From Tachypleus tridentatus (Eukaryota; Arthropoda; Merostomata; Xiphosura; Limulidae), in the NCBI RefSeq assembly GCF_004210375.1, contig NC_134825.1:68687558-68751557 (forward strand): a DNA stretch of 64,000 nt, read 5' to 3'. Both the position numbers and the translations under genes were made by a program. The notes beneath the pieces were generated by a model. That model did no database searches. It worked only from the letters and a program-made list of their open reading frames with translations, and was not told the DNA's origin. Below are positions 1 through 64,000 of the stretch, in pieces; within the stretch, counting starts at the first letter, position 1, and each line of letters starts with the position of its first letter.

Positions 1-2599
1 ACAATCTTCCAGCAGAGGATCACTGACGTTAATCATCAAAAGATCAATCAAGGTAGAAGTGATGAACTGTCAGCTGTGTGACAGCACAGATAATTACATA
101 TTTTTTTCTGTTGCACTGTTTGGTGTTTATAATATAACAGCAAATCTTACCCATATAACTTACATCACTTCATGTTACTGGAAACAAATGACATTATTAT
201 TATAAGTTGTTTTTTTGTTTGTGTGTTTAACGTTTATCAAATCATAAACAATAACCTGGTAAGTTTTGATTAGTATTGTATCAAGTAGGATTACTGAAAA
301 TAACTCACAACGGGCAGTTGTTTTTTTTTCATTTTTGATATGTTAAGAGACAATGATCACGTGTCTGAGAATTAAGTCAGGATTTTCTTTGGCTTTCATG
401 CACTTTCTGCTTCAAACATTTAGGACCCCCCCACCGTCTTTCTTTATGTATGTGAAACCTCCACTATTTTTCTTGCAGTAGCAAAATGAAATATGTAACA
501 GTTGACCTGTACTATTCTAACACTACCACCACTGCCACACTTTTCACTGTATTAGTACTCCTTTGTACAACACCAGTTGTTGAGGTAAACTAGCTGAGGT
601 TTTCTACAATCCACCATCCCAGCAGCCACTGGTAGTGGCAAAGGTCTCTTGTGCTTCCCTCAATGAAGAGGTGAGAATTCACATTGAAAAAACCTGGAAA
701 AAGTTTCCAGATCTGCCAGTGAAAGGTCTCTTTCTGAGGACACTGTAAAAAATAACTGCAAAACCCATTTTTAAACGGCTGTAAGAAGTGGGTAAAACAC
801 TTCCCATGTGACTGATTTTTTCATGGCAGTCCAGAAATAGTTACGGTGCAAATCAGAAAACTCAGTGTGTGTGTGTCTAAATATATATATGAATATATAG
901 TGGGCACAGGTAAAGCCATGGTGGACAGTCTGAGCACTTTTTTGTTGTTTGGCATGATGTGGATTTGGCAACACCAGTCACCTTGTTGAATCCTATGAAA
1001 TGAAAAAGGGGTTCTGAAAGAGAAATAGTATATCTTCTTCACAAATGGGACAGCTGAAGAAAAGCAGCCTTTGACCTTTGAAAGCCTAAAACCAGCAGAA
1101 GATAAAGCTAGAAGATGTAGAGGAGGAGGAAAATGTGTGGATACTGTCAAAATGCCTGCCTAGAAGAGCTCATCCTAGAGCTGAAGAATGTAGGAGAATG
1201 AAAAAAAAAAAAAAAGTGACAAACTGAATTTGAAGAAATAGGAAATAGTCTGTGAGATTCCACAACCCAAGATGAATATACCCAACCAGAAAAATCAATG
1301 GACCTATCCAATTGACAGTAGAAGGAGAGGGGATCCTTGAACAAAGTAGGATTCCTAGAGAGGAATACATTAACCCTATCTCAACTGGTATCCTTTACTG
1401 TGCACATTACACAAGGTTTTAGTGTCTTGCATTTAAAATTTTATTCAACTACTTTTCATGTTATACCAATTAGTATAGTATAAAATCTTAGCTAGCAATT
1501 CAGATTTCAATAGTATATAAGTTTTAAGTTCTTAATTCTAGAAGGTAATGTTAAATAAAATCCTGAATTTTCCCTATTGTGACACATTTTCTCTATTTTG
1601 TCCACCACACCTCCAAAAGGAATGAAATTAAAAGTAAATTACTCACTATAAAATCATCACTGCTCATAGTCTCTGTTTGGTTACAGAGTTATCAAATAGA
1701 AAATTAGACACCTCCTGCCCCACCCACCCATCAATAGTTCTCTCATGTTTAATTCTATATTACCTTTAACCAATAGAAAGCCAAGGTTTTCATCTAGTAA
1801 ATATATCAGTTCTGAATAGATAATCATCAATTTCACTGAAGTACCTCTATTCCTGTGAGAAAACTAATGACCAACTTGTACAAATTTGTAATAGCTCTTC
1901 TTGCAGTCAGAATGCCAAAGAAAATTTTGAGATTTCAGATAAATAAGCTACTTTTTGCTTTTCATTAGTCTATGTTCTTTGGTGCATTATTTAACTAGAT
2001 AAAAATTATTTAGTACCTTACTACTATTAGTATAAAAGAAAGTAGGGTTAATTGTCATCAACAATTGACAGCAAGAAAAAAGATGGGATGAGTATTTTAT
2101 TTCTTGTTTTTCATGTTCATAATATAGCTATTATTATAAAATTAACTAAAATGTATATATAGGGTTATTTTTAGATTATTTAAGATTAAGTAATATAGAT
2201 AATAATATAACAAAAATGTTTCATGATCACACACGCAAGCATCTCATAATAGTTCATGAGTAACGTAACTTGATACCATATTGTAAGCTGCATGTTCCTA
2301 AAGTGATTTACAATTTATAAGGGGATGGATAGTAGTTAAACATGATTCAAAGTGTAATCAATAAGATAACAAAACAATAAAAGTAATTATAAACAGATAT
2401 ATACTATCACCAGCTTAAAGCTACTTAGGATAAATGAATATGTTTCACATCAGAATTTGAAGTCATTCTGGAAAGAAAAAAAGGATAATTCAGATTTATT
2501 TTTATTTTTTGTGCATTTGTACCAGCTCAGTAAAACTGACTGATCCCATATGGAGACAGAGTAGAGAAAATAACGAATTTATAAAGAATAAATAAAGAA
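1..2599. other. No recognised gene; short unassigned Cys-containing frame near 1130
   Basis: Intergenic-looking AT-rich DNA with short GT and TA runs at 868-895 and an A15 run at 1201. A small plus-strand frame around 1128-1200 reads KMCGYCQNACLEELILELK before a stop. It recalls the Cys-rich, coiled-coil starts of some retroelement gag proteins but is too short to assign. Confidence 0.4.
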
Positions 2600-4244
2600 T
2601 TTAAATGAGTACAGAGAGGTAACTAGGTTGGTCAAAATGACCAAGCCTGTGTTAAGGGAATTAGGATGGTGACCCCAAGAGAGAAAGGTCTCTGATAAAG
2701 CACAATGAACAGACCAACAAGAGAGAGGGGGCAATCTTGGTCCAAATAACCCAATAGACGAGAGATAGAAGGACTAAATACAGAAGTACAATCAACCTCT
2801 TGTGCAGTCAAAGACTGAGGAAGAAAAGCTCAATCAGGGTAGAGAAGTAAATGAGTGTGGTGGAGTAGGGTGCAAGAAGCATCTATAGGGTAGACATCTG
2901 AACAACAGTAATTGCAGGCAAAAAGAAGGAAGAAACATCTCAGGAGAGAAAAATGGTAGAAAGGGTAAAAAATCAATAGCAGATATGGGGCAAACACAAG
3001 TTTCGCAAAATCTCATGAAGGTCTTGGATAAGAATGTAAATTGGGTAAGGAGGGCAAAGAAATGAAACAGAAATGAGAGTGCAAGAGAATAAACACCTTG
3101 TGATATAAAAGGTGCAAATGCCATGGACAAGGCTTCCTCACAACTAGTAAAGGCAGAGACTGACAAGCCATTGTCAAACAGTCAGGTAAAAAGAAGAAAA
3201 GAAAAAAGGTGATTCATTGTATGATGACCAGGAAGACAATAGTAGTAAAAGTACCAATAACAGATATTAATTAAGAGACAAAAGGAGTGAAAGAGCAACA
3301 AGAAAATTACAAGAACAATATCACACAACTGAAAAGTCCAGCATGATAGGTAATAGAGCAAATTCAATGAATGATGGTGGAGGAAAGATATCCATAAATT
3401 AAAAAGGAATGTGTGAGGATGAAGCAAAGGTGAAAGGGGATATCGGGAAAAGAAAAAGAAGGATCCAAATATCAAACGGACCAAGGCTAAACTTGTAAAA
3501 GAAGTGCCAACATTATGGCCCAAAAAAGAGAGAAGCATGGAAAATTGTGGACTGGAAGGAGGAAACAAATAGGATAATAGGCATGCTGAAAAATGTTTGA
3601 TGAGGTCTGGTTGAAAGCAGAGCCAATGGATACAGAATATGGGACTATAAGAGAGGAAGCAAGGAGATAAGGGTAGCAAATGCATCCAAAAGGAGCTTGT
3701 CCAAACAAGAGTAAACCCTGCAAAGAACCTCAGATGATCAAATGTGCAGTGACTAAGAGACATGGACCAACATCAAACTTTAAGCTCCTGGCAAGAAATA
3801 AGAATAAGGCTAGAAGTGTACATCTAACATCTAAAAACAAAAAGTAATGGAATAGATTCCTCACAAACAGTTGGTGTAAGAAATGACTATGGAATATACT
3901 GAGTGTAACATGACCAAGTGAACCACACCAACAGAGGCAGGAATGGAAACATACCAACAAATAGTAAGAAGATTATGTGCACTGATGTGGAATGAATGTT
4001 TATACAATCAAACATCAGAAGTTCTGCCCTCATCTAGAAATGTACCTCAATCAGAGATTGAAGCATTGAAGAAGGGAGAAATCTGGTTTGAGATGTTTAA
4101 CAAATCCTCAAGGAGACACACAACAGAGGATAATGAACAAAAGAAAAAAACCTTGGCCTCTGGTGAAGATGTATGAGTGAATACTACAAAAGAACAAGAG
4201 GTTCCAAAGAAGCAAGAGTCCTCAAAAATGAAAGAACTTCTTAT
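2600..4244. other. Purine-skewed, unclassified sequence
   Basis: Strong A+G excess on the plus strand over 1.6 kb, producing long hydrophobic but uninformative frames on the minus strand (for example 193 codons at 3182-3763, rich in F, L and S). Text similar to the LINE stops at about 4245. I cannot assign this stretch to the LINE or to another family. It could be an old insertion or a diverged retroelement end. Confidence 0.4.
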
Positions 4245-5050
4245 GTAGGAAGAAAATGAAGAGTGTTTTGAAGCATATAATAAAGACAGTTGCAAACGAC
4301 AAAGGTGTAGAGGAGGTTCATGAGACTTTGTGTACAAACTCTGAACTGGGAAAGTGCAGTAAGCCCCAGTGCAAGCCAAAAGTCCTGATGATGAACAGGG
4401 TCCAACATCTTTAAGGCCAAGGTCCAGGCAGAGCCAAAGACCAGAGACCCATAGTCCAGTTTCAATCAAATAAGAGCACAATATATATTTAGTGTAGAAC
4501 ATTAATCCACTCCCCAAGTGGTGGAAGAGAAGACACAGAGAATGTTCAGTGCTCTTGTACATTTAACTCATAGTTGCTTGATGTGTGGTATAAAAGTCAG
4601 CTTATGGTCAAACATAAGCCCCAAGAACTTTACCTCAGGGACCACAGGAAGCAGAGTTCAGGATCTAAGTGAATACCCTGTTAGTGGAAAAAGTGCATGC
4701 AAATGCTTTTAGAGCAAGAGAAAAGTTAAGACCTTTTGCTGTGGTCCACTTCAGTAAATAATTCAAAGCAGTCTGTAGCTACCGCTCAATAAACTTCATG
4801 TTTGATGACTTTCACATCTCATTTCAGTTGTCGACACAGAACCCGTTTGCAACAGTAAAAGAAAGTTGTTCAGTGATGGCATTAACCTTTATACTGAAAA
4901 TTGTGACACTCAAAAAACATCCCTGAGGGTCTTCAGGTTCCTGTAGAAAAAAATGAGAAAGTGCCAAACCCACACAAACTTAGAACCACATTCAGGATCA
5001 AGTTCTGAGAGAGCAGTGAATGAAGGCCAGTTGTCTTAGTCCAGCTTACA

Positions 5051-5365
5051 TCATGGCATGCAGGTTGGGTGATATCGATCATGACCAGTCTCTCTCAAAA
5101 GGACAGGAAAATCACTGCCTTGTGGATTACTATCTACCCTCCATGAAAAGAGAGAGAATAGTAAAGGGAAATAGACTGAAAGATCAATAACAGTAAAAGA
5201 CTGACTATGTGTATAAAAATAAGTATAAACACCAGGACTGAAGAGAGAAAGGTTGTGGTCCAAGAGCATAAACTCTACAGAGCAACCTCTCTCATCAATA
5301 TCTGCATCTCCCCAGAGTAGATTGTGTCTATTAGAGTTCACCGGGATTAAAAAGGGAGATGGCAA
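5051..5365 (-). pseudogene. LINE APE-type endonuclease C-terminal fragment
   Basis: A 104-codon frame with NSNRHNLLWGD, ERG, TVIDLSVY and SWRVDSNPQGSDFPVLL. These correspond to the FNAHNPLWGD, DLS and SDH(F/N)P blocks of apurinic-type LINE endonucleases; the last His is replaced here. Homology extends upstream with frameshifts to about 5720, covering residues that read like SLHHTITVCSLYLFP. Belongs to LINE copy 1. Confidence 0.8.
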
Positions 5366-6458
5366 CTATTCAATGAGAGCATCAAGGTCTGACTGATCAT
5401 AGGTCTTTCCAGGAAACAGGTAGAGAGAACAAACAGTGATGGTATGATGCAAGGAAACACAGATGGCTAGGCATCCAAGAAAGTGTTGAGTGGCAAAGTC
5501 AGGGTGGGCACATGCTGATCAACCAGCAGTGCCACCCTTCTATGCACTCATCCATCACACACACACAACCTGTCATTTCTGTACAAAGAAAATTGCCAAA
5601 AGGTGGCTGTATCAACAAGTTTCAAAAATGTTTCCTGTAAGGAAAGGTACACAAAATGATAAGAATTAATCAGTGCTTTGATGTCATCCAGATTAGAATG
5701 TAAACCTCGACAGTTCTACTGTATCAAAGTGGCCATTTTTACTTATGTGTAGATGAATTGGGTGGAGAGCCCCTCTGGTTTTGACCACGTCTTCTTTCTT
5801 TATTTGAAGGAGGTCTATCGATCTCCATGATTCCTGCCCTGGGTTGACTAGGCAAGTCTCTGTCATTGGAAGAAGATTCCAGTGACTGATGGTGTAAATA
5901 AATGATAATAATCTATCTCAGGGCCAGAGAAAAACATGTACCTGAGGAAACACCCAAACCCAGAACCACAGGAAATGAATCTGGGAATCTGCTGGAAGGA
6001 GTGGTTTGGGCAGAGATGGGTGTTGACAATGATTCATCAACTTTCTTAATCATGTAGGGCAAAAGACTTTTCACATGGTTTAAAACAATTCTTTCAGAGG
6101 CACAAGAAATCCTTCTGCAGTCCCAGTGTAGCAGTGGAATGAAGTACAGCAGCATACATTCGAGACAGAGTGGTGGATAGTAACTCTTGAATCCTGGGGT
6201 AAGAAATGTTGTGAATTGTTTTCAAACACTTCACCTCTTTTTCTTCCACCCATCTTGGGCATGAACAAAAGTAAGATAGGTGAGAGACACTACAGTTAAA
6301 ACAATAGTCTATTTCACACTCACACTCATTGTGGTCCTTACCTCCACAACATGATGTCTTTGAGTGATCGAACCACTGACATTGGAAACATCCAAGATGG
6401 TTCAGAATATAGGGATTCCATTTTTGAAAGTGGAGATATGCCTTACTGCAGAAACTCT

Positions 6459-6842
6459 TTAGGTGAAGAAACCAGTGAGGATCTCTAACTCAGAGATGTT
6501 CTTCAGATCTCTCTCAACAATAACAGCTCGTGACAATTTCAAAGGAGCATGGGGAGTAACCTTAAGGGGTATATCCCCAATTGCCTTCAAATGAAAGAGG
6601 AGTTCACTGTGTTTAGGAGTGGACATTTCTGCCAATATATCACCAGGAAAAAGCTTTCTGACTGACTCAGGAGAGCCACCACAACCCTCTAGTGCTTTCT
6701 GAATTAAAAGGGATATTTGCCCTAAAGATTGGCCAGAAAGAGAATGTAGTATCAATAAATGAGGTACAGATGTTGAAAAGGTTGAAGACTGCTGCTCAAA
6801 TTCTTCAAGAAGTGGTAATTTACCTATCGTCTGTTTTTTCAC
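6459..6842 (-). pseudogene. LINE ORF1 (gag-like) fragment of copy 1
   Basis: An open frame of 127 codons matching the central part of Jockey/I-type ORF1 proteins. Known family blocks visible are SVRKLFPGDILAEMS and TPHAPLKLSRAVIVERDLKNISELEIL. The frame closes at 6459, but homology continues in another frame into the zinc-knuckle part down to about 5990, so a frameshift has broken it. ORF1 proteins package LINE RNA. This copy cannot be functional. Confidence 0.8.
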
Positions 6843-7454
6843 ATTTTAGTTTGATTTTTGTCTGAGGGGTCCATAATAGAAAAAGAATGTTTTGGTGCCC
6901 ACCAACTCCACTAACTATGGAGCCCCATGTTGGGACACACTGCAATGCCAAACAAGGATACTGCAGCAACACCTGGGTTTCGTGAGCACTATACCCAAAC
7001 ACCAGCATCAGACACAATGTACACAAACCCCCAACACTGACCAAAAGTAGACCAGTCAACTGACCCTAAGGGAGCACCTTAAAACTGCCCATCTACAAGA
7101 ATTCAAGGCCAAGTGATTTGTTAGGGTTGAACCCCTCAACCACCAGCATCCTCTCTTTCCCTACACGGGTCGCCACGTACAGCAAACACATGGGTAGATA
7201 TTTAGATTCTAGAGGGGGTAAACTAAAAAAACAGAACTTTCTCTGGGAGGTCTCCTCACCACATACAGGAATCCACATGAGGGGCACAAAGCTAATATAT
7301 GCATGTCACCATTGGGAGAAGCTTGTGTCAATTTTATAATACAAACATACAAAAATTCAATGTGCTCCAGCTAGAATGTGATTTGGCACTTTAATATAAC
7401 TAAAAATTCATAGCTGAACTAAATAACAGAAGAATAGAATCCACTAACTCATAA

Positions 7455-7780
7455 ATCCATGCCCTTACCTTCATCTACATAAACAATATTCTCCTAAGAA
7501 AATTTTTTCACAAGATTAGCAAGGTAAGATTTTCTATTAATGAAACCATGTTGACTATCCAACAAAATTTTAAACTTTAAGTGATTTTTGCACAGCATCT
7601 ATTATCAGACCTTCAAAAACTTTACTCACCATTAATGTAAAACTAATAAGCCTTTGATTACTAGCATGATTTTATCATCACCCTTTAAAAAGAAATAAAA
7701 AGAGCAACTTTAACTAACTTCTTCTCTCATACTTCCTCACGATTCAAAAAATTGTAACAAGTAGCTCACATATCTTTTCT
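7455..7780 (-). pseudogene. CR1-like reverse transcriptase fragment
   Basis: A minus-strand reading with frameshifts shows VALFISF-KGDD, NQRLISFTLMVSKVFEGLIIDA and DSQHGFINRKSYLANL. These are the motif 1/2 region of CR1-type RT (FKKGD, NYRPISLTSVVSKVLE, QHGFR.GKSCLTNL). The catalytic YADD part is not present, because the element is cut near 7450. Confidence 0.65.
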
Positions 7781-9059
7781 TAGCAAGATTAATGCATCCA
7801 TACTGAATCATTAATCAATCTTGTTTCCATCTTCACAGTTGTTAAGGACAAGTAATATTTCTCAAGTCTTTGTCAGAAAAATCTGAATAACAAAAAGTAG
7901 CATTTGAGATAACACAGACTCTTAAAGAGTGCCTCTAATACTTCAAAACTCATGTTTTTAAAAATTAGCCTGAATTGAAAGTTTAACTCTTTTTCTACAT
8001 AAACAAGTCATAATATTTTTTAAATAAAATTTTACTATTTAACCTATAATAAGTGATTAAAAATAAATGTCTAGTTGTTTTCATTCCATTTCCACTTCAC
8101 CATTAAAGCCAACATTAGCATTAAACTTAGCAATGCTTGTTGGTATTACAATCTTCCACAGCTTGATTTTTATTAATTCAAAAAAGACTTTACCAATTGT
8201 CTATCACTTACAAAAACCATTAAAATTCTCTATAGCTAAATAATTTTACAAAGTTTTTAATTCAAGGTATGATGATGTTGAGAAAGAGCAAATGTATCAA
8301 TTTTCATGTTTTTATCATTCTTAAGTAAAATTATAGTGTTAAAACAGTTTGTGTTATGCATTTCTTTACCCTAACTACATTAATTACGTATGACATGTAT
8401 GACTAAAAGTGTACTTTCAGAGATTACAACATCATTCTTTTGTTTTTGCTTAACTTGAAGGTTGTAAATTCTTAACACTTGTTTCCTCAGCACATAAAGT
8501 GGCCCAGTTTCAAAGTTCAGTGCTATTGTAATAACTCAACCATCTAAAAATCATCAGATACCAGTCTTCCTTTACCAATCCTCAAAGACCTTACTTTCAT
8601 CCTAACATTCTGCTCATCTCTAATGTTTTTAAAGAAATCCTTACTATTGATTTTTACATTTTCAGGCAACATTTAATCATATACCATTTTTGATTTCTTA
8701 CTTTCCTCTCTTTATTGGATAGACAAGACTGTTTAGTGATTTGATATTTAATGATTATTTAGTTTTCATAACAGCATTAAAAGTTAACTGTTTTAAAAGG
8801 AACAGTTGTGAAAAATTTTGTAACTCAGAGTGATGTATCTTGCATGCAATTTATTTATTGTAGTATTGTTGACATATTTCTTGAATTCTCTAAGTTTTTC
8901 TCAGTAAGTGAATATCATTGCTAATAGAGGGTTAGATTTTTGGTGTGCATGTATTTATATCATGCAAGATACCAAAGCTTAAGTCAGAAAATATTAAGTT
9001 ACTGAAAGAGAAGTTGGACTGTATGATTGTTAATTTAACCATAATGGGCAATATTTTAA

Positions 9060-9285
9060 AGTCAGTAAATTAAAATAATTCATCTTGTCAACTGGAATTT
9101 AAAGTAATTAAATTATTTAGATTTTTATATACAACTGTGATATCCTATAATTTCAAGAATTTTCGTATACAAGTTTGTCTTTTGAACATATTTTAAAGCA
9201 AGTGGAATATGTGCTGTCCATTTAATGTTCACCTTTATTACCAACAAATCACAGACATCTATTGCAAAAGACCTGCCTAAGCTCA
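9060..9285 (+). repeat. Dispersed repeat, copy 1
   Basis: Colinear with 28345-28585: AATAATTCATCTTGTCAA, then ACAAGTTTGTCTTTTGAACATATTTTAAAGCAAGTGGAATATGTG, then CAACAAATCACAGACA. Unclassified. Confidence 0.65.
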
Positions 9286-10869
9286 AAAACTGACATTCTT
9301 GATATTTTATAATTCTCTCAATCTCCCATCACACCAATTAAACAATTTACACTTAAGATTTTCTTTAATTTTATCCATTTTACCCATTGCAATGTAATTT
9401 GATTCTTTACATGACACCTTTCCTTTTCTTCAAGAATATTGTACACTTTGAAAATTAATTTTCTTTCCCACATTTCATTTGTCTTCAACTAATTCAGCTG
9501 TCCAATTAAAAACAGACAATTCTCATTGCATCTCTTCAAATTTGCTTTTTTATTTGTAGTTAAAATCTCATTACTCTTGATCTCCATATACATTGAACTA
9601 TTAAACTTAATAAAGCAATGATCACTTTCATCATAATGTTCCATTACCTCCACCATCTAAACCATTTTTATATAAGCAGGAGGTTTTAATAATTTTTAAA
9701 TAATGAAAAAAAACACAAAAAGACAATTTGATTCACCAGTTCACAGATTAGTAAATTTACACTGCAAGTTCAATTATGTTGTTAATAATTAATAAAGAAC
9801 AATTAAAAATCAACCTTTCACACCACCCAATCTTCCCACTGAAATAATGTTAACAAAATATCAATGTTTGATATCAAACTATTGCTTTACCTGGTACCTT
9901 GAAATTGAATGAAACCCTTGTCAAGAAAAGATAAAATGAAGACCCAATAAAATCTACCAATTTCAAACTCCTAGACATGCATTCATATTATATGGATAAA
10001 TGAAAACTGTCAAAAACTAAAAGTTGAAAATAAAATAGTAGTATGAACCTACCTATACATCTAGGAAAGTATAGGAGGGATTTTGTAATCATGTTGATTG
10101 TAAATGTGAAACAAATACATTGACTAATACATACCAGTTGTAACCTCAACTTTTTCTACATCACATCATGATGTATTTTATATGTTACTCATACCACTTT
10201 TATCATAAGATTATAGTAGCACACATTCTTTCACTCTAGCCACAACCAACAATATGATGCACAGCAAACTGCTGGCAGGACAACATATGGTCTGCTTATG
10301 ACTGATGATATGATTTAAAGTTGTTGGTAAGACAAAATATAGTGTGTTTACAATACCCATTCATCATTTCTTGACATGCCATTCAAATCAGAAAGAGATA
10401 TCTATGTACTGGTTTACGCATTATGTAATATGCACTATAAAGTCTACTGCATGGCTTTGTTTCTACAAATTCAATAGCAAAAAAGAATTATAAATGGTTT
10501 GAAATTTTGTTTTTGTGTTATCAAATAGAAAATGCTTCTGGATCCAGTGAAACCACTCAGACCAAAACAGAGTAGGAAAATAGCTAAAATTTTATGTATC
10601 TCTGATCCTTATTGGTCTAGCCACTTAGAGTCAACACCATGTTTTTGGTTTTACCATTCACTTGCTAATAGCTTTAAAATGGCAGAAGAAAGGTTTGGCA
10701 ATCACCGTGATTTTTTTACAGCCAATTCATAACTGGCAGAAGTACCATTACTTTGAAATAAATCACACAAATTCAGGGTGTATTAGTACTGAAGATGTTT
10801 TTCAATTGTCATTTGATGTACAATAATTGTTATTTAATCTATAGAAGATGTATATATTTGCAACTGTGA

Positions 10870-11470
10870 TTTTTTTATTTTCACATATTTCTGTAACTGG
10901 GAACTACAACTCTCTGGGTCTTCCAAATATCAGAACAATAAATCTAAAATAGCACTGTTCCTAGTAGGTTCCCTGAAAAATTGGTAGAAAAAAGTAATTT
11001 CAACTATAAAAACACAGTTTGATTCTAGCATTTCCTAATTAATATACTCAAAATTAAAATCATTCACAATCATGATCACATTAATAGTTGAAACCTTAAT
11101 CTCACTATATAGTTTCATGTTAATTTCATGCAGTACCCTATAAGAAATTATCACAAAAAAAACCTTCTCTCTCCCATATTCACTAACAGAAACTGAAATA
11201 GTTTCAATCTCATCACCATCGTATTTTACACATAATAAAGCCACACTCTCCTTATTCATTAGTACTCAACCTATATTAAATAACCTATAGGCCAGCACTT
11301 AAAAGAAGTTTGTGTCATCAAAACTGTCTACATCTAACCAAATTCCAATTAATCCAATTACATCATAGCCTCTCTTTTGTTTAGTGCTATAAAATCATCT
11401 GTTTTATTTATTTCACTTATGGCATTACAATACCAACAATTTAGTTTACCCTTAAAGCTACTTCTGTACT
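10870..11470 (-). pseudogene. CR1-like endonuclease fragment
   Basis: The minus-strand reading gives GYDVIGL, LDVDSFDDTNFFLSAGYRLF, SGVALL-like SVALLC, VNDFNFEYI and EPTRNSAILDLL in order. These correspond to the ITETWL, RKGGGVALL, GDFNYPDIDW and EPTRG.AVLDLV blocks of CR1/L2 endonucleases. Part of it is open as a 74-codon frame at 11259-11035. The GDFN catalytic block has decayed to VNDFN. Confidence 0.65.
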
Positions 11471-12199
11471 TTGTTCCTACAATACATTTTTTTCTAATTT
11501 TTTTTTTTCTGTATTTAGTTTACACCATTCCTATTATTGGCTAAACCTACTTCAAAACTGTCCAAATAGCAAAGTTAATATCCTTTGCAAACAAGCTAGC
11601 CCATACACCTTTGAAATGAAAATCATCTATTACAAAAAAAAACTCTTTTTCCCATTGAACTGAGCCCACAAAATTCAACCAGCTTATCTGCTCATCTTTA
11701 TGTATTAACCTAAGCCTAATATTAAGCTCTAGTAACCTACTTATAATTCCCATAATTCAGTCTTAGTAGTGAGCCAGAAACAAGTGAGTGACAGCTCATT
11801 TCTATAAATGCTTTTATCAACCCCCAATACTTATCACTCAGCTCCCATGTGCATAAAAAGACTGCATCACTGTTAGCAGCATTTTCTTTATCCCTTACTC
11901 TGTCAGTTATATCCTACACCCCTGCCCCTGGATAAGATAATTCTTTTCTCCCTGTTTACTCTACAGAGTATCCTATCCATATACCACACCTAAAATTACT
12001 TGTAACTACAACATCCATAAATTTTTCATTCCCATCTTCTTCCCTTTTGCCAATAGTTCTTCATCTGCTCAAGCTAAAGGCTGAAACGGAATCTACTCAT
12101 TACTATCAAGTTCACTATTTCAAAGTTCTAGCCCTTATAGTACTATTTCTAGCTTCCAAAAATCACTATTAGATACTTTTTCTCTGGCATGTAATGGCT

Positions 12200-13650
12200 T
12201 AAATTACTCTTAAAATCCTGCTGTCATTTCAGAATGTACATTTCTCTTTGTCCATTGGCTTTATTTTATTTCAGGTAGCCTACAATTCCGCCCCCCTTAA
12301 TTCCAACAAACAAATTGCATATTGTCATTACTAGCTTCCATCAATGCATGTCATACTTGCCAATCTTATATTCCCATATAAAACACTCCTTACACCCATC
12401 ACACCCTATAAACTTCAAGCACTTAATTGTTAACACTTACACCTCTTTTAACCAGTAAAGTACGAGGATAAATAATCAATACTAAATAGTGTATTTCAAT
12501 AACACTGGTAAGCCTAACAGCTAAGAGGTAATGTTTTGTATCATTCAACACTATTCTAGTTACCAAAAAGGACCTCACAGATTTGGTCAAACATCAGTGC
12601 AAAGTCCTGAACAAATATCGGCCAGAAAATCTCCCACCATTTAGCTGCAACTTCCAAATGAACGAATTACAGAAGCATACTACTACCAGTACACTATCAT
12701 TTGTAAATTATTACTGCAAAGCTTATTACAAGTTTCACACTGACCTATAATAAAAATGTCATCAAAAAACCTCTCTAAACTGACCCTTAAGTTATTTTCT
12801 TACTCTTTTTCACGTTTCTGACTCGATTAAGCCTTTGGCATTGAATTTTTGAACAAGAAACACAATAATTCTAATATTTCTTTAATCGTGCTATATAAAA
12901 AACAGAAACATTTACATTACGTGTTATATAATATGCAACATAACTGAATTAAAACTTGAATTTGAAATATTAACGTTGTTTTATGCAGTGTTGCAGTTGA
13001 TGTTAGCAATGCATAGTGACAGTGACATCAAAACTCTAGTGAGTTCGAAATTTAATTGGAATAATTATTTGAGTAATCAAGAAACCTATTTAACACCCTT
13101 ACTTACATGAAGTTGATTCTGGACTTAATTTACGTAATTTTTCTGTACAAAAGAAAAACGAAAAATATCCAATTAAAGTTACGCATAACTTCTGTGAAGA
13201 ACCAACCATTTCACATGGTTTAGGCCTAATTTTACTTTCCCACATTCACTGTCAGACTGAAAGGGCGGATGCAATAATTAATACTACACAACAAGACAAG
13301 GCGCACGTGATGTTGTTTATAATATATTAAAATTAAAGCTATTAAAGCTAAAAGGAAGCGCAGTTATTAGTACTCTTACAGCCTGCTTTTCATATAAATG
13401 TGGTAAAATTATTATGTTATAAAACTTTTGAACCTCTTAATAAGTATATCACTTTCGTGAAATTAACTTTTCAAATTATCCTGTCGAATTACCGTTTTTA
13501 AACTCTTCTTCATAAAAATAAAATATTAATAAATTTTGAATACTAACACAAGCCTGCAAATTTAAACTTCATAAAAACTATTTCGGTTTAATTACGACTT
13601 TTTTCATAATTCAACTACACATATTTCAAAAAAATATATATATATATCCC
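12200..13650. other. Intergenic, nothing recognised
   Basis: Pyrimidine-biased up to about 12450, then AT-rich with a TA run at 13634-13646 just before SINE family B. No coding similarity seen. Confidence 0.5.
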
Positions 13651-13653
13651 ATG

Positions 13654-13780
13654 TCCCCCGCTGGTACAGCGATAAGTGTACGGATTTACAACGCTAAAAC
13701 CAGGGATTCAATTCCACTCGGTGGACTCAACAGATGACCTAATGTAGCTTTGCTGTAGGAAAAAAAAAACACACCCTATC
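13654..13780 (+). mobile_element. SINE family B copy
   Basis: CCCCCGCTGGTACAGCGATAAG ... GATTTACAACGCTAAAACCAGG ... GGTGGACTCA ... TAGCTTTGCTGTAGGAAAA. It is tRNA-like, with A and B boxes, and ends in A/C-rich sequence. The same module recurs at 59605 and 60243. Confidence 0.85.
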
Positions 13781-13894
13781 GCATTCGGATTATTTATAAA
13801 TTGGGAAAAAAACTTTTAATTAGATCAAATTATTACTTTTACCATACCGAATATTTTTTATGATTAAATTTGTTAACAAAAATGCAAACTTAAG

Positions 13895-14191
13895 AAAAGG
13901 GAACAACATCGACGCCAAACGAATGTGCATCATCATTCATCTTGATTTTTTTTTGTAAAGTCTTCGTATTTCAGTCTCAAATCTATATATTATAATTTTC
14001 TTTTATATGTTGCGTCGATGCCTTCCCTTTGTCATGAAAATGGAAAAGGGAACAACATCGACGCCAAACGAATGTGCATCATCATTCATCTTGATTTTTT
14101 GTGTAAAGTCTTCGTATTTCAGTCTCAAATCTATGTATTATAATTTTCTTTTATATATTGCGTCGATGCCTTCCCTTTGTCATGAACAGAC
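13895..14191. repeat. Tandem pair of a small inverted-repeat-ended element
   Basis: Two nearly identical units, 13895-14030 and 14044-14178. Each opens with AAAAGGGAACAACATCGACGC and closes with GCGTCGATGCCTTCCCTTT, which is its inverted repeat (AAAGGGAA..ATCGACGC). Both are followed by GTCATGAA. Between the ends is identical unique sequence (CATCATTCATCTTGA, TCTTCGTATTTCAGTCTC). Confidence 0.9.
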
Positions 14192-14348
14192 AAATATCTG
14201 GAGAAGGTTCTTGCTGGTTTAACACTTTAGAGCGAGTATTTCAAATCTGGTAAGTTTCACAATGAGAGCAGACCTAAGGCTGCTTTTAGCACGAGAGATA
14301 GCTTGTATGAGTTTTGCATTATACAAACCATTCTGCGAAAATTTCAAA

Positions 14349-14631
14349 AAGGCTAATGTTTTTTTGTTTGTTTTTGGAATTTCGCACAAAGCTACTCGAG
14401 GGTTATCTGTGCTAGCCGTCCCTAATTTAGCAGTGTAAGACTAGAGGGAAAGCAGCTAGTCATCACCACCCACCGCCAACTCTTGGGCTACTCTTTCATC
14501 AACGAACAGTGGGATTGACCGTAACATTATAACGCCCCCACGGCTGGGAGGGCGAGCATGTTTGGCGCGAACCCGCGGATTATGAGTCGCACGCCTTACG
14601 CGCTAGGCCATGCCAGGCCAAAGGCTAATGT
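14349..14631 (-). mobile_element. tRNA-derived SINE (family A) with 11-bp target duplication
   Basis: AAGGCTAATGT at 14349-14359 is repeated at 14621-14631. Between them, on the minus strand, is the full SINE: tRNA-like head (GGCCTGGCATGGCC..), the conserved body (GCCCTCCCAGCCGTGGGGGCG, TAAATTAGGGACGGC) and tail GCGAAATTCC plus CAAA repeats. Confidence 0.95.
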
Positions 14632-15420
14632 AGTTTACACTGAAGGATTGCAATAGGAAAGGTCTATGTTGACGGTGTCTTTCATCGTTGGTTACTATAT
14701 ACTTGTATAGTCTGCAGCTGTGTACTTGTGAATCGTATTTCAATGAATATCAAAAAACAGGTTGGAAAGTGAAACCAAGAAAATACATGTTTATGTACAC
14801 AAACGTGGCATTTGTCTATCATATTGTAGATATGTTAGAGTCTCTACAGACTTTGCCATGATAACAGTAGTGATATAGTGACTTAAATTTATGACCAAAC
14901 GAGAAGTTTGCACTTTCCTTTATTTTGCAACATATTACCAATATTTGGTGTGAGAAATGTGAACAAGCATTTTGATTCCCAAATTTTACCTTTGGTGACA
15001 GGAGAAGTTGAAATAAGTATGTCAAAATGCACACAAAATGTACAATTTTGAGGTTAATTTATTAACTAAAACCACATAGTCCATCAGAAACTATTTTGGT
15101 ATTTATTCCATCAAGTAGATATAGCCTAGTGCAAAAAATATTTTAGCATTGTCAGCCTGTAAGCATACCACTGACTCACTAAGGACTTCTGTAATAGCAC
15201 CTTATTAAACAAACTTTACGTAAGCTGCAAGGCAAAATAAGCACATGCTCTTTTAGTTAAACTAGGGTATTCAGACAAACAATCTCATTTTAATAAAACT
15301 TTTTTCCAAACTATATAATTTATCCATGTATATTTTATTTTTACAAAGAATGCAAGTCGAGAAAGTTGTTAATTTCATTTTACTCTTAAGATATCGTTCT
15401 GGGTCATTCACCTAAAGGAG

Positions 15421-15465
15421 GCCTGGTATAGCCAGGTGGTTAAGGCACTTGACTTGTAATTTTAT
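15421..15465 (+). repeat. SINE family A head fragment
   Basis: GGCCTGGTATAGCCAGGTGGTTAAGGCAC matches the tRNA-like head (A-box region). The body is absent, and an unrelated dispersed repeat follows at once. Confidence 0.8.
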
Positions 15466-15610
15466 TGTGTCCAGTTTTATTTTTTTTCTCAAGCCCATAT
15501 TTATTGTATTATATACATCTTGGTCAAATCTCTTGATATTTCTATGAAACTTACTTTGTTACTCTTGGAGAAAATCAGTTTTACTTGAGGATATCACAAT
15601 ACAAACTTTA
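15466..15610 (+). repeat. Dispersed repeat related to 34872-35030
   Basis: GTGTCCAGTTTTATTTTTTTTCTC, CATCTTGGTCAAATCTC and AAAATCAGTTTTACTTGAG correspond to GTGTCCAGTCTTTACTTTTTCTC, TATCTTGTCAAATCTC and TAAAATCAGTTTTACCCAAG. Confidence 0.6.
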
Positions 15611-16319
15611 TGTGTATTTAAAGAAAGTAAATAAAAAATTAACACACACTTTTGTTCATGCCTTGTAGATAATTTAGCTGAAACATTAATCACAGAAATG
15701 TTTTAGCCACAACAGTTTAACTATTTGTGTTTTCATGTTATAATAATACACAGCATTATGTATGTTCATTAGTCATCAAGTAACAATTAAAACTAAGAAG
15801 AGGATATATGACAGTTGTAAGAGACCATGTTTTCTTTATAGCTAGAAAGTGTGTAATTGGAAAATTTTATTTATCTTTTAACCTAGATGGGAGAACACAT
15901 TTTTATTTCACCTAAAATTCCAGAAATTTTTGATTTACATCCATATATCACATATACTAGTTTAACACTTTACTTTCAAATCATACATGTTTTCTTGTAA
16001 GATATTGTTGTAGGTATGCATAGTTGAACTATGCAATATACTATGTAGATACTGGCAGTGATTTTGATAATTGTTGAATCTTGTAATACCCTTTATATAT
16101 ATCATTCCTACAATGCTTTTGTGGTAGCAAACAATGCATGAGTAACAAATTCGTTTTAGAATAGATATTTTATTACGTATGTACTCCTCAGTCTAGACGA
16201 TCTATTATAGGATACCTTGAGAAAATAAAGTAATTTGATGTTCGTGCTCTGTCTGTCTGTTTTCAAGCACAAAAACTATACATTAAACTATCTATTTTCT
16301 GTCTACTGCGTGCATCATA

Positions 16320-16362
16320 ATCTTAGTATTGTAAGCCTTCAGACTTACTGCTGAGCTACCTA
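16320..16362 (-). repeat. Possible SINE family C fragment
   Basis: The minus strand reads AGTAAGTCTGAAGGCTTACAATACTAAGA, like the GTCTGCAGACTTACAATGCTAAA segment of family C. Short and diverged. Confidence 0.35.
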
Positions 16363-18353
16363 GGAGCATTGTGACTAGAAGGTATAGTTCAAGTGTCCAG
16401 AACATTCTTCGACTTGCATTCTGTTTACGTTATGTCCAGTCTCTTTCTTACTTTAAAACTTATATTTGCTGTATAGTACACACTCAGTCAATCCTCTTAT
16501 CTAAACTAGGTAATCAGCGGACTGTATTTAGTTCACAAAAAGTTTCATACTTTTTCAGACATGTACATTCAGTGTTTTAATCCTGTTTGATGCACAGCTA
16601 AACCCTACAAGGTATGATATGACCTAGATTGTTCTCATGATAGTTACATTTTCATAGGCCATTCTCCATTTAATTTTTCCCATAGGTATTAATAGAGTAT
16701 TATTTACTTTGGCACTAGTACGTTCTCTAGAGGCATTGTTGTGTAGATGTTCTGGAATGCCTGGAGATTGTGTTCTCCTTATTCTGACTTACAGTATGAG
16801 CAAATGGCTGTGGTAATGAGCAAACTGTGGGGGAATTTACTTTAATGTAATAAAGTACAGTGAATTGAATGTTTTAAAAAACATATTTGAAGCCTCAAAA
16901 CATCATTATCATCCATGAAACAAAGTATTATCAATGCTGTATCTGACAAAAGTTTATCTATCTTGGCAACAGTCCTCACATATTGCTGCCATTGCAAGTC
17001 TCTGTCACAAGACTTTCATGTCTAAAGCACATCAATCCTCTCTGCTGCTTTCTATAAACCATCTACTGTATGAAAGTAACAGTTCTTAACAGAGAGATTG
17101 TGTCCAGAAACTTTATTGGGATGTATCTATGCAGAATATAAAAAGGTATGAAATAAGACAAAAAGGTCATTTAATTCTCCAGTTATTTGAGACATGTGAT
17201 GGTTGAGGGGATGACTTGATTGGAAGGCTCATTTTTTGAACTTGTACTCTATTGCCTCATTTCTATACAAAGACAGTATTTTTGCATTGTACAAAGGGTC
17301 CAGAACATTGGTCTGATGGTTGTAAGACCTTTGTAGCTACTGCACTGGCACAGAAACAAGTAGTAATAATGAATCACTTTTAAAAAGTTTGGTGACATGA
17401 TATTTACCACTTTTGTATTTTTTTTTCACTCATTTACTAATAGAAATTGCACAAGATTTGTTACATGTATGCCTTGCCAGATGGTGCAAGTATAAGGTAT
17501 CAAAATCCAATAAACAAATTCAGTACAAAAGTAGTGGCATTTTTCTTCCAAAACAAAATCATACTCCTTTATTAATTTGCTCCGATAATTCAATGTATAT
17601 TGAAATGATGGTTATTTAATGGCACCTTTTCTTTCTCAATAATTTCATAAAAATATATTTCTTTTTTCATTAAAAGGAAGGTACAATCTGAGAAAAATAC
17701 TGTTCATTTGAGACATAATGGAAAATGCCTTAAAATGGTTTCTTCCACTTTCATGCATTCTTTTGAAGACCCTAAACATTACATAGGTAAGTAACATATG
17801 CTGGAGAATAGGATAAATAGAAAAGTTTTCAAAATAATTAAATACTTCAGTATGTTAACATTTGTGGCTTTAAAATAAACAAATCTATAGCCATGAAATG
17901 TGACATCCAGTGACACAGAACATAGAGCCTCCAATATTAATTATCTTGAATAATGGCACTTATAAACAAATCACCTTTTAATACTTTCACATTATGAAAA
18001 TCCATGTCAGATATCTATGTATTCCCTCAAAACCAATACCTCTGGCATTAATCTAAAATAATAAAGATGAAAGAAGTGATCAGCTCGAAAAAGTGTAGAA
18101 GTGAATTTGGAAACTTTTGTTTCTGAAAATTACAAATATGAAAAATAACATCTTTTTCTGCACCATATTTAACACTTAAAATACTGATTTAAAAACAAGT
18201 TTAACATTTAAATCATACCACCTGAAATTTAAACATTACAGAAATGGACAGAGTTTGAAGCAAAAGAAGACCAGACTTAAAAAATAAGTCAGTCACAAGT
18301 ATATTAAAAAAAGACTAAGAATCATAGAGCACAAACTATAGTAGTGCTTAAAT

Positions 18354-18698
18354 TTAACATTTTTATAAACTGAAAATGTATTTCCAATAATACTTATCTC
18401 CACTGACATTATAGCTATTTCTTAATCTCCAGAGTTTCAACTCTTTGCCCATCTAAGCACTGAGAATACTTGTTCCAGTCTTTTATACAACACTCGAATG
18501 TCTTAGGCAAATTCTAATTGGAAAATTCTCCATCAACTTCGGTGTGCATCATCTAAGTATTATACACAAGTACCTCATTTAGATAATGTAATCACATTTT
18601 TGAGATACAAATCAGCTTTTAGTAGGGAAGTAAGGTGGGAGAGTGCCAGTGGAAGTAAGTATTATTGAAAATACATTTTCAGTTTAGTAAAATGTTAA
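18354..18698. mobile_element. TTAA-flanked MITE (337 bp) with long terminal inverted repeats
   Basis: TTAA at 18354-18357 and 18695-18698, the piggyBac-type target. The ends are inverted repeats of about 50 bp: ACTGAAAATGTATTTCCAATAATACTTA at the left and its complement (TAAGTATTATTGAAAATACATTTTCAGT) at the right. No coding capacity. Confidence 0.8.
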
Positions 18699-19614
18699 CT
18701 TCCAAAACATACTTACCATCCACTGACAACACAGTTAGAACTCCATACTGAAACAATGGAAGAATCAGTGCAGGCATGATCCATACAGAAAACATCTGTA
18801 TAAAACAGGAGTATACCAAGATAAAAAATGGTAGAAAAGTGGGGAAACAGCAAAACATCCAGAACAGGTATGCTCTTCACCTGGAACTTACTTCTCATTT
18901 CAAAAGAGGAATAGAATGTGAATAATCATCAGTATAGACTAGCTCTAACCACACAGCAAGTGTTCCACAACTTGGGGTTGGAATTAAATGGTTGAAGTAC
19001 CTATATCCTACATTGGTGGTTAGGGCTATTGTAACACATTATACACATACTTTGCTTATATCCCAACCTGTAACCATAGAGTGATACATTTTACACCACC
19101 AGAACCACAACAAAAAAGTAAGCAACACCTAAGTGGTCAAACTTTCTCCTTCACTTGAAGAAGTCCAAAAGGCAACAATCCAGGCTTGGAATGATGAAAT
19201 CATGTATGCCATATTCAACCAACAGAACAGAACTCATCTAGTCTGGAATTATGAAAATTTATAACCAAATGGACAAGGAATATTCTTCTTACTTCTGGGA
19301 ATTATGGAAAGGACATGGAACCTGTGCTCAATCAAAGACCTAGGATGGAAATATTTTGCATTCAAAATTATGAGGAGATTGTAAACCACCTTCCATGAAC
19401 AATATACAAAACTGACCTCTTTCTTTGATCTGAACCAGATTTAAAGTAGGCTCCTTAGGAGACTGGTGCCACTCCTACTGACATCTGAGAAAAACATGCA
19501 GGGAGCTTAGACAGAAGGGCCTCCAACTTTGCCCTCTTCTCCATGAGTGGAGGAACACACATGAATGCTCTGGAGGAGAATTTTGTCTGCCCCAGCAACT
19601 GGAAACTAGGGTTA
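18699..19614. other. Unassigned sequence between MITE and LINE copy 2
   Basis: Contains a moderately GC-rich patch (19440-19610) with no reading frame I recognise, ending in a GTAG run at the LINE 3' end. Possibly another repeat. Confidence 0.35.
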
Positions 19615-20691
19615 GTAGGTAGGTAGGTATTTCATGTTTACTGGCACAAAGCTACAAGGCTACCTGTGCCAAACAAGATGTAGTACACTATAATGCTATA
19701 TGGAAATAAAGGTAAAAATACATAAAATATGTAAAATTAAGACCTGCCAGGAAGACTGAAGCATTAGGTTCAAACTTGCTGTTAGTCACCTGAAGTTGGC
19801 CTTTCCAGTCCTGGGTTCAGGTCAAAATAAAATTAAAATGTGTAAAAGAAATCATGCTAAAACAGTATATAGTCCAAAAAAAAATCTTAAATTAGGTTAA
19901 AAAGACCAATGGCTCTTAAAAATGTAAAAACATGAGTGAGGCAGCCAGTATCACCGATGACACTGGCTAATGGCAAGGGCAAACCTACCTTAAAAATATG
20001 TTTAAAATGGCACTGTTGTTCTTGGTTGTAATGATAGCATGATAATAAAATATGTACGATTATGACTTTAGTGCCACACAGACCACACAGACCAATCAGA
20101 TAAAAGGAAGTGGTGAGTTAAAAAACTGTGACCAATGTTTAGCCTAGCCAAAACAACTTCCTCACTTCAATCTACACAAAAACAAGATGACCAAAGAGCT
20201 AAAGAAGGCTTGATTTGTAAAAGCTTATTATTTCGTTGCTCACTCCAGGTTAACTGCCAACTGGTGTATAGTCAGGTTTTGATAACTGGATTATAGTCCA
20301 TGTATGGAACAGAAATGGTGGTGACAGAGCCAGAGCAGAAGGACTTTGCCACTCTGTCAGCTAACTCCTTCCCACGAATACCAACATAACCTGGTATCCA
20401 AAAAAACTGAACAGAAACAGACGATAGAGAGAGATGAGCCAGTTTGTTTTAGATATTGATAAGAATAGGATGGTAACTAACATGGAATGATTTCAGGGCC
20501 AATAGACAGCTGAGTGAATCAGTATAGGTTCGTATAGTTAGTATATTGCATAGTTACAATATGATTCAGGGCAAGAGAAATGGCACACAATTCAGTAGTG
20601 AACACAGAAACTGTAGAGGGGATTCTGTGTGCTACAAACAAACTGTAACAAACCATGGCAGAACCTAGACTCACCTGATTTTTAGCCATCC

Positions 20692-20709
20692 ATATATATA
20701 TATATATAT
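20692..20709. repeat. (TA)n microsatellite inside the LINE RNase H domain
   Basis: An 18-base TA run. On the minus strand it falls where LSIPIYTDGSK would be expected, replacing the catalytic-Asp block by an IYIYIY run. Confidence 0.9.
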
Positions 20710-21366
20710 GGGAATGGATAGATCATTTGAAAGATGTTCAGCAAATAAGGAACAATATTTCCAATCGGGAGTACCGGCCTTCCTCAAATGACTCAAAGAT
20801 AGATCACAGTTGGGGATAGTAATTAGCAATGGTGAAAGAGGCCGAACTGTTGATACTGCTATGCTATTCAGAGATATATCCAATTTTTCTTATTGTGCCC
20901 ACATACAAAGGCTAAGTGGAACATTGGCAGATTTGGTATTATAGAAAAGTGTGGCCCACTGAGGATGGAAAACACAACCCCAAGTAGGATACTGTGGTAA
21001 AGAGCAAAGTATTGAAGTATACATAAGAGACAGCTGCAAACAGCAAATATAGAGAGGGGGTTCAAGGGACTCCACATACAAACTTTGGACTGGAGAAATA
21101 CAAAAGGCCCCAGTGCAAAGCTGAAGCCCCTGATGATGGATAGGAACCCAGCATTTTCAGTGCTGAGGTTCTGGCAGAACCATAAACCACAGACACATAG
21201 TCAAGTTTGGATCGAATAAGGGCACAATAAATTTTAAGGATGGAGTATCGATCTGCTCCCCAAGAAGTGAAAGAGAGAACACAGAGGATGTTCAGTGCTG
21301 TTATACATTTGACATGAAGTTGCTTGATATGGAAAATAAAGCTTAATTTACAGTCAAATATAAGAC

Positions 21367-21783
21367 CTAAGAACTTTTCCTCAGGGACGACAGGAAGTAC
21401 AGCATCATCAATATAAAGTTCTGGATCTGGATGAATACCCTGCTGGCAGCAGAAATGTACACAGTTTTAGAGAGAGATAGTTGAAAACCATTTGCTGTGG
21501 TCCACTTAAGTATATGATTGATTGCAGTTTGTAGCTGCTGCTTAATAAATCTCATGTTTGATGACTAAAATGAGATGTGAAAGTCATCAACGAAAAGACC
21601 ATTTGCAACTGTAGGGGGTAGCTGTTCACTGATGGCATTAATCTTTATAATGAAAAGTGTGACACTCAGAACACAGCCCTGAGGGACTCCAAGTTCTTGT
21701 GGTAAAAATAAGAGAGTGTTGAGCCCACACGGACCTGAAATCAGCAGTTCATTAAAAATGCTTAATAAAATGCTTAATTTCAA
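21367..21783 (-). pseudogene. RT palm fragment of LINE copy 2
   Basis: Two adjoining frames carry the [13 protein letters not shown] block (RT motif 4/B), ANGLFVDDFHISF (the catalytic (Y/F)xDD box, here FVDD) and QQLQTAINHILKWTTANGFQLSLSKT (motif 6/7). A stop and frame change near 21560 separate them. The order and spacing are those of non-LTR RT. Confidence 0.85.
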
Positions 21784-22150
21784 GACAAATTAAGTGGTCT
21801 AACATGGAGCGTTTTCTTCAGAACCCACACTGAATGGTTAAGAGAAGGTTGTTTGATTCAAGGAACCAAACAAGATAAGCATTAATCATCCTTTCTAAGG
21901 TCTTACTGAGACAACTTGTCAAAGGTTTAAGAATAGAGAGTATGATAGCTTGGCACCAAGCATCAAGAAACACATTTTCCTGCCATATTCAGTAAAAGAC
22001 AGCCAGGAGAATAGTAAGAGAGGCAGGAGAAAGCTAGCGTAGCATCTCATAATGTATATCATCAGGTTCAACTGATGTATTACCAGACTGATGAAGTGCA
22101 AGTTTGAGTTCCACCAGTGTAAGAGGGCAATTGTAGTCATACTAGAGGTA

Positions 22151-23109
22151 GTAAGGGCTTCTGAGTTCCACTAGTATAGTTGGGGGAAAGAGTAAAATGC
22201 ACTGGGGAGTCCTAAGGAGCAGTGCTATGGAAACTGTGCAGTGGGTGAACTAAGTTCCCTACATCTTTAAAAGCAAACCAATCCCGGTTTATCTAACACG
22301 AAAATCGGCAGTGACAGGTATGATTTCCTTCAGCTATGCTCATGAGTGAGTCCATAACACAGTAATGAAAGTATTTTAGTACACCTGATAGAACTGTGGA
22401 TTCAAAAACCTTCCAATATCTGGAATACCTTTACATAATGGTAAAGGTTGCCTTATATAAACCACCATAAACAAAGCAAGATGCTTCTCAAATACCCAAG
22501 TCATTAAAAAGGATATGGTAAATACTTTTGGATGAAGAGGGTTGAAGTTTCTTTTAACACATCGCTAAACAACAATGTAAGGAGGAGGAGGAAAAACCAA
22601 GTAGTCACTTGCCATCCTGTCTGCTAACAAGAAAGAAGTAGAGTCAAGTGGAATAACAGAGACCTCAAAAATCTGAGTAATGAACTGAAGAAAAGAGGCT
22701 GGAGGTGGCTTATCAAATAATCCTCTGTTGAGGTCAACCTAGTAAAAAAACAAGAATTGGAAAAAAGAGTAAAGTTTTGCAAGTCATTCCCAGGTTATTT
22801 GCAAAAACTGCCTCAGTAGAGATGCACTCAGTGTATATATGTCTATCTTGCAAATGATCATATTACAGACAGATTTGACTGAGAATGACTTCTCCTCTGG
22901 CTGTTGACAAACACTAGATAGCAGAGATGGAAAAGAAGAGGTATTTTGACCTCTGTAGTAAAAACACTAACTCAAGAATTCATAGATGTTGGTAAAGATT
23001 TTCTTGTTACTTAAATTATAAATATAAACAAAAATATAACTGTAGAAATGCCAGTCTTGTTCAAAATCACAAGGGAAATGGTAAATAATCACAACACCCT
23101 GCTGATAGA
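22151..23109. other. Unassigned sequence upstream of LINE copy 2
   Basis: Expected LINE linker or endonuclease motifs are not visible here, so the LINE is taken to be 5'-truncated near 22150. Nothing else recognised. Confidence 0.35.
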
Positions 23110-23365
23110 AACCTGCACCAAATCTTTTGTTGAGAAAAAGTGATTATATTACCTGAATAAAGTGCCTAGATAGAGGACACCTTGAAGTTGTCAGAGAATT
23201 TTCCATATTAGAATTTGCCTAAGACATCAAGTTGGATATAAAAGGCTGGAGCAAGCATTCTCAATGCTTAGATGAATAAAGAGTATGAACCCCAAGGATT
23301 GAGAAATAGCTATATTGGCTGAAGATGGTAAGCATAATTTGAAGTAAAGCTTTCTTCTGAAAAGG
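23110..23365. mobile_element. Second, diverged copy of the TTAA MITE, opposite orientation
   Basis: Reverse-complement similarity to 18358-18640. The best block is AGAATTTTCC.TATTAGAATTTGCCTAAGACAT at 23197, followed by CTGGAGCAAGCATTCTCAATGCTTAGATG, and GAGAAATAGCTATA near 23303. The ends have decayed and no TTAA is evident. Confidence 0.7.
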
Positions 23366-24474
23366 ATGTAAAGAACCATTCATGCTGATATGTTCCTTAT
23401 TAAACTAAACATCACATAACACTCATATGCATCAAATACAAATTTGTGGCTATATTGTGATGTGAATACCATAATATTCAGACACCATCAGTTACAAATT
23501 AAGAGTTAATACCACTTTGTTCAGACCTTATACAAGACACAATGGTTCTAAATAAACATGTTTATTCTTTCAGAAGGCATAATTTTACAAACTATCAGTT
23601 TCCTCCTCTCAGGACAGTGGATCTCACAAATAGAACTTTTCTCACTGTATCTTCAAAGAACTTTCATTTGGGGTTTTAATGCCAAATCTTCTAACATGTT
23701 CCAGACTAAATAATGAACAGCTTTTCAAGAAAGGACAATTGGGAAGAAACCTCATCCAGACAAATTTGGTATACACAATTATCACATCAACACCACCAAA
23801 AACAAACAAATAAAAAAAAATTTATTGTGGCTATCATTATGATAGTTACTGTCAAAAAGAAAAGCAATATATTTGTTAGCTATCACTCACACACATCACT
23901 TTGGAAGAAACTGAGAAATATGATTTAATTATACTTCCTCAAAGCCAACCTTGATATATCTTTGTTACCTAGGAATTTGCCATCTGCAACAATACCATAA
24001 AAGTTGGTTCTGTTAAACACAAAGACAGATTAACTGCTACAGGACAAAGGTATTGTAACACTAATCTTCTAAATCAAGAAATATTAAAATGGCAAACATA
24101 TTTTAAAGTTATATTGTTACACATCATTAAAAGCCTACTAATGATATTTTTACTTATAAATAAAGATTGGTTAAAAAAAGAAAACTGGACATGCTATACC
24201 TAAGATGTCTAACTGCTTAAATATGAAATTAGACATGCTGGTTGCAATATTTTTTGTCAGAAATGTTCATTTAACCAAAATGATATATTTTCAGCTTGAT
24301 ATTTAAGAAACATCTATATATAAGTGTTAACTTTCAACCAAAAATAGTGATATCTAAAGTGTTTACATTTTTACAGAACTTTGTCATGTATAATCTAGAA
24401 AGGATAAAAAAAAAATCCTATTCATAATATTTTACCTTACAACAAACTACACTTAATATTTTTCTTCTATATAA
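23366..24474. other. Intergenic 3' of SELENON, nothing recognised
   Basis: AT-rich with short simple runs. No SECIS fitting the full consensus was found by eye here either. Confidence 0.4.
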
Positions 24475-25177
24475 AAACCTTTATTGCAATTTTCATAAAG
24501 TAATTTCACACAAAAACATTTACATTTTAAGTAAAACAGTTTTATGAACATCACAGGAAGCATATTTAGTTTTAACTTCAATAAATGACTGAAACTTGCA
24601 TGTAATACTTTAATTATATACAGTGTTATTAACAAATAAAATTTCTCTACAGTAATCCCTATAAATGTTAAAGCAGTAGTCTAAAAAAGTAAAACGTTTT
24701 AATATTCTCACTCTATAGTAAAGCTAATCAAGTGATTGATGAAAACAAAGAGTATGGTAAATATCAAAACATGACATTAAAACAAATCACAAGAAAAAAG
24801 TTGTATCAAAATTATATTTTTGCAAATGACATTTTACATTTTTCATCAAAACTTTAAAATGACCCAATGTCAAAATGCTAACCAAGGAACAGTAACATCA
24901 TTATTACATAAGCAAGTTACACATTAACCAACTTCACCTAAAGAGCAACTTCTATTCACCTTCTTATGACACTTTACATTAACCACATCTATGCAAATTG
25001 CTTGCTTTAAGGTTGTGGCATCATCTTGTGTCATAAGACTGTATACTATGAATACAAACACTATAATGTTTTAAATTCACTTGGTACTAAGATCAAATGC
25101 AAAATATTTGAAAAAATGATATAACAGGAGTTTATTTTTAATATGTTGAAAGTTTTTTTGTTTTATTAATACAAACA
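24475..25177 (-). other. Presumed SELENON 3' UTR
   Basis: AT-rich sequence after the stop codon. AATAAA hexamers occur on the minus strand near 25165, 25136 and 24484. Using either of the first two would leave a UTR of about 50-70 nt with no room for a SECIS, so the distal site near 24484 is the more sensible end if the SECIS lies here. This is inference only. Confidence 0.4.
24963..25037 (-). promoter_or_regulatory. Candidate SECIS-like stem-loop in the SELENON 3' UTR
   Basis: About 140 nt after the stop, a perfect 10-bp outer helix (CTTATGACAC with GTGTCATAAG on the minus strand) encloses an ATGA, a second helix (GCCACA with TGTGGT) and an apical A-run 12 nt after the ATGA. This resembles helix I, the AUGA core, helix II and the apical AA of a SECIS. 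The 3' half of the non-Watson-Crick quartet should contain GA, but reads TAAT here, so the consensus is not fully met. Confidence 0.3.
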
Positions 25178-25283
25178 CTAAAGTTCATCATGCCTTTTTT
25201 CTGATTCTTGTAGAAATGAATCAGCTCTTCTTAAGGCTTCTTTCAAAAAGCTGTGATATTCTTTTTCCACAGGGTCATGAAAT
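25178..25283 (-). CDS. SELENON: SELENON exon 8: C-terminus ending in HDEL (aa 504-538)
   Basis: The terminal exon follows a 5.67-kb intron. The acceptor has a T-rich tract ending CTATACAG before 25283. It encodes [23 protein letters not shown], which aligns with the EDPSTATYMQFLKEGLRR tail of vertebrate SelN, then [10 protein letters not shown] and TAG at 25180-25178. The HDEL end is a canonical KDEL-receptor ligand. It reads in the only frame that joins to exon 7. It was too short for a simple ORF list and was found by following phase from exon 7. Confidence 0.9.
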
Positions 25284-28200
25284 CTGTATAGAAAAAAAGT
25301 TATAATATGATTGTCAAAAAAAATGACATTTTGTTGTTTTCATACAAATTTTTCAATTACAAACCATTCATTATTTATTCACCTATATAATCAACCAGAA
25401 AATAAATTAATATATATCTTTACTGATCAGACCATTAAATCTTTCACATCTGGATGGCTGGTTGGTTAATTTGGAGTTTTATGGCACAAAGAAGCTGGGC
25501 TATCTGCACCAAACATCCAGTAAAAAGTTAAAATTAAAGTAAATTTAGTAAAATTCATAAATGGAAATTAAGGTAAAACAAAACAAGGTTTAACAAAACG
25601 TAAACAGCGTAAAACCAATGTTAACATCTTGTCTACGGCAGTAAGAGAAAACTACAGTAATACAAGTTGTAAAGGACTTTCTGTAGCATAATTGTAATTA
25701 TCATAATTTGCCAGGAAGATTAACAGGTAAGTACACTGTTAGTCACCTGAAGTTGGCCTTTCCAGTCTTGGTTCAGAGTTATTTGATGTTACGGCCATTT
25801 TCTAATTTCAAATTGAACTAGATGTACTGTGATTCTTAAGAGAGATTCACATTAAAAAAGATTTAATGTGTAAATTAAAAAACTTAATTGGCATTAAAAA
25901 GATCAATGGTCTTTAAAAAACTAAAAAAACATTTCCAAGATAGACAGTGTCACCATCACCAGTAACAATGTCTAACGTTATGGACAAACCTTGGGACAGA
26001 ACATGTTTAAAATGGTGTCGTTGTTGAGAGTCATAACAACAGCAAAAAAGTAAACTATGGCTTATTGTGACCTGAGTGTTACACAGACTACACATTGGTG
26101 CATCAGTTCCAAATAAAAGAAAATGATGAGTTAAAAAACTGTGACCAATGCATAGTCTAGTTAGAACAACTTCCTCTTTCTGATCCTTACAGAAGCAAGA
26201 TGGCCAAAGTCCAATAGAGGGTTTTATCTGGGAAAGCTTGTTTTCGCATTGCTCACTCCTAATCGACTGCCAGCTGACATGGAGCTGAGCCTTGAATACA
26301 GGACCACAGTCCATGTAAGGAACAGGCACAGCAGTAATAGTGCCAGAGCAGATAGATTTAGCTGTGTATAAGCTCTGGACTGGGTAAGTGCAGGAACCCC
26401 ATTACAAAGCTGAAATCCCAGATGATGAATGGGTCCAGCATCTTCAGGCAGAGCCACAGACCAGTGACCCATAGTCTAGTTTTGATCAAAGAACAGCACA
26501 ATATATTGATCTGCTCCCCATGTGGTGGAAGAGTGGACATGGAGGATGTTCAGTGCTCTTGTACATTTGACTCATAGCTACTTGATGTGTGGTATAAAGG
26601 TCAGCTGAAGGTCATAGATAAGTCCCAAGAACTTTGTTTCAGGGACCACAGGTAGCACAACCTCACCAATACGGAGTTCAGGATCAGGGTGAATACCCTG
26701 TTGGTTGAAAAGTGTATGCAAACAGTTTTAGAGAGAAAAAGTTAAAGCCTTTTGCTGTGGTCCACTTCAGTAAACGATTGAGGGCAGTCTGTAGCTGCTG
26801 CTCAGTATATCTCATGTTCAACAACTGACATGAGATGTGAAAGTCATCAGCATAGAGCTCATTTGCAACAGTAAGAGGGAGTTGTTCAGTAATGGCATTA
26901 ATATTTATACTGAAAAGTGTGACACTCAAGACACAGTCTTGAGGGCTCCAAGTTCCTGTATAAAAGAACAGGAAAGTGTTGAGCCCACACGAACTTGGAA
27001 TCTCCTGTCCATTAAAATATTTTTAATAAAAATAAGCAAATGGTTACATAACCCATATAAATGGAGGTCTCAAAAAATGCCATATGCCATGTTGTATCAT
27101 AAGCTTTTTCAATGTCAAATAATATTGATACAAGATGTTGTCCTTTGAGAAAGGATTCTCTGACTGACATTTCAAGTCGAATCAGGTGGTCCATGGTGGA
27201 GTGCTGTCGTCGGAACCCACATGAGGTGGGCGCATCTAGATGGATGTAATTTCCCATGAAAATTGAAATTGTACCACTAAATAAATTTGACAATAAAATT
27301 CTAGTTGTTTCTCTATAAAATGAGAAAAAAAACTACAACCACAGAATTAAAATTTATTCTATAAAAACATATTTATTTTATATATAAAAATAAAAGGAAC
27401 TTGCAAATTTTTGGTTTGAAGTTGATTTTAGTATACTCTCAATAAAATCATCAGTGACTGAGAATTTCTTGAATTTTTTCAGAGCATAATATGGCACTCA
27501 TAGCCCTCTAAAGAGAAAGTCATGATATTTTTGAACAAAATATCCTTAACCAATTCTTGTAACTAGAAATAAAAGTGAAGTTTTTATCAATACTTAGCCA
27601 ATCACCATTTCTAAACCTTGATTATCACTGTGTGGTGTTATTACCTATATCTCACTGTTAGGAACACATGACTGTTTCAACTTAAGTACAACACAGGTGT
27701 TAAATTTAGTTATTTTTGGAAGAGAGTTTATCACAGGTTTGTTTACATATCTGTTTACAAATTATACATACATGTGACTGTTTCAATTTAAATATAACAT
27801 AGGTAATACATTTAGTTATTTTTAGAAACAATAGTTTATTAAAGGCTTGTTTACCCAACTGTTTAGAAATTATATGTTGTAAATTGGCTATTGTTGTATA
27901 ATTTTCATCCGTTATAAGAACCTTCTAAATTTTTCAAATGGTTTTAATTAAGTAGCATTGCATCATAATATCTTGTAGTGTGTCGAAAATTCTATGCCTC
28001 TGTTGAGCTATAAATATGCTAAAAATGTAGTTTAAGTTACTTAGATCTGGATAGATAGTTTGTTAGATCTACACCACATGACTGTGACTATAGCCATAAA
28101 GATTGTATTGTGGTGCTTTTTGAAGTGAACTCATCAAAGATTGTATTGTATTATCATAGGAGGGAAGAATAAGTTGTCTTTTCAAATTGTGCTCTCAAGT

Positions 28201-31200
28201 AATTAAATCAGCCAGTGTGGACTTTGACAAAAAAAAATAAAAAAATCAAGGCTTTGGATACAACTGTGGTAGCTAACAGCATAAGTAGTAAATTTCAAAG
28301 TGAAATCACTATTGATTGTGTTGTAATATACAGAACAGAGTAGAATAATTCATTTTGTCAAACTGTGTTCTAAAGCAATTGAATCAGCTTGTATGGACTT
28401 TGATGAAAAAGAGGAGTATTCAAAGTTCTGGATACAAATGTGATAACCAAAAGTATGACAAACATTTATATATATACATTTGACTTGTTTTTATATACTA
28501 TTTTAACACAAGTGGACTGTGTGTTGCTTATTTATTGTTGACATTTGTTGTCAACAAGTCACAGACACTTACTGTAAAAAATCTTACCCATACACAAACA
28601 TTTGAGACTCAGCTTTGAAAAGTCAGAAGTTAGCAACCTAAGCATGTTATGAAAGCTCTTTTTCCTTTCTTTTCAATTGTAAAAACCAAGCAAAAAGGCT
28701 TCCAGTTCAGTAGAGATTAGCATAGAGAACAGAACCTGGTGATAAAAGTTAAGATTGGTGACATTTTGCTATAAAAAACAGTGTTTGTAACAGCTTCCAC
28801 TAGAATTACAGTCCTAATTTTCTTTATAGCTTCAAAGAGCATGCTTTATTGTTTCATAATGCAATTGAATTGCAATGTTAAAGTATTGTAAGAAAATAAA
28901 TTATTTTTTGTTGAGAAAGGTGATGTAGGCTTAGTTAAATCATTTTGTACTTGATCCTATTAAGTTTTGTTGACAAGGTTCTTATTTTAGGCATCACTTG
29001 CATTATGTAATATCAGCCTAAGTAACTGTTTGAATAAGGAAACAAATTAACCAAAAATAAATGAAAATGCTCTGCCCACCAAGGGTATTGAAATCCAATT
29101 TCTAGCATTGTAAGTCTGGAGACAGACTGGAGGGGGCGTATTAAATGGTGATTATAAAGAAAGTCTTAGTTCAGCATGTCATATTTCACAAAGAGTATGG
29201 CTTAGGAAGGTGAAATTTCACAAGAATGTTAAGGATATCATGCAGATGCAAATATCACAATTGTTACATGTTGCCATCAGGAGTGCCACATTGGTTTCTT
29301 TCACATATTTCCCATGAGTGTAAATGGGCCTGACAAACATGTAGAGAGGTGAATGAATAAAATGTTATTGTACCAAAATATGCAATGTTGAGGCAGTTCA
29401 CAGAGAATGCTGTAGTGTGTAACTTCCATATCTCGACATCACTGATCATATTGGGCCTTGTTCCAGTGTTGCTGTGTGCAAGTTCATAAAAACATGTGAA
29501 GAGTCAGGTTGCACATGTGCTAAGCCATGCACAGACAGACAACTGACCCATACAGAAATAATCATAAATGTCAACCATATCAGACAAGAACAACACTAAA
29601 AGAGCTTGAATCCAGCAGCATGTTATAACAGCCAGTGTTTGAATTTTCTAATTTCAATTGTTTGCAAAGCTCCTCAATGAATTTTGCAGATGTTTTCTTA
29701 CAATCAATACCACATTCCAGCACTGAAGGAAACAGATTTAACAAGAAGTGTTAATTTTCCACCATTGTTTTTGAAAAGACTGAAAGTTGATGACCAGTGG
29801 TCTGCAAATATATCTTAAGGACTGACAAAGCACACTTAATCCTTTCTAGAAATGTCATTAGCACAACTACATTATCTGGTCAGAAATTAATCCACATGTA
29901 ACTTGATGAAACAAGTTTGGAAGAAGCACTTTCAGAACAGAATCATTTCATGTCATTTTCCTTGTGAATAGTCACCATATTCATCAGACAGGACACCAGT
30001 CAATTTCTAGTTATGAGGTACCTGAAGTTACAACAATACCGTGAGAAGTATCACCTGATTCCATGCCTTAAGAATGCATTTGTCCAGGTAGTGGCCAGCA
30101 AAACAGATGAAATGGTTGTTGTTGGCGAGATGTCCATTGTCACATGGACGCAATGCAATTTGGGCACTAAAGGAGAACATTTTGAATGCTACAGTGACTG
30201 ATTAGACATGTGATGAAAGTGGCAACATGTGGAATTTGCACCCACATGATACTTTCAAGTTGTGAAACTGTGTAAGATATAATGTGCTGAGTTGCAAAAC
30301 GTTTTTCATAATTACCTTATAAACTGCATATTAGTGTTGTAATGACAGATGACATACTATTATTTTTTAAATGATGTCATTTGTATACACTTAATACAAT
30401 ATTTTGTAAATCCTTATTCTTCTTACAGATCAATTGATTTAAAGCTCTTGAGACAGTTCCAAGAATAGAAGTTGAAAACTTGGCTCAATATATGTTGCAA
30501 ATGGAGATAAGAGCCTGGTTCTTATTATTTTTTGTTACTTTAAACCTTACTTTTCCATTTCTTGCTATTATGTTTTTCTTCCATTTGCATGTACAGCTTT
30601 TATAATAATTGATAAGGAATTAGTGATCCTGATTACAAGGGAGCTTTGAGGAAACTGTCCAACTTATTCTTATGTAACCAATCAGGAAATTCCAAATTTC
30701 CAACATATCATTGTGTAAGATCAATTTCCACAACTTTCTGATATCATCAAAATACTTCCAAAGTTTAATGATCACATTCATTTTCCAATGTTATAATGAT
30801 AAATTGAGATTATATCTAACTCTAGTATTTTCTAGTTTCATGACAAACAAACTTGGAAACTTATTAGTTAGTAAACTAACATTATCAGCATTCTGGACTA
30901 CACCATGAAAAATCTGTTTAGGAATTTTACAGCATATGTTTAATAATGATACTTACCCTTTCAAGATTGAGAAATCAATAATTTGATCACCAAAATCAAG
31001 AAGTGTGTTAGCATTAATATGATGAACAACTGTTCCATTTGGGAAGACAACCAAAGATTCCACTGGGAAATTATAATCTTTAAGAACAGATTCAGCAAGA
31101 TGGGATTCCAGGTCAGGTGGATTTCTGGATTTCAAGATCTGAGTTGCAAAGAAATATCTATTTTATGATGCTAGTACAATTAGTTAAAGAATAAATGAAA

Positions 31201-34200
31201 ACATTTAGAGTGTACATTGTTTCCTTCCAATAAGTAGAAAATTGTATCAATTGGTACAGAAATGATTTGATGTATAAGTGCAATAAATATAAAAATATTA
31301 CTACAATGAACTCACTCTAAATGATAAAAAGAATCTCTTGTTACATATGTACTACAACAGCATGCAGAAATGAAATATAACCTGTTAAGGTAGCAAATCC
31401 TTTAAAAAATGTTAAAGACTAGAAGTACACTTAATCATATCATAAAAAAGGAAAAAACTACACTATTTTAGTTTAAGTATCATTTTGACTAAGTAGCCAA
31501 TTGGTTCATTTCAAATTTCAATTTCTTGATGGTAAGAAGATACTAAAAATTAGCCTCTCTGATGAAAAAAATGTCTATAGTTACAACTTGATCATGCATT
31601 GTTAATGCATGACATTATGCTTAAACTGCCCTTGATCCTTCAGTTCAAATGATCTTTGATGCACTCACAAAAATAATGAGTGGTATACCTTGTCATTTTT
31701 TCCCTCCTTCATATTATCACATCAATTACAAGCTTTATTGGGTTTTCAAATTAAAAAAAAATTAGTTGTATTATTAAGAAATATGTTCACAGGTTCACTT
31801 AACCTGTATTTATAAATCACTGCAGTGTCTTTATCAGTGAAACAGTATTTAAAATAGATGAAAGGTAATGAACTTTTTTCTTCACTTGTATTAGGCCAGT
31901 ATAGAATTTAGGATTTATTGTCAAATTAATATGTTTCATAATATTCTAGTCTAACAAGGATCATGACAAACCTTACACAACATACAAATCTCATATCTAA
32001 TTAATATTAATAGCATTTTGTAATTCAGCTAGCCTATTAAGTCCTAAATATTTAACAAAAAAAACTTTGTCAGCAGCAGTATACAACAGACAGAAATTGC
32101 AGTTAAAATATTATTATGAAATCTTCTCTTTTTTTACTGGAACCTTGTATTTTGCCACCTAAGAATGAGATAATTAATGTGATTTCTAGTCACATTGTGA
32201 TATTCTACAATTTGAATAAACTGAAAACTTACTTCTAAATCTGACACCAATGCCCAAGTGCTAACAAAATAATTTTGAAGAAGTTGAAGATTGGGCGGAC
32301 TTGCAAGAGCTCCATCTCGCAAAGTCCGCCCAGATCCTCAGCAGGATTGGTCATCTAAAGCTCCCCAAAGTAACACAGCATGAACAAGTTTGTTGTAAGT
32401 TTGTGCTCGACTAAAAGCATCTGTGAAATTATAGTATGTGACCTAAAAGAAAAGAAATAATATCTACTTTTGAATCAATTAAAGTTCACAATACTAACTA
32501 AATACACACAAAACCATACATAGGAAATGCATATTTGAATTTTGATCTTGTTGTAACAAGCATCAACATACATTTGTAATACATTGTCTTATGGTAACAG
32601 TTTCTGATATAAATAATATACACATTTACAAGAACAAACTACTTATTCCTTAACATTCTTGGAATAAAAGTACAAGAAAGATATACATCACTTTATAGAT
32701 CAGAATAAATTAATATGTTCTTCACCCATTCATCATTAAGTTCAGAACATTTCTACCTTTCTTTTTCATCTTACAAATATATATATATGTAATACTCACA
32801 CTGATGCATGTTCATGGGTACATACAATCATTAAAACAATATGAACTTCACAATAACTATATATTTATACATGTGTAGATTTTTTTCTAAGTTCTCCGAT
32901 TTAAATCAACTATTTTTATTCTTAAACAAGCTTTAAAATTTTAAATTTATTAAAGGAATTTCAACAACTCTGATGAAACTATGGACAATGAAGAAGTAGT
33001 CATGTTGAAGTGCAAAGGGAAAGCAAAAAAGTTTTACAAAGAAAAAATGCTATAAATCAGTAACACTTTTCTTGTGGAATGGATCATCAGTGTAAAGATG
33101 TTCCAGAGATGCTTTAAATCTTCAATAAAACTAATATAATAATGTTAAAATAGGACATTGTAATTTCTCAAGTATAAATAAAATGCTCCACAGCAACAAT
33201 CACTCAAAATCATTTCAATGCATTTATGGCACTGGTTGATAGAGATGAAACATTTTTTTCAAATGAACAACTGGAACTTGTTTAACTTTATGAGTTTACA
33301 CAGCCAATTCATAATACCTCTATGATCTGTGAACATCTTTTCTTATTTAATAAATTTTACTGTTATGTTTCTTTTTTTCTTTTAATGCCAATTTTGTCAT
33401 CAAATGTCAGAGAGCTAATAGAAAACACAATGTCTTCAACTCAAAGAAACAGTAGAGTAAAACAAAATTTCAAGAGAACTGTTAGGTACATTCAGGAGGA
33501 AGTCAAGCAATAATAGGAGAAGATCAATTCAGATAATGTGTAATTGTATGACAAATTAGGGCAAACAATTCCTCACTTGTGTGTCCCCAACCTCAAGCTT
33601 GTAATTGTGCTGATAGCAGGTTGTGGAATATCTGAAGTGGTAATATTAACTTTTTATTCATAATAAAATGATAAAAATATGAAACTTATTCAAATACAAG
33701 AAAAGAACAACTGAGGTTAGTTATCACTGAGTTTTTAAAAAATAAAACGTTATGGAAAGATAGAAGTGGTCTTTCTAGTTCATAAAAAATTAAAAAGAAA
33801 AATGTATGACAAGAGCACAATAAAAATGTCTTGACTAAAGCACTGATTAATGAGAAGAGACAGTTCAGTTGAATCAATAGCTATCAGAAGAGTCAGGAGA
33901 GTTTGTTACACTCCTATCAGTGGAGGGTTGTTACACAATGATTATGCATGCAAGATACAGATGAATCATAATAATCATGGATAGTGTTTGAGTGTAAGAC
34001 TTGTGATAAAAATTGTTGTATATAGGGAGCAGCACTGAATGAGAATAGCTAATGTTTTCATTATCACTGGATAATGGGTAATAAGATTATTAAAACATAT
34101 CACAAATTAAATTAGAAATAATTAACTAACCACTTATTAGATTTATATTGTATGTAGTTTAAAATAAGAAATACATCAGAATAATATTCAATAAATAAGG

Positions 34201-37200
34201 ACTTGAATCATCAGAATATTCTACCATTGCCTAACATACTCATATGAAATGTAAAGCTATTCTTTGGGAAGTGCATTGTTTAGAGGCAAGACTTCTCAAA
34301 GTTGAGCAGAAATGAAAATCAGAAGATATTTTTATTTTGCCATGCGGGTTACCCTAAATAAACATCACAAAATGAAAAATAACAATTTTAAAATATTTTT
34401 GATTTAAAGATTGTTGAAATACAGTAAAGATTGTGGTATGATAACAGTCTGCATTTCCTGCTTCTTATTACAATAGTTTTTTAGATTTTGTTAGTTATCC
34501 TCATAATGTGCAGATGTCACATAACATCTGGCAAAGAAAAAAAATCAGACTATCCTGCTTTCATTCCAGTTGCTTATGTTCTTTGTCGTCATCTTCAGAT
34601 AACACCTAACATGCCTGCACATGATAAATTACGTGATGGCTCATGGTTACAACCCCTTTTATGCTTGAATAGAAACAATTAGTCATTTGGATAACACTAG
34701 GGTAGAAAAGTCTGACATTTCCACATTATTTAGACAATATAGGTTTATTCAGTTTTATATAAAATCTTGGCCAATAAAGTTTGAAGAACAAGCTAAACAT
34801 AACTGTCCAGCACCCTAAGCAAATATACACAATATTTTTGTGTTATCAAATAAATATTGTTCATTGTTTTACAGTGTCCAGTCTTTACTTTTTCTCATAA
34901 ACTCAGCTTTGCAAAACATACAGAAATTCTCTATAATAAATATCTTGTCAAATCTCCTGTTACTCAGCAGACCTATCTTGTCATTCTAAGTAAAATCAGT
35001 TTTACCCAAGTAAACATATAAAACTGACTTAAAAATCTGTGGCTCAAAAAAAAATCTGGCACAACTGACTAAAGAAATACAAAAAGCCAGAAGAAACCTC
35101 ACCCATAAGTATATACTGTTGTATTTAACATTCATCAGTATACCAAAATAGTAGTATCTTTAAATTGTACAGACAATTATATTAATGACTGAACAGAAAA
35201 CATCAAAAAGCTAATAACTTAATTATTTTGATTACATTAAGAGCAATTCAATAAAAGTGGATTATTTAGCTTCTATTAAAGTATTAATTTGAATGATATT
35301 CTAGTTGTTAATGATATTACACGTAATTATACAAACCTGTTTAAATGGATACATTAGTCTCTCTAAAAGCTTATAGGCTTCCTTATATGGTATCTCCTGT
35401 GTCCACTGTAACACCTCATTAACTTCTTTATCATGATGTGCATCTTGACTAGTCTGAATATTCTGTCTTTCTTTGCTGAATGAGGAATCAATATATTCTA
35501 ATGACATTTGAGGAATATACCCAATATCAACTTCCATGTCCTCAGTCTCACTAGGTCCATTCAACCATTCCATGTCTATTTAAAACATAACAAGTACATG
35601 AAAATAATACAACTCAATAAATACCAAATCAATACAATTGCAAAAACGTGGCTTAATCACTATCATTAAAGAAACTCTAAAGTCAATATGTAAAAGAAAC
35701 TTTATACAGGAATGAATACATGCAGAAATTTAAAAATTTTATCAGTTACTCTATAGACTAGCACTAGCAATTTATTGTTGTGTTTCAGTCTGTTTTACAT
35801 AAATATCTTAAGATCTACCATATTCTATAATGGGATTCAATAATGAATTGCACTTAACTTCAATATTGTAAAAATTTTAGATTAAACTAACTGCTCTCTA
35901 CAAGAAAGGAATCATAACTGCTTGTATTAAAACTTCTCAAGGTTTAAGTATCAAATTTACTCCTAAGACCAATAATATGCGAGAAATCAGCATTTTAAAA
36001 ATAAGTCAATCTGTTGAATAAAGCAAAATAAACTTACCAACATTAAGTTTCCTGTCTGTTGGAACTTCCATTTTAAAATGTTTAATAACATTGCCACTTC
36101 TACTAATAATTAATTGCCCTCTAAACTGTGCTGGAGTAAACCAAAATGGATATTTTGGTGGTTCATTCAACTGAAATTCTGCATGAAGCCTATATTTTGA
36201 AAAATAATTGTTAGAAAACAAAACCACAATTCAACAGCAAGGTTTCACAGAATTTATTGTACTACATATGTAAGATAAAAATAATTAACAAAACGTACAA
36301 ATGGATGCTCACAATGCATTAAATAGTCAATATGAAGCTCGAGTACTTACTAAAAAGATCTAAATGTTCATACTTTATATTCAAATATTCATATTTGAAT
36401 AACAAATTCTTGCATGCCTATATGCTTGTTCTTTGAAAGCAGTTACGAAGCATAAAAAACTTATAACATTACATTTTGAAATTTCACTAGTACAGAATCT
36501 AAGACCAAAACACTGATATTAAATAAAACTAGAAAATGATAAAATAACTGCCTTGACCATGACTCTTTTTAAATGCATTTTTAACACTCAAATGTCAAAA
36601 TCAACAAACTTTTATACATCCTTCAAGAATATGATCAAATTAGAAGTACACTTTTCACTGGAGTTTAAGCAATGGAAACGATTGAACATATCTTTTAAAG
36701 CAACTACAATGCGAGTCAGAATCAACAGAGAATTCTCAGTACTGCACACTAATTAAAAATAGTTATGAAATGTATTCTACACTCAACATTGTATTTGTTT
36801 ACCCTCATTTTTGCACTTTATGAAATTTAAACATGTGCACTATATAAACATACCATCACACAGACAGCATCACAAACCACAGATCCCAGACTCCACTTCC
36901 ATTCTCTACAAATGATACAATGACATGAAACTTGAGGAGAAAGAGTCCTTTACAAGAACAGCATTTTATAAACTTCTGACCAACTGTACATACACCAGCA
37001 GAGCAGTTCCCTCAGCAACCTGATAAAGGTCTCGGCATAAAGACTAAAGCACTGACTATTCCTATGCTTCAAACAAGGTTATTCTTTTGAAGTACCCTGT
37101 TGGTACTGCAGAGTCCAAGGACTATTTTTCATTAATTTTATATTCCTAACAAAAGTCCATGTAGAAGAAATTCTTCTTGTTGGGTAGTACATGATTTTGA

Positions 37201-40200
37201 AGATAAATGGCACCACATCTAAATCAAACTACCAGTGTTGTATTCCACAAAATGGGAAATACAATTTCTGCACACAGCATCACGAAAAAGAGATACAAAC
37301 ATTGTAGTGCAGAATGAAATAATAATTGAAAAGATCTCAACTTTACTGATGGTGAATAAAATGTAACATTAAAGAAATTTTAGCCCACTTCCTTGGCATG
37401 CATTATGAAGCAATTTTTCTCAACCTCTGTGTTAAAATTTTGCACTTATACACATTGGTGCATTAATGTGAACACTGACAGAAAGAAATTGTACAAAAAT
37501 TCTCAGATTTGTAGTTTGGTTACAAATCTCTTACATTTCCAATGAAATTCTGTTGCCCATTTTCATACAATCTCCTTCAAGTCATTCCTCTATCCAATAG
37601 TGTTTAAACTTCATGTTTAGCTATTTTTAAAGTTATTCATTATCAACAATTGTTTAGACAATATGATGAGAACTAAGGGATATAATAATGAAATTACAAA
37701 CAGAAGAATCATCACATGTGGAAGAAATGGCAAATACATTCTCAAGGGATGACAGTTTCCTAGCATACATAAAACTTAAATTTTGAGATAAGCAGAAAAA
37801 TGTTAAAATAGTCACTAAGTTGTTTACAAACAAGACTTCTTAGAGCTGCTTACAAATTACATTTTTTTCACTTTAATTTGTAATTTACACAATATAAATG
37901 TTATAAAATGTAAGAGATTCTTGAGTTAAACATTGTTAAAATAGGGTTAGAAATGTTACTTTTAATTAGATTTTGAAGCTTGATATGTAAAGGTGTACTC
38001 AAAACTTGAAAATTATTTGCTATTCATGACAGAGTCAAGTATTAAAACAATTCACAACATTCATAAGAAAGTCACAGACCAATAAGAAAACAAAATTTTT
38101 AATAATCTTTCATAAGGCTTTTGAAATGAAAAAAAAATGAAAGAAGTGTGGAAAAACGTTTATTGAAAATATATCACTTTTCTTATGACATTTTATAAGC
38201 TACAAAGTGCTAAGGGTTCTATTAATAAATACAACTATTCTGGTAAGTCATTATGGGTGTATTTCACTTGCAGGGCACTGAACCTGAATATGATATGGTG
38301 TAATTTCAGATTACAAAATACAGTTTATTTATAATTAGTGTCTCTGTTTGTCAAGCAAAAGTGTTAAAGAAGAAATTTTAGAAAAAACTGGTTTTATTTT
38401 TCATTTTATTTCAATATTTGTTTTTGCATTTAAAGCAAAGCTAAATGAGAGCCATTTGCACTAGCCTTCCCTAATTTAGCTGTGTAAGACTAGAGGAAAG
38501 GCAGCTTGTTATCACCAACTACCACCAACTCTTAGGCTACTCTTTTACCAATAAACAGTGGGACTGACCATAACATTATAATGCCCCTGCAGCTGAAAGG
38601 ACAAGCATGTTTGGTGTGACATGGATTCGAACCCAAAACCCTCAGATTATGAGTCAAGAGCCTCAGCCACCTGACCATGCCAGGCCTAGAAAAACTGGTA
38701 ATGCAGTAAACTTACCATTTTACAAACTTTGAAGTATCTGGTTTACTAAAATATGGGCTTACTACATTTGGATTGTCTAAGTGTGAAGGCTGTTCAAAAG
38801 AGTTTCATGTGGCAAATCGAAGATATTTTAAAGAAGAACCACTTAAGAATCTGATATTCATTGTGAATGCACCTTTATATTGTACATCATGCTTTTTTAT
38901 ATTTATTAATAAGCAGTTTACAATCTTGTTTATTATAAATAATTATTCAGCAATCATTTTCTTTTGGTACACAGAAAATCTTTAAATAAAGCTTTTCTCT
39001 CTTAAACTCTATATTACAACATAGAGAATTAAAATGAAGATCAGGAAATAGTTTTTAAAAACCTCATATTCAAAACCCACCTCACCTGAAAAGGATATCT
39101 ATGTATTCTTCATTCATTGCTCGAACAACTGCAGTCATTCCTTGAGGTGCAAAACGGGAGTGAAGGAATACATTTTTGTGAAACATTCCAAGCATTGCAT
39201 GTAACAATTTTAGATGAGGTTTGACTTTTGGAGGAAGCATTCTTGAACTGGACAGCTGACCAGAATAAGTATCTAGCTCTGATGGTATTATCCACCAAGA
39301 TTTTCCAAGGTATAGATCAGATGGAGGAAGAAATATATAAAAATTAGAAACGGCAAATTCCTGCCAAAGATGGTGAGGCTTCTTCCACTGCAGAAGACCT
39401 TCCAACACCCTTGAATGATTCTTAACAAAAATGTAGCCTAATTTAGCAAAATTATGAAATGTACATATGTAAAAGAAATAAATATGTATAAATAGTTTCC
39501 TGTTTTTCTGCAAAACAATTTCCTTGATTCATTGCTGTGAAAATACATATTTTGATAGTTAATGTATGTGCACAGAAGATTAATAAATAAATATATTTGT
39601 AGTTTGTAATGCATTACATGCAGTCGTATACAAACAATACAGATTTCATGTGTAAGAATTAGAAATCTTCATAAACATCTTGTAAATGTTTAAATTAATT
39701 AAAACATGAAAATAATTACTGCTTTGAATGTTTTTTTCCTCAGGTGACCTCAACTACTTTGTTGTTACATATATCTATCTATTCACAGTAATATAATGCA
39801 CGGTCTGTAAAGTTTCACTGAACTTGGCCAAAGAGCTGTTACAAATTGTTTAACAACCCCAGTTACCAGTGTATGAGTTACTTTAGCTTGAGGAAAGTTA
39901 GAACTGCCACTGTGAATTAAAATATCAATAAATGTAAAAAGGCAGAATAAAAGTGAATCTAAGAATCAACATTTTACCCTATTTCTGCAATCTACTGATT
40001 TTTCGATTTTTCTCCTTATATATAGCACTCTCCTTTTGTGCATTGTTTGTATTTTTAAATCTTTAACAGCTACATTCCTTTTAGATATAAAGACTGGCCA
40101 TGTTATTAGAATCTCCAATCAAACATAGTGTAAAGGATTACATTTTTTTATATAAACAACAGAATAATCATATAACATTTAATTGCTTAAATCCTAACAT

Positions 40201-43200
40201 TGTAGAAATGTATTTATATTACATTACTCTATAAGGCATGAACAATTATTTTTCTGACATTCTAAATGGTACTAAAGTTTCACAGATCTGCTTTTCAAGG
40301 ACATCTACCATTAAAGTATATCAATAAAAATAATCAAATGAGAATACATTTGTCTTTATAAAAAAACTGTGGCTACCAATAATAGGATGATTGAAGAGAA
40401 ATGGACAGACTTTGTAAGTGTAACAGATGGCTCAGTATATCAACTGACCAATTATTTTTTATTTTGGTCAGGATAAAGCCACCTCCAAACATACCCTCCA
40501 AAATCAGTCCAAACACTGCTCATTTATCTCAGATACATCCAATAAGATGAAGTTACAGCCTTTCTTAGAGCATAAAGAATTGCATACAATGAACAACTGG
40601 ATGAATGTGGCATTGATTGATGAGTTTCACCCACTTCTTTACTGACAATAGAGTAAAATTATTTTTAAAAAAATGCAACATTAAACAGTTTTTGTTGTGG
40701 TGAACAATGCATGCAACTTGAGGTGGTATAATGGGGTGGATAATGATAACAACAATATAATATTGAATGTAACCCACATTACTCAAACATTTTAATTCTA
40801 GTTCTTTTAACCTTTTCACATTTCCCACTGTCTACACAATCAACTGTACCATTCATAACCTTGAAACAGCTTCAATGATTGGTTTTCTGATTTTTCTGCA
40901 CATAAACATAAGCACACAAGAGACATTCATGTATTTGAAAACTCTTTCATAGTGAATTTAAATGATGTAAAAATAGATAAATAAATGGAATAAATCAAAC
41001 TGCAATACAATACTGTGATGACAGGTAAATCCATGGAAGGCAATTGAATGGGATTCTGTAAATTCTTATCCATGGAGCAATTGCTTGGCCTATTAAAATT
41101 TCCATAACAATTTGTCTCTGAGTTTGAAGGATGAAGGAATTTTCATCTGTAAAGCAACATTCTGAAACATGACAGATGCAAAATCTAGTCTTTGGGCCTA
41201 AATTACAGATGCATGTCTTCATGCAGTAATTAGGCTAAATATATCCCAGCTTACATGTGACTTTGATAAATTCTCATTTGACAGAAAAGTACAGACCTTC
41301 CAATAAACTGATGAGTGTGAACTTTTTATCTCTTAGCTGCAAATTTAGTACAAGTGAGCTGTATGACCCACATATGGATTATACTAGGCACTTCCATCAC
41401 AATTCCATGAAACAAAAGTTTACATTTAATACATTGACAAAGAAGCTTTGCTTGCATATAAGATAATAAATGTAATTAAAGATATCTTCCCATTGATTTA
41501 TCCTGGTACAAACTGATCAACATATTGTTTTTATTATATCAGACTTTTAATTAATTTGTGAAAACATACAGTACATTTTTCAGAAAGGTATGGTACACAA
41601 GTTTGTATCGCAATCAAGTGCAGACATTTTGTGTTAATTATTAAACTACTAATAAAGAAATACTCTGGTTATGTTTTAATCTTCAGTTTTAGAATTAGTT
41701 ACCTACATTTACAAGCATTTTCACAAAGAAAATCTATGATTGAAAATACTAATACAAAACATCAAGAGTAAAAAAATATAACAAAAAAAAATTGATGTGA
41801 ACTTCATAATTTTATATGTGAATCAGCCTCAATTTGGAGGAATAATTTATTAACAAGACAAAGCAGTATCTCAAGTAGATGTAGTGTTGTCACAACAACA
41901 TTATGAGCACCTAATTATCTTGTTTTTTAATAACCAGCCATACACTAATAAATATAGTACACCATAACAGATGCTTATCTCTCTAGAATTCTATAGATTA
42001 TCATGTTCATTGCTGAGGGTGCATATGTACATGTTATATGTAAAAAAATACAATTACACCAATATATACAATGTATACTCATATAAAAAAAATGCAAGTT
42101 CACTCACTGGATCCATATGGAAAACATCTTTGGTTAAGGATGTCAACACAAGTGGTTTAAAAAAACATTCAATAGTGACTTTTTCTTCATCTGGTTTTAA
42201 GCCTATATTTATTTCTTCTTGAACCTGCATGTATAAAAGCATATATTTTTCTGAAAATTATAAACACTTTAAGTAATTCTCCTAAACACCTGTCATTACG
42301 AAAATAGCATACAATAAATATTTTCACATTACTCCTTAAAAACAAAGCTTCATGAAAATAAAAGCAAAACAAAATGTAATAACTTCATTATACAAGTTCC
42401 AATCAATGTCTGAAAGACACAATCATTAACAAGGCATTATAAGCATTAAATATCTTGGCTTTTTACTGCAAATATAATTAATCTTAACACGCTCCTTTTG
42501 ATTTAAAAAAAAACATTAGCATGTCACACATACACTCTTTTAAGAGTTTCTACTAACTTTTATGGTATTTCTTTTTGTAAGCTTTCAGTCTACTTATGAA
42601 GAAAAAACAGCCTCCCCTTCATTCTGTATTTAGTTCTTACAAAAATATTAGTACAAAAGAAATATACTTAAATATTTATTTCACCGAGTTTACAAACTGT
42701 CTAGGAATTTAATAACATAAAGGCTTCCCTTTTTTTATGGAGGAGGGGGGCAAATTCTGAAAACAACAGGGTGAAAGAATATACGATTATGACTTGGAAG
42801 AGACATGTTGTAGGTTCCAGTTAAGAGAAATTAATAACACTAATACCAGTTTCTGAAATGAGTTGTCACTTGCAGCAAAAGAGGCTAGATCAACACTCTA
42901 CAAGAGTCTATAAAGGTGGAATTAATAAATTCTTGAGAAATAAAAGGTAAGCTAAGTTTTTACTTCTTCTCAAGAGTAGATTTGCAAGAAGTTCAAGAAC
43001 ATCTTTGTAGGGTTAACTGTCCCTTGCTGTCCATATGCTGCTGTGTCATGTGCAGCTGACACACAAAAATAAATAATGGAAAGATAATCTATAAAATAAA
43101 AGTCTGGATGAACATTTATAAGATCATTAACAATTTTGAAAATGATATAAAATGGAAAATGTCTCTTGTTATTCACATATAGCTCTCGTCTTTGAAATAA

Positions 43201-43748
43201 AACCTCATAACCTGACCAACACTGTATTACAAGGAAACACTTTAGCCTTCAAAATATATAACTTTTAAACTACAATGTTATATTTAGTTTCTCTGATAAA
43301 ACCTCATTTGTGTGATGATATCAATAAACACAAATTTGTAACAGACTGACCAACAATGTATTACATGTAACACATTTCACCCTTTAAAATATATAATTTA
43401 TACCTTATAATGTTATATTCAGTTTCTCTGAATTAAAAAGGCATTGTGGATAACAAGTGATATTCTTCTTACCTCATACTCAGTTTTTTTTTCTGAATTG
43501 GCATCCTCTGACGCTATAAGATGTCTATAATTTGTTTGGTCCAAAAATGGAAGAAACTCTTCGTAGCTTAACACTCCATCATTATTTTTGTCGATACCAT
43601 TAAATACTTGTAACTGCCAATTATCATGTTCTTGATAAACATTACTTTCAATAACTATGTTTTTCTCTAACAGTTCATATAAGTAATGTCCCAAGTATGC
43701 CAGAAAAATAACTATCAATATTGCAATAAAAGTAGTTCGTTTACTCAT
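25178..43748 (-). CDS. SELENON: Selenoprotein N, complete spliced gene (8 coding exons, 538 aa)
   Basis: SelN is an ER membrane selenoprotein; in vertebrates it is linked to calcium handling through SERCA2 and to muscle integrity. The CDS is the join, on the minus strand, of 43473-43748, 42108-42224, 39086-39420, 36038-36189, 35337-35575, 32233-32442, 30957-31138 and 25178-25283. All introns are GT-AG and all phases close (1617 nt with stop). Visible parts: membrane helix about residues 5-24, EF-hand loop 53-64, the conserved [30 protein letters not shown] and [11 protein letters not shown] blocks, S-C-U-G at 406-409 with U encoded by TGA at 32340-32338, and C-terminal HDEL at 535-538. Length fits the family (human about 556-590). 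The topology expected of the family, cytosolic N-terminus and lumenal C-terminus, puts the EF-hand, SCUG and HDEL in the ER lumen. Identity is very secure; the exon joins are inferred from splice sites and alignment by eye. Confidence 0.96.
25452..27300 (-). mobile_element. I/Jockey-like LINE, copy 3, inside SELENON intron 7
   Basis: Minus-strand reading: [22 protein letters not shown] then [12 protein letters not shown] (about 27240-27100), [33 protein letters not shown] (26929-26800) and [19 protein letters not shown]. Then, after a jump, comes the post-RNase-H tail [29 protein letters not shown] (about 26190-26060). The 3' end, near 25452, contains the same tail sequence as copy 2 (a GGCACAAAG block, and CACCTGAAGTTGGCCTTTCC). 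Most of RNase H and the RT thumb is deleted. It sits in the same strand as the host gene and ends about 170 bp upstream of the last exon's acceptor. Confidence 0.85.
27668..27875 (+). repeat. Diverged 100-bp tandem duplication
   Basis: CATGACTGTTTCAACTTAAGTACAACACAGG ... TTTAGTTATTTTTGGA recurs about 104 bp on as CATGTGACTGTTTCAATTTAAATATAACATAGG ... TTTAGTTATTTTTAGA, with matching ends (TGTTTACAAATTAT and TGTTTAGAAATTAT). Confidence 0.75.
28120..28600 (+). repeat. Dispersed repeat, copy 2, with a diverged tandem unit
   Basis: 28120-28290 and 28300-28470 are diverged direct copies (ATTGTATTGTATTAT versus ATTGTGTTGTAATAT; CAGCCAGTGTGGACTTTGA versus CAGCTTGTATGGACTTTGA; GGATACAACTGTGGTAGC versus GGATACAAATGTGATAACC). 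The right part matches 9060-9285. Confidence 0.6.
29066..29120 (-). repeat. SINE family C fragment in SELENON intron 7
   Basis: The minus strand reads GTCTCCAGACTTACAATGC...TTTCAATACCCTTGGTGGGC. This aligns with the B-box region of the 62749 copy. Confidence 0.6.
30957..31138 (-). CDS. SELENON: SELENON exon 7 (aa 444-504)
   Basis: A 182-nt exon. The acceptor TTTGCAACTCAG precedes 31138 and the donor GTAAGT starts at 30956. It encodes [14 protein letters not shown] then [12 protein letters not shown], the most diagnostic SelN C-terminal block. It ends in phase 2 and is completed by the first base of exon 8. Confidence 0.96.
32233..32442 (-). CDS. SELENON: SELENON exon 6: selenocysteine exon, SCUG motif (aa 374-443)
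   Basis: A 210-nt phase-0 exon. It encodes [11 protein letters not shown], then in-frame TGA at 32340-32338, then [11 protein letters not shown]. Conserved SelN sequence continues on both sides of the TGA, so the codon must be read as selenocysteine (Sec408). The S-C-U-G motif is the redox centre and resembles the thioredoxin-reductase GCUG. The donor is GTAAGT at 32232 and the acceptor TTTTAG precedes 32442. A standard gene finder will stop at the TGA or start a false ORF at the TTG at 32322. Confidence 0.97.
32293..32331 (-). promoter_or_regulatory. Selenocysteine redefinition element (SRE) hairpin just after the UGA
   Basis: The hairpin starts exactly 6 nt after the UGA. The outer arm GGGCGGACTT pairs perfectly with AAGTCCGCCC (10 bp). 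After one bulged U, GCGAGA pairs with TCTTGC (one G-U), closing a 6-nt loop TGGAGC, so there are 16 pairs with a single bulge. Vertebrate SEPN1 is known to carry a readthrough-promoting stem-loop beginning 6 nt after its UGA. It is much more GC-rich than its surroundings. Confidence 0.9.
34872..35030 (+). repeat. Dispersed repeat related to 15466-15610, in SELENON intron 5
   Basis: See the partner entry. Similarity is colinear over about 150 bp, with indels. Confidence 0.6.
35337..35575 (-). CDS. SELENON: SELENON exon 5 (aa 294-373)
   Basis: A 239-nt exon with acceptor AATAG before 35575 and donor GTTTGT at 35336, a weaker donor than the others. It encodes [10 protein letters not shown] and NMEVDIGY-like [11 protein letters not shown], then a variable polar stretch (about aa 320-350), and ends in the conserved MYPFKQ. 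Confidence 0.95.
36038..36189 (-). CDS. SELENON: SELENON exon 4 (aa 243-294)
   Basis: A 152-nt exon. The acceptor ATAG precedes 36189 and the donor GTAAGT starts at 36037. It encodes [17 protein letters not shown], one of the most conserved SelN blocks. The exon ends one base into an Asp codon completed by exon 5. Confidence 0.95.
38379..38699 (-). mobile_element. SINE family A in SELENON intron 3, with target duplication
   Basis: TAGAAAAACTGGT flanks both sides (38379-38392 with one extra A, and 38687-38699). The body is more diverged than the other copies (CTTCCCTAATTTAG, ATGCCCCTGCAGCTGAAAGG), indicating an older insertion. Confidence 0.93.
39086..39420 (-). CDS. SELENON: SELENON exon 3 (aa 132-243)
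   Basis: A 335-nt exon, acceptor TTAAG before 39420 and donor GTGAGG at 39085, ending in phase 2 inside an Arg codon shared with exon 4. It contains the SelN signatures [16 protein letters not shown] and HSRFAPQGM. The open frame runs on upstream of the acceptor, but those residues do not match the family, so 39420 is taken as the exon start. Confidence 0.95.
42108..42224 (-). CDS. SELENON: SELENON exon 2 (aa 93-131)
   Basis: A 117-nt phase-0 exon. The acceptor ends TGCAG just before the GTT at 42224; the donor is GTGAGT at 42107. It encodes the acidic linker and first strand of the lumenal domain ([15 protein letters not shown]), which aligns with the PDPSEETLTIEARF region of vertebrate SelN. 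Confidence 0.92.
43211..43435 (+). repeat. Diverged direct repeat beside the exon 1 donor of SELENON
   Basis: CTGACCAACACTGTATTACA ... AAAATATATAACTTTTAAAC ... ATGTTATATTTAGTTTCTCTGA at 43211-43300 is repeated at 43348-43433 (CTGACCAACAATGTATTACA ... ATGTTATATTCAGTTTCTCTGA). It lies in intron 1, 40-260 bp from the splice donor. Confidence 0.8.
43473..43748 (-). CDS. SELENON: SELENON exon 1: start, membrane helix, EF-hand (aa 1-92)
   Basis: The first coding exon starts at the ATG at 43748-43746. An in-frame TAA at 43760-43758 sits just upstream, with only GTG and ATT codons between, so this ATG is the first possible start. The N-terminus MSKR is followed by a hydrophobic stretch (about residues 5-24) that serves as signal anchor. 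The EF-hand loop 53-64 has D at 1, N at 3, D at 5, S at 9 and E at 12, so it looks able to bind calcium. This matches the single EF-hand of SelN, a proposed lumenal calcium sensor. The donor after TATGAG is GTAAGA at 43472, phase 0. No TATA box was recognised upstream. Confidence 0.95.
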
Positions 43749-43760
43749 AATCACAAGTTA

Positions 43761-44424
43761 ATGTTTTATGTTATTCACAAAACAATGCATACTTTTTAAA
43801 ATCGTACTGATTATTTCTACTATTCGAAAAATCAGTTGTCACTTCATTTTCACCAATATGAAAATTACAAATATTTAGGTAAACTACCAGTATAAGTAGT
43901 AATATCAAATAGCCAGATGACTACTGCCGCAAGCACTTGTTGCAAGTGATTTACCACAGAACTCGTTTTAATACTACCGTCGTAACAATACTAAAAGTCC
44001 TACAACTTTTAAACAAAATCAAGTTAATTTAGAAAAAAAAAGTTTTTCACTTATTTTGTCACTTCACTCTGAAACTGAGAACTTTAAAAATATTGTGACT
44101 GACAAATATGTTTCACCATCAAGAATATCAGTTAACGTATTTTCAGAATAATGATTAAATAAAAAAAAAACATTGATGCAAAACTAATGGTAATACCACC
44201 ATGCCCTGATTCTCATTTCAATTATTTTTAAACACGAAAAAAATCGTTTTCCAGCTTATTTGCAAAACACTTTTCTACGTAAATGAATAAGCAGACTCAT
44301 TAATACCACCATATCAAAAATTCTTTCTAAAGCTAATGTAATCTATAAAACAATTTTCTGTCAGTCTACCGCTGCAAGATATTTTCTATGTTTTCATTAA
44401 AATGTCAGTTACATGGCGCATCAT
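43761..44424 (-). other. SELENON upstream region, promoter not resolved
   Basis: AT-rich, between the first exon and the left LTR of the retroelement at 44425. No TATA box or CpG-rich core was recognised. The 5' UTR and transcription start must lie here or further up. Confidence 0.3.
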
Positions 44425-44920
44425 GTTAAGATCAAGCAAATTATAGAGAATCAACTGTATTTTAGATGACTTCATGTAAATATGTTAATTTTCATGAATA
44501 TTTAGAAGTGAGACATAAAGATATAAATACAAGTGGGAGCTAGCAATAAATGTCAAAATATTCCGTTTGTATTTGGCGACTAGTTGTTCATCAAGTATCA
44601 GTTAATCTTTTAAGTATTTGATTATAGTGAGGTATCTGGATGAATGTTAGTTGTCGCATTCACTCAGTTATTCAATAGATTAGCCACGAACTTTTATAAG
44701 TGAACCTGTATGACAATTTTTCCATTTGAACGTTACTTGATAAATTAAGTCTACAAAGCTATAACACGTGTAGGCTTGAAAAAAAAAAAGTTAAGCAATC
44801 ATTAAGTTAATGTGTTTTTGTTCCGTGACTTGATTTAGAATTATTTTCACCAGATAATTTAGAAAATCTCGGTAAATAACCCAACAAAAATAGAACTATG
44901 TTACAATACTTGTGTCGGTT
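44425..44920 (+). repeat. Left LTR (5') of the retroelement
   Basis: Aligns over its length with 46464-46985. Ends are approximate. It lies about 0.7 kb upstream of the SELENON start and so could contribute promoter sequence. Confidence 0.6.
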
Positions 44921-45071
44921 ATGGAATTAGTTTGGTAAAAATAAAAGCAAACGTTGAATAAACTATAACTTTCAAAAGGATCTCATGAAACAATATCAGA
45001 TATTTATTGGAGTTAATGAGACAAGTAGCAGTAGGTAAAAGAAATTGACAAAAGAGAGAAAAAGAAGAAAG

Positions 45072-45350
45072 TTTGTTTTTTATTTTTGAATTTTGCACAA
45101 AGCTACTCGAGGGCTATCTGTGCTAGCCGTCCCTAATTTAGCAGTGTAAGGCTAGAGGGAAGGCAGCTAGCCATCACCGCCCACCGCCAACTCTTGGGCT
45201 ACTCTTTTACCAACGAATAGTGGGATTGACCGTAACATTATAACGCCCCCACGGCTGGGAGGGCAAGCATGTTTGGCGCGACAAGGATGCGAACCCACGA
45301 CCCTCAGATTACGAGTCGCACGCCTTAACACGCTTGGCCATGCCGGGCCA
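45072..45350 (-). mobile_element. SINE family A nested in the LTR element
   Basis: Full-length copy: CAAAGCTACTCGAGGGC tail end at the left, tRNA-like GGCCCGGCATGGCC head at the right. Flanked by AAAGAA on both sides. Inserted into the retroelement interior beside the gag relic, so younger than it. Confidence 0.92.
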
Positions 45351-45529
45351 AAGAAAATTGACCACGAACAAACTTGCAGAAAATTTGCACTCCATTTGCA
45401 AATTAGATACTAAATGAGCAACCTAGAAGCAACAAGAATGTCAAATATTGTAGAATTGAAACATTATATCGCCCTAACAATAGTCTAAGGGAACTGAAAA
45501 TTAACAATACAGCTAATTACACAAATTGA

Positions 45530-45700
45530 AGAAGATGAATCACAAGAAATTATGTTTCAAGTGTAATATGAAAGGACATATTGCAAGGAACTGTTTATTA
45601 GAGCATGTGTGAACAAAGAACTCCTTCCAAAGGATACTAGAAAGAGGAAATGGTTATAATTATTAGAGATATGGCCATTACAGCCGAAACTGTGAGAAAT
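45530..45700 (+). pseudogene. Retroelement gag zinc-knuckle relic
   Basis: The plus strand reads HKKLCFKCNMKGHIARNC, a perfect C-X2-C-X4-H-X4-C nucleic-acid-binding knuckle. A degenerate second knuckle (YGHYSRNC) follows about 35 codons later, after an in-frame stop. Such paired knuckles are typical of LTR-retrotransposon Gag. Its position between the two LTRs fits. Too broken to be functional. Confidence 0.75.
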
Positions 45701-46463
45701 CAGCAGCTGTTAGTAAGCCAAAGAGACAAAATCCCAAGAATGAACTTCAAGCCTAATCAGCTCAAAGGAACAATAAAAGGCTAATCAGATATAAAAAAGA
45801 AGAAACTAGTTGAATTTATGGAATGAAGTTCAGTTGGAAATATTGTCTACTTTAAAAAATGAAAAAAGTTTATTTTTAAAGGGAAACTGTACACGAAGCC
45901 ATGAGTTATTGATAAAACTTTGTAATATGTTGAGAGACACTGTTTTCATAGCTACAATCTCGGTGAAAAGCAAACTCAAAAGTTAAGCAGGTACTGGAAA
46001 GAGCTTTATATTGTACTGGAAGTATGATGTGAGTTGCAATATTCAAACAGACGGGCAATCCAACCCAAAGATTATCCGCCTGGATCATATTTGGAAGTAT
46101 AACAGCGAGAAAAAGAGTCAAATGAGTAACTCTAGAGAAAAACTTAGCAGCGGAAATTCAACACGTTGCGTAGCCCAGAGTTTCAGTTTAGACAACTTCT
46201 AAAGGCTCAACAAGGATTAAGCCACCACTGGATTCACTGAATTATCTACACAGGAGGAACTTTACCAGTGACAGGACAGCTAGTGATAAAAAGTGACAAG
46301 AAGCAATCCCATCTGTATACCATCGGCTTCAGAAATAAAAACAAATGCTAAAAAGATTTTGCGAATAGACAGTTTAGTGTGCTGTTTCATTTTTGTATTA
46401 GGATTGTTTAAGTGGCTTCATAATCCAGAAAGGGGGCACCATATTTTCAAGGTTTTACTCCAG

Positions 46464-46985
46464 ATGTTGACTATAAGGTACATCACATTCAAGTCAACTG
46501 AATATTAGAATATTCTGGATATCACTACGAAAATCTAGTATCTTTGAAGAACATTTAGAATTGAGACATGAGATACAAACACTAGAACACCAGTCAAGTA
46601 GTAAGCCAACAGTAAACGTCAGTGTGAAGTATTCAACGTGTGATTGCCGAGTAGTTGTTGATTAGATGTTAGTCAATCTTTTAAGTATTTAATTTCAGTG
46701 AAGTATTTGGATTAATATTAGTTATCGCATGTATATATACAGTTATTCGATGGATTAATCATGAAATTTTTTACAAGTGAGTTTACTTGTATGTTAGTAT
46801 TTCCATTTGAATGTCATTTGATAAACTAGGTCTACAAGCTACAATGTCTCTAAGATTGTAGAAACGCATACAAATAAATAAATAAATTTGTTATCGTTAT
46901 GGAACTAGATCTTGAATCATTTTCCCTTGATTATTTAATTAAAACGACCCACCCAAGAAAAGAACAATGTTCCTGCATATACTGT
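46464..46985 (+). repeat. Right LTR (3') of the retroelement
   Basis: Direct-repeat partner of 44425-44920, with visible divergence and small indels. This suggests an old insertion. Confidence 0.6.
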
Positions 46986-48547
46986 TGTAAAGTTAGAATG
47001 TTAAATGTATGTAGTTTTATTATTTTTTATTTTCTATTACTGTATATTTTTAGCATAAGAACAAGTTTACTTTTTTGATTTAGTGAATAGAGTAAAGAAA
47101 AAGTAAATCTCCTGAACTGGCTAAGCTACATACGATATTATTGGGATTATCGCCAAAAATTTCATTGACAATAAAAGTACCTAACTAATGTAACAATGCA
47201 TTCCAATTATTTTAAGTTAGATTAGTATTTAAATTATCTATATTATCTAAGAGGATGGTGGTAATTCTGGTCTATGTGAGTAGATTTATTTTATCAGAAG
47301 TTCATATTAATTTATGGTTATGGCACCTTAATGCACAAAAACAAATATAGTGGCTTTCAAATTGTTAAAAAAAATGTTTATAGTAATAATAACTTTGAAT
47401 TGACTTGTTACTTTAATATTTCAGATTTTCTCGAAATATATGAACATGATCGAGATATTTGAAAGAAGTTTATTCATCATCAACTACGATAGTGCTCAAT
47501 AATAGCGTTCGCTCAGGAATTTCACAAAAAATTTAAAACTTATGAGCAGAAACCATCTTAAGAAGTATATTTGTTCTTGAAACAAAACTCAACACTTTCT
47601 ATCTCAATGGCTAAAGCTGCTAAAATTTTGGTAATAGCAAAATCTGTTAGACGAAATTCAAAATCAACTTATATGTTTTTATATTATTTTTATAATTGTT
47701 TCACAAGCCTAAAGGAAACAAAATGGCCATTAATATTTTATTCAAAACTGGATACACCTACTAAAAAACTTATATTCTATCATAGGACTATTTTATTTCA
47801 ATTTTGGAAATAAAAGAAAATATTTTATTAGTTTTTCATCGCTACTGTCCAGATTTCTCTTTGAAGCTTTTCAAGTACCGAAGCCAGTAGCAAAAACGGC
47901 TAGGTATACTGCGTCAAGAGTTATGCACAGCTACTAAACAAACTCCTGCAAAGATTGTAGAGCTATTTTTGAAGTTGATTTTTGAACATCGAGATTCCAA
48001 TCTTCTAATATTGTTAAAGTTCTTCTTCGTTACCAAAACAAGCTCTACACAGCTATTCAAGTATCACAGAAATGTAGAATCCATTAAAGCACTCTAATAC
48101 TAGTAGGAAGCACTTCATTTTAGTAGAGTAAATAATGTGTATATTTATAAATATTCAGCCTTATTATCATTTATGATCATTTTACAAGCCTGGACATAAA
48201 AAAAAAGACTATGAATACTTTCGTGAAACCTAGATAGTAATGATGAATGCACTATTGTGTATGTCATAGGGTAGTCTTAAAATTAATTCAAGTGCAAAAG
48301 TTTTTCACCCTAAGAATTTATCTAAGTCTGGATTTTTTTTAGCAATAGCAAAAAGTGAAAACTTTATTCACTCTTATGAGTGACGATTTATTTTACTGAT
48401 TCTCGTACTTTATTGAAATTGAGTGTGTTTTTTAGTATTTTATTAATATTTATATTTTTGTTCCACAATCCTTGAACAAAATCGGATGGTTATTTTGCAC
48501 CAAAGCCAAGACAGATATACTATATGAAATAATATTAATGTCCATAG
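46986..48547. other. Intergenic, nothing recognised
   Basis: AT-rich. The 80-codon frame at 47571-47813 has no motif and biased composition. Confidence 0.45.
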
Positions 48548-48559
48548 CCTATTTAAATT

Positions 48560-48755
48560 GGCCCGGCATGACCAGGTGGTTAAGATACTCAACTCCTAAT
48601 CTGAGGGTCGCAGGTTCGAATCCCCGTCACACCAAACGTGCTCGTCCTTTCAGCCGTGGGTGTGTTATATACCTTCTCTTTAGTCTTACACTGCTAAATT
48701 AGGGACGACTAGCGCAGATAGTCCTCGTGTAGCTTCGCGCAAAATTCAAACCAAA
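48560..48755 (+). mobile_element. SINE family A, internally deleted
   Basis: Begins GGCCCGGCATGACCAGGTGG, with the B-box GGTTCGAATCC, then jumps from the GTTATAT segment to TCTTTAGTCTTACACTG, skipping about 70 bases of body. Flanked by CCTATTTAAA and CCTATTTGAAA. Confidence 0.92.
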
Positions 48756-49184
48756 CCTATTTGAAAAGTTGGTTATTTTTCACTGAAAGTTGATTTACGT
48801 GGTTACAAATGCATAATATACGTGATGTTGTTTTGAAAAGTTTCCTTTGTAATCTACCCTTATTAAACACGCTTACACTAAACCTCAGGCACAAAACTAT
48901 CTGGCTAAGATAATTAATAGTTGAAAAAAAAAGTCAGTGCAGCAGTAAACTGTTAAAAACATATATAATTAAATCAAACGCATATAAAATATGTATCTTA
49001 AAATTTGTTTTCGATAAATGGGCATAGAAAAACTTAAGAAACAAAATAATAAAAAAATGTTAATTTAAGAAAAGGAATAAGGATTGTCCAACAAAATACA
49101 GAAACGAATTAATCCAAAATGCAAATATTATATTTTCAAGCCTAAAATTAAGAACTCTTAAAAAATAAACTAGGCTAGCAATAT

Positions 49185-49456
49185 TGTTTGTTTGTTTGTT
49201 TTGAAATTTTGCGCAAAGCTACACAAGGGCTATCTGCGCTAGCCGTCCCTAATTTAGAAGGGTAAGACTAGAGAGAAGGCAACTAGTCATCACCACCCAC
49301 CGCCAACTCTTGAGCTACTCTTTTACCAACGAATAGTTGGATTGACCGTCACATTATAACGCCCCCACGGCTGAAAAGGCGAGCATGTTTGGTGTGATAG
49401 GGATGCGAACCCGCGACCCTCAGATTAAGAGTCTTACGCCTTAACTCACCTGAGCA
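49185..49456 (-). mobile_element. SINE family A, nearly full length
   Basis: Starts in a GTTTG repeat tail at the left and ends in the head at TTAACTCACCTGAGCAA. The final GGCCATGCCGGGCC is missing, so the tRNA-like 5' end is truncated. Confidence 0.9.
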
Positions 49457-49730
49457 AATTTCCATCGAAATCTTGATGTTTTTCTTCAGTAACCAGAGCA
49501 GATCGAAACGATATTCAGAAATTGGTTGATTACTGAGCAGGAGCGAGAATTAGAATATGATAGAGCAAAGAGCAGTCCATATTTCAGGTTTCGTTAAAAT
49601 ATTATTTATTTATTTTACCTTTTGTATTACATCCATAAACAATGACTAACATTCTAAATTAGCAAGAGAAATTCCTAGTAAGTCATCATCTCTATGATGA
49701 TCGTAGAGGTATGTTATAAGGGAGTCAAAG

Positions 49731-49845
49731 GGTTGTTTGTTTTGAATTTCGCGCAAAGCTACTTGAGGGCTATCTGCGCTAGCCGTCCCTAATTTAGCAG
49801 TGTAAGACTAGAGGGAAGGCAGCTCGTCATCACCACCCACCGCTA
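49731..49845 (-). repeat. SINE family A tail half, first unit of a rearranged cluster
   Basis: Contains the tail and the TAGCCGTCCCTAATTTAGCAG body, then breaks off at CACCGC. Preceded by a flank (ATGATCGTAGAGGTATG) that recurs at 50039. Confidence 0.88.
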
Positions 49846-49948
49846 GTAACTCTCACATTTTATCTTTACACATAAAAAATAGCAAAGAATTATCTTCAAA
49901 ACTGTTAGTTTTAAATTATTCACCTATGGGTTATAACGGAGTCAAAGG

Positions 49949-50040
49949 GTTGTTTGTTTTGAATTTCGCGCAAAGCTACTTGAGGGCTATCTTACCAGTG
50001 TAAACGAGGCAGCTAGCGAGACTCTTTTGATTGACCGTGA
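49949..50040 (-). repeat. SINE family A shredded copy, second unit of the cluster
   Basis: Tail sequence, then several internal deletions that leave short body pieces (CCAGTGTAA, GAGGCAGCTAG, ACTCTTTTG, ATTGACCGT). Confidence 0.85.
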
Positions 50041-50061
50041 TGATCGTAAAGGTATGTCAAA

Positions 50062-50312
50062 GGTTTGTTTGTTTTGAATTTCGCGCAAAGCTACACGAGG
50101 GCTATCTTATAAACGACTAGAGGAAGGCAGCTAGTCATCACCACCCACCGCTAACTCTTGGGCTACTCTTTTACCAACGAATAGCGAGATTGACCGTAAC
50201 ATTATAACGCCCCCACGGCTGAAAGGGCGGGAATGTTTGGTGCGACTGGGATTCAAACCCGCGACCCTCGGATTACGAGTCGAACACCTGAACACGCTTG
50301 GCCATGCCGGGC
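50062..50312 (-). repeat. SINE family A, third unit of the cluster
   Basis: Complete at the tRNA-like head (GGCCATGCCGGGC at the right end). A deletion near 50107 removes TAGCCGTCCCTAATTTAGCAG. Confidence 0.9.
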
Positions 50313-51199
50313 ACGAGTCAAAGATACCACACAATAATTTTATCAGTCATTCCCTGTGCTCTGATTAATGCCTCATGTTTAGTATTTCTTTCAGACCATC
50401 ACTGATCAATAGCCAAATTATTTATTGTTTTTATAATTAAAACGACTTTAAGATTCCTTTGAATATCAAAAGCTCTTTAATATCTAATAATAATTTTAAA
50501 ACCAGTTAATTTTTATTAAATTTCACAGAATTGTTTTTTCATCAAGAAATAGATCAAATTTAAAATATATTATTAATTTCCAACAGATTTTCAGACACAT
50601 TTTCTCAATTATTTATTCATCAAATTGATTATGGGCCTATAATTTTATTGATTACAGGGTCTCTATTAGTCACATACAAATATAAATAAAAAGGTGTAAT
50701 CAAAACTCCAGTTAATATCACTATTAAGTGCTGAGATCCTTTATACAATTTACGTGGAACATTTGTGATTTTATGGGTGTTGAGTAGACGAAACATAACA
50801 CTACTGTTATTAGTCCAGCCGACACTTAAAACGACCATGCAAAATTATCTGTAGTTGTTTTTCTCGACTAGGAGATCCACTTCAAGATTCTTAATGATGG
50901 AAAAAGGCATCCAGTACGGTCACCGAAGAAAATGTATTCGGTACAGTAAGAGTATGTTTAAGCGTTGTAAAACCACTAAAACAAATCATTAATTATAAAA
51001 TACATAAACGATAACGTATTTCTGGCTTTTTAAATTATTTTAATGATATCCAAGTCAATTTCACTAGCAACGAATAAAAAGTCCATAAAATATTTCTTCT
51101 TGATTTAATGTTATATTAAAAACCACGCAGTTCATTCAGTTTTGGAAAACAGTAAAAACAAAAGAACAATTGATATAAGAACCATTATGATATAAGTTT
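50313..51199. other. Intergenic, nothing recognised
   Basis: AT-rich sequence between the SINE cluster and the gene relic. The upstream part of that relic, if present, has decayed beyond recognition. Confidence 0.4.
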
Positions 51200-53885
51200 A
51201 AATAAGGGAACAGTCGAAAAATCTACCAGTGGCACGCCGATGATGTTACTATCCAAATTGTCTTTTAAACTTGACAAAACTTCTCTGGCTGTTTTGATTG
51301 GTTACATTATAACCAGTACGTCGGTAAATCACTCAACTTCTTTACACACCACATTCGGTGGGGTTTTTGTTTGTTTTTTGAGAAATTCGAAGATGCTTGT
51401 TAACCACATGCACGAATACTGTGTAACATTTTTGTATGATGAAGTCCAACAGATCAAGAAATCTGTTACCACTGCTGCAACAGATTCACCGCCACTCAGT
51501 CAACAAGGTCAGCATGGTACAGATTATTGCTGATAATTTTGATATATCGTCTCAAAACAGGAAGCTATCTACACATTCTCTAGATTGCGATTTTTATATT
51601 AAACACTTCAATGGTAATAAAATATTTGATATATCGAAGAAAGTAATCACAAGATCTGTACTTCCACTAAAGGTACTGGCAGGTATAACTATCTCGAAGG
51701 AAACGGCCAAAGAAACCGATATTTCCTCCCTGCAAGAGGTGTCCACTATAGGGTGTGTTTTCTTATAGCACAGCCACATCAGGCTATCTGCTGAGTCCAC
51801 AGAGGGGTCCACTATAAATAACTGCTCAGAGTTTAATGGCTACAGAGAGAAGGGTCATCTATCAATGTTAAAGCGAATGCTGTTTAACTGCTTCGCATTG
51901 ACATGACCCCATCCGATGTTGATAACATTGAGTTAAGTTCAATTGTTAACAGCAAAATGTGGTGAGGATTTTACTGTCTTTACAGATGATCTTCAGCTGT
52001 ACGAAGTGGCAGTTAATGTAACACGGACTTATCCTGAATAGTTCGGCAACGTTGTCATGAAACTCGATGCCATTCGCATACTTATGAGTTTTGTAGGATC
52101 AGTAGGTCTTTCCTAAGCAATGGGATCTACCTTTAGTAGTGTCGCAAAAATGTTGAACAGAAGAAAGTTTCCTTAAAATATCAGAACTTTACAACTAGTT
52201 GCAGAGGAACTGCTTAGACCACTGTTCGTTGATATGAATGGTATAAAGGATCTAGCTGTTCTGAAAGAGCTGGCAAATAGGAGTAGAACAACATGAGTAT
52301 GGGCGGACTGTGTTATAATGGATGTGCTTATTATGATGTTGTATATCAGAGCAGTGAGAAAAAAATGGTGTTTACATCTCGAAGCAGTAAAGAGCATGCT
52401 ATCTTATTTCTTCGCAGCTGGACACGTGAACTATGCCTGTTAAGGATTGTACTACCTTCGATCAATGGAATCCATGCCACGTTTGGAAACATTCTTTGAA
52501 GGAGAGAATATTATGTGCCATATCACAGGAATCTGGAATTGTACCTGGAGCGATATTTTTATTGAAACTACCTTTATAAGATACGGACATGGGAAGAGCG
52601 ACATCGTGGGTATTACCCTGAAACTGGAAACACTGAAAATATGAGGGCTTAGTCTTCATATCTGCAGTAAACACGAAGAGAACTTATCTAAGCTGGACGC
52701 TAAAGACGACCAAACTATTCAAGAAACACAAAAAGAAGAAATGAAAGGAAGAATTGCTGCAGATCTTGCTGAGAGGGAATCAATATGTAAGAAGCTAGAA
52801 ATGTGTATTAATCTCCTTGATCCCACAAATCACACGTTGGAGATAGTTAATACTGTCAGTGGAAAGGTATCGCCACAGTCTGCCAGCGTAGACAAAGGAA
52901 TCGAGTTTGGATGTAAACAAATGAGTGTTTGAAGATGCTTGGCCAGGAAGTTTAAATGAGAAACTAAGTCAGACTGCAGTTACACAATCTATGTCAAAAA
53001 AGAATGTGCAAGTTGGAGATGCCAAAATATTTGACACAAATCTTATCTATTCAAGGGTAGTTATACAGAAAACTAGCTCCCGTGAAGTCAATGTTAAGAG
53101 AATACTCTCACACGAGTTGTCAGCTGCTCCTATATTAATGTTTAATGATATAGAAGACATGAGAATTGCGATAGCAGTCTGTTCTAAAGAAAATTCTTCA
53201 AAAGGATTTGTCTGTCAAAGTCGAAACAGATTACATGTACAATTACAGATGGACAGATGATTTTTTTAAAATTTACTTTAACCTGTGAACTGTGAAGGGT
53301 GTCGTCAAAAATTATGTTGAAAAAAACTTGTTGAAGTTGACACGTATCTTGTGTTTGATAGATACAAACCATTCAGCACCAAAAGCGTCACGTGATCTGG
53401 TCGAGATACACAAGCCATAAGAGCCCAAAAACTTTTAGTTTCAATGCAGCTATCGCCTTAAAATATATTTCTAACAGTCGCTGAAAATAAATACCAACTT
53501 ATTGCAATCATTTGTAATTAATTCACCAGCAACAAAACACTTCGAAATTCACACACATACAGAATCACAAGCTGGTGATAACTATTGAAGACAACACTCC
53601 TGTTGACGTAAGTAAAAGTGTTGTTATAAGAATGGATGATATAAAGATTTCTCATGAAGAAACAGATAACATTCTAGCACAACAAATAATGACAGCTATC
53701 CAAGAAAACCATTAAGGTATGTCTGTTATTTCATAAGATACATATGTTTTTATTTTGTTATTGTATCACTATCTGTACCGCAATAATTCATCCCTTTGTT
53801 GATGGAGTCTCTTGTGAAAGAAGTAGTTGTTGAGGATATCAAGGCCACTGTCAAAAACAATATAACCATAATACCCTATTGTTAT
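51200..53885 (+). pseudogene. Decayed gene for a large uncharacterised protein, 5' part (PIN/FEN1-like C-terminal region)
   Basis: Successive frames, broken by stops and shifts, read as one colinear protein. Landmarks: LSFKLDKTSLAVLIGYIITSTS (51255), VSMVQIIADNFDISSQN (51515), SVLPLKVLAGITIS (51655), FFAAGHVNYA (52415), LYYLRSMESMP, IFIETTFIRYGHGKSDIVGITLK (52550), RESICKKLEMCINLLDP (52780), IYSRVV...SSREVNVKRILSHEL (53045), YLVFDRYKPF.TKSVT (53345), IEDNTPVDV (53590) and MSVIS.DTYVFILLLYH (53720). From recall, this is a widespread, repetitive, functionally undefined protein of spiders, molluscs, corals and fish. The D.D.VFVLL block resembles PIN/FEN1-like nucleases. The frame is disrupted many times, so this is a relic. 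Function unknown. Confidence 0.6.
51741..51816 (-). mobile_element. 5'-truncated SINE (family B) insertion with 10-bp target duplication
   Basis: The 10-mer GTCCACTATA is present at 51741-51750 and again at 51807-51816. The 56 bp between, read on the minus strand, is the SINE-B tail (GACTCAGCAGATAGCC, TGTGGCT, TATAAGAAAACACACCC). It interrupts the coding relic between ISSLQEVSTI and the EFNGY segment. Confidence 0.8.
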
Positions 53886-54579
53886 GTACTTTAATTTTAT
53901 TTCGGACGAGTATCTGATTTATTTTTACATTACATAACGTACGTTATGTATTAATACTTTAAATAATCAGAATTTTAATTTGATATTAATAGTTAATTAA
54001 ATGTTACTATTAAATTTATGCCATTTGCCAACAACATTGATACACACATTTTCCTTTTTTAACACAAATATATTTTAATGTACAAACATAAAAAACAATA
54101 CAATATATAATAACAGTTAATACTAACAGTTATTTAAAATGATGATTTATACACAGTTTTTTACAAACTTGCAGACAATACTGAGTTTTATATCCAGTCA
54201 ACAACTAAATATTTTATCGAGGATTCAGGTCCACGACGAACAAATTAATTCTGAGCTGGTTTTGTCAACTACGCTTAAGCTAGCGAACTGTTATTTCTTG
54301 ATTGGCCTCAAACCGGGTACAAGATGGCTTCTTCCAGCGAAGGTATTTAATGTCCTCGTAGAAATTCTAACATTCGGATTAATGCACTAAAGTTGAATGG
54401 GTTGTAATGTTCAAACTCCATAACTTTCCTAGTCCATCCTGTAGTTTTTATAATTAATAGACGTAATCACAATTATAAGTTCCTTGTAGCTGTCTAATAA
54501 TATTCTCTTCTTGACATGTTACTTTTATACAAATCACACGAGTATTAAGAACATTCACCAATGTCCACTTGCAACAATA
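53886..54579. other. Unassigned insert between relic and hAT left end
   Basis: The gene relic loses similarity at about 53885 and resumes only at 57816. Without the hAT and its target duplication, about 870 bp remain (53886-54579 and 57647-57815). They hold no recognised coding text, so another insertion or an intron is likely. Confidence 0.4.
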
Positions 54580-54749
54580 TTCTAGAGGAGGGGGTGTGCA
54601 ACATTTTTCGTCGGTGGGCCATATAACCAACTTCATCAATCAAGCGGGGCCACTTAAAAAACAAGCTTATTCGTGTACATGCACAATAAATTAAAAAAAT
54701 TCTCAAAATGCAAGCAATAATATTTTATATTTTTGCATGAGTGATCATT

Positions 54750-56542
54750 TTAGTGCGACACTTGAAATTTAGAGTCCTTGCAGAACTTGTCAATATCAGC
54801 TTTGACAGAAGTGGTTGCCACTCTTAACTGACTGGTCAAATGTTCATCAGTCAGCTGACTTCTACATTTGGTTTTGATGAGCTTCATTTTGGAGAAAAAT
54901 TGCTCACAGCAGTAGGTGCTACCAAAAAAGGGAGGCAATTCTTTGTGCATGACGGGACAAATTGGGAAACTTTTCACGTACACAGAGTTTGTAAAAGTCT
55001 AGCAAACTGTTTTCAGAGAATTTCCTTTTAGTGTCCATGTCAGCCTGCAGTTCAATGAGTTCCATTTGGCAATCATCAGGACTGTCTTCCACTGCCAAAT
55101 CAAAAGGTTGAGCGAACAATTTCAATCTAATTTCAGTTTGTCTGAAATCTGGAAATCTGTTTGCAAACTCATCACGCAGCTTTTGTACACTGGTTCCATA
55201 TTTGGTGCAATCCAGATTAGGAAATTCCAGTTTCCTGGTTGCAAGACATGTAAAATGGGTCAATATGGCTCTTCTCAACTGAACCTGGAAAAGTTCCAAT
55301 TTCTTCTCAAAAGCACAAATATGCTCAAACAACTTATTCACAAGTTGACTTTTCCCTTGTAGTTTTAAGTTTAAATCAGACAGATGCTGTGTAATGTCTG
55401 TGAGGAATGCTAAGTCATTCAGCCAGTTCTCATTGCTCAAGAAGTCCACATTCTGACGTTTGCTCTCCATGAAGAACTTAATCTCCTCTCGCAGATTCCA
55501 GAATCTCTTCAAAGTAGCAGCTCTACTAAGCCAACGTACAGCAGAGAAGTACAAAACATCTGAATACTCACTGTCCAGCTCATCTAAAAAAAGTTTTAAA
55601 TTGTCGATGATTTAATCCTCGTGTTCGAATATAATTTACGCATTGGACGACATTTTTCATGACTTCTGCAAAATCCAGAACTTTGGTGCACAAGCTCTCT
55701 TGGTGAATAATGCAATGGCTTACAACTACGTCTTGTGCTCCAATTGCAGTTAGAAATTTCTTGGTGAATCCATTTGTCCTACCTGTCATGGAAGGAGCAC
55801 CATCTGTTGTAACACCACATAATTTATAAGGATTCAGTTCAAACTTTTCTACAACCTTAAGCACTTGTTCACAAATATCCTGTCCTGTGGTTGTGGAGGA
55901 AAGGCTTGCCATATCTAAAAACTCTTCGAAAACATCAAAGCCTGCAGTAACAGCTCTGATGAAAATGACAAGTTGGGATGTGTCATTGATATCAGTGCTT
56001 TCATCCAAAGCCAGACTGAAAGCTTCACACGAATTCAATCTCTCTTTCAAAGTTTCTTTGATGTCCTCTGAAGATCTTTTGTCCTGCGTGAGACAGTGAA
56101 GCGGGAAAGGCTAGTTCGCTCCACCAAATATTTTTTCTCTGGACATGCATATTCTGTGAATATTGTTAAACAATTTTTTAATAAATTCTCCATCACTGAA
56201 AGGCTTTCCCTTTTTTGCCATACATTTACAAAGCTTAAAACTCAGTTTTGTCACCAGTTCTGAATTTTTCTTGAAAGTGGTAAAACACCTTGTTGCTTTT
56301 CAATGGATGTTTTAAATGTTCAATTTGTCCTTTCGTGCCTGACCAACAATTTCATCAAACTGGGAGGAGTGCTTAGTTGCGTAATGTCGCTTAATATTGT
56401 ACTCTTTCATGACTGCAATTGTAGTTTGACAGACGAGGCAGACAACACCTTGATTATGTGGGACAACAAGATATTTTGTGCACCATTCACTGTTGAATAA
56501 CCTTCCCTCATCATCAATTTTTCGTTTCTTAACTGCTGACAT
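54750..56542 (-). pseudogene. hAT transposase, Charlie/GTF2IRD2-like, frameshifted
   Basis: Starts at the ATG at 56542 (MSAVKKRKIDDEGR). A BED-like zinc finger follows (LVCQ ... RHYATKH, about aa 25-55). The catalytic core shows FSLALDESTDI near 56010 and LCGVTTDGAPSMTGR near 55810. The C-terminal hAT dimerisation region WSTYCCEQFFSKMK...SQLTDEHLTSQLRVA is at 54930-54800, ending at TGA/TAA near 54750. A stop near 56312, a stop/shift near 56100, a shift near 55570 and another near 54930 break it into four frames. Resembles transposases annotated as GTF2I-repeat-domain protein 2-like. It would bind the terminal repeats and cut and paste the element; this copy cannot. Confidence 0.88.
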
Positions 56543-56712
56543 TTTACTAGCCCTGAAATCAAAACAAAAATTATTCTCACGAAAATAGCAAAGTAGAAAA
56601 AACATAGAATTTATTTACACATGGAACCTCTTATGGACAGAAACACATGTTTCTAAATTGGCATCCCGATCATAGCCTTCCGGTACTTAAATTAATTGAG
56701 AATAGCAAAATA

Positions 56713-57161
56713 CAGTGTGACCTCGCCTATTCGCGGTTCGCCATTCGCGGCCCCGCATATTCGCGGGTTATGCGCGAACTGCGTTTTGTAGGTCACAGAG
56801 ACTGAAAGGGCTTTTCGAGGAGATTTCTGTTGTATTTACTCAATCAAGCCGTTTTATCAATTGTCGTCTTCACCAAACAAGATTGGACTGCTATTGGCTG
56901 ACTGCCTCAGCTTCCCAACAACGCAAACGGCAAAGCACAGCCCGGTAACGCACGGTACAATTTAGTGAAATACATAACAGTATGCAATATTGCTACATTA
57001 TTACTGCATCAATGAGTATAAGTATCATTAGTGTTTGGGAAGCATTTCATATAGTATATAATCGCATACATATACGTTTTAAAACTGCGTCCAATATTCG
57101 CGGTTTTCGCTATTCGCGGGAGGGTAAAGAACGTAACCCCGCGAATAACGAGGTCACACTG
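56713..57161. mobile_element. pogo/Tigger-like MITE nested in the hAT element
   Basis: A TA dinucleotide on both sides (56711-56712 and 57162-57163). Termini are CAGTGTGACCTCG.. and the matching ..CGAGGTCACACTG, with subterminal TATTCGCGG repeats in both orientations. TA duplication and CAGT..CCTCG..TTCGCGG ends are characteristic of pogo/Tigger elements. 449 bp, no transposase, so non-autonomous. It lies between the hAT right end and the transposase start. Confidence 0.88.
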
Positions 57162-57815
57162 TACATAGAATCAGATGCATCTGAAAGCAAAAATTTTAAT
57201 AAATTCAGTAAAGTCACAACAATATGCTAAATAATAATCAATTTACCTTCAATCTCTTGTAGTAACTGTAAAAGGTAATAAAATTTTCACCAATAATGAA
57301 TGACAGACAGCAGAGGTTAGGGAAAATTGTCGCCAGCGGGCGAAGGCGAGGTTCAGGACATGACGTTGAGTCGTAGACAATAGTGCTAGTGCACGTCACC
57401 TATTAATGCCCTAAGGAGGCCGACCAATCGAATTCGGCCTGCTCCTCTCTAGCAAAGATAATTTTAGAAGTTTGTCGAGTCGAAGCCTGGGAATCCCGTA
57501 GGATCGATGCTTTTAAAAATATTCCATTTGCGTTGGATTACAGATCAGGCCACATGGTTAGATTACAACAACTAGGGCCACACTAAATGGCTTGGCGGGC
57601 CGGGTTGTGGCCCGCGGGCCGCCTGTTGCACACCCCTGTTCTAGAGCGTTTTCGTAAACAAATATTGCTTCTACAATTTTCGAGAATAGGCGAGACTTGC
57701 GCAATACAGCCAAGATTAAACGTCACATGCAGAAAAGAAAACCATACAGAAACAAGCGTAGGCACTAAAATAATTGTACAATAGTAAATCTGTTACACTA
57801 TCTAATAGCTAGCTG

Positions 57816-58315
57816 CTCACATGCTAAGAGTGATACTGAAGCATGCTATTTAGGTATCAGGAAAGAAGCCGCGCTGAAAACCCTGAATGTTGGACACACA
57901 CTAAAGCATGAAAGAGTACAAAGCATGTCTGAGGCTTGACGAAAATCATGGGCAACAAATGTGGGAAGAGCCTTTACATTCGCTTAAAAGTTAAATTCAC
58001 TGCCACCAAAAACAGAGTCGTTAATTGAAAACGTGAGACGTGCTCGTCTTCAGGGTTGTGTCTGATGAAGTGCTCTGGAATAAAATCCACCAGATTTGGA
58101 TCCTTTTGATTTTGGGTAATTACATGATGATGCTGAAAGGTCCCTTATTCCGGATAGTCCCAATAATAGTTCCACTTGCACCGCAAGATATACTCAAGCT
58201 AATGAAATGCTCGTGCGACAGGTAAGAGCCATGTGCTTCCATGAGATGTAATTGTAACTAGAGCTGTATTTTCCTGCACAATATTCTGTGCCAGGGTAGT
58301 GAAAACTATTTCAAT
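57816..58315 (+). pseudogene. Decayed gene for the same uncharacterised protein, 3' part (CXC-like C-terminus)
   Basis: The plus-strand reading (with stops) gives SDTEACYLGIRKEAALKTLNVGH, SEA.RKSWATNVG, KLNSLPPKTESLIENVRRARLQG, NPPDLDPFDFG, then VPLAPQDILKLMKCSCDR, PC..MRCNCN and LCQGSENYFNE. It continues, in the order known for this family from recall, directly from where the 5' part stops at 53885 (IKATVKNN). The Cys pattern CSC...C...CNC...C resembles a tesmin/TSO1 CXC-type metal-binding tail. The two parts are separated by a complete hAT insertion plus about 870 bp of unassigned sequence. Confidence 0.6.
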
Positions 58316-58784
58316 GAACAAACAAAAATTAATCAGTGATTATATGACATATACATACGAAAAGAATATTGAATTGACAGTACAGTTTTTAGACGTTTAG
58401 TAACGTAATTTACACAAAACATAACCTTTTATTTGTTTTATCTAGAAGCTATTGGTAAACTAGAGGTATTAATGGTATCAGATATTTATCATGTATGAAC
58501 GTTATGTATAACAAACGCATCCATTTAATTACCCAGTATAACTAATTTTGAATGAAAAATAAACTATATACTAACATATTTATGCTTAGTAATGTAATGT
58601 AAATCTACAATGTTCAAATTTAAAAAAATATTACAACTTTTCACGCGTATTTTGGAACTATACTATATCATTTGAATTTAGTTGTACATATATATTAACT
58701 TGTCTAAATACATTTGTATTTAACTATATAAAACATGAGGTGTTTAATCATTTGTAACGTATATTTCGAGATAAAACTTAAGCA

Positions 58785-58880
58785 AATAATATATTTTATT
58801 ATATGAAAATTATTATTTATTATATTATTTATATTATTTTATTATATTATTTATTATAATTAATATTTATTATATGTAAA
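58785..58880. repeat. Low-complexity AT tract (TTATTATAT-type)
   Basis: About 95 bases of only A and T apart from a few G residues, built from ATTATT/TATATT words. It is immediately followed by the insertion site of the chimeric SINE. Confidence 0.85.
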
Positions 58881-59224
58881 TTCCGGCCTGGCATGGCCAA
58901 GCGCGTATGGCGTACGACTCGTAATCCGCGGGTTCGCGCCCGCGTCGCGTCAAACATGCTCGCCCTCCCAGCCGTGGGGGCGTTATAATGTGATGGTCAA
59001 TCCTACTATTCGTTGGTAAAACAGTAGCTCCAGAGTTGGCGGTGGGTGGTGATGACTAGCTGCCTTCCCTCTGGTCTTACACTACTAAATTAGGGACGGC
59101 TCGGTGCAGTGGGCTAACAACCTACTCACTTAAATACCTGTTGAAGAATCCGCAAGCGATTGCGGCCCTATGTTCCTGGATGGAATCTCTTGGTGATAAC
59201 TAACTAACTAACATATGTAAATTC
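58872..59224 (+). mobile_element. Chimeric SINE with perfect 12-bp target duplication
   Basis: ATATGTAAATTC occurs at 58872-58883 and 59213-59224. The element between (58884-59212) has the family A head and body up to TAGGGACGGCT. It then switches to a different 3' tail (CGGTGCAGTGGGCTAACAAC..., ending in TAAC repeats) instead of the usual GCGCAGATAGCCCTCG..CAAA tail. Since one duplication encloses both halves, they were inserted as one unit. Confidence 0.93.
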
Positions 59225-59604
59225 ATCTACAATTAATGCTTTTTAACATTCAAAATCTCAAAAGGGTCTTAAGCCTTATGTTTATTAATTTCAGATATGA
59301 AATATCAATTTCAGTATTTTTGCGGCCTCATTGGAAGCCACTTTGTTTTTTCAAAATGTCCATTAATGACAGAGTGTTATCATCATGTTTCATGGTCTAT
59401 CTGTTATCCAGACATAATATCAGCAAAACAGGTAAACTATATACCACTTTGCAAGGTCCAGATAGGATGCCTTATTTATCGCCCCAATTATATGATGTAA
59501 TTACTTAAGATGTATACTCAATTGATAATAGTATAAAAACAATTTTAAACTCGACTTATATACTCAGTAAAATTTAATAATATTTATTCGCACTTCCCCA
59601 GTTT

Positions 59605-59715
59605 TCCCCCGCTGGTACAGCAGTAAGTATACAGATTTACAACGCTAAAATCAGGGTTCGATTCCCCTTGGACTGAGCAGGTAGTCCGCTGTGGCTTTGC
59701 TATAAGAAACTACAC
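59605..59715 (+). mobile_element. SINE family B copy
   Basis: CCCCCGCTGGTACAGCAGTAAG, ACAACGCTAAAATCAGGGTTCG (B-box GGTTCGATTCC), GTGGCTTTGCTATAAGAAAC. Confidence 0.85.
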
Positions 59716-59920
59716 ATTCGCCTCATGTTTTTAACCTTTGCTGCGATAGTACATAATTTCATTTTAACCATATTTGTAAGAGCTCACACTTACCTTGGAT
59801 ACACCTACTCCCACTTCATCTTTAATAAATCAAACTTTAACTATATATTGAAAATTTTAATGTAAATTTTTAGATTTACTATTGACTTTGTAATTTTACG
59901 TTAGTTAATTTCCTGAAAAT

Positions 59921-60195
59921 GTCCGGCACGGCCAGTTAATCAAGCCACTCAACTGAAGGTAATCTAAGGGTCGCGATTTCAAATCTTCCTCACACCAAAT
60001 GTGCTCGCCCTTTCTGCCGTGGGGGGGGGGCGGTATAATGTTTCGATCAATCCCACTGTTAGGTTGTAAAACAGTAGCCCAGAAGTTGGCAGTGAGTGGT
60101 GATTACTAGCTGCCTTCCTTCTAGTGTTACATTATAAATTAGGGACGGCTAGCGCAAATAGTCCTCATGTAGCTTTGCGCGAAATTCTAAAAACT
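59921..60195 (+). mobile_element. SINE family A, diverged
   Basis: GTCCGGCACGGCCAG head, degenerate B-box, poly-G expansion in the CCGTGGGGG segment (60019-60030), then the usual TAAATTAGGGACGGCTAGCGC body and GCGCGAAATTCT end. Confidence 0.9.
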
Positions 60196-60242
60196 AAATT
60201 AATCAACTCATTTGTTCAATGGTAGTCTACACTGGCCCTTAT

Positions 60243-60368
60243 GAATCCTCTGATACAGCGGTAAGTCTACGGATTTACAACGCTAAAATCAGGGATTCGG
60301 TTTCCTCGGTGGACTCAGTAGATAGCCCAATGTGGCTTTGCTATAAGAAACACACACAAACAAACCAA
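60243..60368 (+). mobile_element. SINE family B copy
   Basis: TCTGATACAGCGGTAAGTC, ACAACGCTAAAATCAGGG, CTCGGTGGACTCAGTAGAT, then GCTATAAGAAACACACACAAAC tail. Confidence 0.85.
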
Positions 60369-61360
60369 ACCCTTATGAATCATAAAAGTAACACGGTGCT
60401 CTCCATTATTGTTGGAAGTAGGTAATTCTCCATTTTTATTTTACATTATACTACAAAGTCATGTTTCCTTAGTTATACCATTTTCATGGTAATACTTAGG
60501 CCACATCAGTAAATATTCGGTTATATTTTTATTATTATTATCACGAAGAGTCTAGGTTTGTACAACGAGAAAGTTGAGGCCACCAAAATATTACGCTATA
60601 CCCAACATTCTTTCATCTTGAAGGCGTTGACCCAAGAAACATAAAGCAGTATGTGCACCAACCGTCCATGTGAATCAGGGCAGTAGGTTTCAATAAACTG
60701 ACAGAAAAAGTTTCTTCCCCTGTTCCTCGTTTTTTTACATCTACTTTTAAACTTTTGTATTAAATCAGTGACGTAAGTTATTTCCGTATTACCAGTAATC
60801 AAAGCACGCTATTTTCAGCGTTGCTATCAGCACCGTCACTGGAAATTACCCTGGGATTTAAATCACGTGCACATATTCTTTTTACTGGACTTCTAAATAC
60901 GTTTATTAAACTAAACGAATCCATATCTTTATGGGCTATTGATTAAGAATTCTTCATTATGGAAGTTACTAATGTACTTTTTAAAGATAACAAATTAGGA
61001 AAAGAACGAATATGATGGAAATTCTTGTACAGACTCTTTGATTCGTGATACGGGTTTTCTCTACCTTTTCGATTGCAGAAAAAAGTTACAATTGCTACAT
61101 AAGGAAGCTAAAATTCAAAGATCTACTTCCTGTTAAACGAGTGGAGAAAATTACTCACAAATCTCCCTGATTTAAAGGTAGCTTGTCTTTAAAAGCGAGG
61201 CTACCTTTAACCTTAAGAAGAATAAAAAAAATCAGGCTAATATGAAGAAACGTAATTTAGCCTAAAATCTTTATTAAAAAAACACTGTGTATGATATGGT
61301 TATAGGACAAAACTAAATTCCATTACATTATAATTTATGATAAAAGAAAATGTCTCTTCC
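60369..61360. other. Intergenic, nothing recognised
   Basis: No gene or named repeat was seen. A short inverted repeat (AAAGGTAGC... GCTACCTTT) lies around 61176-61211. Confidence 0.4.
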
Positions 61361-61530
61361 GACTAGAGAGAAGGTAACAAGTATTACCTGCCGCTTAGGT
61401 GGGTGCTCTTAAGCGAATCGTTGGATAAGTTGTCACAGTTACAGCTTCCCCGCAAATCAAAGTGCAGTACGTATTCAACAGCAAATTCTTGCTCGAATCT
61501 TAGAGTTTTCGACCTGCAGTCCGGCTTAAA
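61361..61530 (-). repeat. Strongly diverged SINE family A relic
   Basis: GACTAGAGAGAAGGTAAC, then CACCTGCCGC-like, AGCGAATCGTTGGATAAG and CACAGTTACAG pieces follow the order of the family A body. Abuts the better copy at 61541. Confidence 0.5.
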
Positions 61531-61540
61531 ATGGCATATA

Positions 61541-61808
61541 TTTGTTTTGTTTTTTTTTTAATTTTCGCGCGAAGCTACATGAAGGCTATCTGCGCTAGCC
61601 GTCCATAATTTAGTAATGTAAGACTAGAGGGAAGGCAATTGGTCATCACCACCCACACTTTTGGGCTACTACGAATAGAGAGATTGACCGTAATATTATA
61701 ACGTCCCCATGGCTGAAAAGGCGAGCATATTTGGCGTGACGAGGATTCGAACCCTCGAACCTCAGATTACGAGTCGAGCGCCTCTAACCATCTGGCCGTG
61801 CCGGGCCA
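61541..61808 (-). mobile_element. SINE family A
   Basis: T-rich/CAAA tail at the left, GGCCGTGCCGGGCC head at the right, B-box complement GGATTCGAACC. ATGGCAT is found on both flanks. Confidence 0.92.
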
Positions 61809-62748
61809 TAATATGGCATCTATTAGTCATCTTGTTATCATTAGCTGTTGATCACTCAAAGCTGGGTTTTATAGGGTAATAATCTTTTTTGCTCGTTTTA
61901 AATCAAAAATGAAAAAATATTTTGATATAAATAGAAGACAATTTCTGTTTGCAACATAACAGCCATATAAAGGAAAATAATGTTAGACATTTAAACCACA
62001 GCTTTAATAAAATAATAAGAGTTGTCCTTCCTTTAAGATCACACTTTAATATATGCCGTTTATTAAGTTTATTGCATCAGTACAAACATGGGCAGAAATT
62101 GTCACTCCAATTAGGGAATAGAGAGGTGTGTGTAACTATCATAGAAAAATCAGTTTCATGTTAAGTTCAATAAATATGACAGAAAATAAATTACCCGAAA
62201 TTATCCATGTTCCGTCGTCTACTTAGGTAAAAAAACAAACAAGCAGATTAACAGAGAAGATAAAATAAAAATATATAAATGTTGTGATATTACAATGAAA
62301 TGTCAAGTTGAGTTTCGGAGTAAGTTGCTGAGTCACGTGTTCTTATTATATGTAATTTGATAAACAGACTAGTTCTTAGTTATTTGAGAAGAACAAACAA
62401 GTTTTCTAAATAACAAACCTATACATTATGAAATACTGTGGAAGTGTAACACTATCAAACAGCTGTTTATTCCTATGAATCTGTACGTTTTTCACATGAA
62501 CTCAGGCGATGCAAATTATCCGAACCTGATTGTATCAGTGTTTTTTAATGGCGATCAACACCTAATTTGTGTCAGCTTAGATCAAAATACATCATGTTTT
62601 ACATCAGTTGTTATCTTATAAAAGAATGAGTGATGTATAATAAAAAAAGGAGGTAAAACAAGGTACATTTTGATACCTATCGATACGAAACGAAAGTTTT
62701 TTCAATGACCCTAATTATTTTTAGAATTTACCGAAAACGATTTTGAAT
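61809..62748. other. Intergenic, nothing recognised
   Basis: AT-rich; short frames only. Confidence 0.45.
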
Positions 62749-62882
62749 GGTTTAGCTCCCCAGTGTCACAGCGCTGTGTTCACCGACTTACACCACTGTA
62801 AACTGAGCTTCGATACCCGTGGTGAGCAGAGCACAGACAGCCTATTGTGTATCTTTTTTCTCAATTCCAAACAAACAAAACC
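62749..62882 (+). mobile_element. SINE family C copy
   Basis: A third tRNA-like module: GTTCACCGACTTACACCACTG, CTTCGATACCCGTGGTGAGC (B-box), AGAGCACAGACAGCC, ending in a CAAACAAAC tail. A minus-strand fragment of the same module is at 29066. Confidence 0.7.
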
Positions 62883-63264
62883 AATAAATGGTTTAAAGTT
62901 TTTGTTTGAATTAATTCAACAATAATTAACGAATATTTATTTTTAATGGCTTTATTACAATGGAATATACGTATTTATGAAGTTAAGTTATATATATTAT
63001 TCTTTAGCAGATATAATGGTTTTCCTTCACTTTTATTTCCGTGTTGTCTCTTACTTGGACATACGTTATGTATATAATACTCACGTACAATTTGTTATTC
63101 TTTTATTGTTTGAATAATATTCATTACACGTAAATATATTTTTCCCTTTTCTTATGGTTTTTATTTAGTACTTAACTACTTCCTCCTCCCCCAAAGTCTT
63201 GGCAGATGGCCTACCTCTCATAAACGTGAAGGAATTTCTGATGATGCTCTCCTCCATTTGGACT

Positions 63265-63566
63265 CAATTGCCCTGAAGGTTTCAAGGTTTTTTGGAATTT
63301 CGCACAAAGCTACTTGAGGGCTATCTGTGCTAGCCGTCCCTAATTTAACAGTGTAAAACTAGAGGGAAGGCAGCTAGTCATCACCATCCACCGCCAACTC
63401 TTGGGCTACTCTTTTACCAACGAATAGTGGGATTGACCGTCACATTATAACGCCCCCACGGCTGGGAGGGCGAACATGTTTGGCGCGACTCGGGCGCGAA
63501 CCCGCGACCCTCAGATTACGAAGCGCACGCCTTAACGCGCTTGGCCATGCCAGGCCCAATTGCCCT
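63265..63566 (-). mobile_element. SINE family A with 10-bp target duplication
   Basis: CAATTGCCCT at 63265-63274 and 63557-63566 brackets a near-complete copy whose CpG sites are largely intact (for example GCGCGACTCGGGCGCGAACC). It is probably one of the younger copies in the window. Confidence 0.95.
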
Positions 63567-63719
63567 CAATAACTTGATTTCTGAATCAAAATGAAATGGC
63601 GAGGAATAGAGAAATTGCAATAAAAATAGTGAACAAAATAATTCCAAACTGTAGCATCTTTCAGGTCAGCATGCAGTCCTGGTGCTAAAATACACTTCAT
63701 ACACTACTACTTAGCATTG

Positions 63720-64000
63720 CAGTGTTTTCTTATTGACCACACAGCGCGCCCTCTGGCGGCAAACATATGAAGAATTAGGGCAGCAGAGGTAACGAGACAT
63801 CGGTGTATCTGTCTGAGGGCCGCGGCCGCTAAGTAAGTGAGGCATGATCAATCACCTCTTTTTACTTCCTGTTTTATGCTGACATTGACTGACTTACATA
63901 TCTGTTCTCTCGCGGAGCTTTCGGATGGATGTTGTATCGAGACGCTTTTCTCCAAACTACTAACCAAACATTCCACAAAATGACTTCGAAACTATCATAA
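63720..64000 (+). promoter_or_regulatory. CpG-rich patch, possible promoter and first exon of a gene beyond the window
   Basis: Locally GC- and CpG-rich (GCGCGCCCTCTGGCGGC, GGCCGCGGCCGC), unlike its AT-rich surroundings and not part of a SINE. A good splice-donor string GTAAGTGAGG follows at 63832, so a non-coding first exon ending near 63831 is conceivable. No protein can be read. Confidence 0.3.

What the first reader, a model, noticed from the sequence alone, without database searches (positions are those of the whole stretch)
25178..25283. Selenoprotein N ending in an HDEL ER-retrieval signal
The last exon, joined in the only phase that closes the gene, ends KRHDEL-stop. SelN is an ER protein with its C-terminus in the lumen, so a terminal HDEL would be read by KDEL receptors. 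The vertebrate protein, as I recall it, ends without such a motif and depends on its membrane segment. This would give the horseshoe-crab-type SelN a second retention mechanism, or keep a cleaved soluble form in the ER.
Basis: partly seen in the sequence, partly recalled or inferred. Interest (0 to 1): 0.75.

Follow-up and report, generated by a model that had tools for sequence, protein, structure and literature searches.

The report
Selenoprotein N with ER-return tail
A horseshoe crab's selenoprotein N gene ends in HDEL, the standard 'return me to the endoplasmic reticulum' tag that the human protein lacks, so this animal probably holds the protein in place in an extra way.

Summary
On the minus strand, exon 25283-25178 joins in frame to 31138-30957 (phase 1, GT..AG) and reads [37 protein letters not shown]. 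Its first part aligns with the end of human SelN as I recall it; the last eight residues are extra. It is the only [H/K/R]DEL-stop among 8,357 six-frame stops of the window; a Markov null gave 5 in 208,969. The gene otherwise looks like ordinary SelN: one N-terminal membrane segment, EF-hand, SC-UGA-G and a very stable recoding hairpin at the UGA. No second copy was found; coagulogen marks a horseshoe crab. Two KDEL receptor loci keep the HDEL-reading residues. Human SelN is type II, C-terminus luminal (PMC7474598), and is classed as lacking a retrieval sequence (PMC9195201). A working HDEL signal is the best reading, inferred and not shown. No transcript, other chelicerate SelN or ER-protein control could be examined, and no SECIS was found.

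The parts
25178..25283 (-). SelN last coding exon, ends KRHDEL-TAG
25178..25192 (-). HDEL codons CAT GAT GAA CTT and stop TAG
30957..31138 (-). SelN penultimate exon ([13 protein letters not shown]; its N-G-T sequon aligns with the human site that I count as Asn497, isoform 2 numbering, reported glycosylated)
   Evidence: PMC7474598 (passages)
32233..32442 (-). SelN exon with SC-TGA-G selenocysteine codon at 32340-32338
32285..32340 (-). Hairpin from the UGA, SRE-like recoding element, -36.5 kcal/mol
   Evidence: z -6.78, 0 of 200 shuffles; the 54 bases after the UGA, -31.5 kcal/mol: 0 of 2000 synonymous recodings as stable, under each of two codon weightings
35337..35575 (-). SelN exon (VDMEW...DIGYIPQM)
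36038..36189 (-). SelN exon (HAEFQL...PFWFTPAQF)
39086..39437 (-). SelN exon (WWIIPSEL...FAPQG)
42104..42224 (-). SelN exon 2; 3' end uncertain (42108 with the stronger donor is out of phase; 42104 keeps the frame)
43473..43748 (-). SelN first coding exon: MSKRTT tail, membrane segment, EF-hand
   Evidence: (EF-hand_1 E 7.3e-05, below Pfam's gathering score)

Best explanation
The gene encodes an otherwise ordinary selenoprotein N of a horseshoe crab: a type II ER membrane protein with a very short cytosolic tail (MSKRTT), a luminal EF-hand and a selenocysteine redox site, whose luminal C-terminus carries an eight-residue extension ending in HDEL. SelN molecules that leave the ER are bound in the mildly acidic Golgi by KDEL receptors through this tail and returned by COPI carriers. 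Any form cut off from its membrane anchor would be retrieved in the same way. Shown here: the sequence, frame, homology, no second copy found, and presence of receptors with the key residues. Inferred: luminal orientation in this species, exposure of the tail, receptor binding and retrieval.
For: In-frame canonical junction and stop. Exon homologous to the human C-terminus with the extension added after it (human sequence recalled). Ending far above chance. Frame kept open past the UGA with a strong SRE-like hairpin, so the C-terminus is meant to be translated. Hydropathy: all 9 of 528 windows over 1.6 start within residues 1-10; the best window starting after residue 30 scores 0.95. Human SelN: type II topology confirmed by protease protection with C- and N-terminal tags and by glycosylation (PMC7474598, passages); one glycosylated site aligns with N-G-T in exon 7. 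Two KDEL receptor loci keep R47, D50, E117, W120, R159, Y162, W166 and R169. [quoted passage not shown]
Against: No transcript evidence. No second species to show conservation, and no paralogue. A membrane anchor may already keep the protein in the ER, making HDEL redundant or inert. The last exon folded alone is predicted as helix to residue 33 of 34 with high confidence, whereas the receptor needs a free extended end; that model is of 34 residues without an alignment and says little. No SECIS element established, so translation past the UGA rests on conservation and the hairpin. Exon 2 to exon 3 keeps the frame only with a weak donor or a missed exon.
Confidence: 0.72

Rival explanations
1. 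The tail really ends in HDEL but is inert: the membrane anchor or partners keep SelN in the ER and the ending is a coincidence or relic.
For: Human SelN lives in the ER without a recognised retrieval sequence (PMC9195201, passages). No conservation across species could be tested.
Against: Chance of the ending is about 1e-5 to 6e-5 per stop, and it sits at the luminal end of a protein of the right compartment.
Confidence: 0.15
2. The ending is a model or assembly artefact: another terminal exon is used, or the six-A run is miscounted.
For: No RNA evidence; a 5,673-base last intron; a homopolymer just before the signal.
Against: The exon is homologous to the vertebrate C-terminus; of five run lengths tried only the assembled one gives HDEL, and an error would very rarely create it. 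No second SelN C-terminal exon was found in the genome.
Confidence: 0.05
3. HDEL acts mainly on a soluble form, made by cleavage of the membrane segment or by an alternative start, not on the anchored protein.
For: Human SelN appeared outside muscle cells after ER calcium depletion (abstract: detected only then; discussion: undetectable in some vehicle samples), and the authors suggest cleavage (PMC9195201, passages).
Against: I did not identify, and had no tool to predict, a cleavage site; the N-terminal segment looks like an anchor.
Confidence: 0.15

Closest known systems
Vertebrate selenoprotein N (SELENON/SEPN1)
   Same: Same gene family: 49% identity over the aligned 412-residue luminal part to the human sequence as I recall it, N-terminal membrane segment, EF-hand, SCUG redox site, UGA-adjacent hairpin.
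   Different: Ends eight residues later with HDEL; cytosolic tail about 6 residues instead of the 30 stated for human (PMC7474598, passage). Human SEPN1 is counted among proteins without a retrieval sequence (PMC9195201, passage).
K/HDEL retrieval of ER-resident proteins by the KDEL receptor
   Same: Exact C-terminal HDEL on a luminal end; receptors with the reading residues present.
   Different: Usual clients are soluble (recalled); this one is predicted to be membrane-anchored.
Type II membrane proteins with luminal ER signals (Arabidopsis glucosidase I, PMC2799409; yeast Sec20p with HDEL, recalled)
   Same: A type II protein kept in the ER with help of a luminal signal; Sec20p uses HDEL itself (recalled, not looked up).
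   Different: Different proteins; Arabidopsis glucosidase I combines cytosolic arginines with a luminal signal; the abstract and passages that I saw do not call it HDEL.
Selenoprotein M
   Same: An ER selenoprotein with a C-terminal retention signal (PMC10650576, passage).
   Different: Thioredoxin-like protein with a signal peptide, not SelN.

Membership tests
Selenoprotein N | Sequence homology over the luminal domain | tested here: met
Library checks did not help: 0 PDB sequences up to E 1; Pfam gave only two sub-threshold hits for this part
Selenoprotein N | SCUG motif with in-frame UGA | tested here: met
   UGA at 32340-32338 in [18 protein letters not shown]
Selenoprotein N | Hairpin just after the UGA (SRE) | tested here: met
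   -36.5 kcal/mol, z -6.78, 0 of 200 shuffles; 0 of 2000 synonymous recodings under each of two weightings
Selenoprotein N | SECIS element in the 3' UTR | tested here: inconclusive
   Not found by Rfam; my own scans gave only candidates not above background or without a null; the genome-wide SECIS search found 0 matches but also rang in 0 of 14 control genomes
Selenoprotein N | N-terminal membrane segment and EF-hand | tested here: met
   Hydropathy over 1.6 only in windows starting at residues 1-10; EF-hand_1 E 7.3e-05, 22.5 bits against a gathering score of 25.4, so below the curated cut-off
K/HDEL retrieval client | [KHR]DEL as the very last four residues | tested here: met
   KRHDEL-TAG
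K/HDEL retrieval client | C-terminus in the ER lumen | not testable with these tools
   Inferred from human topology (PMC7474598) and a shared glycosylation sequon
K/HDEL retrieval client | Receptor able to read HDEL in the same organism | tested here: met
   Two loci on C13 with R47, D50, E117, W120, R159, Y162, W166, R169 (numbering by eye against a recalled vertebrate sequence, roles from PMC8248988); R5 not read; binding not tested
K/HDEL retrieval client | Loss of ER localisation when the signal is removed | not testable with these tools
   Needs an experiment

The most novel reading that the evidence does not exclude
SelN has switched, between animal lineages, the signal that keeps it in the ER: vertebrates use the long cytosolic tail and membrane segment, whereas horseshoe crabs have almost no cytosolic tail and use a high-affinity luminal HDEL. 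This would put the calcium-sensing reductase under KDEL-receptor control, including its release when ER calcium falls.
Probability: 0.3. Interest if true: 0.6.

Novelty: new variant of a known kind. Interest (0 to 1): 0.45.

Why it matters
How SelN stays in the ER, and why the human protein appears outside muscle cells after calcium depletion (PMC9195201), is not settled in the passages I saw. A natural SelN with HDEL gives a ready-made construct: moving the tail to human SelN, or removing it from the crab protein, tests directly whether anchor and retrieval are interchangeable. It also warns against carrying vertebrate retention logic over to invertebrate SelN.

Tried and rejected
Paralogues: a C-terminal query gave the two window exons plus one weak hit on C10 (44% over 34 residues, E 0.98). 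By eye it is partly antisense to reading frames that look transposon-like, and I rejected it as chance. Despite the horseshoe-crab genome duplications (recalled), the middle query gave 4 matches, all in the window's own exons. The first two exons were not searched for.

Relatives elsewhere: the 1 locus from viral contigs (L001) looks by eye like a glycine-rich protein that shares [12 protein letters not shown] residues, not SelN. A scan with the alignment found no relative in viral contigs, and both scans of bacterial/archaeal contigs found none. This fits PMC2375036, which says SelN appears specific to animals (passage). PDB: none up to E 1.

SECIS: the best candidate of one scan (23837-23788, minus strand, score -10.0) is equalled or beaten by the best of 9 of 20 stretches of the window, among which its own may be. 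In a second scan the best (-8.3) is equalled or beaten in 4 of 14. One search gave two candidates, one of them the same, but had no null; one search had none either. Not claimed.

In-genome controls on tails of BiP and calreticulin did not complete (tool busy in every attempt), so I cannot say whether HDEL is common among this animal's ER proteins.

Literature, all ten searches: 'selenoprotein N'+HDEL gave 1 paper, in which HDEL is a diet; 'selenoprotein N'+arthropod 7 (listing); SELENON+KDEL 8 (listing); topology terms 4 (one read by passages); SelN+selenoproteome+Limulus 0; KDEL receptor+type II+HDEL 3 (one read by passages); horseshoe crab+selenoprotein 12, none on SelN by title or abstract start (listing); SelN+arthropods+selenoproteomes 1 (passages); SRE+SEPN1 7 (two read by passages); SEPN1+'ER retention' 6 (two read by passages). 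PMC8248988 was opened by DOI and read by passages. No paper was read whole. I found no mention of an HDEL-ended SelN in these, a library of open-licence papers only.

Full report
What is there. Read on the minus strand, the window holds a selenoprotein N gene from ATG 43748 to TAG 25178 in eight identified coding exons. Exons 3 to 8 join in frame with GT..AG introns. Exon 2 to exon 3 keeps the frame only with a weaker donor four bases on, or with a missed small exon. The last exon, 25283-25178, is entered in phase 1 from 30957 across an intron of 5,673 bases and reads [38 protein letters not shown].

Is the exon right? By my own count the recalled human sequence gives sequons at 449, 471 and 497 in isoform 2 numbering, three of the four numbers in PMC7474598 (passages), which is some check on the recall. 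The only other hit of the C-terminal query in the 2.17 Gb genome is a chance-level one, so no rival terminal exon was seen. If the last intron were retained, the protein would stop right after ...SILKG.

Is it more than chance? Among 8,357 stops in six frames of the window this is the only one preceded by [H/K/R]DEL; a Markov null gave 5 in 208,969, and composition gives about 5.5e-5 for [HK]DEL. Changing the six-A run by one or two bases in either direction destroys the ending, so a sequencing error is an unlikely source.

Is the end translated? HDEL lies downstream of the UGA at 32340-32338. The frame stays open and homologous to human on both sides of it. From the UGA on there is a hairpin of -36.5 kcal/mol, z -6.78, matched by 0 of 200 shuffles. 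For the 54 bases after the UGA, 0 of 2000 synonymous recodings are as stable, under each of two codon weightings. Such elements in SELENON are called SREs; mutation work on them is described in PMC8704476 and PMC3541580 (passages). Against this, no SECIS was established, and a genome-wide SECIS search was uninformative because it rang in 0 of 14 control genomes. AATAAA at 25167-25162 and 25136-25131 follows the stop closely; an mRNA ending there would have no room for a SECIS.

Would a receptor see it? Human SelN is a type II protein by protease protection with tags at either end and by glycosylation (PMC7474598, passages). In the crab model all 9 of 528 hydropathy windows over 1.6 start at residues 1-10, and the best window after residue 30 scores 0.95. 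The genome has two KDEL receptor loci on C13, plus one partial match on C2 that I did not read. Both C13 loci keep residues described for signal binding: R47, D50, E117, W120, R159, Y162, W166, R169 (PMC8248988, passages). I did not read R5 in the first exon. That paper reports HDEL binding about ten-fold tighter than KDEL, with abundant ER proteins tending to carry KDEL. The 34 residues of the last exon fold alone as a helix to residue 33 (mean pLDDT 94.2). This leans against a free tail but is weak evidence for so short a piece.

What organism? The four matches at C11 9.02 Mb to coagulogen have 73-91% identity (query recalled), so it is a horseshoe crab; the species was not determined.

What it means. 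The most likely reading is a real retrieval signal on an anchored SelN, as in other type II proteins that use luminal signals (PMC2799409, passages; Sec20p recalled). [quoted passage not shown] HDEL would retrieve such a form in the crab, although the same paper shows that retrieval-dependent proteins also escape when calcium falls. Conservation across chelicerates is the missing test: no eukaryotic collection was available, and no paralogue was found to compare. BiP and calreticulin tails in the same genome could not be checked because the tool stayed busy.

Verdict. Observation confirmed; interpretation plausible and partly supported; a new variant of a known kind.

Noticed in passing
window 32340-32285, minus strand: Very stable hairpin starting at the SelN UGA (-36.5 kcal/mol), an arthropod counterpart of the vertebrate selenocysteine redefinition element.
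   Followed up: partly
window 25177-15000, minus strand: No convincing SECIS downstream of the SelN stop, and AATAAA signals within 20 and 50 bases of the stop (25167-25162, 25136-25131). Use of these would give mRNA without a SECIS.
   Followed up: partly
window 42104-42108, minus strand: SelN exon 2 to exon 3 is out of phase with the strong donor GTGAGT; a weaker donor (GTGAAC) four bases on, or a missed small exon, restores the frame.
   Followed up: partly
window 26690-27332, minus strand: Decayed reverse transcriptase pieces (RVT_1, E 1.8e-4 and 2.9e-5, below cut-off) inside the last SelN intron.
   Followed up: no
window 54919-56050, minus strand: Transposase-like reading frames; one matches DUF4371 (E 1.1e-4, below cut-off), the other matched nothing.
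   Followed up: no
G000 C13 103.55 Mb and 158.80 Mb; C2 88757663-88757803: Two KDEL receptor loci on one contig and a partial third match, while no second SelN was found.
   Followed up: partly
G000 C7 19.2-29.1 Mb and C11 42.9 Mb: Many diverged coagulogen-like exons (14 of 18 matches, 39-55% identity) besides the coagulogen gene proper at C11 9.02 Mb.
   Followed up: no
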